Assembly: GCA_021806885.1 (NCBI GenBank)
Contig: JAKAPT010000003.1
Location: forward strand, 1 to 50,440
DNA length: 50,440 nucleotides
Source of the DNA: a bacterium
GTDB lineage: Bacteria > SZUA-79 > Acidulodesulfobacterales > Acidulodesulfobacteraceae
Reading direction: 5' to 3'
Position numbers and translations under genes: made by a program. Below, in pieces: positions 1 through 50,440 of this stretch. Within the stretch, counting starts at the first letter, position 1, and every line of letters begins with the position of its first letter. The notes beneath the pieces are model-generated. The model searched no databases, was not told the DNA's origin, and was given only the letters and a program-made list of their open reading frames with translations.

Positions 1-1020
1 TTCCTCGGCAAGAAGCGAAACTCTTTTAATTGAGTTAAAAAGGTCTTTTGTGTTTATAACCGCGGTCTTATAATTGCTCTTCGGGAGAACAGTCTGGTAA
101 TCCGGAAATTTTCCTTCAATAAGCCGCGATATTATCTGTGCCCCGCCCCCGGATTTAATCTTGCTTTTCTTGTCCCCCTTCAAAGATCCTTCGGGGGCGT
201 TAAAATTAAAGAATATATTGTTTGAATTTATATAGATATTTACTGAAGATCCATCTTCTAATTTTAAAATCTCGTTTAATACTTTTTTAGGAATGATTAC
301 CCCGCTTTTAAAGAAATTATATATTTCGCTTTCTTTATTTATATTAAAATATATCCCTTCTTTTTCGTTTAATTCTATAGCCTGGTTTTCCTGCCCCCTG
401 TTTTCGATATCTGACATGGCAAGCCTGTGGCCGTCGGTTGCTACAAGTCTTAAATTAACAGATTTATTTGCTTCAACTAATGAAAAAAAGACCCCCGTAA
501 GATTTCTTTTTGTTTCTTCGTTTAATGATGTTGAGAATATCACGCCGCTTATTAGTTTTTTTAATATTTTAAAGTTAATGGTAAAACTGTCTTCGGGCTT
601 AAAAAACCCTTTTTTAATTTCATTGTCGATATCGATAATTGTCGGATAATCAACCACGGGGGTTGTTGTTAAATTAGCCGTATAATTCTGGTAACTCACT
701 GTAACAATACCGGAAGAATCTTGACCATCCGTTTTGAAACTTATAACTGTTCCATCTGGGGTACCCTCGGGGGATTCTTTTACAACACCATATAACCGCC
801 TTGAATTAATACAAACCTTTCCTTCGTTAACGACCTTCGCCTTACTATAAGTAATAATACTGATTTCTAAATCGGTTGCGCTGATTTTAATTAGTTCATT
901 ATTTACGCTCTCTATTAATAAATTAGAAAGGATTGGTAATGATCCTTTTTTCTCGGAAGCACCTTGAACTATAAAAAGTGAATTTAAGAAATCCTGCCTT
1001 TTAATTTCAAAATTTAACAT
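1..1020 (-). CDS. dnaN: DNA polymerase III beta sliding clamp (partial, C-terminus beyond window)
   Basis: This reading frame is open from an ATG at 1020 to the window edge and gives 340 residues; the family is about 365-375, so roughly the last 30 are missing. It encodes the ring-shaped clamp that tethers replicative polymerase to DNA. The N-terminus (MLNFEIKRQDF) followed by a segment KKGSLPILSNLLIE is typical of clamp domain 1. Further along, RLVATDGHRLAMS and the segment around IIPKKVLNEI are family landmarks of domains 2 and 3. AAAGGTG lies just before the start. It follows dnaA on the same strand, the usual dnaA-dnaN order. Confidence 0.95.
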   Translation of the reverse strand, partial: MLNFEIKRQDFLNSLFIVQGASEKKGSLPILSNLLIESVNNELIKISATDLEISIITYSKAKVVNEGKVCINSRRLYGVVKESPEGTPDGTVISFKTDGQDSSGIVTVSYQNYTANLTTTPVVDYPTIIDIDNEIKKGFFKPEDSFTINFKILKKLISGVIFSTSLNEETKRNLTGVFFSLVEANKSVNLRLVATDGHRLAMSDIENRGQENQAIELNEKEGIYFNINKESEIYNFFKSGVIIPKKVLNEILKLEDGSSVNIYINSNNIFFNFNAPEGSLKGDKKSKIKSGGGAQIISRLIEGKFPDYQTVLPKSNYKTAVINTKDLFNSIKRVSLLAEE

Positions 1021-1292
1021 AAATTAACACCTTTTGTTTTTTTAATGTTTTTAAAAATTAAATAATAGTAATAATAATATAATATAAAACGTTGATAATT
1101 TACCAACTTATTAAAATCATTATATTAAATATAAATAAAAATCTGTCTAATTATCCTATTTTTTTTTAAAAATTCTGTTATATTTTTTTTGATTTTAATT
1201 ATAAACAATAATTAAACAATTTTTTAACAGATTTAATAACAGGTATAATTTTAAATAATCTTTATTTGAGCTTTATTAATTTTATTTTAATG
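1021..1292. other. AT-rich dnaA-dnaN intergenic region with a DnaA-box-like dyad; possible origin part
   Basis: This 272-bp gap is more than 80% A+T by eye and holds no convincing gene. At 1091-1107 it carries GTTGATAA, one base, then TTACCAAC: two divergent 8-mers that match the half-sites found upstream of dnaA at 2707-2726 (TTATCAAC and TTACCAAC). These differ from the classical DnaA box TTATCCACA by one or two bases. The very AT-rich sequence could be an unwinding element. Calling it part of oriC is an inference from location and composition. Confidence 0.45.
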
Positions 1293-2678
1293 TTAATTTT
1301 TAATTATTTTTACAATATTATCTATTGTTTTTTGTAATTCAATATTTTTTTTAAGCGAAGTTTTTATTTTATTTACGGCATATATAATAGAAGAATGGTC
1401 TTTTCCTCCAAATTTATCCCCTATTTCAGGAAATGAAAGTTCAGTATTATCCCTGATTAAATACATCGCTATTTGTCTTGGGCCGGTAAATTCCTTTAAT
1501 TTTTTATTTGATTTAATATCGGATATTTTAATATTAAAATAGTTAGAGATAACTTTAATAATATTTTCAGCGGTAATAATTTTCCCCTCTTCCTTAAATA
1601 AGTTAAGAGTTGCCTCCCTGGCGAGCTCAATTGAAATCGGTTTTCCGGTAAACGAGGAATAGGCGGCTATTTTAATCATGGCCCCCTCCAGTTCCCTTAT
1701 ATTTGAATTTATTTTGTTCGCCAGAAGATAAACCACATCGTCGGGAAGGTCAACCTTATTAAAAAGGGCCTTTTTTTTAAGGATAGCAACCTTCGTTTCG
1801 AAGTCAGGCGGTTGTATATCGGCAATCAAACCCCACTCAAACCTCGACCTTATCCTTTCCTCGAGGCTTACTATATCTTTGGGTATTTTATCGCTGGAAA
1901 CCACGATCTGCTTCTGATTTTCATATAATGTATTAAAGGTATAAAAAAATTCTTCTTGTGTTCTTTCTTTTCCCGCAATAAATTGAATATCGTCGATTAA
2001 TAACACGTCGACGCTTCTGTATTTGTTTCTAAACTCGGTCATTTTATCGTCGCGTATCGCGGTTATCATCTCGTTTGTAAATTTTTCGGACGAAACAAGG
2101 AAAACGTTCAAGTCTTTTTCTTTAATGATTTTATTTGCGATGGCATTTAAAAGGTGGGTTTTTCCGAGCCCAACGTCGCTGTAAATAAACATTGGGTTAT
2201 ATGTCTGCCCGGGAAGGTTGGCCACGGCAAAACTTGCGGCATGGGCAAACTGGTTTCCTGAACCTATTACGAAGTTTTCAAAGGTATATTTGTTATTTAA
2301 ATTATGATAATCCCTTTTTTTATCTTTTTTTTCTTTAAGGAAAACAGTTTTTGGTTTTTCGGGATTTTTATTTTCTTGTGGCGTTTCGTCGTCGGTTTTT
2401 TTTGATTTGGCTCCAGGATGTTCCGGCTCGTAACCCGGAGTATTGATGCTGTATACTAAATTCGGTTCTTTTTTTTCGTTTCTGATTTTTTTCCATATAT
2501 TAAAAATTATATCCCTGTAAGACTCATTGATAATGTCTTTGAAAAACTTATTGGGAACGGAGAACAATATTGTGTCATCGCTTGCGAGGGAAATACTTGT
2601 GGGAAGAAACCAGATATTAAAATTATTTATCCCTATTTCTTTTTTTAATTCTTCGAGAAGGGGTTCAACAAAATTCAT
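1293..2678 (-). CDS. dnaA: Chromosomal replication initiator DnaA
   Basis: DnaA binds origin DNA boxes, oligomerises with ATP and opens the duplex. The 461-residue length is normal. Domain I is residues 1-80. A lysine-rich linker (about 90-125) follows. The AAA+ core has Walker A GLGKTH at 170-175 and Walker B LLIDD ending at 230. The C-terminal DNA-binding helix-turn-helix carries the GGKDHSSI signature. No strong Shine-Dalgarno precedes the ATG. A dyad of DnaA-box-like 9-mers lies 28-48 bp upstream of the start, which suggests autoregulation. It is transcribed away from rpmH and toward dnaN. Confidence 0.97.
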   Translation of the reverse strand: MNFVEPLLEELKKEIGINNFNIWFLPTSISLASDDTILFSVPNKFFKDIINESYRDIIFNIWKKIRNEKKEPNLVYSINTPGYEPEHPGAKSKKTDDETPQENKNPEKPKTVFLKEKKDKKRDYHNLNNKYTFENFVIGSGNQFAHAASFAVANLPGQTYNPMFIYSDVGLGKTHLLNAIANKIIKEKDLNVFLVSSEKFTNEMITAIRDDKMTEFRNKYRSVDVLLIDDIQFIAGKERTQEEFFYTFNTLYENQKQIVVSSDKIPKDIVSLEERIRSRFEWGLIADIQPPDFETKVAILKKKALFNKVDLPDDVVYLLANKINSNIRELEGAMIKIAAYSSFTGKPISIELAREATLNLFKEEGKIITAENIIKVISNYFNIKISDIKSNKKLKEFTGPRQIAMYLIRDNTELSFPEIGDKFGGKDHSSIIYAVNKIKTSLKKNIELQKTIDNIVKIIKN

Positions 2679-2966
2679 AGAGGGTGATTTTTAAAATTCC
2701 ACAAAGTTATCAACAATTGTTGGTAACTCGAATTTAGTAATAATTACAATAGGTTATCTTTAATAATTTATTAAATGAGGACTAATTAAGTTATAAATCC
2801 CGAATATTGATTTCAATAAGGTATAAAAGTTTAACATATCAAATTTTAAAATAAATTTCAATAATTTAAAATTAATTTTTTAAATTTAAATTTCTTGACA
2901 TATTTACGGTTATTTGGTAAAAATAAGGTTTAAAATAAATTTTAATAATTGGATTTTGGAGACGAT
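2679..2966. other. dnaA-rpmH divergent intergenic region, candidate oriC
   Basis: This 288-bp, extremely AT-rich gap separates dnaA from rpmH. Close to dnaA it contains a near-perfect palindrome: TTATCAACA at 2707-2715 on the plus strand and TTACCAACA read on the minus strand at 2718-2726, two bases apart. Both resemble DnaA boxes. The remaining sequence to about 2890 is A/T tracts without a gene. The dnaA-rpmH gap is a common origin site in bacteria, so oriC is the natural interpretation, shared with the dnaA-dnaN gap. Confidence 0.55.
2895..2924 (+). promoter_or_regulatory. Predicted promoter of the rpmH-rnpA-yidD-yidC-mnmE operon
   Basis: TTGACA at 2895-2900 is a perfect -35 hexamer. A 17-bp spacer leads to TAAAAA(T) at 2918-2924 as the -10. 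The inferred start near 2930 gives a leader of about 36 nt with GGAG at 2958-2961 before the rpmH ATG. Confidence 0.6.
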
Positions 2967-3116
2967 ATGAAAAGGACATTTCAGCCAAGCAATTTAAAAA
3001 GAAAACGTACCCATGGTTTTTTAAGCCGCATGAGCACGAAAAACGGCCGGCTTGTTCTATCTAGGCGCAGGAGGAAAGGCAGGAAGGTGCTTGTGCCTGT
3101 AATAAGCGCAAAATAA
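2967..3116 (+). CDS. rpmH: 50S ribosomal protein L34
   Basis: This 49-residue, very basic protein starts [18 protein letters not shown], the canonical L34 N-terminus. It continues with the arginine-rich RRRRKGRK segment and ends VPVISAK. L34 is a small protein of the large ribosomal subunit. The gene heads an operon with rnpA only 2 nt downstream, the conserved rpmH-rnpA pairing, and is divergent from dnaA. GGAG is spaced 5 nt before the ATG. Confidence 0.97.
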
Positions 3117-3118
3117 CA

Positions 3119-3451
3119 ATGGTTGTTGGCCGCGTGCCGGGGTTGAGGCTCCGCGAGGATTTAAAGCTTAAAGAAAAAAAGGACATCGATCTTCTTTTTA
3201 AAAAGAAAAACAAAAAATATCTTGACAGCCTTTTAATATATTACAACCCTTCCGACAGCTTCAGGTTTTTAATATCTTTTAAAAAAAGGCTTTTAAATCC
3301 GGTAAGGCGCAATGGATTAAAAAGACAGGTAAGGGAATTCATCAGGCGAAACCAGTATAATCTGAAGAATATCAACTGCGCCATTTTGATCGTCAAAATC
3401 CCCTCCTCCAACTCCCAGCTTCTAAATGAGTTAGAGTTTTTAATAAAATGA
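3119..3451 (+). CDS. rnpA: Ribonuclease P protein component
   Basis: This 110-residue basic protein partners the RNase P RNA in cutting 5' leaders from pre-tRNAs. The family signature RNxxKRxxRE appears as RNGLKRQVREFIR at about residues 63-75. It follows rpmH by 2 nt and overlaps yidD by 4 nt, so the three are likely translationally coupled. No Shine-Dalgarno is visible before the ATG. The first 10-12 residues are not well conserved, so a slightly later start is possible. Confidence 0.93.
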   Translation: MVVGRVPGLRLREDLKLKEKKDIDLLFKKKNKKYLDSLLIYYNPSDSFRFLISFKKRLLNPVRRNGLKRQVREFIRRNQYNLKNINCAILIVKIPSSNSQLLNELEFLIK

Positions 3452-3672
3452 AAACCGCGAATACATTATTCATAAAATTGATAGGCTCTTACAGGAAATA
3501 TCTCTCCCCGGCCCTGCCGCAGAGCTGCAGGTTTTATCCCTCCTGCTCCGAATACGCACTTGAATGCTTCGCGTCGTTTAATTTCTTTAAGGCCTCTTTT
3601 CTTTCTTTATACAGGATTTTAAGGTGCAGCCCCCTTTCAAGGGGAGGTTACGACCCCGTTCATAAACATTAA
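3448..3672 (+). CDS. yidD: Membrane protein insertion efficiency factor YidD
   Basis: This 74-residue protein has the family core: IGSYRKYLSP, then CRFYPSCSEYALE with its conserved cysteines, and a C-terminal SRGGYDPV. YidD is a small inner-face membrane-associated protein that supports YidC-dependent insertion. Its ATG overlaps the rnpA stop (ATGA) and yidC follows 18 nt later, matching the standard rnpA-yidD-yidC order. Confidence 0.95.
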   Translation: MKTANTLFIKLIGSYRKYLSPALPQSCRFYPSCSEYALECFASFNFFKASFLSLYRILRCSPLSRGGYDPVHKH

Positions 3673-3690
3673 CCCTTTTAGGAGAATTTT

Positions 3691-5265
3691 TTGGAAAAAA
3701 GAATCATAATAGCCGCGGCGTTATCCGTCTTTTTAATTATACTCTGGGGATACTTTAATCCCATGGCCCAAAAGGGAAAGCAGACGGTTCCCCCGGTGAA
3801 ACCCCCCGTAAAAAAAGTTCTTTCCAAAAGCCCTGTCCAAAAAGCCTCAGAGCCGTCTCCGATTACGCATGTCAAGACGGGGGTTCCTTCAGCTGCGCCC
3901 TCCCTGACCGTTTCTAAATCGCTTGTTTCCTCGCAGGGCATATCCTATCAGGGAGATAATTTTCTCGCGGGGTTCGCAACACCAGGCGGCGGGATTGACG
4001 AGCTAAGGCTGTCGAAATACTCTTACACCGAAAAAGACCTTAAAAACAAGGTGAATCTTGCGAACTCTATCAAAAAAATAAAAGTGCTCGATTTCATTCC
4101 TTCCAAAAATCATCCCCTGTTACGTCTTTTAAATATTACGAAAAAATCCAACTCTATTGATTATACCTATAAGGCTGGAGGCAATTTAATACTGGAAAAG
4201 GAGTATAAGTTTTCGAATGGGAAATATATCCTTTCGAACAATATAATAATAAAAAACCTCTCCGGCAGGCCTGTCGTTTTTAAAGGGAACTACGTCTTTT
4301 CATCCCGGCTCAAACCCTCTTCGAACAGCCAAAATTTTATAAACCTCAAGCCGGTCGTTTACCTCAACAATAAGCAACTTACCCCGGCCATTGCAGGAAC
4401 GGCGCAATATAGCGGCAACATTTCCTTCGCTGGATTCGATTCAAAATATTTTCTTTTCTCCTTTTTAAACCCGGGGCCAAAGATATCCGCTAAAAAAACG
4501 GGAAATGTGATAACGTTTAGCGTTCCCGAGAAGGTCGTGGTCGATCCGGGAAAAACGGCAAAAATCACCCTGGATATTTTTGCCGGGCCAAAAAAATTAT
4601 CCCTTTTAAATCAGGCGGGCCACAACCTTAATTCCACCTTAAGCTTTGGCTTTTTTGGCTTTTTCTCGGTCTTTTTGCTCCATATGCTGGAGTTTTTCTA
4701 CGGCTTTGTCCATAATTATGGAATTGCGATCATTCTCCTTGTCCTTGTAATAAGGATAATCTTTTATCCGCTTACGTATGTGGGCTTTAAATCCATGAGG
4801 CAGATGCAGAAGCTCACTCCCAAAATCAATGAGGCAAGGGAGAAATATAAGGACGATAAGGCCGAGCTTAATCGAAAAATCATGGAGCTTTATAAGGAAG
4901 GAAGGGTTAACCCGTTCGGCGGTTGTCTCCCCATGATCTTGCAGATACCGGTCTTTTGGGCCCTTTATATGACGCTTCTCGTGGCGATACAAATGAGAAA
5001 CGCGCCGTTTGCTTTCTGGATTACAAACCTTGCTGTCCAGGATCCCTACTATGTCCTTCCCATCCTCATGGGGATAACGATGTTTTTATCCCAGAAGATG
5101 AACCCAACCATAGGAGACCCCACCCAGGCAAAAATAATGCTTGTTCTTCCCCTGGTCTTCACCTTTCTGTTTATTCATTTTCCTGCGGGGCTTCTTCTTT
5201 ACTGGACGGTAAACAACATCCTTACAATCGCCCAGCAGTATGTGATTAACAAGAAATTCGCTTAA
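3691..5265 (+). CDS. yidC: Membrane protein insertase YidC
   Basis: YidC inserts and folds inner-membrane proteins, alone or with SecYEG. The 524-residue protein has one N-terminal membrane segment (about 4-22), a proline- and lysine-rich linker, a large periplasmic domain (about 60-310), then the conserved insertase core from about 340 on with several membrane helices and the motif GGCLPMILQIPVFWALY. The length fits the Gram-negative type. The start is a TTG with AGGAG at 3680-3684. mnmE begins 2 nt after the stop. Confidence 0.96.
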   Translation: MEKRIIIAAALSVFLIILWGYFNPMAQKGKQTVPPVKPPVKKVLSKSPVQKASEPSPITHVKTGVPSAAPSLTVSKSLVSSQGISYQGDNFLAGFATPGGGIDELRLSKYSYTEKDLKNKVNLANSIKKIKVLDFIPSKNHPLLRLLNITKKSNSIDYTYKAGGNLILEKEYKFSNGKYILSNNIIIKNLSGRPVVFKGNYVFSSRLKPSSNSQNFINLKPVVYLNNKQLTPAIAGTAQYSGNISFAGFDSKYFLFSFLNPGPKISAKKTGNVITFSVPEKVVVDPGKTAKITLDIFAGPKKLSLLNQAGHNLNSTLSFGFFGFFSVFLLHMLEFFYGFVHNYGIAIILLVLVIRIIFYPLTYVGFKSMRQMQKLTPKINEAREKYKDDKAELNRKIMELYKEGRVNPFGGCLPMILQIPVFWALYMTLLVAIQMRNAPFAFWITNLAVQDPYYVLPILMGITMFLSQKMNPTIGDPTQAKIMLVLPLVFTFLFIHFPAGLLLYWTVNNILTIAQQYVINKKFA

Positions 5266-5267
5266 AA

Positions 5268-6665
5268 ATGGCAGGCCTTGCACCACAATTAATTAATGAA
5301 TTAGACACAATCTGCGCCGTTTCATCCCCGGCGGGAGAGGGGGCGATTAGCATTATCCGCGCCTCCGGAAAAGAGTCCCTCCCGATATTTAAAAACATAT
5401 TCGAGCCCTACAAGAATAGGGTTATCCCTCGAACCGTCCACACCGGAAGGATTAAAGACCCATTTACATTGAGGTATGTCGACGAGGTAAATGCCGTCTT
5501 TTTTAAGGGGCCCGGAACCTATACGGGGGAAGATATGTTTGAAATATATCCACATGGAGGAATCTTTAACACCCGCTATATTCTGGAAATAATAATAAAG
5601 TCGGGGGCAAGGCTTGCCATGAGGGGAGAATTTACAAAAAGAGCGTATATCAACGGCAAAATAGACGTCCTTAAGGCCGAGGCGGTTCTGGAAATTATTA
5701 AATCGACCTCTATCCATAATCTTTTGATCGCAAATAACCAGCTAAGCGGGCTTCTTGGAGAAAGAATAAAAAGCCTTAAGGATGATTTTCTTTATCTCCT
5801 TGCCCTCATCGAGGCGTTAATCGATTTTTCGGACGAGGAGCTTGAAGATATTGACGCAAAATTTTTAGAGAAGGCTTCGCGCCTTGAAAATACCCTGACC
5901 GGCCTGATCGATTCCTATGCGGGATATTCAAGGTTTGAAGGGGGGCCTTCCGTCGTGATAGCCGGCGCGCCTAATGCGGGGAAATCAAGCCTGCTTAATG
6001 CTTTACTAAGAAAAAAAAGGGCGATAGTGCATGATGTTCCAGGCACCACGCGCGACTACATCGAAGAGGTCATTTTTTTATTTAATAAGCCTTTAAAAAT
6101 AGTCGATACCGCAGGGCTCAGGGAGTCCGGGGATTTAATAGAAAGGGAGGGAATAAACCTTGCCCTGGAGCAGATTGAAAAGTCAGACCTCATCATATAT
6201 GTCTTTGACCCTGGAAAAGAATTTATGGATTTTAGCCTTGGGCGGTTCAAGGACAAAATCATATTGTTTGTTCTGAATAAGGTCGACCTGCTTAAGGAAG
6301 ATGAAATAAAAAGATATCAAAAGAGTCTTTCGGAAATTACAGGGGGAAAAGATATTATTCCAATAAGCGCTTCGGACAACACCGGCATTGAGCAGTTAAA
6401 AACTTCTATTTATGAAAGGATTTTGGAGCTGGAGAGCATATCGGAGGACGAGGTCGGGATAACAACCCTGAGGCAAAAAACGCTGATAGAAAAATGTCTT
6501 GATATTCTTAAAACCGCGTCAAGGAAGTTCAAAAACAAAGACCCCCTGGAAATAATTTCCATAGATCTAAGGGAAGCGCTTTTTCAGATTGATGAGATTA
6601 CGGGGGCCGTTTCAAACGAGGACATACTTGATACCCTTTTCAGGGAATTCTGCATAGGAAAATAA
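5268..6665 (+). CDS. mnmE: tRNA uridine-5-carboxymethylaminomethyl(34) synthesis GTPase MnmE
   Basis: MnmE works with MnmG to modify the wobble uridine of certain tRNAs. The 465-residue protein has the N-terminal folate-binding domain (about 10-125) and helical domains around a GTPase domain. Visible G motifs are GAPNAGKSS, PGTTRDY, DTAGLR and NKVD. The protein ends in CIGK, the invariant catalytic C-terminus of the family. It closes the rpmH operon and converges with the NRAMP gene 13 bp away. Its partner mnmG lies 2.6 kb downstream. Confidence 0.97.
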   Translation: MAGLAPQLINELDTICAVSSPAGEGAISIIRASGKESLPIFKNIFEPYKNRVIPRTVHTGRIKDPFTLRYVDEVNAVFFKGPGTYTGEDMFEIYPHGGIFNTRYILEIIIKSGARLAMRGEFTKRAYINGKIDVLKAEAVLEIIKSTSIHNLLIANNQLSGLLGERIKSLKDDFLYLLALIEALIDFSDEELEDIDAKFLEKASRLENTLTGLIDSYAGYSRFEGGPSVVIAGAPNAGKSSLLNALLRKKRAIVHDVPGTTRDYIEEVIFLFNKPLKIVDTAGLRESGDLIEREGINLALEQIEKSDLIIYVFDPGKEFMDFSLGRFKDKIILFVLNKVDLLKEDEIKRYQKSLSEITGGKDIIPISASDNTGIEQLKTSIYERILELESISEDEVGITTLRQKTLIEKCLDILKTASRKFKNKDPLEIISIDLREALFQIDEITGAVSNEDILDTLFREFCIGK

Positions 6666-6678
6666 ACCTTTTGGCTTT

Positions 6679-7971
6679 TTAGATATGTATGTAATTAAGC
6701 CACTCCTGGGGAAGGCCCGTCATTATTCCAAGTACCACCATCACTAGCCCTAAAAGCCCTACAACTGCGATTGTTTTTTTGGAATACGCGTAATTACCAA
6801 GGATCCTTTTGCTTCCCGCAAGGGCTATGAGGAAGCCAAGAACGACCGGAAGAATAAACCCATTAAACGCCTCGACGTCAATCATTATGGAAACCAGTGG
6901 AATGCGGGGAATAAGGATGAGGATAGCCGAGAAAAATAAAAGCGCGATGTAAACAAAGTAAAAGAGCTTTGCCTCTTTAAAGGGGAGATTCAAGGAGTGT
7001 TTGTATCCCCATGTTTCTCCCGCTGCCCAGGTGAATGCCATGGAAACCACAAAAGCGGCGAGAATACTCGAACTAAAGAGTCCTACCGCGAATAAAGCCC
7101 CCGCGTATGTACCGGCAAGAGGAATCAAGGACATGCCTATAGCCCTGGCTGTAGAGGGCACTATATGCGCCTTGTAAAGGGTGGCACCCGTCATGACTAT
7201 AACCGCGATCATTAGCACCTGAGTGGCGATGCTTCCTATAAGGGTGTCTGTTTCGGCAAGCTTAACGTCTTTTGAACAAAGGTTTTTGTCTACCGTCGCG
7301 CTTTGCTGGTAATATATCATCCATGGCATAATTACGGCACCGGCGTTCGCGGCTATTAACCAGATATAATTTTTATTCAGCAAGGGTTGGGAAGCGAAAA
7401 GGCCCTTAAAAACAAGCTCATGCACGCTCGGGTGGGCGAATATCGCGGCAGGAATGAACACAAACCCGATCAACGAAAAGATAAGCGCAATCATCTCGGC
7501 CCTTCTGTAGCTTCCGGTGAAAATGACGAGAAGTAAAACCAGAAAACTTACGCCTACGCTAAGGACCTTTGGTATTCCAAATATCTCGCCTGCCGCGGCT
7601 ATACCCGCAAACTCTGTAATGAGGGCTGAAAAAACGACAAGAAAAAGGGTTACTGTGGCAAATGTCGCCCATTTTGCGCCGTAATATTCCTTAATCAACT
7701 CCCCGTGCCCCTTTTTCGTAACACAGCCAAGCCGTGACGTCATCGACTGCACAAGGTAGAGTATGGGAATAAGAAGGATCTGGAGGGGAATAAGCCTGTA
7801 GCCCCATTGAGCCCCGGACACTCCTGCCGTGGTAACCGAGCCCGCGTCCATATCGGCTATCATTACGACGAATCCAGGCCCCAGGACCTTTAAAAAATGT
7901 AATATCCTGTAAAGGGCCCTTTTTCTGAATATCGAGAACTTTTTTTTCCGGGGAGTTCTGGTTCCTTGCAT
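6679..7971 (-). CDS. Divergent NRAMP-family divalent metal transporter
   Basis: This 430-residue polytopic inner-membrane protein has about 11 hydrophobic segments and the NRAMP N-terminus (LGPGFVVMIADMDAGS). NRAMP proteins import divalent metals such as Mn2+ or Fe2+ with protons. The first-helix motif, normally DPGN, reads DAGS. The helix-6 motif, normally MPH, reads MPW. The key Asp and Met are therefore kept, while the Asn and His are lost, so substrate range or proton coupling may differ. There is no Shine-Dalgarno before the ATG. A promoter and a 10-bp inverted repeat lie immediately upstream. Confidence 0.88.
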   Translation of the reverse strand: MQGTRTPRKKKFSIFRKRALYRILHFLKVLGPGFVVMIADMDAGSVTTAGVSGAQWGYRLIPLQILLIPILYLVQSMTSRLGCVTKKGHGELIKEYYGAKWATFATVTLFLVVFSALITEFAGIAAAGEIFGIPKVLSVGVSFLVLLLVIFTGSYRRAEMIALIFSLIGFVFIPAAIFAHPSVHELVFKGLFASQPLLNKNYIWLIAANAGAVIMPWMIYYQQSATVDKNLCSKDVKLAETDTLIGSIATQVLMIAVIVMTGATLYKAHIVPSTARAIGMSLIPLAGTYAGALFAVGLFSSSILAAFVVSMAFTWAAGETWGYKHSLNLPFKEAKLFYFVYIALLFFSAILILIPRIPLVSIMIDVEAFNGFILPVVLGFLIALAGSKRILGNYAYSKKTIAVVGLLGLVMVVLGIMTGLPQEWLNYIHI

Positions 7972-7981
7972 TTATTTGTAT

Positions 7982-8016
7982 ATTTTACTAATACATTACT
8001 AAATTTGTAATGTATT
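7982..8016 (-). promoter_or_regulatory. Promoter and operator-like inverted repeat upstream of the NRAMP gene
   Basis: Read on the minus strand, TTACAA (8005-8010) and TAAAAT (7982-7987) are spaced 17 bp as -35 and -10. A perfect 10-bp inverted repeat, AATACATTAC (7990-7999) and GTAATGTATT (8007-8016) with a 7-nt centre, overlaps the -35 and spacer, where a repressor would block polymerase. A metal-responsive repressor is a reasonable guess from the target gene; none is encoded next to it. The inferred start is only about 4 nt from the ATG. Confidence 0.55.
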
Positions 8017-8116
8017 GTATTATCGTTTTAGATCATTTGTCAAGGCTTTTTATAATATAATAAATAATACCATAGTAAATTTTTACGGTAACTTTATAAA
8101 AAGATTAATAACGATT

Positions 8117-8389
8117 ATGGTCTATTATGGAATCAAGAATAAAAAAACAGGGGAACTGGTAAAACAGTTTTTCCGCCGGAATCCCAGGGACAATATTTCT
8201 GTCCTGTCCTTTAACAGCATGCCTGATACGTTATGCTTCCACATATTTTTTACAAGAAACAGAGACGCCGCGGAAGCCGTTTTGCGCGAAGGGATATATG
8301 AAGGCGAAAGAGAGGCTTATAAGTTAGACCCTTCGCTCGAACCGGTAAAAAAAGACCTCGAAATTTACCGGGCAGACTTTAATTTATAG
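8117..8389 (+). CDS. Small hypothetical protein (90 aa)
   Basis: I do not recognise this family. The frame is open from 8015, but the first 34 codons cover the NRAMP promoter and low-complexity AT sequence, so the ATG at 8117 (MVYYGIKNKK) is the likelier start. It gives 90 soluble, charged residues with no signal peptide, membrane segment or cysteine cluster beyond one Cys. Codon use from 8117 on resembles the neighbouring genes. It stands alone between the NRAMP promoter and the S49 peptidase. No clear Shine-Dalgarno is visible. Confidence 0.5.
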   Translation: MVYYGIKNKKTGELVKQFFRRNPRDNISVLSFNSMPDTLCFHIFFTRNRDAAEAVLREGIYEGEREAYKLDPSLEPVKKDLEIYRADFNL

Positions 8390-8420
8390 TAAAACATTAA
8401 TAAAAATAAACCCTTTTCTA

Positions 8421-8429
8421 TGTTATAAT
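8421..8429 (+). promoter_or_regulatory. Extended -10 promoter before the S49 peptidase gene
   Basis: TGTTATAAT at 8421-8429 is a TGN-extended -10 box. The ATG is 11 nt further on and no Shine-Dalgarno lies between, so the transcript would have a very short leader. Confidence 0.5.
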
Positions 8430-8440
8430 ATCCTATATAT

Positions 8441-9205
8441 ATGTCCATATTTAACCGAAGCAAAGTTGCCGTAATCCGCTTTTCCGGAGCGATTACCGCC
8501 CAGAATGCCGGGCCATACATAAGGCTTATTAAAAAAATTGAAAGGGTAAAGCCCGTGAAAGGGGTTTTGTTCGTAATAGACAGCCCCGGCGGCAGCGCGA
8601 TCCATTCCGAACTTTTTTACCTTGCCATTAAACGCTTAAGGGAAAAAGGCAAGAAAGTTTACGGTTTTCTTGAGGTTGCGGCCTCCGGAGGATACATGCT
8701 TTCCTGCGCCATGGAAAGGCTTTACGCCCCGTCTTCGGGCATAATTGGATCCATAGGGGTTATAAGCGTAAAGCCTGTTCTAAAAGATATACTGGAAAAA
8801 ATCGGCATAGGATACGAGGTGGTCAAAAAAGGCAAACATAAAGATATGTGGCTTTTTACGAGAAATTACTCGGACGAGGAGAGGGAAAGCATAAACGAGC
8901 TCCAAAACGATGTGTACAGCCGCTTTGTTGAAATAGTTTCCGAAGGCAGGGGAATTTCTTCCGAAAAGGTTTTGCCTCTTGCCACGGGAGAGCTTTTCTC
9001 CGCGAGGAAATCCTTAGAAAATAAATTAATAGATGAAATCTCGGGTTTCGACAAGGCCCTTGGGGACCTGTGCAAGGAGGTAAAGGCAAAGCCCGAAAAG
9101 GCAATCTACATAAGAATCAAAAAGCCTTTTTTTCAAAGAATCATAGGCGCATCTATTACGAGCTGGATTGATGACGCCTTTTACTGGAGTTTCCTTCGGA
9201 ATTAA
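8441..9205 (+). CDS. S49-family serine protease, SppA-like
   Basis: This 254-residue protein belongs to the S49 (SppA/SohB) family, which cleaves residual signal peptides and membrane-associated peptides with a Ser-Lys dyad. The segment VIDSPGGS at about 45-52 and the nucleophile Ser82 in AASGGY are clear. Lys134 in GKHKD is in the position of the catalytic base. Length matches the short single-domain form. There is no N-terminal membrane anchor, unlike most SppA proteins, so it may be cytosolic or peripherally bound. It has its own extended -10 promoter and precedes mnmG by 47 bp. Confidence 0.87.
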   Translation: MSIFNRSKVAVIRFSGAITAQNAGPYIRLIKKIERVKPVKGVLFVIDSPGGSAIHSELFYLAIKRLREKGKKVYGFLEVAASGGYMLSCAMERLYAPSSGIIGSIGVISVKPVLKDILEKIGIGYEVVKKGKHKDMWLFTRNYSDEERESINELQNDVYSRFVEIVSEGRGISSEKVLPLATGELFSARKSLENKLIDEISGFDKALGDLCKEVKAKPEKAIYIRIKKPFFQRIIGASITSWIDDAFYWSFLRN

Positions 9206-9252
9206 ATCCCCCGGTTTTCTATACCCTGGTTATTCCACGATAAAAAATAGAA

Positions 9253-11055
9253 ATGAAAAATAAAAATTATAATTTTGATGTGATAGTTATAGGTGCGGGT
9301 CACGCGGGAATAGAGGCCTCTCTTGCCGCATCACGGATGGGGCTTAACACGGCTGTCGTAACTATTAATCTGGACAACATCGGGCAGATGTCATGCAACC
9401 CGGCCATAGGCGGGCTTGCGAAGGGTCATCTCGTCAGGGAGATTGACGCCCTGGGCGGCGAAATGGGAAGGGCCATAGACAAAACCGGTTTGCAGTTCAG
9501 GACGCTTAACACAAAAAAGGGCCCCGCCGTGAGGTCTTCAAGGGCACAGGCGGATATGTTCGCTTACAAGACCTACATGAAAACCGCCCTTGAGTCACAG
9601 GAAAACCTTACCATCGTCCAGTCCATGGCGGATGCCCTCATCGTCGAAAACGGGGCGGCGAAAGGCGTTGTCCTTTGGACAGGGGAGAGGCTTTACGCCG
9701 GGGCGATAATTCTCACAACCGGGACATTCTTAAGGGGCCTTGTTCATATAGGACTTTTTAATTACAATGCAGGAAGAGCCGGGGATTTTGCTTCAAACAG
9801 GCTTTCCTTAAGCCTTCTTCAAAACGGGCTTGAGCTTGGCAGGCTAAAAACCGGAACGACCCCCAGGCTTGACGGAAGGACGATAGATTTTTCCCTATTG
9901 GAAGAGCAAAAAGGGGAAGATGATTTTATCCCGTTCTCGCTTGCCAGCAAAAAAATCGAAAACAGGATAAGTTGTTTTATAACATATACTAATCACTCCA
10001 CCCATAAGATTATTATGGGAGGGCTTGATAAATCCCCCCTTTACTGCGGTGTGATAAAGGGAGTGGGCCCGAGGTACTGCCCCTCGATAGAGGACAAGGT
10101 GGTAAGGTTCAAGGAGAAAGAAAGACACCAGGTTTTCCTTGAAAGGGAGTCCCTTGATTCAATCGAATATTATCCGAACGGTCTCTCAACAAGCCTTCCC
10201 CTGGAAACCCAGCTTGATTTTTTAAGGACAATAAAAGGGCTTGAAAGGGTCAAAATCATGCGGCCCGGCTATGCCATAGAATACGACTATGTCCTGCCGA
10301 CCCAGCTTAAGCATTCGCTTGAAACCCGCGGCATAAAAAGTCTCTATCTTGCCGGCCAGATTAACGGAACATCCGGCTATGAAGAAGCCGCGGCCCAGGG
10401 GATAATAGCAGGGATTAACGCGGCCCTGGGCATAAAAAGAAGAAACCCCCTTATTCTTGGAAGGGATGAGGCCTATACAGGGGTTTTAATAGACGATTTA
10501 ATAACCCTGGGAACAACGGAACCATACAGGATGTTTACATCGAGGGCCGAATACAGGCTCCTTTTAAGGGAGGACAACGCGGATTTCAGGCTTTGCGAAT
10601 ATGGACGCTCCGCGGGGCTTCTTGACGACGAAAGGTACGGGGTTTTTAAAGAGAGGCTTTCCAGCTTCGAAAACATTCTTGAACTCATTGAAAAGTTAGA
10701 GGGTGGGAAATACCGTTCTCTCCTTAAGAGGCCCGATTTTACCGCGGCGGATTTAAAAACTGCACTGGGCGCTCATGCCGCCAAATTTACCGCCGACACC
10801 TTAAACAGGGTTGAGCTTTACGTGAAATATGAGGGTTATATCAAAAGGCAAAAAGAAGGAGTATTAAGGCTAAAGAAGTTTGAAAATATTAAAATAAACT
10901 GGGGTTCCGAAACAGAAGCCATCCCCGGGCTCTCGCTTGAGGTCATGGAAAAATTGAACAGGATAAGGCCCGAAACCATTTACGAGGCAAGCAGGATTTC
11001 CGGTATTACCCCTGCCGCCATAAATATCCTTCTTATGAAATTCATTAGAACCTGA
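9253..11055 (+). CDS. mnmG: tRNA uridine-5-carboxymethylaminomethyl(34) synthesis enzyme MnmG
   Basis: MnmG is the FAD- and NADH-using partner of MnmE. The 600-residue protein opens with an FAD-binding GAGHAG motif at 13-18, followed by the family signatures SCNPAIGG and GGEMG. The later segments GTSGYEEAAAQG and MFTSRAEYRLLLREDNAD are diagnostic. The C-terminal helical domain is present (IPGLSLE to ISGITPAAINIL). Length is slightly below the usual 620-630. Its stop overlaps the pabB ATG by one base, so the two are probably cotranscribed. In many bacteria mnmG sits beside rsmG and parAB, but here they are 12 kb apart. Confidence 0.97.
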   Translation: MKNKNYNFDVIVIGAGHAGIEASLAASRMGLNTAVVTINLDNIGQMSCNPAIGGLAKGHLVREIDALGGEMGRAIDKTGLQFRTLNTKKGPAVRSSRAQADMFAYKTYMKTALESQENLTIVQSMADALIVENGAAKGVVLWTGERLYAGAIILTTGTFLRGLVHIGLFNYNAGRAGDFASNRLSLSLLQNGLELGRLKTGTTPRLDGRTIDFSLLEEQKGEDDFIPFSLASKKIENRISCFITYTNHSTHKIIMGGLDKSPLYCGVIKGVGPRYCPSIEDKVVRFKEKERHQVFLERESLDSIEYYPNGLSTSLPLETQLDFLRTIKGLERVKIMRPGYAIEYDYVLPTQLKHSLETRGIKSLYLAGQINGTSGYEEAAAQGIIAGINAALGIKRRNPLILGRDEAYTGVLIDDLITLGTTEPYRMFTSRAEYRLLLREDNADFRLCEYGRSAGLLDDERYGVFKERLSSFENILELIEKLEGGKYRSLLKRPDFTAADLKTALGAHAAKFTADTLNRVELYVKYEGYIKRQKEGVLRLKKFENIKINWGSETEAIPGLSLEVMEKLNRIRPETIYEASRISGITPAAINILLMKFIRT

Positions 11056-12059
11056 TGGATTTAAACGAGTTTGTAAGTAAGGCCGATTATTTCAGCTCAA
11101 GAAAAACCCCCTTTCTTTTTATTATCGATTTCGAGCTTAAGAAACCGGAGATTTTTACTCTTTCGGAGCTGGAAGAAGGGCATGAAAACGTAAAATATTA
11201 TATCGACGGAAAAACCAATTACGATATTAATGCCCATCCTGTAAACCAAGGCTCCCCAAAGAAACCTGTAAACATTAAAAAATTCCCTATAAGCAAAGAC
11301 AGGTATCTTAACGCGTTCGGTCATGTCCATGAAAACCAGCTGAGCGGGAATTCCTATCTTCTCAACCTGACCTTTAAAACTCCCGTAAAAATAAACATAC
11401 CCCTCGAAGACATATTCTATAACAGCCGGGCAAGATACAAGCTCTATTTTAAAAAGGGAGACGCCGGGTTTGTTTCTTTTTCCCCCGAGACCTTTGTGAC
11501 TATTCAAGATGATGTAATTTTTACATATCCAATAAAAGGAACATTGGATTCAACCATTAAAGACGCAAGGCAAAGGCTTTTATCCGATAAAAAAGAGAGG
11601 GCCGAACACCTTACCGTCGTCGACCTCCTGAGGAACGACCTCAATATTGTCGCGGAAGGCGTCATGGTCAAGAGGTTTTGCTCCGTAGAGGAGATTAAGA
11701 CAAATTCGGGCGGGCTTCTCCAGATGTATTCGGAGATAAGGGGGACACTTAAAAAAGATTTTAAAGGACAAATAGGAAGCATGCTTCTTAACCTGCTCCC
11801 TGCCGGTTCCATCTGCGGGGCCCCGAAGAAAAAAACGCTTGAAATCATAAAAGAGGCGGAAATTGAAGAGCGGGGATATTATACTGGAATTTTTGGCATT
11901 TTCGACGGCCAAAATTTAAAGTCGTCGGTTTTGATAAGATATATCGAAAATATCGGGGGGAATTATTATTACAGGAGCGGCGGCGGCATAACCGTTTACA
12001 GCGATCCTTTAAAGGAATACAATGAAATGGTCGAAAAAATCTATGTCCCTATTTATTGA
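11055..12059 (+). CDS. pabB: Aminodeoxychorismate synthase component I (PabB-type)
   Basis: This is a chorismate-utilising enzyme of 334 residues that, with glutamine amidotransferase PabA, converts chorismate to 4-amino-4-deoxychorismate for folate. Visible signatures are PIKGT, EHLTVVDLLRNDL, GSICGAPKKKTLEII, RGYYTGIFG and the C-terminal SGGGITVYSDPLKEYNE. It is short compared with PabB proteins carrying the full N-terminal TrpE-like domain, but matches compact bacterial PabB forms. The following pabC-type gene overlaps it, which supports the PabB assignment over anthranilate or isochorismate synthase. No pabA is in the window. Confidence 0.9.
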   Translation: MDLNEFVSKADYFSSRKTPFLFIIDFELKKPEIFTLSELEEGHENVKYYIDGKTNYDINAHPVNQGSPKKPVNIKKFPISKDRYLNAFGHVHENQLSGNSYLLNLTFKTPVKINIPLEDIFYNSRARYKLYFKKGDAGFVSFSPETFVTIQDDVIFTYPIKGTLDSTIKDARQRLLSDKKERAEHLTVVDLLRNDLNIVAEGVMVKRFCSVEEIKTNSGGLLQMYSEIRGTLKKDFKGQIGSMLLNLLPAGSICGAPKKKTLEIIKEAEIEERGYYTGIFGIFDGQNLKSSVLIRYIENIGGNYYYRSGGGITVYSDPLKEYNEMVEKIYVPIY

Positions 12060-12648
12060 AACTATAAAAATTGAAAACGGGGAGTACCGCCTCTTAGGCT
12101 ATCACAACAGGCGGCTTAACGAAACGGTTTCGTCTTTCTTCGAGACTGTTCCTGAAATAGACCTCAGGACATTCCTTCCGGCGGTCTCTCCAACGGGTGG
12201 TTATAGGTCCGGGATTTACAAATGCAGGGTGATTTACGGAAAGAAAATTGAAAGCGTGGATATCGCGCCTTATAAAAAAAGAGAAATAAAATCTTTAAAA
12301 ATTATAAATGGCGACAATATCGATTATTCCTTTAAAAAAGCGGACAGGGCCTTGTTTACCGATATCCTTAAGAGGCTTGGGAAGGATGAGGACATATTGA
12401 TAGTTAAAAAAGGTTTTATTACGGATACGTCTTTTTCTAATGTAATTTTCTTTGACGGCAGGGACTGGATTACCCCCTCCTCCTATCTATTAAACGGGGT
12501 AAAAAGGCGCTTCCTTCTCGACGGGAAAAAAATCAAAGAGGCCCAAATCAGGGCAAATGATTTAGGTGGCTTTGAAAAAATATCCCTCATAAACGCTATG
12601 CTCGAGCCTGGCGAAACCTCTCTGGATATTTCCGGTCTATTTTTTTAA
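12022..12648 (+). CDS. pabC: Aminodeoxychorismate lyase-type class IV PLP enzyme
   Basis: This 208-residue fold-type IV PLP protein likely makes 4-aminobenzoate from aminodeoxychorismate, the step after PabB. Family features are FIETIKIENG at the start, GYHNRRL, the KKADR segment expected to hold the PLP lysine, and DTSFSNVIFFDG with TPSSYLLNGVKR near the end. The ATG at 12022 has AAGGAA 6 nt before it and overlaps pabB by 38 nt. The ATG at 12043 would fit the family N-terminus (MSLFIETIK) better but lacks a Shine-Dalgarno. A branched-chain or D-amino-acid aminotransferase is less likely given the neighbour. It converges with, and overlaps by 12 bp, the peroxiredoxin gene. Confidence 0.85.
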   Translation: MKWSKKSMSLFIETIKIENGEYRLLGYHNRRLNETVSSFFETVPEIDLRTFLPAVSPTGGYRSGIYKCRVIYGKKIESVDIAPYKKREIKSLKIINGDNIDYSFKKADRALFTDILKRLGKDEDILIVKKGFITDTSFSNVIFFDGRDWITPSSYLLNGVKRRFLLDGKKIKEAQIRANDLGGFEKISLINAMLEPGETSLDISGLFF

Positions 12649-13095
12649 TATCTCTAATATTTCCTTAAGGTCGGGCAGGTCTCCCAAGGAATAGACCTTT
12701 GAAAATATTATCTTTTGCTCCTCGTCCATAAGAATGTTCGCTCTCTCGGAGAAGCCGTCTCTTTCCCTGAACACCCCGTAATTTCTTGCCACCTCTCCAT
12801 GGGGCCAGAAATCGCAGGGAAGCGATGTCTTTGTTATATTAAGGCTTTTTGCCCAGGCCTTTTTGGATGGGGCCGTGTCCACGCTTATCCCCAGGCAAAC
12901 GGTGTTCAAGGCGGTAAAATCATTAAACATCATCTCTAACGATTCCATCTGCCTCGCGCACACATCCGTCCATGCCAGCGGGTGAAAAGAAAGGAGAACC
13001 TTTTTGTTTCCCTTAAAAGTGCTAAGCTTAACGACGTTTCCGGTCTGGTCTTTAAGCATGAACTCGACAGCCATGTTTCCATCCTTTATCGCCAT
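12637..13095 (-). CDS. Peroxiredoxin (AhpC/TSA family, AhpE-like)
   Basis: This thiol peroxidase reduces peroxides through a peroxidatic cysteine. The PxxxTxxC active site is present as Pro39, Thr43 and Cys46 (HPLAWTDVC). The segment CDFWPHG followed by VARNYGVF resembles AhpE-type enzymes. The ATG at 13095 has GGGAG 8 nt upstream, giving 152 residues; an earlier ATG at 13143 has no ribosome site. The gene is divergent from the radical SAM/SPASM operon across a 120-bp gap, so a shared regulatory region and linked redox function are possible. Its 3' end overlaps pabC by 12 bp. Confidence 0.9.
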   Translation of the reverse strand: MAIKDGNMAVEFMLKDQTGNVVKLSTFKGNKKVLLSFHPLAWTDVCARQMESLEMMFNDFTALNTVCLGISVDTAPSKKAWAKSLNITKTSLPCDFWPHGEVARNYGVFRERDGFSERANILMDEEQKIIFSKVYSLGDLPDLKEILEILKK

Positions 13096-13193
13096 TACGT
13101 TTTCTCCCGAAATTAAGTTATTTTGATTTATCAAATTATACATAGAGTATACCTTATAAAATCGCGTTTAAATAATTTGACAAAAGGTAAATA

Positions 13194-13199
13194 TATGAT
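13194..13199 (+). promoter_or_regulatory. Candidate -10 element of the radical SAM peptide operon
   Basis: TATGAT at 13194-13199 lies 16 nt before the ATG at 13216. A TTGACA occurs at 13177-13182, but its 11-bp spacing is too short to pair with it as a standard promoter. No Shine-Dalgarno is visible before the ATG. The 120-bp gap to the peroxiredoxin gene must hold both promoters. Confidence 0.3.
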
Positions 13200-13215
13200 A
13201 GCCTCTTAAATAAGT

Positions 13216-14235
13216 ATGGATGAATATAGCAACAGGGATAAAAGCCGGGAGTTTTACGTTCAATGGCATTTTATAGATTCGTGCAATTTAAGGTGCCTGC
13301 ATTGCTACCAGAATCAATATAATCATAAGGACATAGACCTTGGCGCCCTGAAATCCATATTTTCAAGGCTTGACGAGGCGATGGCAAAATGGAAAATGAA
13401 ATGCTTTGTTTCCCTTACGGGGGGAGAACCTTTTCTTAAACCATCGGGACTTTTCTACCTTATGGATTTGATCGAGAGGTCGGATAATTTTAAAAAAATC
13501 GCCATTCTTACAAACGGCACGCTTATAGACAAAGGCCTTATCGAAAGAATAAAAGGCTTTGAAAAACTCTCTGAGGTCCAGGTTTCACTGGACGGGCACG
13601 ACGAGGAATCGCACGATGCCGTAAGGGGCGAAGGTACATTCCTGAAATCCATAAACGGGATAAAGGCGCTAAAGAACGCTGGAATAAAAACAACTGTAAT
13701 GTTTACCCTCCACAGGAAAAACGCCCACTCCGCCGTTAAAATGCCCGCCCTTGCAGGTTCTTTGAATATTGACGCCCTTACCGTTGAAAGAATGACAACC
13801 ATGAGCGATGCCGAGACGAAAGAATTTTTCATTGAGCCTTCGGGTGTAAAGGATGTTTATACCGGTGTTTTCAACGAGGCGAAGAAGGAGCTTGCAGGAA
13901 AAAATACGCGGCTTTCCACTTCAAGGCCTCTCTGGAACCTCGTTGATAATGACAGCGGGGGGTATTGCCCCATAGGGCTTTCCTCGATTTGCGTCCTTCA
14001 TGACGGAACGCTGCTCCCATGCAGGAGGCTTAATATTCCTTTAGGGAATATCCTTACTGACGGCCTCTTTAAGGTCTGGTACAACTCCGATGTCCTGTGG
14101 TCTTTAAGAAAGAAGGGGAAAAATAACGAATGCCTTGAATGTTCCCATCTTGACCGGTGCGGGGGCTGCAAGGCTATCACATATTATCATTCCGGCGGGG
14201 ATCTCGACGCAAAGGATCCGCAATGCTGGAAATGA
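13216..14235 (+). CDS. Radical SAM/SPASM peptide maturase
   Basis: This 339-residue enzyme has the radical SAM cluster motif Cys23-x3-Cys27-x2-Cys30 (CNLRCLHC) and the GGEP motif (TGGEPFL). Its C-terminal SPASM region holds at least seven cysteines, in YCPIG, SICVLHDGTLLPCRR, ECLEC, RCGGCK and the final PQCW. Such proteins bind auxiliary Fe-S clusters and modify ribosomally made peptides. Directly downstream lie a PqqD-type recognition protein and a short peptide gene, the classic maturase setting. Heme-d1 or AhbC/D-type enzymes share this architecture but would not be expected beside a PqqD and a precursor. The exact modification cannot be read from sequence. Confidence 0.88.
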   Translation: MDEYSNRDKSREFYVQWHFIDSCNLRCLHCYQNQYNHKDIDLGALKSIFSRLDEAMAKWKMKCFVSLTGGEPFLKPSGLFYLMDLIERSDNFKKIAILTNGTLIDKGLIERIKGFEKLSEVQVSLDGHDEESHDAVRGEGTFLKSINGIKALKNAGIKTTVMFTLHRKNAHSAVKMPALAGSLNIDALTVERMTTMSDAETKEFFIEPSGVKDVYTGVFNEAKKELAGKNTRLSTSRPLWNLVDNDSGGYCPIGLSSICVLHDGTLLPCRRLNIPLGNILTDGLFKVWYNSDVLWSLRKKGKNNECLECSHLDRCGGCKAITYYHSGGDLDAKDPQCWK

Positions 14236-14260
14236 AAGTAAATAACCAATTATCGAGGAT

Positions 14261-14530
14261 TTGAAGGTGGGCGTCTTAAGGCTTTCCGAGGATTTAACCC
14301 TTAAATCTTTTGAGGAGAAATATCTTCTTTTTAACAATAAAGACGGAAGCGTTTTTGAATTAAACGGGATGTCTTACAATATACTTTCCCTCTGCGACGG
14401 TAAAAACACAGAGGATGACATAATAAGAAAGGTAATGGAAGGCTTCGATGCTTCAAGGGACGAGGTCCAGAAAGACCTTGGCGGGCTTATCGAAGCGCTT
14501 CTTAAAAAAAATTTCATAACCGTTTCATAA
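14261..14530 (+). CDS. PqqD-family peptide recognition protein (RRE)
   Basis: This 89-residue protein has the PqqD fold pattern: an N-terminal strand region (YLLFNNKDGSVFELNG), a helix (SYNILSLCDG) and the winged helix segment (TEDDIIRKV to LLKKNFI). In RiPP systems such domains bind the leader of the precursor and present it to the radical SAM enzyme. It begins with TTG at 14261 after a GAGGA at 14254-14258, 25 nt after the maturase stop. The peptide gene follows 32 nt later. The domain is usual in size, not truncated or fused. Confidence 0.85.
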   Translation: MKVGVLRLSEDLTLKSFEEKYLLFNNKDGSVFELNGMSYNILSLCDGKNTEDDIIRKVMEGFDASRDEVQKDLGGLIEALLKKNFITVS

Positions 14531-14562
14531 AAACATATAAGGATAAAAGGAGGTGAAAGGTC

Positions 14563-14682
14563 GTGAAAAAAATCTACGAAGCGCCAATGTTTTACGAGAT
14601 TCCAGCCGAGGAGTTTTATGCTATAATTCTTGACGGCTACGGGATGAAAGACTCATGCTATGCCTGAAAGGAGTGCAAATAG
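14563..14682 (+). CDS. Radical-SAM-modified precursor peptide, putative selenopeptide (UGA read as Sec)
   Basis: A GTG start at 14563 lies 9 nt after a strong AGGAGG (14548-14553). The frame gives 34 residues up to a TGA at 14665-14667. The leader-like N-terminus starts MKKIYEAP and is rich in acidic and aromatic residues. The C-terminus contains LDGYG and SCYA. If the TGA encodes selenocysteine the frame runs five codons further to a TAG at 14680-14682, giving 39 residues ending U-K-E-C-K and a C32-x-x-U35-x-x-C38 motif. A SECIS-like hairpin follows the TGA at the right distance. Position after a SPASM maturase and PqqD marks it as the substrate. Without readthrough the gene ends at 14667. 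Haft's 'selenobiotic' radical SAM target peptides are the closest described concept I recall, but membership was not tested. Confidence 0.75.
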
Positions 14683-14695
14683 CGTAGGTTACGCT
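14681..14695 (+). promoter_or_regulatory. SECIS-like hairpin downstream of the in-frame UGA
   Basis: AGCGTA (14681-14686), loop GGT, TACGCT (14690-14695) form a perfect 6-bp stem. The apical loop begins with GG, and 19 nt separate the UGA from the loop. Bacterial SECIS elements need a short stem with a G in the first loop positions about 16-37 nt after the UGA; E. coli fdhF has 18 nt and a GGUC loop. UGAA of the stop region can also pair with UUCA at 14696-14699, placing the UGA at the helix base. Confidence 0.6.
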
Positions 14696-14701
14696 TTCAA
14701 C

Positions 14702-14762
14702 CCCGCCCCTGTCAAATTTATGATATAACCCAGGCAACACTTAAATTTAGCAAAGGGGCGGG
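14702..14762 (+). other. Two-tier inverted repeat between peptide gene and DoxX gene
   Basis: CCCGCCCCT (14702-14710) pairs perfectly with AGGGGCGGG (14754-14762). Inside it, AAATTTA (14714-14720) pairs with TAAATTT (14742-14748). No T-tract follows, so it is not a standard terminator. It could be a processing or stabilising hairpin that raises peptide mRNA over downstream mRNA. Its loop contains TGATATAAC (14720s), which resembles the local extended -10 element. Confidence 0.55.
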
Positions 14763-14790
14763 TTAATCTAAATTTCTAAAAGGAAAAATT

Positions 14791-15204
14791 ATGAAAAAAG
14801 AATCGTTCGCGATATTCTTTCTAAGGTTTGTGCTTTTTCTAACATTTTTTTACCATGGAACCGGAATATTGTTTGACTGGTTTAACGGGCCGGGTCCGGC
14901 AGGGTTCGCGGGCTACATGCACTTTCCGCTTTTAATTGCGGTTCTTGTAGGCATAGCGGAAACAGCAGGCTCCCTTGCGATGATAAGCGGCATCCTGACA
15001 AGGATAGGAGCCCTTTGTATAATGATAGTAATGCTCGGGGCAATATTCATTCTGCACCTTCCCCACGGTTTCAACATAATGGCCGGCGGCTATGAATACG
15101 CCCTTACGGAGTTTACCATTGCCCTTTCGGTATTTATAATGGGGCCCGGGGAATTTACGCTTACGGGACTGTTTGCTAAAAATGCGCCCTACATCTTGAG
15201 ATAG
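14791..15204 (+). CDS. DoxX-family membrane protein
   Basis: This 137-residue protein has four hydrophobic segments (about 8-27, 45-66, 70-92 and 105-125) and the DoxX-type pattern LRFVLFLTFFYHGTG near the start, with PLLIAVLVGIAETAG and the HLPHGFN region. DoxX proteins are small inner-membrane proteins tied to thiol or sulfur redox in several bacteria. AAAGGA precedes the ATG. It is the last gene before the terminator at 15239, so it probably belongs to the radical SAM peptide operon. Whether it acts on the peptide is inference. Confidence 0.85.
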   Translation: MKKESFAIFFLRFVLFLTFFYHGTGILFDWFNGPGPAGFAGYMHFPLLIAVLVGIAETAGSLAMISGILTRIGALCIMIVMLGAIFILHLPHGFNIMAGGYEYALTEFTIALSVFIMGPGEFTLTGLFAKNAPYILR

Positions 15205-15238
15205 CTCGCATCCGATTGTTTAATTTATTTGGATATAT

Positions 15239-15267
15239 AAAAAACCGGCGGCCTTGCGCCGGTTTTT
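15239..15267 (+). terminator. Rho-independent terminator of the peptide operon
   Basis: ACCGGCG (15244-15250) and CGCCGGT (15257-15263) flank a 6-nt loop. The stem extends with A's on the left and T's on the right, and a TTTTT run follows. It closes the unit that starts at the radical SAM gene. Confidence 0.9.
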
Positions 15268-15342
15268 CTATTTTTAAGTGGTATATTTTAATTAATAGCG
15301 AAATTGGGCTTGGCGATATTATATTTTGCTGGAGGGATTTGT

Positions 15343-16125
15343 ATGGATATAAGCCTGAAAGGAAAAAGGGCGCTTATAACGGGAGCGAGCTCCGGGCTTG
15401 GAGAAGCAATCTCTAAAGAGTTAGCCTCATCGGGCGTGAACATAGGGCTGAATTATCACTCCCATCCCGAAGATGCCGACAGGGTCTCCGGAGAATTAGA
15501 AAAGACAGGAGCGGAGGTTATCGAATTTCGGGCTGACGTGTCTGACAGTAAGCAGGCATTTGACATGGTTGATTTTTTCGTAAAAAAATGGGGAGGCATC
15601 GACATTCTCGTCAATAACGCGGGAATAGACGGAAAACACGCCCTTTCGTGGGAAGCTGACCTTTCGGAATGGGAAAAAGTGGTTAAAATTAACCTCTTTG
15701 GTCCGTTTTATTGCGCAAGGGAGGCCCTAAAACACATGGTAGCGCAGAAGAAGGGTGTGATACTAAATATAACATCCGTGCACGAAACTATTCCTTGGAG
15801 CGGGTACGGCAGCTATACCGCCTCGAAGGCAGGCTTGTCAATGCTTTCCAAAACAATGGCGCAGGAAGCCGGGTCTTCCGGCGTGAGGGTTTTGTGTCTG
15901 GCGCCCGGGGCTATTAAAACACCCATCAACCAGAACGTGTGGTCGAATCCTGAAAACCTCAATGACCTTGTTTCGAAAATTCCATTCGGAAGGATGGGCG
16001 AGCCAGAGGAAGTGGCCCGCGTAGCCGCTTTTTTAGTTTCCGACGCGGCGTCTTATATTACGGGGTGCACTGTATTTGTGGACGGCGCGATGAAAGATTA
16101 CGCAAATTTCATCCACGGAGGTTAA
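15343..16125 (+). CDS. Glucose 1-dehydrogenase-like short-chain dehydrogenase
   Basis: This 260-residue classical SDR oxidises a sugar, probably glucose to gluconolactone, with NAD(P)+. The cofactor motif TGASSGLG, NNAG, and the catalytic Ser-Tyr-Lys (SVHETIPW, YTASK) are intact. The pattern SVHE-IPW, GAIKTPIN, RMGEPEEVA and ASYITG matches Bacillus-type glucose dehydrogenases. The ATG at 15343 has GGAGGG 6 nt upstream; upstream in-frame codons lack one. The next gene, a glucoamylase, starts 1 nt after its stop with its ribosome site inside this gene, so the two are coupled. Confidence 0.87.
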   Translation: MDISLKGKRALITGASSGLGEAISKELASSGVNIGLNYHSHPEDADRVSGELEKTGAEVIEFRADVSDSKQAFDMVDFFVKKWGGIDILVNNAGIDGKHALSWEADLSEWEKVVKINLFGPFYCAREALKHMVAQKKGVILNITSVHETIPWSGYGSYTASKAGLSMLSKTMAQEAGSSGVRVLCLAPGAIKTPINQNVWSNPENLNDLVSKIPFGRMGEPEEVARVAAFLVSDAASYITGCTVFVDGAMKDYANFIHGG

Positions 16126-16126
16126 T

Positions 16127-18502
16127 TTGGCCACGTTCGCTCCCGGCTGGCCGGGAATCCCCGGAAGATGGACCGGCTCAAACAAGGACGGGGTAGGGAC
16201 CGCCCTGGGAGGAAGCCCCGTGTGGTTCACGATTGCCCGCGGCATTCTAAACGAGGTTTATTGCCCGCGGATCGACGAGGCGATAATCAGGGACCTTGGT
16301 TTTATAATAACCGCGGACGACGGATTCTTTTCAGAGGAAAAGCGTCACGCAACCCACAACACTTTTTTAACCCATGAGGGGGTTCCGTCCTATCATTCCG
16401 AAAGTATATGCAAGCAGGGAAGATACAGGCTTGAAAAGGATTTTATAACGGACCCGGGCAGGACTGTTGTTCTTCTAAGATGCAATTTTATCCCCACGGC
16501 CCCCGGAAATTACCGGATTTACGTTATTTGCGCTTCCCACCTGGAAAACCACGGGTCTGGGAATACGGCATGGACCGGGGATTACAACGGAAATACAGGG
16601 CTTTTTGCCTCAAGGCAAAAGACATCAATATGCATTATGTCCGATAAGGGATTCAGGTCGAGTTCCGCCGGATTCGTGGGTTATTCGGACGGCTGGCAGG
16701 ATTTAAAGCGAAACGGGACGCTTAACCCGTCCTATAAAAGGGCGGAAAACGGAAACGTCGCCCTTACCGGGGAAATCGATTTAAAAGATTTAAAAGAAGG
16801 GGCCTTTGTTGTCGCTCTCGGAGCGGGGAGAAACCCTTCCGAGGCCGCCCACCTTGCCCTTGCCTCAATCGATGACGGGTTCGATAATATCCTCGAGAAA
16901 TATATAGAACCCTGGAAAAAATGGATTGACTCTTTATTATCCGGAGAAAACAACGAGTTCAAGCTCTTTCCTGTCAGCGTCATGGTAATAAAGACCCATC
17001 AGACCAAATACGTCCCCGGCGCAATCCTTGCCAGCCTGGTAGTTCCGTGGGGGTTTTCCAAAGGGGACGGAGACCTTGGGGGCTACCACCTGGTCTGGCC
17101 GCGCGACATGGTTGAATCGTCCGGCGGCCTCCTTGCCTCTGGAGTCAAATCGGAAGCCAGGGATTCCCTCGTTTACCTCGAAGCCACCCAGGGTTCCGAC
17201 GGGCATTGGCCTCAAAACATGTGGGTCGACGGCTTCCCATACTGGAGCGGGATACAGATGGACGAAACAGCCTTTCCCATTCTGTTTTTTGACCTTGCGT
17301 GGAGGATGGGGGCGGTTTCCGAAGACGACCTCGCGCGCTTCTACCCAATGGTTAAAAAGGCATTGATTTACATCGTAAAAAACGGTCCCGTGACCCAGCA
17401 GGACAGGTGGGAGGAAGACGGCGGCTACACGCCTTTTACCATTGGGGCCGAAATATCGGCCCTTGTGGTGGGAGCCGGCCTTGCGAAACTTGCAGGCGAC
17501 GGAGATATCCACGGTTACCTGCTTGATACCGCAGATTCCTGGTATTCGTGCATTGACAGGTGGCTGTACGCGAAGGGAGGGGAGTTTTCTAAAAAGTTCG
17601 GCGTTGACGGCTATTATGTAAGGATAAACCCTCCGGATTTCAACAAGGGGGACGATTTTATAACGATTAAAAACCGCCCACAGGTTTTCAGCAGGGTAAG
17701 CTCTTCTAATGTCGTAAGCACGGATGCTTTAGCCCTCGTGCGTTTCGGGCTTCGCCGCGCGGATGACGAAAGGATATTGAGCACGATAAAGGTAATAGAT
17801 TCCCTCCTCAAGGTTGAGACCCCCGCCGGTCCATGCTGGCGCAGGTATAACGGTGACGGGTATGGCGAGCATAGGGACGGTCGCCCGTTTGACGGGACGG
17901 GAAGAGGAAGGCTATGGCCCCTCCTTACCGGGGAAAGGGCCCATTATAACGTAGCCCTTGGAAACATCGAAGAGGCAAGGCGCCTGCTTGGCACCATGGA
18001 GGGGCTCTCGGGCGAGTGCGGGCTTTTGCCCGAACAGATATGGGATTCTAAAGACATTCCTGAGAAAGGCCTCTTTTTCGGCCGTCCTTCGGGCTCGGCA
18101 ATGCCCCTGGTCTGGGCGCATGCCGAGTACCTGAAGCTTGCCCGCTCCATAAAGGACGGGAAGGTTTTCGACATGCCTCCCCAGGTCAATGAAAGGTACA
18201 TAAAAAACGGGATTGAATCCAATATCATGCAATGGAGGTTTAACAATAAGCCCCGGAGCGTCCCCGCTGGCGCGGCTATGCGCATAGAGACCCTTTCTCC
18301 CGCTAAGGTCATCTGGACGAGCGACGGATGGAAAACCAAAAACGATACGGACCTGAAGGATTCCGGCCTCGGCCTCTATTATGTCGATTTGCCGACGGGA
18401 GGATTGAACCCGGACGCCGAAATAGTCTTTACGTTTTACTGGACTGACGGTGAAAGATGGGAAGGCAGAAATTATTCGGTAACCATAGGGAGGAATCCTT
18501 AA
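16127..18502 (+). CDS. Glycoside hydrolase family 15 glucoamylase
   Basis: This 791-residue enzyme releases glucose from the ends of alpha-glucans. The N-terminal beta-sandwich domain (about 1-270) starts with the family pattern APGWPGIPGRWT, and the (alpha/alpha)6 catalytic domain follows, with HLVWPRDMV, the acid region MDETAFPI and the base region LPEQIWD. About 100 C-terminal residues form an extra beta-rich domain (KVIWTSDGWKT). No signal peptide is visible, so it should act on internal glycogen-like polymers. The TTG start is preceded by GGAGG overlapping the dehydrogenase stop. Pairing with glucose dehydrogenase suggests polymer to glucose to gluconate conversion. Confidence 0.92.
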   Translation: MATFAPGWPGIPGRWTGSNKDGVGTALGGSPVWFTIARGILNEVYCPRIDEAIIRDLGFIITADDGFFSEEKRHATHNTFLTHEGVPSYHSESICKQGRYRLEKDFITDPGRTVVLLRCNFIPTAPGNYRIYVICASHLENHGSGNTAWTGDYNGNTGLFASRQKTSICIMSDKGFRSSSAGFVGYSDGWQDLKRNGTLNPSYKRAENGNVALTGEIDLKDLKEGAFVVALGAGRNPSEAAHLALASIDDGFDNILEKYIEPWKKWIDSLLSGENNEFKLFPVSVMVIKTHQTKYVPGAILASLVVPWGFSKGDGDLGGYHLVWPRDMVESSGGLLASGVKSEARDSLVYLEATQGSDGHWPQNMWVDGFPYWSGIQMDETAFPILFFDLAWRMGAVSEDDLARFYPMVKKALIYIVKNGPVTQQDRWEEDGGYTPFTIGAEISALVVGAGLAKLAGDGDIHGYLLDTADSWYSCIDRWLYAKGGEFSKKFGVDGYYVRINPPDFNKGDDFITIKNRPQVFSRVSSSNVVSTDALALVRFGLRRADDERILSTIKVIDSLLKVETPAGPCWRRYNGDGYGEHRDGRPFDGTGRGRLWPLLTGERAHYNVALGNIEEARRLLGTMEGLSGECGLLPEQIWDSKDIPEKGLFFGRPSGSAMPLVWAHAEYLKLARSIKDGKVFDMPPQVNERYIKNGIESNIMQWRFNNKPRSVPAGAAMRIETLSPAKVIWTSDGWKTKNDTDLKDSGLGLYYVDLPTGGLNPDAEIVFTFYWTDGERWEGRNYSVTIGRNP

Positions 18503-18521
18503 ATATTAAACGGCATTCATC

Positions 18522-20867
18522 ATGGATTATTCGATTTATAATAATTTACGCACGCCCATAATGGCGATAAATGAAAATTATGACATTCTTTTTTTAAACG
18601 ATGCGGCAAGGGAACAATACGGCGATAGAGACGCCCGGAAAAACGAGAAGTGTTACAGGGTGTCCCACGGCTACGACAGGCCATGCGAAAATTACGGCGA
18701 AGATTGCCCAATTAAGGCGCTTTTTAATGATCCTTCCCTGGCGTCATCTTCCGTTCAGCACATTCACCAGGGTTCCCACTTTATCGTGAACGCTTCAAGG
18801 AGCAGGGACGATAAGAATTTATTTATAGAAGAGCATATTAATATTACTGAATTCAAGTCAGAAATTAAATCGTTAAAACAAGCCATTGAAGACGCCCGCT
18901 TTTTTAAGGATTTCTTTTACTCAAACCCTTACATTATGTTATTGTTCGATCCCGGAGGCATGATTATAAAGGATGCAAACGACGCTGCCGTTAAATATTA
19001 CGGTTATTCGAAAGAGGAATTGATAGGCAAGACAATTCAATCGACTGTTAACCCTTCGATTTCGGGGGACGTTGTTTCAAAACACGCGGATCTGGCCATG
19101 AAAAACAGGCAAAAGGTTTTTTTAGGTTTTAAACACATCCTTAAAAGCGGGGAGGAAAGGAATGTTGAAGTTAGTCTTAGTCCCGTTCTCATCGCCGGCA
19201 AAACGATGATTCTTGCGACTATTCTTGACGTTACGGATAAATTCATTCAGGAACAAAGGCTTGTCCGTTCCAATGCCGACTTAAGCCGTTTAAACCTTTT
19301 TTATTCCGTTCTTTCGAAAATAAATTCCATAGAAGAAAATGACGAGGTCTTATACCTTAAGAAGGTCATAAAAATAATCGCGGACATAAAAGAGATCCAC
19401 AGCATATTCGCGGGCAGGCTTGACGAAAACCTTAACGTCGAGCCAATCGGGTTTGAAGGTCAATTCGGGGATGAATTGTATGAATTTTATAAAGGAGAGG
19501 GATGGAAGGAAAAATCGATTGGAGTAGAAGCCATAAAATCGAAAAAATTTGCCTATACTAATAATTATTCCTCCGATAAAAGGACGGTTACAGGTTATGC
19601 CCCGCAGTCCATCATTTCCTCCGTCGGGGTCCTTCCCCTTGCCAAGAACGGAACGGTATGGGGGATCGTCGCGTTTGTCTCGGCTTTTCGCAATCTCTTC
19701 AGCAGGGAGATAATAAGGGTAATAGGAGATATATCTTTTCTTATTAACAGGACTCTTACGGGAATTAACAGCAAGGAGAAGGAAAAAAAGTTCCAGAGGG
19801 AGCTTTTAAGGATAAACCTTTATAGAACCATGATTTCAGAATCGATTCAGCTCATGATGAAAGAGCGTGAAAAGGCGGTTATATTAAAAGAAATCTGTAA
19901 AATTATAGCGGGAATGAAGGAAATCTCTTTCGTGTCGATAGCCCTCTGGAACGGAAAAAGAATCATGCCTTCCGCGTATTACTCCAAGATTAAGGCGGCG
20001 ATAAAAATATTTAAAAGGCTCACCCGGGAAGATGACGTAAATTTAAAAGACAAAGAGCGCTGTCCTTATTTTGTAACCGAGGCCTTCAGAACAGGGTCGC
20101 CCGTTATAATTAACGATTACAAAAACCCGGAATTTATAAAAGATGCCTTTGCCGAGTTTATTAAAAGCCTGAATGCAGGCGCGGTTGCGGCGATTCCAAT
20201 AAAAATAGGTGGCGAAAATGAAGGGGTTTTGTTCATTTATGCTGAAAAAAACACATTTACGCAAGAAATAATCGGGCTTTTAAAAACGCTCGCGGATGAT
20301 ATTTCATTCAAGTTGTCTCTTTTAAAACTTGAAGAAGGCGATGAAAAACAAAGGGAGATAATTGAACATCTGGCATATCATGATATTTTAACGACTCTTC
20401 CCAACAGGGCGGCATTCATGGAGCGGATAAAGGCTATTTCCTCCCGGTCGAAAAGACATAATCTTCCTTTTTCCATGATTGAATTTGACCTGGACGGTTT
20501 CAAAACGGTTAACGATACCATGGGACACGACGCGGGGGACAATGTCCTTTCAAGCGTCGCTGAAAGGATTAAAGGCATCCTGAGGGCCGAAGATGTGCTT
20601 TTCAGGATAGGAGGCGATGAATTTGTAGTCCTTATGGATACCATTAAGGGCGCCGAAGACCTTCTCATGCTTTCCTCAAGAATTATAAGAGAAATAAACC
20701 TACCCATCAATGTAGACGGGAAAGAAATCCGTATCGGGGCAAGCGTCGGCATTGCCCTTAATTACGATGGAAAGGCAAACATAGAGGAATTATTTAAGGC
20801 GGCGGACAATGCCATGTATGAAGCGAAAAAAAAAGGGGGGAGCAGGGACGTCCTTGTTCAAATATAA
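18522..20867 (+). CDS. PAS-PAS-GAF-GAF diguanylate cyclase
   Basis: This 781-residue cytosolic signalling protein makes cyclic di-GMP. Order: a PAS domain with a cysteine cluster (about 10-110; KCYRVSHG, PCENYGEDCP), a second PAS (about 130-245, DVTD end), two GAF-like regions (about 265-420 and 440-600) and a C-terminal GGDEF domain. GGDEF is at residues 697-701, and the inhibitory I-site RAED at 688-691 is intact, so product inhibition is expected. No EAL domain or membrane segment is seen. The Cys/His cluster in the first PAS could bind a metal, Fe-S cluster or heme. The stop codon abuts a parS site. Confidence 0.92.
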   Translation: MDYSIYNNLRTPIMAINENYDILFLNDAAREQYGDRDARKNEKCYRVSHGYDRPCENYGEDCPIKALFNDPSLASSSVQHIHQGSHFIVNASRSRDDKNLFIEEHINITEFKSEIKSLKQAIEDARFFKDFFYSNPYIMLLFDPGGMIIKDANDAAVKYYGYSKEELIGKTIQSTVNPSISGDVVSKHADLAMKNRQKVFLGFKHILKSGEERNVEVSLSPVLIAGKTMILATILDVTDKFIQEQRLVRSNADLSRLNLFYSVLSKINSIEENDEVLYLKKVIKIIADIKEIHSIFAGRLDENLNVEPIGFEGQFGDELYEFYKGEGWKEKSIGVEAIKSKKFAYTNNYSSDKRTVTGYAPQSIISSVGVLPLAKNGTVWGIVAFVSAFRNLFSREIIRVIGDISFLINRTLTGINSKEKEKKFQRELLRINLYRTMISESIQLMMKEREKAVILKEICKIIAGMKEISFVSIALWNGKRIMPSAYYSKIKAAIKIFKRLTREDDVNLKDKERCPYFVTEAFRTGSPVIINDYKNPEFIKDAFAEFIKSLNAGAVAAIPIKIGGENEGVLFIYAEKNTFTQEIIGLLKTLADDISFKLSLLKLEEGDEKQREIIEHLAYHDILTTLPNRAAFMERIKAISSRSKRHNLPFSMIEFDLDGFKTVNDTMGHDAGDNVLSSVAERIKGILRAEDVLFRIGGDEFVVLMDTIKGAEDLLMLSSRIIREINLPINVDGKEIRIGASVGIALNYDGKANIEELFKAADNAMYEAKKKGGSRDVLVQI

Positions 20868-20883
20868 TGTTTCACGTGAAACA
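20868..20883. other. parS centromere-like site 1
   Basis: TGTTTCACGTGAAACA is a perfect 16-bp palindrome identical to the consensus parS. It starts directly after the TAA of the GGDEF gene and lies 12 bp before the next ATG. parB is encoded 5 kb downstream. Confidence 0.95.
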
Positions 20884-20895
20884 AAATGATTCCAT

Positions 20896-21789
20896 ATGAA
20901 AGATATTTCCGGGAAAACCATTGTCATAACAGGCGCGACCGACGGAATAGGCGCGCAGGCCGCCATTATGCTTTCAAAAGAAAATACCCTGATTATTCAC
21001 GGGAAAGACCCGGAAAAAGGGGAGGGTATTCTTGAAGAACTGAGGAAAATAAATCCACGCGGAGATTTTTATTATTTCAATGCCGATTATGCCTCTTTTA
21101 GGGAGGTGGCCGAGATGGCGGAAAAGATTGAGTCGGGGTTTGACCATATAGATATTCTTTTAAATAACGCCGGCATTTTTGCCCCTTCAAAGGAAAAGAC
21201 AGAAGACGGTTTTGAAAAGACCTTCCAGGTCAATTACCTCTCCCATTTTCTTTTTACCGTGCTGCTTTTAAACATTTACGCCGTTCACAGCCCGCAGAAT
21301 ATCATGAACGTCAGTTCAATGGCCCACTCCAGCGTAAGGGGTAAAAATTTTCTGGGTTTAATTGAATCTAATAATCCCTATGATGGATATACGGCCTATT
21401 CTGTTTCAAAGGCATGCATGATCCTTTTTTCCTACCATCTCTCTTCCCTTTTAAAGGAAAGAGGGATCCTGGTGAACTGCCTTCATCCGGGCGTCATAAT
21501 GACCAAGCTCCTTAAAACCGGCTGGCCCGCCGCCGGTTCGGCGTATCATTTTGCCTTGAAAGCCGTCTCTAAAATTTTACCTGGACAGCACAATTCCTCC
21601 GTGGAAAAAGGCGCGATGAACGTGATATCCTCAATAGCTTTGTCAGAAAATTTCAGGATTACCGGGAAATATTTTTCCTGGGGAAAAGAAGCTGAATCAT
21701 CCAGATTGACCTATGACCGGGGGCTTCAGAAAACCCTCTGGGAATTAAGCATGCGCCTTACCGGAACCGACCTTGAGCTATCCGGCTAA
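20896..21789 (+). CDS. Short-chain dehydrogenase/reductase (retinol dehydrogenase-like)
   Basis: This 297-residue SDR has the cofactor motif TGATDGIG, a NNAG segment and the active-site YSVSK with an upstream Ser (VSSMAH). The insertion after the catalytic Ser and the long C-terminus resemble the WWOX/retinol dehydrogenase-like SDR group. The substrate cannot be inferred. There is no clear Shine-Dalgarno before the ATG; the parS site occupies that region. No operon partner is evident. Confidence 0.8.
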   Translation: MKDISGKTIVITGATDGIGAQAAIMLSKENTLIIHGKDPEKGEGILEELRKINPRGDFYYFNADYASFREVAEMAEKIESGFDHIDILLNNAGIFAPSKEKTEDGFEKTFQVNYLSHFLFTVLLLNIYAVHSPQNIMNVSSMAHSSVRGKNFLGLIESNNPYDGYTAYSVSKACMILFSYHLSSLLKERGILVNCLHPGVIMTKLLKTGWPAAGSAYHFALKAVSKILPGQHNSSVEKGAMNVISSIALSENFRITGKYFSWGKEAESSRLTYDRGLQKTLWELSMRLTGTDLELSG

Positions 21790-21793
21790 TTTG

Positions 21794-21836
21794 TGTGACA
21801 AAAGTCATGTATCCTACACTGTCTTTAAAATACAAT
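21794..21836 (+). promoter_or_regulatory. CRP/FNR-type activator site and promoter for the DUF2249-RIC genes
   Basis: TGTGAC-AAAA-GTCATG (21794-21809) is a near-palindromic dyad with the N4 spacing of CRP/FNR-family sites. TACAAT at 21831-21836 is a plausible -10. With transcription starting near 21843, the dyad centre is at about -41.5, the textbook class II activation position. NO-responsive members of this family (such as HcpR or DNR types) are known to control RIC genes; which one acts here is unknown. Confidence 0.55.
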
Positions 21837-21867
21837 ATATATAGTCAATTTTAAACAGGAGCTAAAA

Positions 21868-22140
21868 ATGGAAGCGTTATATTTTGATAAAACCTATAGT
21901 ACTAAAGTGCTGGACGTAACACTTATCGAACCAAGGCTTAAACATTCCACAATCTTCGGCCTTTATGAAGATCTTAACGAAAGGGAAAGCCTCGTAATTA
22001 AAAACGACCACGACCCCAGGCCCCTTCACTATCAGTTTCTGGCGGAAAAGGGTGAAAAAGCATTTTCATGGGAATACATCGAAAACGGCCCGGAGACATG
22101 GATAGTAAGGATAACCAAAAAGCGGAGGGAGAAAAAATAA
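21868..22140 (+). CDS. DUF2249 domain protein
   Basis: This 90-residue protein matches DUF2249: LDVTLIEPRLKHSTIFGLYEDL, then the conserved NDHDPRPLHYQF and WEYIENGPETWIVRI. The biochemical role is unknown. The domain is often found beside or fused to hemerythrin-like and RIC proteins, and the RIC gene starts 3 nt after this stop. CAGGAG lies 7 nt before the ATG. The pair likely acts in the nitrosative or oxidative stress response. Confidence 0.9.
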   Translation: MEALYFDKTYSTKVLDVTLIEPRLKHSTIFGLYEDLNERESLVIKNDHDPRPLHYQFLAEKGEKAFSWEYIENGPETWIVRITKKRREKK

Positions 22141-22143
22141 ATA

Positions 22144-22875
22144 ATGAACGGATTAGGCAATATTAGCGTCGGGGAAATAGTTGCCAAAAGCCCCGAAAAA
22201 ATTGAGGTTTTCAGGAAGTACGGGATTGATTTTTGCTGTGGAGGAGACAAAACCCTGGGAGAGGCCTGCGACGCCCTGGGAATCAATCAAACTGTCATAG
22301 CAAGAGAGCTTGAAACGCTTAAGGCAGATGGTTCAGATAAAAAACCCGAGGGGGATTTAGCCTTAATTGAAAGGGCGCTGGATTGGGACATAGATTTTTT
22401 AATAGATTATATAATAAATAACCATCACGTTTATTTAAGAAAAAAACTCCCCGAAGCGTCCGAATATGTTCAAAAAATTGCTTCCGTTCACGGAAAAAAC
22501 CACTCAGAGCTTATAAAAATAAGGCATCTTTTTGTAGAAAAAATGGCCCCGGATCTTTTGGCCCACCTGGATAGGGAAGAAGAGAAATTCTTTCCGACGA
22601 TAAAATTTTATTCCAACTCCGTCTCCGGCTCGAAGGAAAAAGGCACTGTTGGAAATTACATAAGTGAGGAAATGGCAAAGGCAAAAGAAGACCATGAAAT
22701 CCAGGGCAGGGTACTCAAGGAATTGGAGTTTCTTTCCTCGAATTTTGCCGTGCCGCGCGATGCCTGCGCCTCCTACAGGCACGCGTACAAGCTTTTAAGC
22801 GAGATTACCGAAGATATAATGGTTCATGTCCATCTCGAGAACAATATCCTTTTCAGGACCCTTTCCAGTCGTTAA
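22144..22875 (+). CDS. ric: Iron-sulfur cluster repair di-iron protein (RIC family)
   Basis: This 243-residue protein is of the RIC/ScdA/YtfE type that repairs Fe-S clusters after NO or peroxide damage. The N-terminal ScdA_N domain has the paired cysteines FCCGGDKTL at about 26-34. The hemerythrin-like di-iron domain follows from about 75 with histidines and glutamates in NHHVYLRKKL, HGKNHSEL, LDREEEKFFP, EDHEIQG and MVHVHLENN. Length is typical. It forms a two-gene unit with the DUF2249 protein behind a CRP/FNR-like site. Bacterioferritin follows with its own promoter. Confidence 0.93.
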   Translation: MNGLGNISVGEIVAKSPEKIEVFRKYGIDFCCGGDKTLGEACDALGINQTVIARELETLKADGSDKKPEGDLALIERALDWDIDFLIDYIINNHHVYLRKKLPEASEYVQKIASVHGKNHSELIKIRHLFVEKMAPDLLAHLDREEEKFFPTIKFYSNSVSGSKEKGTVGNYISEEMAKAKEDHEIQGRVLKELEFLSSNFAVPRDACASYRHAYKLLSEITEDIMVHVHLENNILFRTLSSR

Positions 22876-22876
22876 A

Positions 22877-22929
22877 ATTATGATATAATTTCCTTTAGGA
22901 TTAGGTGAATTTCAACTAATTATCATAAT
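22877..22929 (+). promoter_or_regulatory. Extended -10 promoter and inverted repeat upstream of bfr
   Basis: TGATATAAT at 22881-22889 is an extended -10 box. A perfect 9-bp inverted repeat, ATTATGATA (22877-22885) and TATCATAAT (22921-22929), brackets the inferred start. The right arm lies in the leader 11 bp before the GGAGG. The TATCATAAT stretch loosely resembles an iron-box, but the match is weak. Confidence 0.4.
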
Positions 22930-22949
22930 AATAAATTCAAGGAGGCAGA

Positions 22950-23417
22950 ATGAAGGGCACGAAAAAGGTTATAGACATACTGAATAAAAACCTTGCGCTT
23001 GAGCTCACCGCGATAAACCAGTACATGGTCAATTCCGAGATCTGTGGCAACTGGAATTACGGAAAACTGGAAAAGGTAATAAAGGGAAGGGCCATAGCCG
23101 AGATGAAACATGCCGAAAAGATAATCGAAAGAATACTTTTCCTTGAGGGAATACCCATAGTCAGCAAGCTGGGCGAGATCCATATCGGGAGCACGGTTCA
23201 AAAAATACACGATAACGACTGGATAGCCGAACTCGAAGCGGTAAAAAACTATAATGACGGGATTAAAATTGCCCTTTCCGAAGGGGATAACGGAACGAAG
23301 GAGCTTTTTACGGAAAACCTTAAAGACGAGGAAGAGCATATAGACTGGATAGAGTCTCAGCAGGACCAGATTAAACAGATGGGCATAGAGAGATACCTTT
23401 CCGAACAGACCGACTAA
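22950..23417 (+). CDS. bfr: Bacterioferritin
   Basis: Bacterioferritin stores iron as a 24-subunit shell with di-iron ferroxidase centres. The 155-residue protein has ferroxidase ligands Glu18, Glu51 and His54, a conserved second set in the EEEHIDW motif, and Met52, which binds heme at subunit interfaces. It therefore looks like a full heme-binding Bfr. A GGAGG precedes the ATG. It follows the RIC gene, so iron storage and cluster repair are clustered. rsmG begins 7 nt after its stop. Confidence 0.95.
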   Translation: MKGTKKVIDILNKNLALELTAINQYMVNSEICGNWNYGKLEKVIKGRAIAEMKHAEKIIERILFLEGIPIVSKLGEIHIGSTVQKIHDNDWIAELEAVKNYNDGIKIALSEGDNGTKELFTENLKDEEEHIDWIESQQDQIKQMGIERYLSEQTD

Positions 23418-23424
23418 ATACTGG

Positions 23425-24120
23425 ATGGACAGAAGAGAGTTTGTTGACAGGGTAAAGGATTATCTTAAGTTATGGGATTTACCCGGCCTTAATGAACGAG
23501 CCGAAAAAATATACCTCTTTTACGATCTATTGGCCGTCTGGAATAAAAAGGTTAATCTTACCAATATAACTTCGCCCATTGAATTCATTAAAAAACACGT
23601 TATAGACAGCGCCTATTTGCTAAAATTGCTTCCCGGCCCGTCAGAAAAAAGGGTTTCCCTTATGGACATCGGCTCGGGGGCAGGACTTCCCGGGATTATA
23701 CTTTCCATCCTCAGGGATAATATAGCCGTTACTGGGGTTGAATCCGTCTCGAAAAAATGTTTATTTCAAAGAACTGCTTCAAGGGAGCTCTCCCTTGCAA
23801 ATTTTAAATGCCTTAATCTTAACATCTATTCCTATAGCGGGGATTTTGCCTCTTTCTCAGGAATTGTTAGCAGGGCGGCGTTCAGTTTTAAAGACCTTCT
23901 TAAACTTATAGATTTCCTTCCCCCCGAAAATCTTCCTCCGCTTTATTTTTTCATGTCTGACAGAGAGATTCAAAAACAAGTCGAACTTCCCGTGGGAATC
24001 TCAAGCCATTCGTTTAAAAACAAAAGGCTTTACATTGACAGGATTTTATTTTATAAAACTGATTATACCGGAGAAAAACCGTTCAGGATGATTGTGAAAT
24101 TCGTTCCCGATGCAAAATAG
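23425..24120 (+). CDS. rsmG: 16S rRNA (guanine-N7) methyltransferase RsmG
   Basis: RsmG (GidB) methylates G527 of 16S rRNA. The 231-residue protein has the N-terminal segment YDLLAVWNKKVNLTNI, the substrate motif HVIDS, and the SAM-binding glycine motif MDIGSGAGLPGI at about 77-88. The SRA motif (VSRAAFS) is present too. It lies a few kb from parAB, as in many bacteria, but hldD intervenes and mnmG is far upstream. No Shine-Dalgarno is obvious; it may be cotranscribed with bfr. Confidence 0.93.
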   Translation: MDRREFVDRVKDYLKLWDLPGLNERAEKIYLFYDLLAVWNKKVNLTNITSPIEFIKKHVIDSAYLLKLLPGPSEKRVSLMDIGSGAGLPGIILSILRDNIAVTGVESVSKKCLFQRTASRELSLANFKCLNLNIYSYSGDFASFSGIVSRAAFSFKDLLKLIDFLPPENLPPLYFFMSDREIQKQVELPVGISSHSFKNKRLYIDRILFYKTDYTGEKPFRMIVKFVPDAK

Positions 24121-24160
24121 TAATTAAAATGTTAAAATAGTGCAACTCCGGAGGACAAAC

Positions 24161-25114
24161 ATGATAGTTGTAACTGGCGGGGCCGGGTTTATCGGCTCGA
24201 ATATCGTTGAAGGACTAAACAGAAAGGGTATAACCGATATTCTTGTGGTTGACAATCTTTCAAACGGAAAGAAGATGTATAACCTTTCCGACCTGGATTT
24301 CCTTGACTATATGGACAAGGACGACTTTATCGCGAGAGTCGGCTCCAATTATAGTTTTGGCAGGGTCGAGGCGGTTTTCCACGAAGGTGCGTGCTCTTCC
24401 ACTACCGAATGGGACGGAAGATACGTAATGAGAAATAATTTTGAATATTCAAAAACCCTTCTTCACTGGTGCCAGGGGATAAAAGCCTCATTCCTTTACG
24501 CCTCTTCCGCTTCCGTTTACGGTCTCGGGGAGAAGGGGTTCAGAGAGGAAAGGGACTGCGAGCTTCCCATAAATATGTACGCGTTCTCTAAGTTCCAGTT
24601 CGACCAGTACGTGAGAAAATTACTTCCGGGCGCGAAATCCCAGGTCGCGGGTTTCAGGTACTTTAATGTGTATGGTCCCAGGGAGGGGCACAAGGGGCAG
24701 ATGTCTTCCGTCGCTTTTCATTTCAACAATCAGGTTAAAGATAGCGGAAAAGCGCGTCTTTTCGAAGGGACAGGCGGGTACGCGAACGGAGGGCAAAGGA
24801 GAGATTTTATATATGTGGGCGATTGCGTAAATGTTAACCTGTGGTTTTTCGACAACCCTTCAAAATCCGGGATATTTAACCTTGGAACGGGGAAATCCAG
24901 TTCCTTCAACGATATTGCCAACGCCGTAATAAAATGGCATGGCCGTGGGGAAAAGGAATATATACCCTTTCCCGCACACCTTAAAGGGGCATATCAGAGC
25001 TTTACCGAGGCAGATATATCATTTCTCAGAAAAACAGGCTACAACAGCCCTTTTCTTGCCGCCGAGGAAGGAGTGAAGAAATACCTCGATATAATGTTTC
25101 ACGTGAAACATTAA
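24161..25114 (+). CDS. hldD: ADP-L-glycero-D-manno-heptose 6-epimerase
   Basis: HldD makes the heptose donor for LPS inner core, which marks a Gram-negative outer membrane. The 317-residue protein has the Rossmann motif [10 protein letters not shown], the family signature [14 protein letters not shown], the catalytic YAFSK and [16 protein letters not shown]. The ATG at 24161 has GGAGG 8 nt upstream; an upstream GTG frame lacks one. The last codons (MFHVKH) overlap a parS site, so DNA function shapes the C-terminus. It separates rsmG from parA. Confidence 0.94.
25095..25110. other. parS centromere-like site 2
   Basis: TGTTTCACGTGAAACA is again a perfect parS palindrome. It lies inside the last codons of hldD and 41 bp upstream of parA, just upstream of the parA promoter. 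Confidence 0.96.
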
Positions 25115-25134
25115 TTTATTTTATATCTATAAAA

Positions 25135-25143
25135 TGATATAAT
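25135..25143 (+). promoter_or_regulatory. Extended -10 promoter of parA
   Basis: TGATATAAT ends 7 nt before the parA ATG, and no Shine-Dalgarno lies between. The transcript would start at or next to the start codon (leaderless). parS site 2 lies about 25 bp upstream, so ParB binding could affect transcription. Confidence 0.55.
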
Positions 25144-25150
25144 TTTTTCC

Positions 25151-25918
25151 ATGGGAAAGGTCGTTTGCGTCTCAAATCAAAAAGGCGGCGTCGGAAAGAC
25201 CACTACCGCCATAAATATTTCCGCCTGCCTCTCTGCTTATGAAAAAAAAGTCCTGCTCATAGATTGCGATCCCCAGGCAAACGCGACAAGCGGCACGGGA
25301 ATCTCGACCCGGAACAACGTGCCAACCCTTTACGAATGCCTTATAGGCAAAAAGAGGCCAGAGGAAGCGATATATGAATCCCAGATGAAAAACCTCTATG
25401 TGATGCCTTCAACTCCTGACCTTTCCGGTATTGAGGTGGAGCTTGTAGGCATGGAGGGAAGGGAATATTTTTTAAAAAAAAATGTAATTGAAAAAGTGAG
25501 AGGGGATTTCGATTACATTTTAATAGACACCCCTCCATCCCTGGGTCTTCTTACGGTTAACGCCTTTACCGCCTCGGACAGCGTCCTTATACCGATGCAG
25601 TGTGAATATTATTCTTTAGAGGGGATTTCCAGGCTGATGAGGACCATCCGGCTTGTAAACCAGAGGCTTAACAAGGATTTAAGAATAGAAGGGGTTTTGT
25701 TTACCATGTTCGATTCAAGGACAAACCTTACTAACCAGATAGCCTCCGAGGTCAGAAAATATTTCGGCCAGAAAATTTACGAGAATGTTATTCCCAGAAA
25801 TGTTAAGCTTCCCGAGAGTTCGAGCTTTGGAAAACCCATAATACTTTACGACATAAACTCTAAAGGAGCGGTCTATTACTTTGAACTTACAAGGGAGTTT
25901 CTTTCAAGGGTTGCCTGA
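25151..25918 (+). CDS. parA: Chromosome partitioning ATPase ParA
   Basis: This 255-residue Soj/ParA protein has the deviant Walker A KGGVGKTTT near the N-terminus, the LIDCDPQANAT motif and the DTPPSLG motif. It binds DNA non-specifically with ATP and drives origin segregation with ParB. The short N-terminus lacks a helix-turn-helix, the chromosomal type. Its stop is 11 nt from the parB ATG. The leaderless-type promoter and an upstream parS are noted separately. Confidence 0.96.
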   Translation: MGKVVCVSNQKGGVGKTTTAINISACLSAYEKKVLLIDCDPQANATSGTGISTRNNVPTLYECLIGKKRPEEAIYESQMKNLYVMPSTPDLSGIEVELVGMEGREYFLKKNVIEKVRGDFDYILIDTPPSLGLLTVNAFTASDSVLIPMQCEYYSLEGISRLMRTIRLVNQRLNKDLRIEGVLFTMFDSRTNLTNQIASEVRKYFGQKIYENVIPRNVKLPESSSFGKPIILYDINSKGAVYYFELTREFLSRVA

Positions 25919-25929
25919 GGATTAATTAT

Positions 25930-26928
25930 ATGAATAAAATTAATACCAAAGAAAAAAAGGGAAATAAAAAAGCTCAAAAAAGGGTCGTTTTAGGAAAAGG
26001 GCTCGGAGCCCTTCTTACCGAGGCCCTTCCAATGGATGCCGCCCTTCAGTCGGGCTCCGCGGATGAGGGGAGGGTTTTCGAAATAGAATTAACTAGAATT
26101 AATACAGGCGTTTATCAGCCGAGGAAGCATTTTGACGAGGATAGGCTTAAAGAATTGAAGGATTCCATCAGGGAAAAAGGTATAATAGCGCCTCTTATCG
26201 TTGTAAGGACAAAAGATACTAAAGGCTCCGGCGACGCTTTCGGTTTTTCGGAGCCCTTTTTTGACCTTATAGCGGGGGAAAGAAGATACAGGGCTGCCAG
26301 GGAACTCGGGTTTAAAACTGTACCGGCCATTATAAAAGATTTAACGGGTTCCTCAGCCCTTGAAATAGCCCTTGTGGAAAACATTCAGAGGCACGATTTA
26401 AACGCCCTGGAAGAGGCAGGCTGCTATTTGAGATTAATAGAAGAGTTCGGTCTCACCCATGACGAGCTCTCAAAGAAGGTTGGAAAGGACAGGGCCACGA
26501 TAACCAACATGCTGAGGCTTCTTGCCCTTCCCGGGGAGATTAAAAAAGAGTTGATTAGCGGAAGGATAACCCCCTCCCATGCAAGGAGCATGATCGGACT
26601 TTCAAAAGAAGAGGTAAGCCGTCTTCTTTCCAGGATTACTTCGGAAAAATTAACCGTAAGGGACATCGAAAACGCCGCAAAGATTTCAAGGTTAAAATCC
26701 AGAAACCGAAGCTCAGCTCAGCTCAAATCAAAAAGCCTTACAAAAAAAAGCGATGTTTCCACATCCTCCCAGATAAAATGTTACGAAGAAGAACTTTTTG
26801 AGGAATTTCAGGCCCCGGTCAGGATAAATTATCATGGCAGGGGAAGCGAAATAAAAGGAAAAATAGAAATAAATTTTTATTCCTCCAGGGACATGGAAAG
26901 GATAATAAGTCGCCTTAAGGGCGAATAA
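25930..26928 (+). CDS. parB: Chromosome partitioning protein ParB
   Basis: ParB binds parS, spreads along DNA as a CTP-dependent clamp and loads SMC. The 332-residue protein has a lysine-rich start with GKGLGALL, the ParB/Srx nuclease-like domain with GERRYRAARELG, the central helix-turn-helix (LSKKVGKDRATITNMLRLL) and a C-terminal dimerisation domain. Length is slightly above the usual 280-300 due to the linkers. Two perfect parS sites occur upstream in the window. Confidence 0.96.
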   Translation: MNKINTKEKKGNKKAQKRVVLGKGLGALLTEALPMDAALQSGSADEGRVFEIELTRINTGVYQPRKHFDEDRLKELKDSIREKGIIAPLIVVRTKDTKGSGDAFGFSEPFFDLIAGERRYRAARELGFKTVPAIIKDLTGSSALEIALVENIQRHDLNALEEAGCYLRLIEEFGLTHDELSKKVGKDRATITNMLRLLALPGEIKKELISGRITPSHARSMIGLSKEEVSRLLSRITSEKLTVRDIENAAKISRLKSRNRSSAQLKSKSLTKKSDVSTSSQIKCYEEELFEEFQAPVRINYHGRGSEIKGKIEINFYSSRDMERIISRLKGE

Positions 26929-26945
26929 CCAAATCACGCCATCCC

Positions 26946-26954
26946 TGGTATAAT
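26946..26954 (+). promoter_or_regulatory. Extended -10 promoter of the F1-ATPase operon
   Basis: TGGTATAAT is an extended -10 box in the parB-atp gap. The inferred start leaves a leader of about 38 nt with GGAG before the ATG at 26999. Confidence 0.5.
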
Positions 26955-26998
26955 ATTACTAATAAGCGTCAGTTCCTTATCAAAATGCCTTTGGAGAT

Positions 26999-27424
26999 AT
27001 GACTGAATTAGTTATCACATGGCAGGGATTATTGTTTGAAGCCGTTTCATTCCTTGTCTTCACTTTTCTTCTAAACCTTTTTTTATTTAAGCCTATAAAT
27101 AGAATTATTAAAAAAAGGGCGCAAATCATTGAAACCCATCTAAACACCAAAAATAACCTGGATAGCGGAATTGAAGGCTTTGGTTTCAAGACCGATGAAG
27201 AAAAAAGAAAATTAAAGCAAGGGATCCATGACCTAAAATCACGCACCGGCTCTGAAGCTCGCGCGGAAGCCTCAAAAAAAACCCGGGAAACCCGGGAGAG
27301 GGCGTTAGCGCGATCCGGCGCCATATTGGATGAATTCCAGAGAAAAAAAGGTTCCCTTGAAGAAGTTTATATGGAAAAAACTTCGGAAATTTCATCACTT
27401 ATATGTAAAAAAATTTCAGGATAG
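26999..27424 (+). CDS. F-type ATP synthase subunit b'
   Basis: This 141-residue protein has one N-terminal membrane helix (about 10-32) and a long charged coiled coil, the build of a peripheral-stalk b subunit. The second b-type gene follows directly, so the enzyme likely uses a b/b' heterodimer, as is common in photosynthetic and many deltaproteobacterial ATPases. The segment TFLLNLFLFKPINRIIKKR is typical. Genes for the membrane subunits a and c are not here and must lie elsewhere. Confidence 0.85.
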   Translation: MTELVITWQGLLFEAVSFLVFTFLLNLFLFKPINRIIKKRAQIIETHLNTKNNLDSGIEGFGFKTDEEKRKLKQGIHDLKSRTGSEARAEASKKTRETRERALARSGAILDEFQRKKGSLEEVYMEKTSEISSLICKKISG

Positions 27425-27429
27425 TTATT

Positions 27430-27906
27430 ATGGCAACTTTCTGGCGTCTTTTTGACACATTTATATTGCTTGCCGGCCTTGTCTATATTTCAATCAAATA
27501 TGTGATGCCTGCCTTGCGCGCCCGGGGGGCAGAGATAAGCTCAACAATCGAAAAAGCTAAAGAAGAAGAGGAGAAGGCAAAAGAACTCCTTAAAGCGGCG
27601 GAGGATAAATTTAACAGCGTTAAAACGGAATTGGGCGTCATAATGGAGGAGGCACTGAAGGAAGCAGCGCTTGATAGAAAAAACATTATTGAAGAGGCAG
27701 GCGTCTCTGCGGGCAAAATGGCCGAAAATATTATAGCCCTTGCAAAAGGGGAAGTGGAAAAGCAAAAAAGGATAATATACCTGAACGCTGTAGAGGGTTA
27801 TTTTAATTCCGCAGTGGAAAAACTTGGAAAAGAGCTTTTGGACGAAACAATGACCCGGATAAATTATAATTTGATAGACCTTCATGGAGGCAAAATTGGA
27901 AAATGA
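27430..27906 (+). CDS. atpF: F-type ATP synthase subunit b
   Basis: This 158-residue peripheral-stalk subunit has a membrane helix at about 8-26 and a coiled coil of Glu/Lys/Ala-rich heptads (about 35-125), including EKAKEEEEKAKELL. It links F0 to the alpha3beta3 head through delta. It lies 5 nt after b' and overlaps atpH. A TTATTATGG start region lacks a strong Shine-Dalgarno. Confidence 0.88.
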   Translation: MATFWRLFDTFILLAGLVYISIKYVMPALRARGAEISSTIEKAKEEEEKAKELLKAAEDKFNSVKTELGVIMEEALKEAALDRKNIIEEAGVSAGKMAENIIALAKGEVEKQKRIIYLNAVEGYFNSAVEKLGKELLDETMTRINYNLIDLHGGKIGK

Positions 27907-28456
27907 CCTCATAGCCAGAAGGTATTCAGAGGCCCTTTTCAAGATAGCGCTGGAAAATAAAAATGTGGACGAAATATACAGGGATCTAGGCTCTTTTCTT
28001 ACCGCCTGCTCTTTAATGCAGTGCGCGGAAGAATTTCTTTTAAGGTCATATATTGCAAAGAAAGAAAGGATTTCTGTTATAAAAATCATGGGTGAGGCGT
28101 TATCTTTCAAGCCCGATACCGTCAATTTCTTAAGTCTTTTGATAGAGAATAGCAGGATAAATTGCTTCTACAAGATTTTTCTTGAATATTCTAGGTTAAG
28201 GAATGAAGCGGCAGGCATTATGAGGGCCGAGGTTGTTTCGGCCTCTAAACTCACGATGGGCGAAATGGACAGGTTAAAGGCAGAGCTCGAAAAAAACAAG
28301 GGGAAGACCTTCATAATACGAGAAAAAGTAGATAAGGGCATTTTGGGCGGATTTATAACAAGTATAGAAGACAAGGTATATGATTTAAGCATAAAAACCG
28401 CCCTTTCAAGGCTTCAAAACGAACTTAAACGGGAAGCGCAGAACTATGGCGGATAA
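27896..28456 (+). CDS. atpH: F-type ATP synthase subunit delta
   Basis: This roughly 186-residue protein has the OSCP/delta pattern: [13 protein letters not shown] near the start and the C-terminal [28 protein letters not shown]. It caps the alpha3beta3 head and holds the b stalk. The TTG at 27896 has GGAGG exactly 5 nt before it. An ATG at 27884 is in frame but lacks a ribosome site. It overlaps atpF by 11 nt and atpA by 11 nt, suggesting coupled translation. Confidence 0.92.
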
Positions 28457-29957
28457 ATCAACCGAACTGACCGATATAATCAAGCAAAAGATTGAATCCT
28501 ATACGCAGGGGATAGATATTAGCGAAACCGGCGTAGTCATATTTGTAGGGGATAAGGTTGCGAGGATCTACGGCCTTTCCAACGCCATGATAGGCGAAAT
28601 TATCGAAATGGCCCCTGATATTTACGGTTATGTCTTAAACCTTGAGGAGGATAGCGTCGGCGTTGTTGTCCTGGGGGAAGAGTTTGTAATAAAAGAAGGC
28701 GACAGGGTTAAAAGAACCGGCAATATTGCCGAGGTCCCCGTCGGGAAAGAGATTGTGGGAAGGGTTCTGGACGGGCTTGGAAGGCCGATCGACGGTAAGA
28801 ATCCGATTAAGGCGGCGTATTATTCTCCCATCGAAAGGAAGGCGCCGGGAATAGTCGAAAGGAAAAAGGTAAATCAACCCTTATACACCGGCCTGAAAAT
28901 ACTTGATGCCCTGATCCCTATTGGTCGCGGCCAGAGGGAGCTAATTATAGGGGACAGGCAGACCGGGAAATCCGCGATAGCGGTGGATACAATTTTGAAC
29001 CAGAAAGGTCAGGACGTTTACTGTATTTATGTTGCGATAGGGCAGAAACAATCAACTGTTTCTTTTATCTATGACAAGCTGATGGGCGAGGGTGCGATGG
29101 ATTACACGACCATAATTGCCGCCAACGCTAGCGATCCTGCGACTCTTCAGTATTTTGCCCCTTATACGGGTGTTACAATGGGGGAATATTTCCGGGACAA
29201 TGGAATGCATTGCCTCATTATTTATGATGACCTTTCGAAACATGCCGTAGCTTACAGGGAGGTATCCCTCCTTTTAAGGAGGCCCCCTGGAAGGGAGGCT
29301 TACCCGGGAGACGTATTTTACCTGCATTCGAGGCTTCTTGAGCGTGCGGCCAAGCTTAACGATAATCTTAAGGGGGGTTCTCTTACGGCCCTCCCAATAA
29401 TAGAAACCCAGGCCGGGGATGTCTCGGCATATATTCCTACAAATGTAATTTCGATTACGGACGGCCAGATATTCCTTGAAACCGATCTTTTTTATTCGGG
29501 CATAAGGCCCGCCGTAAACGCGGGGCTTTCGGTTTCCAGGGTCGGAGGGGATGCCCAGATAAAGGCCATGAAACAGGTGGCAGGAGGTTTAAGGCTTTCG
29601 CTTGCCCAGTACAGGGAGCTTGCCGCGTTTGCCCAGTTCGGCGCTGATCTGGATAAATCAACACAGGAAATGCTTGCCCGGGGAAGAATGATGACCGAGC
29701 TCCTCAAACAACCTCAATACAAGCCAATGCCTGTTGAAGAGGAGGTAGTTATCTTATATGCCGCTACAAATGGCTACATGGACGGCTACCGGATAAGCTC
29801 GATTAAAAAATATGAACATGAGCTTCTTTTGTACGTAAAAAATTCCTATCCCAGCATAAACGAGGAAATAAAAAATAAAAAAGAGCTGAATGACAAGTTA
29901 AGGTCCGACCTTTCTTCGGCGCTGGACAAATTTAAAACCATTTTTATAGAAGATTAA
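28446..29957 (+). CDS. atpA: F-type ATP synthase subunit alpha
   Basis: This 503-residue protein is the standard length. It has the non-catalytic P-loop [11 protein letters not shown], the [36 protein letters not shown] block and the [23 protein letters not shown] block. It alternates with beta in the hexamer. Its ATG overlaps atpH. It sits between delta and gamma in the canonical order. Confidence 0.98.
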
Positions 29958-29960
29958 AAT

Positions 29961-32353
<2,393 letters not shown>

Positions 32354-32356
32354 CAA

Positions 32357-32608
32357 ATGGCGCTCAAACTAAAAATTACAGGACGTGAAGGCGTCATATT
32401 CAATGGGAATGTGGATTTCTGCGAAATTCCCGCTGAACCGGGGATAGAAGGCATTTTGCCCGGGCATGAGAATTTTATTGCTAATGTTATGAAGGGAAAA
32501 GTAGTGTATAAAACGGGTAACTCTTCCACTGAAATAGACGTCCCCGCAGACGGATTTGCCGAGGTAAGCGTTGATGCCGTAAACATTATTTTATCCGGTA
32601 AATCCTGA
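32357..32608 (+). CDS. atpC: F-type ATP synthase subunit epsilon, N-terminal domain only
   Basis: This 83-residue protein matches the N-terminal beta-sandwich of epsilon: the IPAEPGIEGILPGHENF motif and a strand ending in NIILSGKS. The usual 130-140-residue subunit has a C-terminal helical hairpin that inhibits ATP hydrolysis; it is absent. The frame stops cleanly at TGA with no frameshift evident, so this looks like a natural short form, as described for some Chlorobi and others. It is the last gene of the operon. Confidence 0.93.
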   Translation: MALKLKITGREGVIFNGNVDFCEIPAEPGIEGILPGHENFIANVMKGKVVYKTGNSSTEIDVPADGFAEVSVDAVNIILSGKS

Positions 32609-32711
32609 TATCCCCCCTTTTCAATAAATAAATTGATATTAAATTCTAAAAATATTATCATACCTAATGGTATTTTCCACTCGAAAAACATTTTTCTAAT
32701 TTTTTCAGGCC

Positions 32712-33980
32712 ATGATCGATATAAAACTCATAAGGGAACAAAGGGAATTTGTCAAAAAGGAAATTGAAAAGCTTTCTGTATCTTCTCTGATAATAGACGA
32801 GATTTGCGAGCTGGATGAATCCAAAAGAAAGCTACTCTATGATACCGAATGCCTCAGAAATACCCGGAAAATCCTATCCAGGGAGATTTCTTCCGAAAAA
32901 AACGAAGAAAAAGTCTCAGCTAAAAAAAACGAGGTTAAGAAAATAAACGATACAATAAAGTTTCAGGAAGAAGACCTTGCCTTAATTGATAATAAATTAA
33001 CGGAACTTATGCTGAATGTTCCCAATCTTCCCGATCCCGATGTCCCTTTGGGTGAAGACGACTCCCATAACGTCACGGTATCATATTTTAACGAAAAGAA
33101 ATCCTTTGAATTTAAACCACTTGCGCATTATGAAATAGGTGAAAAAAGGGGGCTTATAGACTTTGAAAGGGGGGTGAAAATATCCGGAACGCGTTTTTAT
33201 GTCCTTAAGAAAGGGTTTGCAAGGCTACAGAGGGCCCTTATTAATTTTATGCTGGACACGCACATTTTAGAGCACGGCTATGAAGAAGTTTACCCCCCCT
33301 TCATGGTGAACGAGGATTGCCTTGTCGGGACGGGGCAGTTGCCAAAGTTTGCCGATAATCTTTATAAGGACGATGATTCCGGCTTTTGGTTTGTTCCCAC
33401 CGCGGAAGTTCCGGTTACGAACATGTACCGGGATGAAATTATAGACCCTGGTCTTTTACCCGTAAAGCACGTGGCATATACGGCGTGTTTCAGGAAGGAG
33501 AAGATGTCTGCGGGAAAAGATACAAGGGGAATAAAAAGGGGGCACCAGTTTGACAAGGTGGAGCTTGTAAAGATAGTCCTGCCCGAAAAGGCAAAAGAAG
33601 AGCTATCAAGCCTCATATCAGATGCCCAGGACATACTTAACAGGCTTGAAATCCCTCACAGGCTTGTTCAGATGTGCGCGGGAGATTTGAGCTTTTCCGC
33701 GGCTGAAAAATATGACATCGAGGCTTACGCCCCGGGGGTCAACGAGTGGCTTGAAGTCAGCTCATGTTCAAATTTCAACACCTTCCAGTCGAGAAGGGCT
33801 AACATAAAATTTAAAAGGGATAAAAATTCCAGGGCCGAGTTTGCGGCCACGCTTAACGGTTCGGGACTTGCGCTTCCAAGAGTCATGATCGCGGTAATAG
33901 AAAATTATCAGACAAGGGACGGATTGGTTAAGATACCCGATGCCTTAAGAAAATATCTTAACGATGAGGAATTTATTTAA
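32712..33980 (+). CDS. serS: Serine-tRNA ligase
   Basis: This 422-residue class II synthetase has the long N-terminal coiled-coil arm (about 1-105) that reads the tRNA variable arm. The class II motifs follow: motif 1 (YEEVYPPFMVNE), motif 2 (YTACFRKEKMSAGKDTRGIKRGHQFDKVELVK) and motif 3 (NGSGLALPRVMIAVIENYQ). It charges tRNA-Ser with serine. A 103-bp AT-rich gap, without a recognisable terminator, separates it from atpC. ftsK follows after 18 nt. Confidence 0.96.
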   Translation: MIDIKLIREQREFVKKEIEKLSVSSLIIDEICELDESKRKLLYDTECLRNTRKILSREISSEKNEEKVSAKKNEVKKINDTIKFQEEDLALIDNKLTELMLNVPNLPDPDVPLGEDDSHNVTVSYFNEKKSFEFKPLAHYEIGEKRGLIDFERGVKISGTRFYVLKKGFARLQRALINFMLDTHILEHGYEEVYPPFMVNEDCLVGTGQLPKFADNLYKDDDSGFWFVPTAEVPVTNMYRDEIIDPGLLPVKHVAYTACFRKEKMSAGKDTRGIKRGHQFDKVELVKIVLPEKAKEELSSLISDAQDILNRLEIPHRLVQMCAGDLSFSAAEKYDIEAYAPGVNEWLEVSSCSNFNTFQSRRANIKFKRDKNSRAEFAATLNGSGLALPRVMIAVIENYQTRDGLVKIPDALRKYLNDEEFI

Positions 33981-33998
33981 CCCGGGCTTTAAATATAT

Positions 33999-36215
33999 AT
34001 GTCTTTTCACAAAAGGATTATAAGTTCTGTTTTAATTATTTTCTTTTCTGCCTACTCGTTCCTTTCCCTTTTTTCCTTTAATATTCTTGAAGTGACCGCG
34101 AATTCGTATTCCATTTCCACGGTTCATAAAACAAACTTGGGGGGCAGGATCGGAAGCACACTTGCCGAATATTTACTTAACGTATTTGGGATTTCCTCCT
34201 TCCTTCTTATGCTGTTCATTCTTTTTTCGGGCATGCTTCTTATTTTTAACGCGCCAAAAAAGATAAGGCCTTTAGCAGGAATGCTCATCTTTTTTCTCGC
34301 GTCAAATATGCTTTTATCATGGATTTTTAGAAATATTTCATATAACGATTTTCCCGCGTCCGGCGGCGGTCTCGTGGGAAGCGGCCTTTTATACTACAAC
34401 GGAAAGTTTTTCGGTACCGTTGGCACCGCAATAATCCTTGCCGTTTTATTCATAATCTCGTTTTATATAATTTTTAGAAAAAAAGGAATCAGATTCTTAA
34501 AAGAAAGGGTCATCGGGATATATTCCGCTATTTCTGAAAATTTAAGGGATTTAAAAGAACTTGATTTCAGTAAAATAATACATAAAATTAAATTTTTCTT
34601 TTCTTCCATGTCCCTCTATTTCGATAAGAAAAGGGGCTTTCAGAAGCGAAGGAAAACATTTGTCGAAAACAAGGAATTGTTCGGGGGAACAAGAGAGGAG
34701 CTAATAAAGGAACTAGATGAAAGAGAAAGCAAGCTGGCGGATCCGGCCACCGGCAAGACTCCCGCAAAACCGAAGAATATCTCTTTTGATTTCACGGGGG
34801 ACAGGGAAACAAAGCTCCCCCCCATCTCTTTACTTGATTCAAACACGGAAAAGGATAGCGTAAAACCGGACAGGGCTTCCCTTTTGGCTAATGCGACGCT
34901 TATAGAAAAAAAGCTCATGGATTTCGGCGTCAAAGGCAAGGTAACGGGCGTGAACGCCGGGCCCATAATAACGATGTATGAATTTGAGCCGGCAAGCGGG
35001 ATAAAAATAGGAAAAATAATCCCCCTTTCGGAGGACTTGACCATGGCCCTTAAATCCAGGCCTGTAAGGATTACCGGGGTGGTGGAAGGCAAATCCTCCG
35101 TGGGAATAGAGGTGCCGAATAACAAGAGGGAAACCGTTTATTTCCCAGAGATTTTAAGGTCCAGAGAGTTTGCGCAGTCGGATTCTCCTTTAACAATGAT
35201 TCTCGGAAAAAACACCTCGGGGGAAAATTTTATATTTGACCTTAAGAGATGCCCCCACCTGCTGGTAGCCGGGGCAACCGGTTCAGGAAAAAGCGTTTTT
35301 ATAAACGCCCTTATCGCGAGCATTCTATTCAAGGCTTCTTACGAGGAGGTTAACTTCCTGATGATCGATCCCAAAAGGCTTGAGCTTACCCCATTCGAAA
35401 ATCTTCCTCATCTCGCGTCGGACGTCATATATGACCCTAAAAAGGCCTCGGTTGCCCTCAGATGGGCTGTTTCCGAGATGGAAAGAAGATACAGGATAAT
35501 GCAGGAAGTTTCCGTAAAAACCATAGAGCAGTTTAACGACAAGGCAAAAAGAAGGGATTTGAAATCCATACCCTACCTTGTTGTTATAATAGACGAGCTG
35601 AGCGATTTGATGCTTACAAGCCCAAAAGATATAGAGACCTCAATAGTTCGTCTTTCACAGATGGCCCGCGCCTGCGGGATACATCTTGTCATTGCCACCC
35701 AGAGACCTTCGGTCAATGTCGTTACAGGCATAATAAAGGCGAACATGCCCTCAAGAATAGCGTTTCTTGTTTCCTCAAAGGTGGATTCCAGGACCATACT
35801 TGATTCAAATGGGGCAGAAGAGCTTTTGGGATATGGCGACATGCTGTTTATGCCCCCCGGACAGGGCCGTCTTATTAGAATACATGGTTCTTACATCACC
35901 GAGAATGAAATAAAAAGAGTCGTAAAATTTATCGAGGAAAAGAATTTTCCGGTCCAAAAAAATGAGTCTCTTGTAAAGGAGTTTGACAATAGCCTCAATT
36001 CTGATAGAATATTTACCAAAGATTTTGAGGACTCCGACGACGAGATTTACAGGGAGGTCTTAAACCTTGTTGAGTCGATGGAGGGCGATTCTACAATTTC
36101 GATATCCTATATACAAAGAAGGTTCCGGATCGGCTTTAACAGAGCGGCCCGGATAGTCGAGAAACTCCAGGAAGAGGGCATATTGCAGAAAAAAGGGAAA
36201 AAGGGGCAGTTATAA
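33999..36215 (+). CDS. ftsK: DNA translocase FtsK
   Basis: This 738-residue protein is a short FtsK/SpoIIIE, moving chromosome ends apart at the septum. Four hydrophobic segments lie in residues 10-165. A linker (about 170-290) leads to the translocase domain with Walker A GATGSGKSVF and the VVIIDELSDLM Walker B. Conserved IATQRPSVNVVTG is present. The C-terminal winged-helix gamma domain (SISYIQRRFRIGFNRAARIVEKL) recognises KOPS-like DNA. lolA starts 3 nt after its stop, the common ftsK-lolA pairing. Confidence 0.96.
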   Translation: MSFHKRIISSVLIIFFSAYSFLSLFSFNILEVTANSYSISTVHKTNLGGRIGSTLAEYLLNVFGISSFLLMLFILFSGMLLIFNAPKKIRPLAGMLIFFLASNMLLSWIFRNISYNDFPASGGGLVGSGLLYYNGKFFGTVGTAIILAVLFIISFYIIFRKKGIRFLKERVIGIYSAISENLRDLKELDFSKIIHKIKFFFSSMSLYFDKKRGFQKRRKTFVENKELFGGTREELIKELDERESKLADPATGKTPAKPKNISFDFTGDRETKLPPISLLDSNTEKDSVKPDRASLLANATLIEKKLMDFGVKGKVTGVNAGPIITMYEFEPASGIKIGKIIPLSEDLTMALKSRPVRITGVVEGKSSVGIEVPNNKRETVYFPEILRSREFAQSDSPLTMILGKNTSGENFIFDLKRCPHLLVAGATGSGKSVFINALIASILFKASYEEVNFLMIDPKRLELTPFENLPHLASDVIYDPKKASVALRWAVSEMERRYRIMQEVSVKTIEQFNDKAKRRDLKSIPYLVVIIDELSDLMLTSPKDIETSIVRLSQMARACGIHLVIATQRPSVNVVTGIIKANMPSRIAFLVSSKVDSRTILDSNGAEELLGYGDMLFMPPGQGRLIRIHGSYITENEIKRVVKFIEEKNFPVQKNESLVKEFDNSLNSDRIFTKDFEDSDDEIYREVLNLVESMEGDSTISISYIQRRFRIGFNRAARIVEKLQEEGILQKKGKKGQL

Positions 36216-36218
36216 TCC

Positions 36219-36872
36219 ATGAAAAAATATCTTACCTTGGCAGTCTTTTTTTTGGTGTTTTTTTATATTTTTTTTCAAACTATACCCTCCTTTTCCCGAA
36301 ATATTCTTATAAACAAGATAGAAAACACCTATAAAGGCGTTCATTCCATAAGTGCCTATTTTTACCAGCAGGAAGTCCTGCCCGGCTATTCCCAGAAGAT
36401 ATTTTACAAGGGATATTTTTTTTATGAATCGCCGGATAAGTTGGCATGGGTATATATAAGTCCAATAAAAAAGAGGGAGGTTCTCTCGGGAGGCGCGCTT
36501 TATGTTATAGATAGTGCCCTAAAGAGAGTCACAGTTATAAATGTCTCCGAAAGCAATGGCGGCTATCCCCCGAATATAATTGCCGTTATAGGAAACCTTA
36601 GCAGGTATTTTAAAGTAATACGGGTCACGGAAAATCCTGGAAAAGGCATAATAGAAGCCGAGCTAAAACCCATAAATCTTCAGAGGGCAAGGGTTATATA
36701 CGCGGATTTCAAGGAAGGTTCGTTTAAAATAGCATCTCTTAAGATCCTTACCCATCAGGGGCAGACCATAGACTTTCATTATTCCAGGGTTGAATTTAAC
36801 AGGCATATAAAAGAAAAAGTTTTCAGCGTAAACTTTCCTTCCGATTACAAAATCATAAAGGAGGGATATTAA
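36219..36872 (+). CDS. lolA: Outer-membrane lipoprotein carrier LolA
   Basis: LolA ferries lipoproteins across the periplasm. The 217-residue protein has a signal peptide (about 1-27, hydrophobic core after KK). The fold pattern follows: YFYQQEVLPGYSQKIFYKGYFFYESPDKLAWVY, then a C-terminal FHYSRVEFN and FSVNFPSDYKII. Position behind ftsK supports it over other LolA-like proteins. It overlaps no neighbour and yajQ begins 2 nt after its stop. Confidence 0.88.
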   Translation: MKKYLTLAVFFLVFFYIFFQTIPSFSRNILINKIENTYKGVHSISAYFYQQEVLPGYSQKIFYKGYFFYESPDKLAWVYISPIKKREVLSGGALYVIDSALKRVTVINVSESNGGYPPNIIAVIGNLSRYFKVIRVTENPGKGIIEAELKPINLQRARVIYADFKEGSFKIASLKILTHQGQTIDFHYSRVEFNRHIKEKVFSVNFPSDYKIIKEGY

Positions 36873-36874
36873 CG

Positions 36875-37360
36875 ATGCCTTCTTTCGACGTGGTATCCAA
36901 AGCAAATCTCCAGGAGGTTGATAACGCGATTAATCAGGCAATGAAAGAGATTGGAGGGAGGTACGATTTCAAGGGAACCCAGAGCGAGATAAAAAGGCAG
37001 GAGAACATGGTTACCATTCTTGGGGATGACGATTACAAGCTGGGGGCCCTAATAGATATATTTAAGGGCAAACTTATAAAGAGGGGCGTTTCGGTTAAAT
37101 TCCTGGATTTTAAGAAAAAGGAAGAGGCATCCAAGGGAATGATGCGCCAGGAGGTTGAGATTAAAGAGGGCGTGGACAAGGAATCATCAAAAAAAATTAT
37201 CGCCGAAATTAAAAAAATTGCCCCAAAGGCCTCCGTTGAAAACCTGAAGGATCACTTAAGGGTCGGTTCAAAATCAAAAGACGAACTCCAGGGAATAATT
37301 TCCCATTTAAGATCGTTCCCCCTGCCTATCGAGCTTTCTTATATAAATTTCAGGGATTGA
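36875..37360 (+). CDS. YajQ family nucleotide-binding protein
   Basis: This 161-residue protein has the YajQ signature: MPSFDVVSK at the start, GGRYDFKG, a central KRGVSVKFLDF and the repeated ferredoxin-like fold ending LPIELSYINFRD. Some members bind cyclic di-GMP or GTP and affect gene expression; the role here is not known. The window also encodes a diguanylate cyclase, but no link is shown. GGAGG lies before the ATG. Confidence 0.95.
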   Translation: MPSFDVVSKANLQEVDNAINQAMKEIGGRYDFKGTQSEIKRQENMVTILGDDDYKLGALIDIFKGKLIKRGVSVKFLDFKKKEEASKGMMRQEVEIKEGVDKESSKKIIAEIKKIAPKASVENLKDHLRVGSKSKDELQGIISHLRSFPLPIELSYINFRD

Positions 37361-37456
37361 TAGAATTTTTAGGTGGCTCAATGCCCCTTAATTAGGCATA
37401 TATGATATTTTTGTTTATTATTTAGGCAAAAATAAGGAAATTTAAAGGCATTAAAC

Positions 37457-37471
37457 TGGTATGTTTATTGC
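37457..37471 (+). promoter_or_regulatory. Sigma-54 promoter of glnB-glnA
   Basis: TGGTATGTTTATTGC has GG and GC exactly 10 nt apart, matching the -24/-12 consensus (TGGCACG-N4-TTGC) with two mismatches. The inferred start near 37483 gives a short leader with AGGAGG before glnB. A dyad ATGCC (37381-37385) / GGCAT (37395-37399) lies about 60-75 bp upstream and might be an activator site, although it overlaps the end of the preceding unit. Confidence 0.75.
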
Positions 37472-37475
37472 ATAA

Positions 37476-37829
<354 letters not shown>

Positions 37830-37869
37830 TTTTTGTTTCAATAAAATTTTAAAATTAAACGGAGGACAA

Positions 37870-39282
37870 ATGACAGAGAAAGAGGTTCTGCAGTTTATCA
37901 AAGAAAATGGTGTGCAGATGGTTGATGTGAAGTTTTGCGACTTGCTCGGGACATGGCAGCATTTTACAGTGCCTGTTAGCGAGCTCGACGAAGGCGTTTT
38001 TAAGGAAGGGTTCGGGTTTGACGGCTCAAGCATAAGGGGATGGCAGTCAATAGAATCGTCGGACATGTTAATAATTCCCGATCCCAAAACAGCGGTTATT
38101 GACAATTTCATAGAGGCAAAAACCATTTCTTTGATATGCAATATAAAAGACCCCATTACCGGCAATTTTTACGACAGGGATCCCCGCTATATCGCCCATA
38201 AGGCTGAGAAATACTTACAGTCCACAGGTATTGCCGATACCGCGTACTTCGGGCCTGAAGCGGAATTCTTCATATTTGACGACATAAGATACGACCAGAC
38301 CTCCAACACCGGATATTACTACATTGACTCCGAAGAGGGAATATGGAACAGCGGCAGGGACGAGATGCCTAACCTTGGCCATAAGCCAAGGTATAAAGAG
38401 GGTTATTTTCCGGTATCCCCCGTTGACACTCAGACCGATATCAGAAACGAGATGGTCGCGGAGATGCAGGCGGTGGGCATAAGGATTGAAGCGGCCCACC
38501 ACGAAGTCGCTACCGGCGGACAGGCGGAAATAGACATGAGGTTTAACCCCCTTACCCAGATGGGAGATAACCTCATGTGGTATAAATACATAATTAAAAA
38601 CGTCGCGAGGAGATACGAAAAGACCGCGACCTTTATGCCTAAACCGCTTTTCGGCGACAACGGGAGCGGCATGCACGTCCACCAGAGCCTCTGGAAGAGC
38701 GGCCAGCCCCTTTTCGCCGGCAAGGAATACGCCGGGCTTTCCGAGATTGCCCTTTATTACATTGGCGGGATTTTAAAACACGCAAAAGCATTGTGCGCCT
38801 TCACCAACTCCACGACGAATTCTTACAAAAGACTTGTGCCCGGGTTTGAAGCCCCGGTCAATTTCGTGTATTCTTCGAGAAACAGGAGCGCTGCCGTAAG
38901 GATCCCCATGTATTCCAACAATCCTAAGGCAAAGAGGATTGAATACAGGACGCCGGACCCGACCTCGAACGGGTATATCGCTTTTTCAGCCATGCTTTTA
39001 GCTGGTCTTGACGGTATTATAAATAAGATTAACCCCGGCAAGCCGACCGACAAGGATTTATTTACCCTCACCAGGAAGGAGCTCAAAAATATCCCCGTAG
39101 CCCCGGGCTCGCTGGAAGAAGCCCTTAAGGAACTTGAAAAAGACCATAAGTTTCTCCTCCAGGGCGGCGTGTTCACGGAAGAAGTTATCGAGACATGGAT
39201 AGACCGCAAGATGGAAAATGACGTCAACCCGGTAAGAATGAGGCCGGTGCCTTACGAGTTCATGCTTTATTACGATATTTAA
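37870..39282 (+). CDS. glnA: Type I glutamine synthetase lacking the adenylylation tyrosine
   Basis: GlnA makes glutamine from glutamate, ammonia and ATP. The 470-residue protein has the conserved [28 protein letters not shown] and [14 protein letters not shown] blocks. The length and C-terminus are of the GSI-beta type, normally inactivated by AMP on Tyr397. Here the LYDLP site reads LFTLT, with Phe at residue 398 (numbering with Met), so adenylylation is not possible. The ATG at 37870 has GGAGG; an upstream frame start at 37804 has none. A strong terminator follows. Confidence 0.97.
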
Positions 39283-39315
39283 TTTGCTTCATATAATTCT
39301 TGCGGTTACAGCTTA

Positions 39316-39350
39316 AGAGGGGCCCAACCTGGTTGCGCCCCTCTTTTTTT
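39316..39350 (+). terminator. Rho-independent terminator after glnA
   Basis: AGAGGGGC (39316-39323) pairs with GCCCCTCT (39337-39344), followed by a run of seven T. An inner CAACC/GGTTG can extend the stem. Confidence 0.93.
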
Positions 39351-39388
39351 CCTTTCCGTCCTTCCCCGTTTTTTACCATAAATTGAGA

Positions 39389-39394
39389 TATAAT
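39389..39394 (+). promoter_or_regulatory. -10 box directly upstream of the flavin disulfide reductase start
   Basis: TATAAT lies 6 nt before the ATG at 39401 with no Shine-Dalgarno between, so the transcript is probably leaderless. Confidence 0.45.
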
Positions 39395-39400
39395 TATTGC

Positions 39401-40759
39401 ATGAAGGAATATGACGTAATAGTTATAGGAACGGGCGCGTCGGGCACTCCTGCCGCATATAAATGTAACGGCGCGGGAATGAGGGTAGCCGTAATAGATT
39501 CTCATCCTTACGGCGGTACGTGCGCCGTGAGGGGCTGCGATCCCAAAAAAGTTCTATTCGGTTTTTCCGAATTCATGGATTTATATGGCAGATTAAAAGG
39601 GAAAGGAATTTCAGGTGATAATATTAAAATAAGCTGGAACGAGCTTATGAAATTTAAAAAATCCTTTACCGGCCCAGTGCCGGATGAAAGAGACAAGGGG
39701 TTCAGGGAAGCGGGAATCGACACCTACCACGGAAGGGCCCATTTTATATCCAAAGACGCAATGGAGATTAACGGAATTGAAGTTAAATCGAAATACTTCA
39801 TGATAGGGGCCGGGGCTAAGCCTTCAAGACTTGAAATAACCGGGGAAGAGCATGTCAAAATAAGCGATGATTTTCTTGAAATGGAAGATTTGCCGGATAA
39901 ACTGGTATTTTTAGGCGGCGGGTACATCTCTTTCGAGTTTGCGGGAATAGCAAAAAGAGCCGGTTCCGATGTCTCCATTATACATAGAAGCCAGGACGTA
40001 TTGAAAAAGTTTGACCGCGATCTTACAATATGGCTCTTTGCTTCCATGGAGGAAGCGGGGATAAGAATACTTACAAATACCCCGCCGTCTTCCATAGAAA
40101 AAATAGGCAGCAAATTTATAATTCATACGAAAGGAGAGAAAGACCTCAAGATTGAAGCAGATATGATTATTCACGGCGCGGGAAGGGAGCCGGACATAAG
40201 GGACATGGGCCTTGAAACCGCCGGGGTAGAATATGACAAAAAGGGCATAGCCGTCAACGAATACCTTCAAAGCGTCTCGAACCCGCTAGTTTACGCCGCA
40301 GGTGATTGTTCCGCGACAAAAGGCTATCCCCTTACCCCCATAGCCTACATGGAAGGAAAAATTGCGGCGGACAATATAATTAACGGAAACAAAACCAGGC
40401 CCGATTATACCGGGATGCCCAACGTTGCCTATACAATCCCACCGGTCGCCTTTGTTGGTTTGACGGAGGAACAGGCCAGGGCAAAGGGTCTTAAGTTTAA
40501 GGTAAACATGGAGGAAACCTCGGGCTGGTATTCATCGAAGAGGATAGGTGAAAAGCGCTCCGGTTATAAAATTATAATAGAAGAAGGCACGGAGCGCATT
40601 ATTGGAGCCCATCTTTTTGGAAACTATAGCGAGGAAGTGATAAATATTTTTGCCGTTGCCATAAGGAACAACATTAAGGCAGGCGCTCTCAAAGGCGCCA
40701 TATACACATATCCCACCAAGGCGTCGGACATTGCCGATATGCTATTAAGTATAACCTAA
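39401..40759 (+). CDS. Pyridine nucleotide-disulfide oxidoreductase (glutathione reductase-like)
   Basis: This 452-residue flavoprotein has an N-terminal FAD motif (GTGASG), the redox disulfide Cys41-x4-Cys46 (GGTCAVRGCDPKK), a second Rossmann motif (LGGGYISFE) and the second FAD motif (YAAGDC). The C-terminal dimerisation domain carries YTYPTKASD where family members usually have the His-Glu pair that activates the disulfide (HPT...E). The substrate is therefore uncertain and unlikely to be dihydrolipoamide or glutathione in the usual way. An in-frame TTG at 39383 is less likely than the ATG. It converges with ssb, overlapping 4 bp. Confidence 0.87.
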   Translation: MKEYDVIVIGTGASGTPAAYKCNGAGMRVAVIDSHPYGGTCAVRGCDPKKVLFGFSEFMDLYGRLKGKGISGDNIKISWNELMKFKKSFTGPVPDERDKGFREAGIDTYHGRAHFISKDAMEINGIEVKSKYFMIGAGAKPSRLEITGEEHVKISDDFLEMEDLPDKLVFLGGGYISFEFAGIAKRAGSDVSIIHRSQDVLKKFDRDLTIWLFASMEEAGIRILTNTPPSSIEKIGSKFIIHTKGEKDLKIEADMIIHGAGREPDIRDMGLETAGVEYDKKGIAVNEYLQSVSNPLVYAAGDCSATKGYPLTPIAYMEGKIAADNIINGNKTRPDYTGMPNVAYTIPPVAFVGLTEEQARAKGLKFKVNMEETSGWYSSKRIGEKRSGYKIIIEEGTERIIGAHLFGNYSEEVINIFAVAIRNNIKAGALKGAIYTYPTKASDIADMLLSIT

Positions 40760-41226
40760 AACGGTATGTCGTCGTCTTCCCCGGAAGGAGATCCTGCGCT
40801 GAAATTTGAGGAGCTTCCGGAGGTCTCTGGAAATCCCGCGCCTCCGGCTTCAGCTTCGCTGTAAGCGGGAGCCCCCTCCGCCGGACCTCCTGCCCCCTTA
40901 GCCCCAAGAAATACTATATTGTTTGCCACGATTTCAGTCCTGTATTTCTTCACCCCGTCCTTGTCGTCATAGGAAGAAGTGCTTATCCTTCCCTCCACGA
41001 AAACCTGCTTGCCTTTATTTAAATAATTTGCCAGGTTTTGCCCCATCTTCCCAAAGATGACTATATTGTGCCAGGTGGTCCTTTCGGTTCTTGAACCCGA
41101 TTTATCGTTAAAATATTCCGTGGTAGCGATAGGAAATTTCAAAATCGCGAGCCCGTCCGGCGTAAAACGCAGCTCAGGGTCTTTTCCTAAATTGCCGATT
41201 AAAAGAACTTTGTTAAGGCTTCCCAT
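40756..41226 (-). CDS. ssb: Single-stranded DNA-binding protein
   Basis: This 156-residue SSB has the OB-fold core (NKVLLIGNLGKDPELRFTPDG, WHNIVIFGKMGQNLANYLNKGKQVFVEGRI) to about residue 112, a Gly/Ala/Ser-rich linker and the acidic tip DDDIPF that recruits partner proteins. GGAGGG lies before the ATG. It is alone, convergent with the flavoprotein and divergent from the pilin genes. Confidence 0.96.
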   Translation of the reverse strand: MGSLNKVLLIGNLGKDPELRFTPDGLAILKFPIATTEYFNDKSGSRTERTTWHNIVIFGKMGQNLANYLNKGKQVFVEGRISTSSYDDKDGVKKYRTEIVANNIVFLGAKGAGGPAEGAPAYSEAEAGGAGFPETSGSSSNFSAGSPSGEDDDIPF

Positions 41227-41368
41227 GATAATGCCCTCCAGGAGATTTATTGATGGAATTTATAATATAACTTATAATAATTTAAGGTTGGAAGTTTGGC
41301 AAGTTAAATTTTTGTTACAGTTATATTTCTTTTTTGTTTCAATGATCGAGATTCAATGAGGGGCGTTA

Positions 41369-41396
41369 TTGTTTTTTTGCGATAATGCTATATACT
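41369..41396 (+). promoter_or_regulatory. Candidate promoter of the minor pilin genes
   Basis: TTGTTT (41369-41374), a 16-bp spacer and TATACT (41391-41396) lie 36 nt before the pilV-type ATG. The 205-bp gap from ssb holds no gene. Confidence 0.35.
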
Positions 41397-41431
41397 TAAA
41401 ATGCGGGTTAGGTTAAAACAATTAAACTTTT

Positions 41432-41995
41432 ATGTTAAAAGTTTATCTTGCCTTGAAAAGAAAATTCACCCGGCTTCATTCGACCTTTTCGAAAGGGTTT
41501 TCCCTGGTTGAGGTTATGGTTGCAATAGTGATCTTGCTTGTCGCGTTTCTGGGCATGATAGCGCTTTCAGCCTCCCTTCTAAATTCCAACGCCCAGGCAA
41601 CCAACCTTAATATTGCCACCGAGATCGCGAGCATGCAAGTGGCCCAGCTCGATTGCCTTGGAGTGACCGGTGTGGCGAGTTTTAGCAACCCTTATACATA
41701 TTATATTGCCCCATCTGTAATACCCGATTCATCATCGGATAAAAGAATCGGCAGCCCAAATATTCCCGGCGTCGCTTCTACAGCTTGTATAAATCCCGTT
41801 TTAACCTATGGCGGCGTTGTCCCCTCAAACCTTTCGACCAACGGAGGCCTGGCTATAACTATTCCCTACACTGTTGCAATATCATTTTCGACTAATCCAA
41901 ATAATTTGTCTGAAGCGGACGCGGTCGTAAGGGTGAGTTGGAACAACGGTCTTAATTCTGTCACTTTTTATGACACATTGAGCAGTTTTATGTAA
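41432..41995 (+). CDS. Type IV pilus minor pilin, PilV-like
   Basis: This 187-residue protein has a class III prepilin leader: a basic start, then Gly-Phe cleavage context KGFSLVEVMVAIVILLVAF with the conserved Glu at +5. The remaining part is polar with several cysteines. The pattern VEVMVA and position before a PilW-like gene suggest PilV. Minor pilins prime pilus assembly. No Shine-Dalgarno is evident. Confidence 0.85.
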   Translation: MLKVYLALKRKFTRLHSTFSKGFSLVEVMVAIVILLVAFLGMIALSASLLNSNAQATNLNIATEIASMQVAQLDCLGVTGVASFSNPYTYYIAPSVIPDSSSDKRIGSPNIPGVASTACINPVLTYGGVVPSNLSTNGGLAITIPYTVAISFSTNPNNLSEADAVVRVSWNNGLNSVTFYDTLSSFM

Positions 41996-42034
41996 GAATT
42001 ATTGTTAATTTAATTTTTAGCCGGAAGGATAAGA

Positions 42035-43177
42035 ATGTTTAATCAAAATGCATCAATTCATATTAGGAAGAAGTTAGCCGACGCAAAAGGGTTAACGTTC
42101 GTAGAGCTTCTCATAGCCCTTTCAATCGCTTTAATCGTGGTAGCAGCCGCTTATTATATTCTTTTATACCAGTCGGGTGTTTTCCGGGCAAGCAAATCAA
42201 TTGCGGTTGAGCAGGAAAGATTGGATAACGCGTTTAATACCGTTAAATTCAATTTGAGGTTTGCGGGATTTGATTATGGTTCAGGCTTTTATTATTTAAA
42301 TGAAGGGCCGAACGTCCCTTTTCCCGTTACGGTAATCCAAGCCGGAGGTTTAGGGAACAATAATCCATACGAGGTTCTCATAAGTCGCAACGCTCTCGTT
42401 GTTCCAAATAGTTCATGCACCCTGACGGCGCATAATTTTCCAAAAAATTGCAGCGCAGAGTATGACGTTACTCCGCAAAGTTGCATGACTAATTTTTACA
42501 GGGGCCAGCTTTTAACAGGATTTAGTTACGTGCCATGCCCAAAATATAAAAGCTCGGCCACGGGGAAAACCCCCACTATATGTATTGATCAAGTTGGCCC
42601 GACATATGTCAAGATAAGTCCTACCAAGGGAAATTCTCCGTGTCCCGATACCGCCAATAATGTTCCTCCCGAAAGCATTGCCGTGTTGAGCGGCGCTTCC
42701 ATAATTCGACAATATGTATTTTATTGGGGGAATTCGCCTTATACAGCTCCACCGGTGATAGATACCGGCGGAAATGTAATATATAGCAATAAATCACCTT
42801 TTAACGTGCCGGGGGATTTATATGAATGCACCGCCTATTTACCGGCGAACAGTTCAAATCTAAAAAACCTGTACTGCCTTAAAGATACTGTGGTAGAACT
42901 TGACGATTACGTAAATTATTTCAATATTTCTCCCGTTGCGACAACGGGGGTTACATATTACGGCAACACATATTACTATGCTTATAATTTGTCGATTTCA
43001 GCCGAATCAAACGTCGCCATTACCACTTCCCCTTCCTATAGCGTTTATACGTTATTTACAAATTCTTATAACGGCGGGGCACCCGAACAACGGCAGGGAG
43101 TTAACATCCCCGGTTATAACATTGTCAAAACGCTAAGCCAAAGCGTTTATTTAAGGAACGTAAAAAATGGGAAATAG
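42035..43177 (+). CDS. Type IV pilus minor pilin, PilW-like
   Basis: This 380-residue protein has the prepilin sequence KGLTFVELLIALSIALIVVAAAYYIL at about 18-43 with Glu at +5. The long C-terminal region is rich in Asn, Tyr, Thr, Pro and Cys, consistent with an extracellular minor pilin. The size and PilV/PilX neighbours fit PilW. It overlaps the next gene by 11 nt. CCGGAAGGA precedes the ATG. Confidence 0.85.
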   Translation: MFNQNASIHIRKKLADAKGLTFVELLIALSIALIVVAAAYYILLYQSGVFRASKSIAVEQERLDNAFNTVKFNLRFAGFDYGSGFYYLNEGPNVPFPVTVIQAGGLGNNNPYEVLISRNALVVPNSSCTLTAHNFPKNCSAEYDVTPQSCMTNFYRGQLLTGFSYVPCPKYKSSATGKTPTICIDQVGPTYVKISPTKGNSPCPDTANNVPPESIAVLSGASIIRQYVFYWGNSPYTAPPVIDTGGNVIYSNKSPFNVPGDLYECTAYLPANSSNLKNLYCLKDTVVELDDYVNYFNISPVATTGVTYYGNTYYYAYNLSISAESNVAITTSPSYSVYTLFTNSYNGGAPEQRQGVNIPGYNIVKTLSQSVYLRNVKNGK

Positions 43178-43829
43178 CAATAAAGGGATAGCTCTAATCA
43201 CCGTGCTGCTAATAATAATTATCGTGGAGATTCTTTCGATATTTGCGATTGATGAGCTCGGTTACGACGTTATCAATGCCGGAAGAAATAAAACGACCGA
43301 ATATGCCTATAGCGCGTCAAATTCCGGATTAAACGCGATACTTCCGTTCCTTATTAGCGGAACTCCGCAAATGCAATGCTTTTCCGGAAGCTGGTGCGCC
43401 CCGGGAGGGTTATCGGTTCCCGCCATAGGAAACGTTACGACTGATTCTTATTACTATACCACTTCAGCCAATACTTTATCCGGCCCTTTCCCATACCAAA
43501 ACCTTGATACGTCAAATTTATTAAGCCCTTCCCTGTCCCAAACCATGCTAAACGGTTTTCAAAATATAACTCAAGCAGGCTTTGAATACCTGATCAGTTG
43601 CGGAGAATATGTTCCCCCTTCGCCCCTGCCCGCCGAATATAATTATATTGGTTCTGTATATTTTGTATCAAGGTTCGGTTCTGATACTAAAATCGTGGAA
43701 ACGGGGATAAATTTTATGTACGGGGAATATCTAACCGAACCTTCAAACTGCAACTTTGTTACAATTGATGTTTTTCCTCCCTCCCCCAATAAATTAATAG
43801 TATTAAGCTGGTTTCAAGTAAGCCGGTAA
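43167..43829 (+). CDS. Type IV pilus minor pilin, PilX-like
   Basis: This 220-residue protein has a short basic start and KGIALITVLLIIIIVEILSIFAIDE, a PilX N-terminal type in which the +5 Glu is replaced by a hydrophobic or Thr residue. The mature part has several cysteines and Ser/Thr/Pro-rich strands. It overlaps pilW by 11 nt. No FimT, PilE or PilY1 gene follows; they would be elsewhere. Confidence 0.8.
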   Translation: MGNSNKGIALITVLLIIIIVEILSIFAIDELGYDVINAGRNKTTEYAYSASNSGLNAILPFLISGTPQMQCFSGSWCAPGGLSVPAIGNVTTDSYYYTTSANTLSGPFPYQNLDTSNLLSPSLSQTMLNGFQNITQAGFEYLISCGEYVPPSPLPAEYNYIGSVYFVSRFGSDTKIVETGINFMYGEYLTEPSNCNFVTIDVFPPSPNKLIVLSWFQVSR

Positions 43830-43926
43830 CAGAACGGATGGGATGTTGCTTTCCCCCTCCTTGCCCAAGCCGGCTAACAGGCCCCCTGTTTCGTCCCCCT
43901 TGTATAAAAATATTTCAGATATTATA

Positions 43927-44733
43927 ATGAGCAGAAGAAATATTAATATCTTACTTCATAATTATTTAAAAAATTTGATTCTGATTAACCTTCTTTTAAG
44001 CCTTTATTGCTGGATTATAATTTCCGTTTCGACGATCTTATTCGGCATATTCGCTGTCGTAACCTCTTTTGTAAACCCTGAAATTTCCCATATAACGGCA
44101 AGGATGTGGGGAGGCTTTATCCTAAAGCTCTGCGGGGTTAGGGTAAATGTTTCGGGGGAAGAAAATATTCCCAAAGAGGATAACGGAAAATTCTACATAA
44201 TCACATCCAATCACCAGAGCTACTTCGATATATTCATTCTCCTTAAAAACCTCAAGATGGATTTCAGGTTCATCGCCAAAAAAAGCCTCTTCGGTATTCC
44301 TGTCCTCGGGCAGAGCATGAAAAGGCTGGGTTACATACCAATGGAAAGGGATAATTTAAGAAGCGCTTACGAGAGCGTGAAGGAATCCATTCAAAATCTT
44401 AAGAGCAACTCATCCATTTTAATCTTTCCGGAGGGGACGAGGTCCTCTGACGGAAACCTCAATAATTTTAAGAGAGGCGGGCTTAACATGCTCTTAAGGC
44501 AAAAAGGGGCGTGTGTTTTGCCGGTAGCTATTATTGGGAGCATTAATGTTTTGAAAAAAAACAGCATCCTGATACACCCTGGAAGGGAAGTGGAGCTTCA
44601 TATTTTACAACCTGTTATTATAGACGATAAAAAAACGAATAAAAATAAATATGACATGCTGATAGAAGAAATTGAAAACCGCACCCGCGCCGCGATTTCT
44701 TCGTCTAAGGAGACAACTATATGCCTGCCCTAA
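43927..44733 (+). CDS. plsC: 1-acyl-sn-glycerol-3-phosphate acyltransferase
   Basis: This membrane enzyme adds the second acyl chain to make phosphatidic acid. The ATG at 43927 gives 268 residues; an in-frame ATG at 43843 would add 28 residues lacking conservation and overlap a short gap. A hydrophobic helix is at about 15-45. The acyltransferase motifs are NHQSYFD (HX4D) and FPEGTRSSDG. The start is uncertain because no Shine-Dalgarno is seen. It overlaps the RNase J gene by 13 nt. Confidence 0.88.
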   Translation: MSRRNINILLHNYLKNLILINLLLSLYCWIIISVSTILFGIFAVVTSFVNPEISHITARMWGGFILKLCGVRVNVSGEENIPKEDNGKFYIITSNHQSYFDIFILLKNLKMDFRFIAKKSLFGIPVLGQSMKRLGYIPMERDNLRSAYESVKESIQNLKSNSSILIFPEGTRSSDGNLNNFKRGGLNMLLRQKGACVLPVAIIGSINVLKKNSILIHPGREVELHILQPVIIDDKKTNKNKYDMLIEEIENRTRAAISSSKETTICLP

Positions 44734-46385
44734 AAGCAATACCCCTGGGAGGACTGGGGGAAATCGGCCTCAACATGATGGTGTATGAGACCGAAAAAGA
44801 CATAATAATAGTGGATTGCGGGATAATGTTCCCGGAAGATTACATGCTGGGAATAGACATGGTAATTCCCGATATAAGGTATCTTTATGACCCCGAAAAA
44901 AAAGAAAAAATAAGAGGGATTGTACTTACGCATGGGCATGAAGACCACATAGGAGCCATTCCGTATATCCTCAGGGAATTAAACATTCCCATTTTTGGAA
45001 CGCCGTTTACTCTTGGCATTCTCGAAGAAAAACTCAAAGAGTACGACCTTCCCTTCAGGGCCTCGCTTTTCACCGTGAAAACCGGAAGTTCGATTACCTT
45101 GGGAGATTTTGAAATAGAATTCATTCGCGTTGCTCACTCCATAATAGACGGGGCAAGCCTTGCCATCAAGACCCCTCTGGGAGTTGTCATACACACCGGT
45201 GATTTCAAGTTTGACCAGAGCCTTGATAAGGACCTTGCTACCGACATTAACAGGCTTGCTCATTACGGGGACAACGGCGTGCTCGCGCTTTTTTCAGACT
45301 CTACAAATATAGAGAAGGAGGGTTTTACGATTTCCGAGCTTGACATAAAGAACGAGTTCAGGACTATTTTCAGCGAACACCCCGGAAGGATTATAATAGC
45401 CCTTTTCGCTTCCAATATTTATAGGATATCCGAGCTTTTCTCCCTCGCCGGGGAATTCAATAAAAAGGTCATGTTCAGCGGAAGAAGCCTTATGACGTAC
45501 ACTCGGGTTGCGAGAAAACTGGGTTACCTTAACATACCGGATGACATGCTTGTGGATGAAGAGTCAATAGATTATTACAGGCCCGAAGAACTTTTAATAC
45601 TTACCACCGGGACCCAGGGGGAGGCTATGAGCGCCCTTTCGAGAATTTCGGTTAACGACCATAAATATATAAAGATCAAACACGACGACCTGGTCCTTCT
45701 TTCCTCAAAATTTATTCCAGGGAATGAGAAGGCAATATCCAAAATCATAAACAACCTTTACCGCAGGGGCGCCGAGGTTTATTACGAAAGCATCTCCGAG
45801 ATCCACGTATCGGGCCATGGCAGCAAGGAAGAGCTTAAACTTATGATAAACATAACAAAGCCTAAATATTTCATTCCCGTGCACGGAGAGGTTAAACACC
45901 TTTACCAGCATAAAAAGCTTGCTGTGAGCGCGGGCATTTCACCTTCAAACAGCTTTGCGATAGAAAACGGCGACACCTTGGAGTTTACAGAAGACAGGGA
46001 ATGCATAATAGGAGAGAAGGTTTATTCGGGAAGGATTTTCGTTGACGGAAAAGGAATAGGCGACGTCTTAACGCATACCATTAAGGAAAGAGCCCACCTT
46101 TCAGAAAATGGAATGATAGTCGTGATGCTTGTCGTCGATTCAAAAACCTCGAGCATAATTTCAGGGCCCGAGATAGTCTCGAAAGGATTTGTTTTCGAGG
46201 ATTATTTCAAGGAACTGAGCGGGGCCCTTCACAGGCTTGTGATGGACGTTATAGAAAAAAATTTAACGCAGGAAAGCGTTGACTGGGTAAAAGTGAAAGA
46301 TGATATAAGGAGGTCTTTAAAAAAATATCTGAATAAGAAGATAGACCGCAGACCCTTTATTTTTCCCATGATTACGGAAATATAA
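44721..46385 (+). CDS. rnj: Ribonuclease J
   Basis: This 554-residue metallo-beta-lactamase/beta-CASP protein has the metal motif HGHEDHIG, the SDSTN motif and the late GHGSKEEL and VHGE motifs. It is a 5'-3' exo- and endoribonuclease in mRNA decay and rRNA maturation. N-terminal LGGLGEIGLNM is typical. Deltaproteobacteria and Firmicutes often use it; enterics do not. Translation may be coupled to plsC. Confidence 0.96.
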   Translation: MPALKAIPLGGLGEIGLNMMVYETEKDIIIVDCGIMFPEDYMLGIDMVIPDIRYLYDPEKKEKIRGIVLTHGHEDHIGAIPYILRELNIPIFGTPFTLGILEEKLKEYDLPFRASLFTVKTGSSITLGDFEIEFIRVAHSIIDGASLAIKTPLGVVIHTGDFKFDQSLDKDLATDINRLAHYGDNGVLALFSDSTNIEKEGFTISELDIKNEFRTIFSEHPGRIIIALFASNIYRISELFSLAGEFNKKVMFSGRSLMTYTRVARKLGYLNIPDDMLVDEESIDYYRPEELLILTTGTQGEAMSALSRISVNDHKYIKIKHDDLVLLSSKFIPGNEKAISKIINNLYRRGAEVYYESISEIHVSGHGSKEELKLMINITKPKYFIPVHGEVKHLYQHKKLAVSAGISPSNSFAIENGDTLEFTEDRECIIGEKVYSGRIFVDGKGIGDVLTHTIKERAHLSENGMIVVMLVVDSKTSSIISGPEIVSKGFVFEDYFKELSGALHRLVMDVIEKNLTQESVDWVKVKDDIRRSLKKYLNKKIDRRPFIFPMITEI

Positions 46386-46438
46386 AATAGAAGATTTTTA
46401 AGGAAAAAGATTTGTAAAATATTTTTTAAAAATTATTG

Positions 46439-46447
46439 TGATATAAT
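46439..46447 (+). promoter_or_regulatory. Extended -10 promoter of the small Lys/Ala-rich gene
   Basis: TGATATAAT, the recurrent extended -10, gives a predicted leader of about 118 nt before the ATG at 46572. Confidence 0.55.
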
Positions 46448-46493
46448 TTTAATAGATATTCATTGAGTTTTCGCGGGATAATTTTTGCAAAGC

Positions 46494-46533
46494 AATTTAA
46501 AATTAACAAAAACATTAAAGTTAATTTTAAATT
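46494..46533 (+). other. Perfect 14-bp inverted repeat in the leader
   Basis: AATTTAAAATTAAC (46494-46507) and GTTAATTTTAAATT (46520-46533) form an AU-only-like stem with a 12-nt loop, 23 nt upstream of the Shine-Dalgarno. It may protect or position the mRNA 5' region, or be an operator. Confidence 0.6.
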
Positions 46534-46571
46534 TGTCGTTCTATTAAAAAGGAAAGAGGAGGTGATTTTAG

Positions 46572-46634
46572 ATGGCAACAAAGAAAGCAGCTAAGAAACC
46601 CGCAAAAAAAGCACCAGCAAAAAAAAAGAAATAA
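46572..46634 (+). CDS. Tiny Lys/Ala-rich basic protein (20 aa), histone H1-tail-like
   Basis: An ATG at 46572 opens 20 codons of almost only Lys, Ala and Pro (starts MATKKAAKK, ends KKKK). It is preceded by AGGAGGTGAT (46557-46566), a 10-base match to the 16S anti-Shine-Dalgarno, at ideal spacing. It has its own promoter, leader hairpin and terminator, so it looks like a real, strongly translated gene. The composition resembles the C-terminal tails of bacterial histone H1-like proteins and suggests nucleic-acid binding. An attenuation leader peptide is unlikely as no gene follows on this strand. Confidence 0.7.
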   Translation: MATKKAAKKPAKKAPAKKKK

Positions 46635-46666
46635 CTTTGCGGTTTTTACCTTTAGAAATATTTATT

Positions 46667-46743
46667 AAAAAACGCTTTTATTTTTAAGAAGGCCTTTGGG
46701 TGGGCACTTAATTCTATTTACATCTTAAATAAAAGCGTTTTTT
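46667..46743. terminator. Long-stem, bidirectional terminator-like inverted repeat
   Basis: AAAAAACGCTTTTATTT (46667-46683) continues, after a 2-nt bulge, with AAGA. It pairs with TCTT followed by AAATAAAAGCGTTTTTT (46723-46743). The 33-nt loop contains GGCCTTTGGG. T-runs on both sides allow termination of the small gene and of the opposing gene at 46760. Confidence 0.8.
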
Positions 46744-46759
46744 AATTTTTGTTTTTTAG

Positions 46760-47014
46760 TTACTTGGAACTTCCTTCATCAGGGTTTTGGCCCTTGTCAA
46801 GCTTTGCATGCCTCGACTTAACCCTGTCAACCCTGTTGTCTATCCTTTCTATAAAGCCGTTTAGCATGCTCTCTATCGCGAACACCATTTCCTTGTTGGC
46901 CTTGCCGAGATGTTCTACGACTTCGACCGGGATGCGGTCATAAATGGAATCGGCTATCCTGTTTCCCAATTCCATTCCTTTATCCCTCAGGGATTTTTCC
47001 TCTTTTTTGGGCAT
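46760..47014 (-). CDS. Small charged hypothetical protein (84 aa)
   Basis: I do not recognise the family. The 84-residue protein is highly charged, mostly helical by appearance (residues 15-70), with no signal peptide, cysteine or membrane segment. GGAGG lies 5 nt before the ATG, so it is very likely translated. It converges with the small Lys/Ala-rich gene and shares its terminator. It may form a coiled-coil oligomer. Confidence 0.75.
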   Translation of the reverse strand: MPKKEEKSLRDKGMELGNRIADSIYDRIPVEVVEHLGKANKEMVFAIESMLNGFIERIDNRVDRVKSRHAKLDKGQNPDEGSSK

Positions 47015-47129
47015 TTTAACCTCCGTAATATATTTAAAGGTTAGAGTATTATTGTTTTTATTGCGGGAACATTTTGATTATATCTTAAAAGGGGCAGAAT
47101 TTCAATAGACGGGCAACTCCTTGAAAAGA

Positions 47130-47969
47130 CTAATCTTCCGGGAATTTTTTCCCTATGTCGTAGCCAAGTTTCAAAGAGATTATGTTTCCGGCCGCGACAG
47201 TGAGCGGAATTATTACATTTTCGAGCTTCTCTTTAGATGTCCTTATCATAGGGGCGGAAATGGATATGCCCCCTACGATATGAGTAGTGTAATCCCGCAG
47301 AGGAACTCCTATGCATATTATCCCTTCGTCAAGCTCCTCGTTATCTATCGCGTATCCCTGGATTTTAATCTTTTCTAGTTCTTTGAAAAGAACGGCCCTG
47401 TCGGTTATCGTGTTTTTTGTGTATCCCTGCAGTTTTTCCGGGAGGAGCCTTTCAACCCAATCAAAGGGCTCAAAGGCAATCTGGGATTTTCCGATGGCAG
47501 TGGCATATACGGGAAGCGTGTTTCCGACCCTTGAGGCGACCTTTAAAACCTGATTGGCCTCCACGATGTCTAAGTATATTACATGTCTTTCCCTTATGAC
47601 CCCGACATATGCGGATTCCTTAAGCCTTGCGACAAGGTCTTTAAGAATCGGCTTGGCTATGCTTAAGAGACGAAGATGATGGATGAACGACTGGCCGAGC
47701 TCAAGGCTTTTTAGCCCGAGGCGGTAGTTTTCGCTGGCGGGGTCCTGCTCTATGTATCCCTTGTGCTCGAGGGTCGCGAGAAGCCTGAATATCTTGTTTT
47801 TGTGGAGTTTAAGGATTTTACTCAACTCGCTCACCCCAAGTTCGGGTTTTTCATCCTTAAAGGCTTCAAGCAGCTCAAGCGAGTTTAAAACCGTTTTGAT
47901 TATATAACCTGTTTTATCTTTCTTTTTATTCCCTGCTTCCTTAATATCCTTATTGTTTTCCCCTTTCAT
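47130..47969 (-). CDS. IclR family transcriptional regulator
   Basis: This about 279-residue regulator has an N-terminal winged helix (about 22-85: LNSLELLEAF, GVSELSKILKLHKNKIFRLLATLEHKGYI) and a C-terminal effector domain (LPVYATAIGKSQIAF, GYAIDNEELDEGIICIGVPLRDY). IclR proteins sense small carboxylic or aromatic compounds. The ATG at 47969 has AGGGG upstream; one at 48029 has no ribosome site. It is divergent from amrS, a possible target, though no operator is obvious. Confidence 0.92.
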   Translation of the reverse strand: MKGENNKDIKEAGNKKKDKTGYIIKTVLNSLELLEAFKDEKPELGVSELSKILKLHKNKIFRLLATLEHKGYIEQDPASENYRLGLKSLELGQSFIHHLRLLSIAKPILKDLVARLKESAYVGVIRERHVIYLDIVEANQVLKVASRVGNTLPVYATAIGKSQIAFEPFDWVERLLPEKLQGYTKNTITDRAVLFKELEKIKIQGYAIDNEELDEGIICIGVPLRDYTTHIVGGISISAPMIRTSKEKLENVIIPLTVAAGNIISLKLGYDIGKKFPED

Positions 47970-48084
47970 TTTCCCCTGCTTCTTTTTTATAAGCCTTGTT
48001 TTTATTCCACTCAATTTTACATAATACAAAAATAAAAAGCAATTTTAAAAACGGCTCCCTAATTTCGAGCAAAAGAATTGTATT

Positions 48085-48109
48085 TGATATAATTCAAAAT
48101 CCGTATAAA
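48085..48109 (+). promoter_or_regulatory. Promoter region of amrS
   Basis: TGATATAAT (48085-48093) is an extended -10 box 24 nt before the ATG. A second TATAAA at 48104-48109 lies 8 nt before the ATG and would make a leaderless transcript. TTAGGAT before the ATG is a weak Shine-Dalgarno. Confidence 0.4.
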
Positions 48110-48117
48110 ATTAGGAT

Positions 48118-49164
48118 ATGGACGAAGAAATCGTAAGAACGAGGCTTTTTAAAAAAACTGAAGATGGGTTCAACCAGTGCCTCATATGCGCCCATAGATG
48201 CAAAATTAAAGACGGAAGGGTCGGGGTCTGCAAGACCATCGCTAATAGGGGTGGGGAGCTTTATACGATAAATTACGGCATTCTTGTTGCCCGGAATGTC
48301 GACCCCATCGAGAAAAAACCCCTTTTTCATTTTCTCCCAAAGTCCTATTCATATTCAATTGCTTCCCCCGGCTGCAACTTCAGGTGCCTGGGTTGTCAGA
48401 ACGCGGACATATCCCAGGCATACAGGGATGAGGGTTTTGAGACATACATTGAATATTTCAAGGGAATGAAAAGGGTTGAGCCCGAAGAAGCAGTAAAAAG
48501 CGCCCTTTCATCTGGATGCAAATCGATATCGTTTACCTACACAGACCCGGCAGTGTTTTTTGATTACAGCATGGAAGTCATGGGGCTTGCGCACGAGAAG
48601 GGGCTTAAAAATATTTTTGTGACTAACGGGTTTTTCACTCCCGAGTCGATTGGCGCCGTTAAAGGCCTCCTCGACGCGGCCAACATAGACATAAAGTTTT
48701 TTAACGATAATAGCTACAGGAGGATATGCGGGGGAAGGCTGGAGCCGGTCCTTGAATCTATAAGGGGGTTTTATGAAAACGGGGTGCACCTGGAGGTTAC
48801 TACGCTTCTCATCGACGAATATAATAACACCCCGGAAGAGATAAGGGCCATAGCGGATTTTATTGCTTCGGTAAGTCCGGAGATTCCCTGGCACCTTTCG
48901 AGGTTTTTTCCTCTCTATAAAATGCAGGACGGGAGCGTTACCCCGGAAAAAGGTCTCTTAAGGGCGTATGACATAGGAAAAGAGGCCGGGCTTAAATATA
49001 TATATATAGGCAACGTGCGCATGGAGGGTTATGAAGACACCGTTTGTCCTTCGTGTGAGAGGCTTTTGATTAAAAGGGTCGGATACGATGTCCTTGAAAA
49101 CAACATAAAGGGAGAGGGAGAGTGCAAATTTTGCGGCAATAAGATTTATGGGGTGTTCAAATAA
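48118..49164 (+). CDS. amrS: AmmeMemoRadiSam system radical SAM enzyme
   Basis: This 348-residue protein matches AmrS: an N-terminal Cys cluster (CLICAHRCKIKDGRVGVC), the radical SAM CNFRCLGCQN motif, SFTYTDPAVF, DIKFFNDNSYRRICGG and a C-terminal Cys-pair segment (CPSCE, CKFCGN) that could bind zinc or Fe-S. The family usually occurs with AMMECR1 and MEMO1 proteins; neither is adjacent here. Its substrate is unknown. It resembles pyruvate formate-lyase activating enzymes, but the cysteine arrangement favours AmrS. Confidence 0.9.
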   Translation: MDEEIVRTRLFKKTEDGFNQCLICAHRCKIKDGRVGVCKTIANRGGELYTINYGILVARNVDPIEKKPLFHFLPKSYSYSIASPGCNFRCLGCQNADISQAYRDEGFETYIEYFKGMKRVEPEEAVKSALSSGCKSISFTYTDPAVFFDYSMEVMGLAHEKGLKNIFVTNGFFTPESIGAVKGLLDAANIDIKFFNDNSYRRICGGRLEPVLESIRGFYENGVHLEVTTLLIDEYNNTPEEIRAIADFIASVSPEIPWHLSRFFPLYKMQDGSVTPEKGLLRAYDIGKEAGLKYIYIGNVRMEGYEDTVCPSCERLLIKRVGYDVLENNIKGEGECKFCGNKIYGVFK

Positions 49165-49177
49165 GCCCCTGCCGGAA

Positions 49178-50209
49178 TTAAAGGTGGTGCTTTATATGGC
49201 TTATAGCCACCTTGCCCGGTTTAGGTTTTGATTGGGGCAGAAGGCAGGCTTCAAGGGATGAAGTGCCCGGTTTTGTGGCAACCGGAGGCTCGGTTATCCC
49301 GGAAACGGTCACCATAGTTCCGTAACCTATGTTTTCATGAAGGAATTTGGCTTTTTTCAAGGGAAGTTCGACGCATCCCGCAGATTGGGGAAATCCGTAA
49401 TGAGCCCGGTAGATATAATGAAGGGCCTCGCTCTTGTTGAAATAATCTACATATAAAATACCGCTATCGCTGTAGGGAACCCATTTTACTGGGTGACCAT
49501 TCAGGCACCCGACCGATTTAGGGTTCTTATTAAGCATCTCTTTGAAAACATTTTCTGGAATCCTGGCGGGGGAAAGGCCGCTCATGGTTGTTGAGTCGTA
49601 ACGCAGATAGACAAAAAACGTTCCATCAGAGGTTGTTGAATACTCCCCCGTGTTCGCGGGGGATGAAAAAACCTTCCGGCCATTTTCATACAGGGAGACT
49701 TCTTCATTCTTCATTGCCTGCCTGATAATTACCCATTTGAAAGGAAGCGGGTCGTATTCCTTTTTTGCTGCGCTTTCTTTCAGTTCGGACAAGAGCGCCG
49801 TTGTAATTTGCGGTTTCAGGTATTTCCCGTCGCTTAGCCTTCCGGACACCTGGAGGTATTGTTCTATCGCCCCAAGTATAAATGGATTTTGCGGGTTCCA
49901 GGGATAGGACCCCGCGATATTTTGAAGGTCCTCGGGCATTGGGAACGCATATTTATATTGGTAGCTTGAAGTCTGGTATATCGGGAGATAGCGCAGGTAT
50001 TGAAGGTATTTTACCGTGCAATCGAAAACGGTTTTTCCGCCTTTGCACCGGGCGGCTTCATAAGGGTTTGAGGAAGTTGTGACGGGTTTTCCCGGGATGC
50101 TCAGTTTTTCGGGAACATACGGAAGAAATCCTGCCGCGCCGGCAACAAGAAGGCCGGAAACTATAAGAACCCCTAGAACAACATATATGTACCTGGGATT
50201 AAATTTCAT
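49178..50209 (-). CDS. L,D-transpeptidase (YkuD domain), membrane-anchored
   Basis: This 343-residue protein has an N-terminal membrane anchor (about 8-29) and a C-terminal YkuD domain with the active-site segment HYGFPQSAGCVELP. The catalytic Cys and upstream His are intact. The usual Arg after the CV pair is Glu. Such enzymes make 3-3 cross-links in peptidoglycan or anchor lipoproteins. The central region (about 45-150) is not recognised. AAGGAG lies before the ATG; two TATAAT boxes lie upstream on this strand (50233-50238, 50243-50248 read in reverse). Confidence 0.87.
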   Translation of the reverse strand: MKFNPRYIYVVLGVLIVSGLLVAGAAGFLPYVPEKLSIPGKPVTTSSNPYEAARCKGGKTVFDCTVKYLQYLRYLPIYQTSSYQYKYAFPMPEDLQNIAGSYPWNPQNPFILGAIEQYLQVSGRLSDGKYLKPQITTALLSELKESAAKKEYDPLPFKWVIIRQAMKNEEVSLYENGRKVFSSPANTGEYSTTSDGTFFVYLRYDSTTMSGLSPARIPENVFKEMLNKNPKSVGCLNGHPVKWVPYSDSGILYVDYFNKSEALHYIYRAHYGFPQSAGCVELPLKKAKFLHENIGYGTMVTVSGITEPPVATKPGTSSLEACLLPQSKPKPGKVAISHIKHHL

Positions 50210-50232
50210 TGCTCATTCTCCTTAAGACCGGT

Positions 50233-50241
50233 ATTATATCA
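50233..50241 (-). promoter_or_regulatory. Extended -10 promoter of the L,D-transpeptidase gene
   Basis: Read on the minus strand this is TGATATAAT, the same extended -10 found before several plus-strand genes, with a leader of about 15 nt holding AAGGAG. Confidence 0.5.
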
Positions 50242-50289
50242 TATTATAATGTTTAAAATAATAGCAAAAATAACAACCCTTAAACCTGT

Positions 50290-50439
50290 TTAACCCTGAT
50301 GTATATTATCGGTATGGCACGTGGTATGAACATACTTACCACCCTGTCTCGATTTTAACATATCTATTACCCCGTATAAATAATTTAAGCGGCCAAGCCA
50401 CTCAACCCCGGTACCCAGCACCCTTAAAACATCTTCCAT
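50290..50439 (-). CDS. Possible open frame at the window edge (49 aa visible)
   Basis: On the minus strand a frame runs from an ATG at 50439 (or beyond the window) to a TAA at 50290. It starts MEDVLRVLG and contains LGRLNYLYGVIDML. I do not recognise it. It may be the 3' end of a gene outside the window, or chance. The rest of 50210-50290 holds the L,D-transpeptidase promoter. Confidence 0.3.
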   Translation of the reverse strand: MEDVLRVLGTGVEWLGRLNYLYGVIDMLKSRQGGKYVHTTCHTDNIHQG

Positions 50440-50440
50440 A

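What the first reader, a model, noticed from the sequence alone, without database searches (positions are those of the whole stretch)
14563..14695. Putative selenocysteine-containing RiPP precursor with SECIS-like hairpin
Seen: the peptide frame ends at a UGA after 34 codons. Nineteen nt later a perfect 6-bp hairpin presents a GGU loop, close to the E. coli fdhF SECIS geometry (18 nt, GGUC loop). The frame continues K-E-C-K and then UAG. Reading UGA as Sec creates C32-x-x-U35-x-x-C38. Known: bacterial SECIS elements need a G at the start of the apical loop 16-37 nt after UGA, and selenopeptide targets of radical SAM enzymes have been predicted by comparative genomics (the 'selenobiotic' families, from memory). 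Inference: a radical-SAM/SPASM enzyme modifies a selenocysteine-bearing peptide.
Basis: partly seen in the sequence, partly recalled or inferred. Interest (0 to 1): 0.93.

Follow-up and report, generated by a model that had tools for sequence, protein, structure and literature searches.

The report
Selenocysteine-bearing peptide made for chemical modification
A tiny bacterial gene appears to be read through its 'stop' signal to insert selenium into a 39-residue peptide that a neighbouring radical enzyme probably modifies; it looks like a second, previously undescribed family of such selenium peptides.

Summary
The frame GTG14563–TGA14665–KECK–TAG14682 and its 6-bp hairpin (14681–14695) are as described. 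The genome (99.6% complete) has selA, selB, selD (itself with an in-frame UGA) and tRNA-Sec. A precursor profile finds 36 copies in 27 of 30 genomes of the same family and none in 356 others. 25 have exactly one TGA, at residue 35, followed by K-[E/S]-C-K where read. Ten have Cys codons there instead, and none has TAA or TAG there. The hairpin is conserved with compensatory changes in the TGA copies and mostly decayed in the Cys copies. A radical SAM/SPASM gene and a PqqD-like leader-binding gene precede the peptide in most relatives.

So this is a new selenoprotein family: a RiPP-type precursor with core C-x-x-U-x-x-C. It works like the known selenobacteriocin pair SbtA/SbtM but is not a member. 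TIGR04081 gives no hit, the enzyme scores 130 bits against a 350-bit cut-off, and motif and architecture differ. The chemistry done at U35, and the peptide's job, are inferred only. I rate it a new variant of a known kind.

The parts
13216..14235 (+). Radical SAM/SPASM peptide maturase, 339 aa; CxxxCxxC (C23, C27, C30) plus seven SPASM cysteines (C251, C269, C306, C309, C315, C318, C337). Its own stop is TGA.
   Evidence: Pfam Radical_SAM and SPASM above cut-off; all ten Cys invariant in 24 aligned enzymes; AlphaFold model pLDDT 87.8; best PDB fold matches are RiPP maturases SkfB, CteB-type and SuiB
14261..14530 (+). PqqD-like peptide chaperone (RiPP recognition element), 89 aa
   Evidence: Pfam PqqD 51 bits, cut-off 23.4; lies between rSAM and precursor in most relatives
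14548..14553 (+). Shine-Dalgarno AGGAGG of the precursor
   Evidence: sequence
14563..14682 (+). Selenopeptide precursor: 39 aa, (V/M)KKIYEAPMFYEIPAEEFYAIILDGYGMKDSCYAUKECK, stop TAG
   Evidence: frame; alignment A1; profile E = 4.5e-21
14575..14592 (+). Leader motif Y5-x-x-P8-x-F10, the YxxPx(L/F/I) pattern of RRE-bound leaders (binding inferred)
   Evidence: Y5 and P8 invariant in A1; motif in lasso-peptide leaders (PMC10368454)
14605..14616 (+). Invariant leader block A15-E16-E17-F18
14656..14676 (+). Core motif C32-x-x-U35-x-x-C38
   Evidence: C32, residue 35 and C38 invariant as Cys/Sec in A1
14665..14667 (+). In-frame UGA read as selenocysteine (residue 35)
   Evidence: TGA or a Cys codon at this site in homologues, never TAA/TAG
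14681..14695 (+). Bacterial SECIS-type stem-loop, apical loop G 19 nt after the UGA; overlaps the TAG stop
   Evidence: fold; conserved stem with compensatory changes in 15 distinct sequences; weaker in Cys homologues

Best explanation
The locus is a three-gene RiPP-type cassette: radical SAM/SPASM maturase, PqqD-like recognition protein, and a 39-aa precursor. The precursor's UGA codon 35 is decoded as selenocysteine by SelB/tRNA-Sec, directed by the stem-loop that starts 13 nt after the UGA. Shown here by comparative genomics: Sec/Cys interchange, coding conservation after the UGA, a conserved SECIS-type hairpin, a complete Sec machinery, and a conserved gene order. Inferred: the PqqD-like protein binds the YxxPx(F/L/I) leader and hands the C-terminal core S-C-x-x-U-K-x-C-K to the radical SAM enzyme, which acts at or beside U35, most likely forming a seleno/thio-carbon bond (selenoether crosslink, or a selenoazole-type ring as in SbtM). 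The peptide would then serve as a small redox or metal-binding selenopeptide. No exporter or protease is part of the conserved cassette, so an intracellular role is at least as likely as secretion.
For: Sec machinery; SelD itself reads ...AHGUGCK. The precursor profile finds 36 copies in 27/30 family genomes: 25 with exactly one TGA, 10 with Cys codons, 1 with TGA plus TAA. Exact Cys counterparts CYSCKSCK and CYSCKGCK occur at the same column. Downstream codons vary mostly synonymously: AAA/AAG, GAA/GAG, TCT/TCC/TCA, TGC/TGT. SECIS stem: 15 distinct forms, 5 pairs kept in 14-15 of 15, with C-G/U-A and A-U/U-A/C-G swaps; loop G 19-26 nt after the UGA. Hairpin energy: Sec mean -7.8, Cys mean -3.0 kcal/mol, p = 0.006. 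rSAM-PqqD-precursor order conserved in changing surroundings. Sec copies occur in 21/23 genomes with this rSAM and 2/7 without it (Fisher p = 0.003, not corrected for kinship). The rSAM fold is closest to RiPP maturases.
Against: No expression, peptide or selenium measurement exists. G003 and G013 keep a Sec precursor with no matching rSAM found, and in G004, G006, G009, G010 and G018 the rSAM lies on another contig than the Sec precursor, so adjacency is not absolute. The codon test used a pattern that already required K..CK. In a few Cys copies the hairpin persists, so it is not a perfect marker. The product chemistry has no direct evidence.
Confidence: 0.85

Rival explanations
1. Sec is inserted, and the enzyme makes a thio(seleno)oxazole at U35 exactly as SbtM does on SbtA.
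For: SbtM is among the two best NCBIfam matches to the enzyme, 130.6 bits against 135 for the ACGX enzyme. SbtM acts on both Cys and Sec peptides (PMC11002830), which would fit the natural Sec/Cys interchange seen here. Both enzymes share the QWH...CxxxCxxC block.
Against: Far below the SbtM cut-off (350). SbtM-type enzymes form a separate, long-branched clade and carry a fused N-terminal part. SbtA has SGUG (PMC13188914; L116), whereas here U is followed by K and framed by two conserved cysteines.
Confidence: 0.25
2. Sec is inserted, but the peptide is mainly a metal or Fe-S ligand: CxxUxxC mimics the CxxCxxC of ferredoxins, and the rSAM association is secondary.
For: C32, U/C35 and C38 are spaced exactly as in CxxCxxC cluster motifs and are invariant. 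The sister Cys-only peptides have CxxCxxCxxC. Some genomes keep the precursor without the rSAM.
Against: Tight rSAM-PqqD-precursor order and the leader motif YxxPx(F/L/I) are hallmarks of RiPP maturation. Sec copies track the rSAM gene.
Confidence: 0.15
3. UGA is an ordinary stop; the product is a 34-residue peptide and the downstream similarity is an RNA element or chance.
For: UGA is used as a normal stop elsewhere, including at the end of the adjacent rSAM gene. A stem-loop near a stop could be a regulatory or terminator element.
Against: Ten homologues have no stop at this position, and those read encode Cys there and continue through K-x-C-K or R-A-C-F in one open frame. No homologue uses TAA or TAG there. 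Variation after the UGA follows codons. The hairpin is weaker in the Cys copies. The full Sec machinery is present.
Confidence: 0.03

Closest known systems
Selenobacteriocin / SbtA precursor (TIGR04081) with SbtM maturase (TIGR04082), thio(seleno)oxazole RiPP (Lewis et al. 2021, as cited in PMC13188914 and PMC11002830)
   Same: A short ribosomal peptide with UGA-encoded Sec, a SECIS just after the UGA, and a radical SAM/SPASM maturase next door.
   Different: Precursor unrelated in sequence: SGUG after an AQ-type site in L116, versus CxxUxxC at the C-terminus of a 39-mer here. SbtM is about 516 aa with a fused N-terminal region; here the rSAM is 339 aa with a separate PqqD-like protein. Neither family model reaches its cut-off.
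ACGX-system radical SAM/SPASM protein (TIGR04340)
   Same: Best-scoring NCBIfam model for the enzyme (135 bits) and for its Cys-only sister enzymes (189-198 bits).
   Different: Cut-off is 400 bits, not met; no ACGX repeats in the precursor; no Sec known to me in that system.
Sactipeptide/ranthipeptide maturases SkfB, CteB-type, SuiB
   Same: Same fold, auxiliary-cluster SPASM domain, peptide substrates. PapB can form a selenoether on a Sec-substituted peptide in vitro (PMC10470005).
   Different: 15-21% identity; leader-binding domain fused there (from memory), separate here; natural substrates carry Cys, not Sec.
Cys-only sister system (L025, L030: precursors YEKPIL...CRQCSGCHGCR and YKKPEI...CRQCSSCHACR)
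   Same: 35-38% identical rSAM, the same YxxPx leader motif, C-terminal cysteines every third residue.
   Different: Four cysteines and no UGA or SECIS hairpin; no NCBIfam name reached for the enzyme.

Membership tests
Bacterial selenoprotein (Sec-decoded gene) | selA, selB, selC, selD in the genome | tested here: met
   selA over cut-off in 28 of 30 family genomes
Bacterial selenoprotein (Sec-decoded gene) | in-frame UGA that aligns with Cys in homologues | tested here: met
   25 copies with one TGA, 10 without a stop and with Cys at residue 35 where read
Bacterial selenoprotein (Sec-decoded gene) | SECIS-type stem-loop just after the UGA with G in the apical loop | tested here: met
   15 distinct conserved forms with compensatory changes, loop G 19-26 nt after the UGA
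Bacterial selenoprotein (Sec-decoded gene) | selenium in the protein | not testable with these tools
   needs mass spectrometry or 75Se labelling
RiPP precursor with rSAM/SPASM maturase and RRE | adjacent rSAM/SPASM gene and PqqD-like RRE gene | tested here: met
RiPP precursor with rSAM/SPASM maturase and RRE | leader plus core layout in the peptide | tested here: met
   YxxPx(F/L/I) and AEEF blocks, variable middle, invariant C-terminal SCxx[U/C]xxC
RiPP precursor with rSAM/SPASM maturase and RRE | post-translational modification of the core | not testable with these tools
   needs reconstitution
SbtA / selenobacteriocin (TIGR04081) | match to the family model | tested here: not met
   no hit in the window peptide or relatives
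SbtA / selenobacteriocin (TIGR04081) | SGUG motif | tested here: not met
   motif here is CYAUKEC
SbtM (TIGR04082) | score over the curated cut-off of 350 bits | tested here: not met
   130.6 bits, aligned to model positions 195-515 only
ACGX radical SAM (TIGR04340) | score over the curated cut-off of 400 bits | tested here: not met
   135 bits
The 119 prokaryotic selenoprotein families listed in PMC13188914 | a listed family that is a CxxUxxC RiPP-type precursor | tested here: not met
   Most of Table 1 read; the only Sec RiPP seen is TIGR04081; no NCBIfam or Pfam hit for the peptides

The most novel reading that the evidence does not exclude
A radical SAM maturase evolved with Sec as its preferred natural substrate atom, forming selenium-carbon bonds (for example selenoether crosslinks across C-x-x-U-x-x-C) to make a ribosomal selenopeptide used as a redox or metal-handling cofactor in acidophilic sulfate reducers. 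That would be a natural selenoether RiPP class, and one in which Sec-to-Cys reversion has occurred.
Probability: 0.35. Interest if true: 0.88.

Novelty: new variant of a known kind. Interest (0 to 1): 0.72.

Why it matters
Only one family of selenocysteine-containing RiPP precursor appears in the parts I read of the 2026 inventory of prokaryotic selenoproteins. This would be a second, independent one, conserved across a whole bacterial family, with natural Sec and Cys versions that allow a direct test of what selenium adds. Ordinary gene callers stop at residue 34 and lose half of the core motif, so such genes are missed. It also gives a compact system (three small genes, a 39-mer) for studying radical chemistry on selenium.

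Tried and rejected
Rfam on 13-16 kb: only sub-threshold chance matches, no SECIS family hit. TIGR04081 in 99 genomes: nothing (no control rang, so weak on its own). The weak precursor hit in G037 (L092) lies in a stretch that looks like a sugar-nucleotide dehydratase gene: rejected as chance. The DoxX gene at 14791-15204 (weak HvfX match) was considered as a partner because HvfX-type proteins go with copper-binding RiPPs; it is not next to the cassette in most relatives, so rejected. Papers: the primary SbtM paper and the 2025 selenoprotein neighbourhood paper are not held. Regulatory-hairpin and plain-stop readings were tested and rejected.

Full report
WHAT WAS CLAIMED AND WHAT IS THERE. The window is one whole contig (G000:C67) of a 1.38-Mb genome, 99.56% complete. 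At 14563 a GTG start with a strong AGGAGG signal opens a frame of 34 codons that ends at TGA 14665-14667, continues AAG GAG TGC AAA and stops at TAG 14680-14682. A perfect 6-bp stem with a GGU loop spans 14681-14695, with the loop G 19 nt after the UGA. The hairpin alone is weak evidence: its folding z-score is about -1, and 3 of 1359 TGA trinucleotides in the window have an equally good one.

MACHINERY. The genome has selA (561 bits), selB (320 bits), selD (356 bits) and a tRNA-Sec with anticodon UCA (71 bits). selD itself is a selenoprotein here: its only internal stop is a TGA at the usual site...SAHG-U-GCK. selA is over the cut-off in 28 of 30 genomes of the family and matched below the cut-off in another, incomplete one.

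HOMOLOGUES. The rSAM gene led to relatives; the 39-aa peptides could be read off nearby. Aligned (A1), they have almost one length (39 or 40), and M1, K2, Y5, P8, A15-E16-E17-F18, S31, C32, residue 35 and C38 are invariant, with U counted as Cys. A profile of A1 run over 386 genomes finds 36 copies at E of 0.001 or better in 27 of the 30 family genomes and none in 356 others. 25 copies have exactly one TGA inside, one has a TGA and a TAA (probably decayed), and ten have no stop; where these were read the codon is TGC or TGT. Examples are SCYS-TGA-KECK, SCYS-TGA-KSCK, SCYS-TGC-KSCK, SCYS-TGT-KGCK and SCHT-TGC-RACF. TAA or TAG is never seen at residue 35. After the UGA the codons differ almost only in third positions (AAA/AAG, GAA/GAG, TCT/TCC/TCA, TGC/TGT); only residue 37 changes amino acid. 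The pattern used for that count required K, C and K, so it is support rather than an independent test; the profile search is the more independent one.

SECIS. Twenty-three Sec copies have the stem-loop, in 15 distinct forms. Five base pairs are kept in 14 or 15 of 15 forms, with two-sided changes at three of them (C-G to U-A at two; A-U to U-A or C-G at one). The apical sequence is A-G-[G/U]-U in all. The loop G lies 19 to 26 nt after the UGA. Best local hairpin energy averages -7.8 kcal/mol in Sec copies and -3.0 in Cys copies (one-sided Mann-Whitney p = 0.006). Two or three Cys copies keep a hairpin, which fits recent Sec-to-Cys change. In several genomes the final stop is also TGA, but it sits against or inside the stem and can hardly be read in the same way (sequence; inference).

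CASSETTE. The order rSAM, PqqD-like, precursor holds in most relatives while the flanking genes differ. In several genomes the cassette or the precursor alone lies about 11 kb from selA, probably its old place in the chromosome. In G004, G006, G009, G010 and G018 the rSAM lies on another contig than the Sec precursor. Sec copies are present in 21 of 23 genomes with this rSAM and in 2 of 7 without; three of those seven have Cys copies only (Fisher p = 0.003; 0.014 among the more complete genomes; not corrected for kinship). This suggests that the enzyme and the Sec form belong together.

ENZYME. 339 aa, radical SAM plus SPASM, with three cluster cysteines and seven SPASM cysteines, all invariant in 24 aligned enzymes, so probably two auxiliary clusters (inference from the SPASM family). 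The AlphaFold model has pLDDT 87.8 and is closest to SkfB, CteB-type sactipeptide/ranthipeptide enzymes, SuiB, anSME and PqqE. NCBIfam gives no name over its cut-off: ACGX enzyme 135 of 400 bits, SbtM 130.6 of 350.

HOW IT PROBABLY WORKS. Shown by comparison: Sec coding and the conserved cassette. Inferred: the PqqD-like protein binds the YxxPx(F/L/I) leader, a motif known from RRE-bound lasso leaders (PMC10368454), and the rSAM works on C32-x-x-U35-x-x-C38. Two chemistries have precedent: thio(seleno)oxazole by SbtM (PMC11002830) and selenoether by PapB on an artificial Sec peptide (PMC10470005). I favour a selenium-carbon crosslink slightly over the oxazole, because U35 is followed by Lys rather than Gly and sits between two conserved cysteines, but this is a judgement. 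The mature peptide is likely a redox or metal-binding selenopeptide; no exporter or protease is conserved beside it.

AGAINST WHAT IS KNOWN. The 2026 inventory of 119 prokaryotic selenoprotein families (PMC13188914) lists one selenium RiPP, 'selenobacteriocin' TIGR04081, motif SGUG. I recovered a true SbtM locus (L116) whose peptide reads ...PALAAQSGUGGTAG: no similarity to ours. A tree separates three SbtM enzymes from ours on a long branch (midpoint root, so only the separation is meant). A sister system (L025, L030) has a 35-38% identical enzyme and Cys-only peptides YEKPIL...CRQCSGCHGCR. This is therefore a new family of the known kind 'Sec-bearing RiPP precursor'.

ORGANISM. The record titles of relatives (metagenome bins, two labelled Deltaproteobacteria from sediment) and two relatives that match published bins in size and contig number (G001 with AP2, 2.2 Mb in 5; G003 with AP3, 1.9 Mb in 7; PMC6776010) point to Candidatus Acidulodesulfobacterales from acid mine drainage. 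This is inference.

VERDICT. Observation confirmed. Sec coding about 0.95; substrate of the adjacent rSAM about 0.85; exact chemistry and biological role open.

Noticed in passing
L052 (G000:C4:21422-22351, - strand): The genome's SelD is itself a selenoprotein: in-frame TGA at SAHG-U-GCK.
   Followed up: yes
L004 about 2860-3085; L028 about 2033: A small FmdB-like zinc-ribbon protein ends GGFG-TGA-GT-TAA with a GGGCAGGTTGC stem-loop right after (L004); L028 shows a similar TGA and stem-loop. Probably another selenoprotein near the rSAM gene in these two genomes (FmdB-family selenoproteins are listed in PMC13188914).
   Followed up: partly
L025:2779-2916 and L030 (- strand, within about 1059-1244): Cys-only sister RiPP system: 35-38% identical rSAM with downstream peptides ending CRQCSGCHGCR / CRQCSSCHACR, unnamed in NCBIfam.
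   Followed up: partly
window 14791-15204: DoxX-family membrane protein with a weak match (34.9 bits, cut-off 80) to HvfX, a partner of copper-binding RiPPs; not conserved beside the cassette.
   Followed up: yes
L102 10859-11209, L101 7869-8351: A DsrE-family protein (L101, PF02635 just under its cut-off) lies beside the rSAM gene in L101, and its relatives occur near Cys-type precursors in L102 and L104; an unnamed DsrE-looking protein (no Pfam hit) follows the precursor in L102. A possible link to sulfur or selenium relay.
   Followed up: partly
L116 (reverse-complemented locus, from about 1093): A genuine SbtA/SbtM locus: precursor ...ALAAQSGUGGTAGAGSAPK... beside a 530-aa SbtM over the TIGR04082 cut-off.
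   Followed up: yes
L014:971-1087: Cys-type paralogue SCHTCRACF keeps a perfect SECIS-like hairpin (TGCGCAGTTTGCGCA) after its stop: a likely fossil of a former Sec codon.
   Followed up: partly
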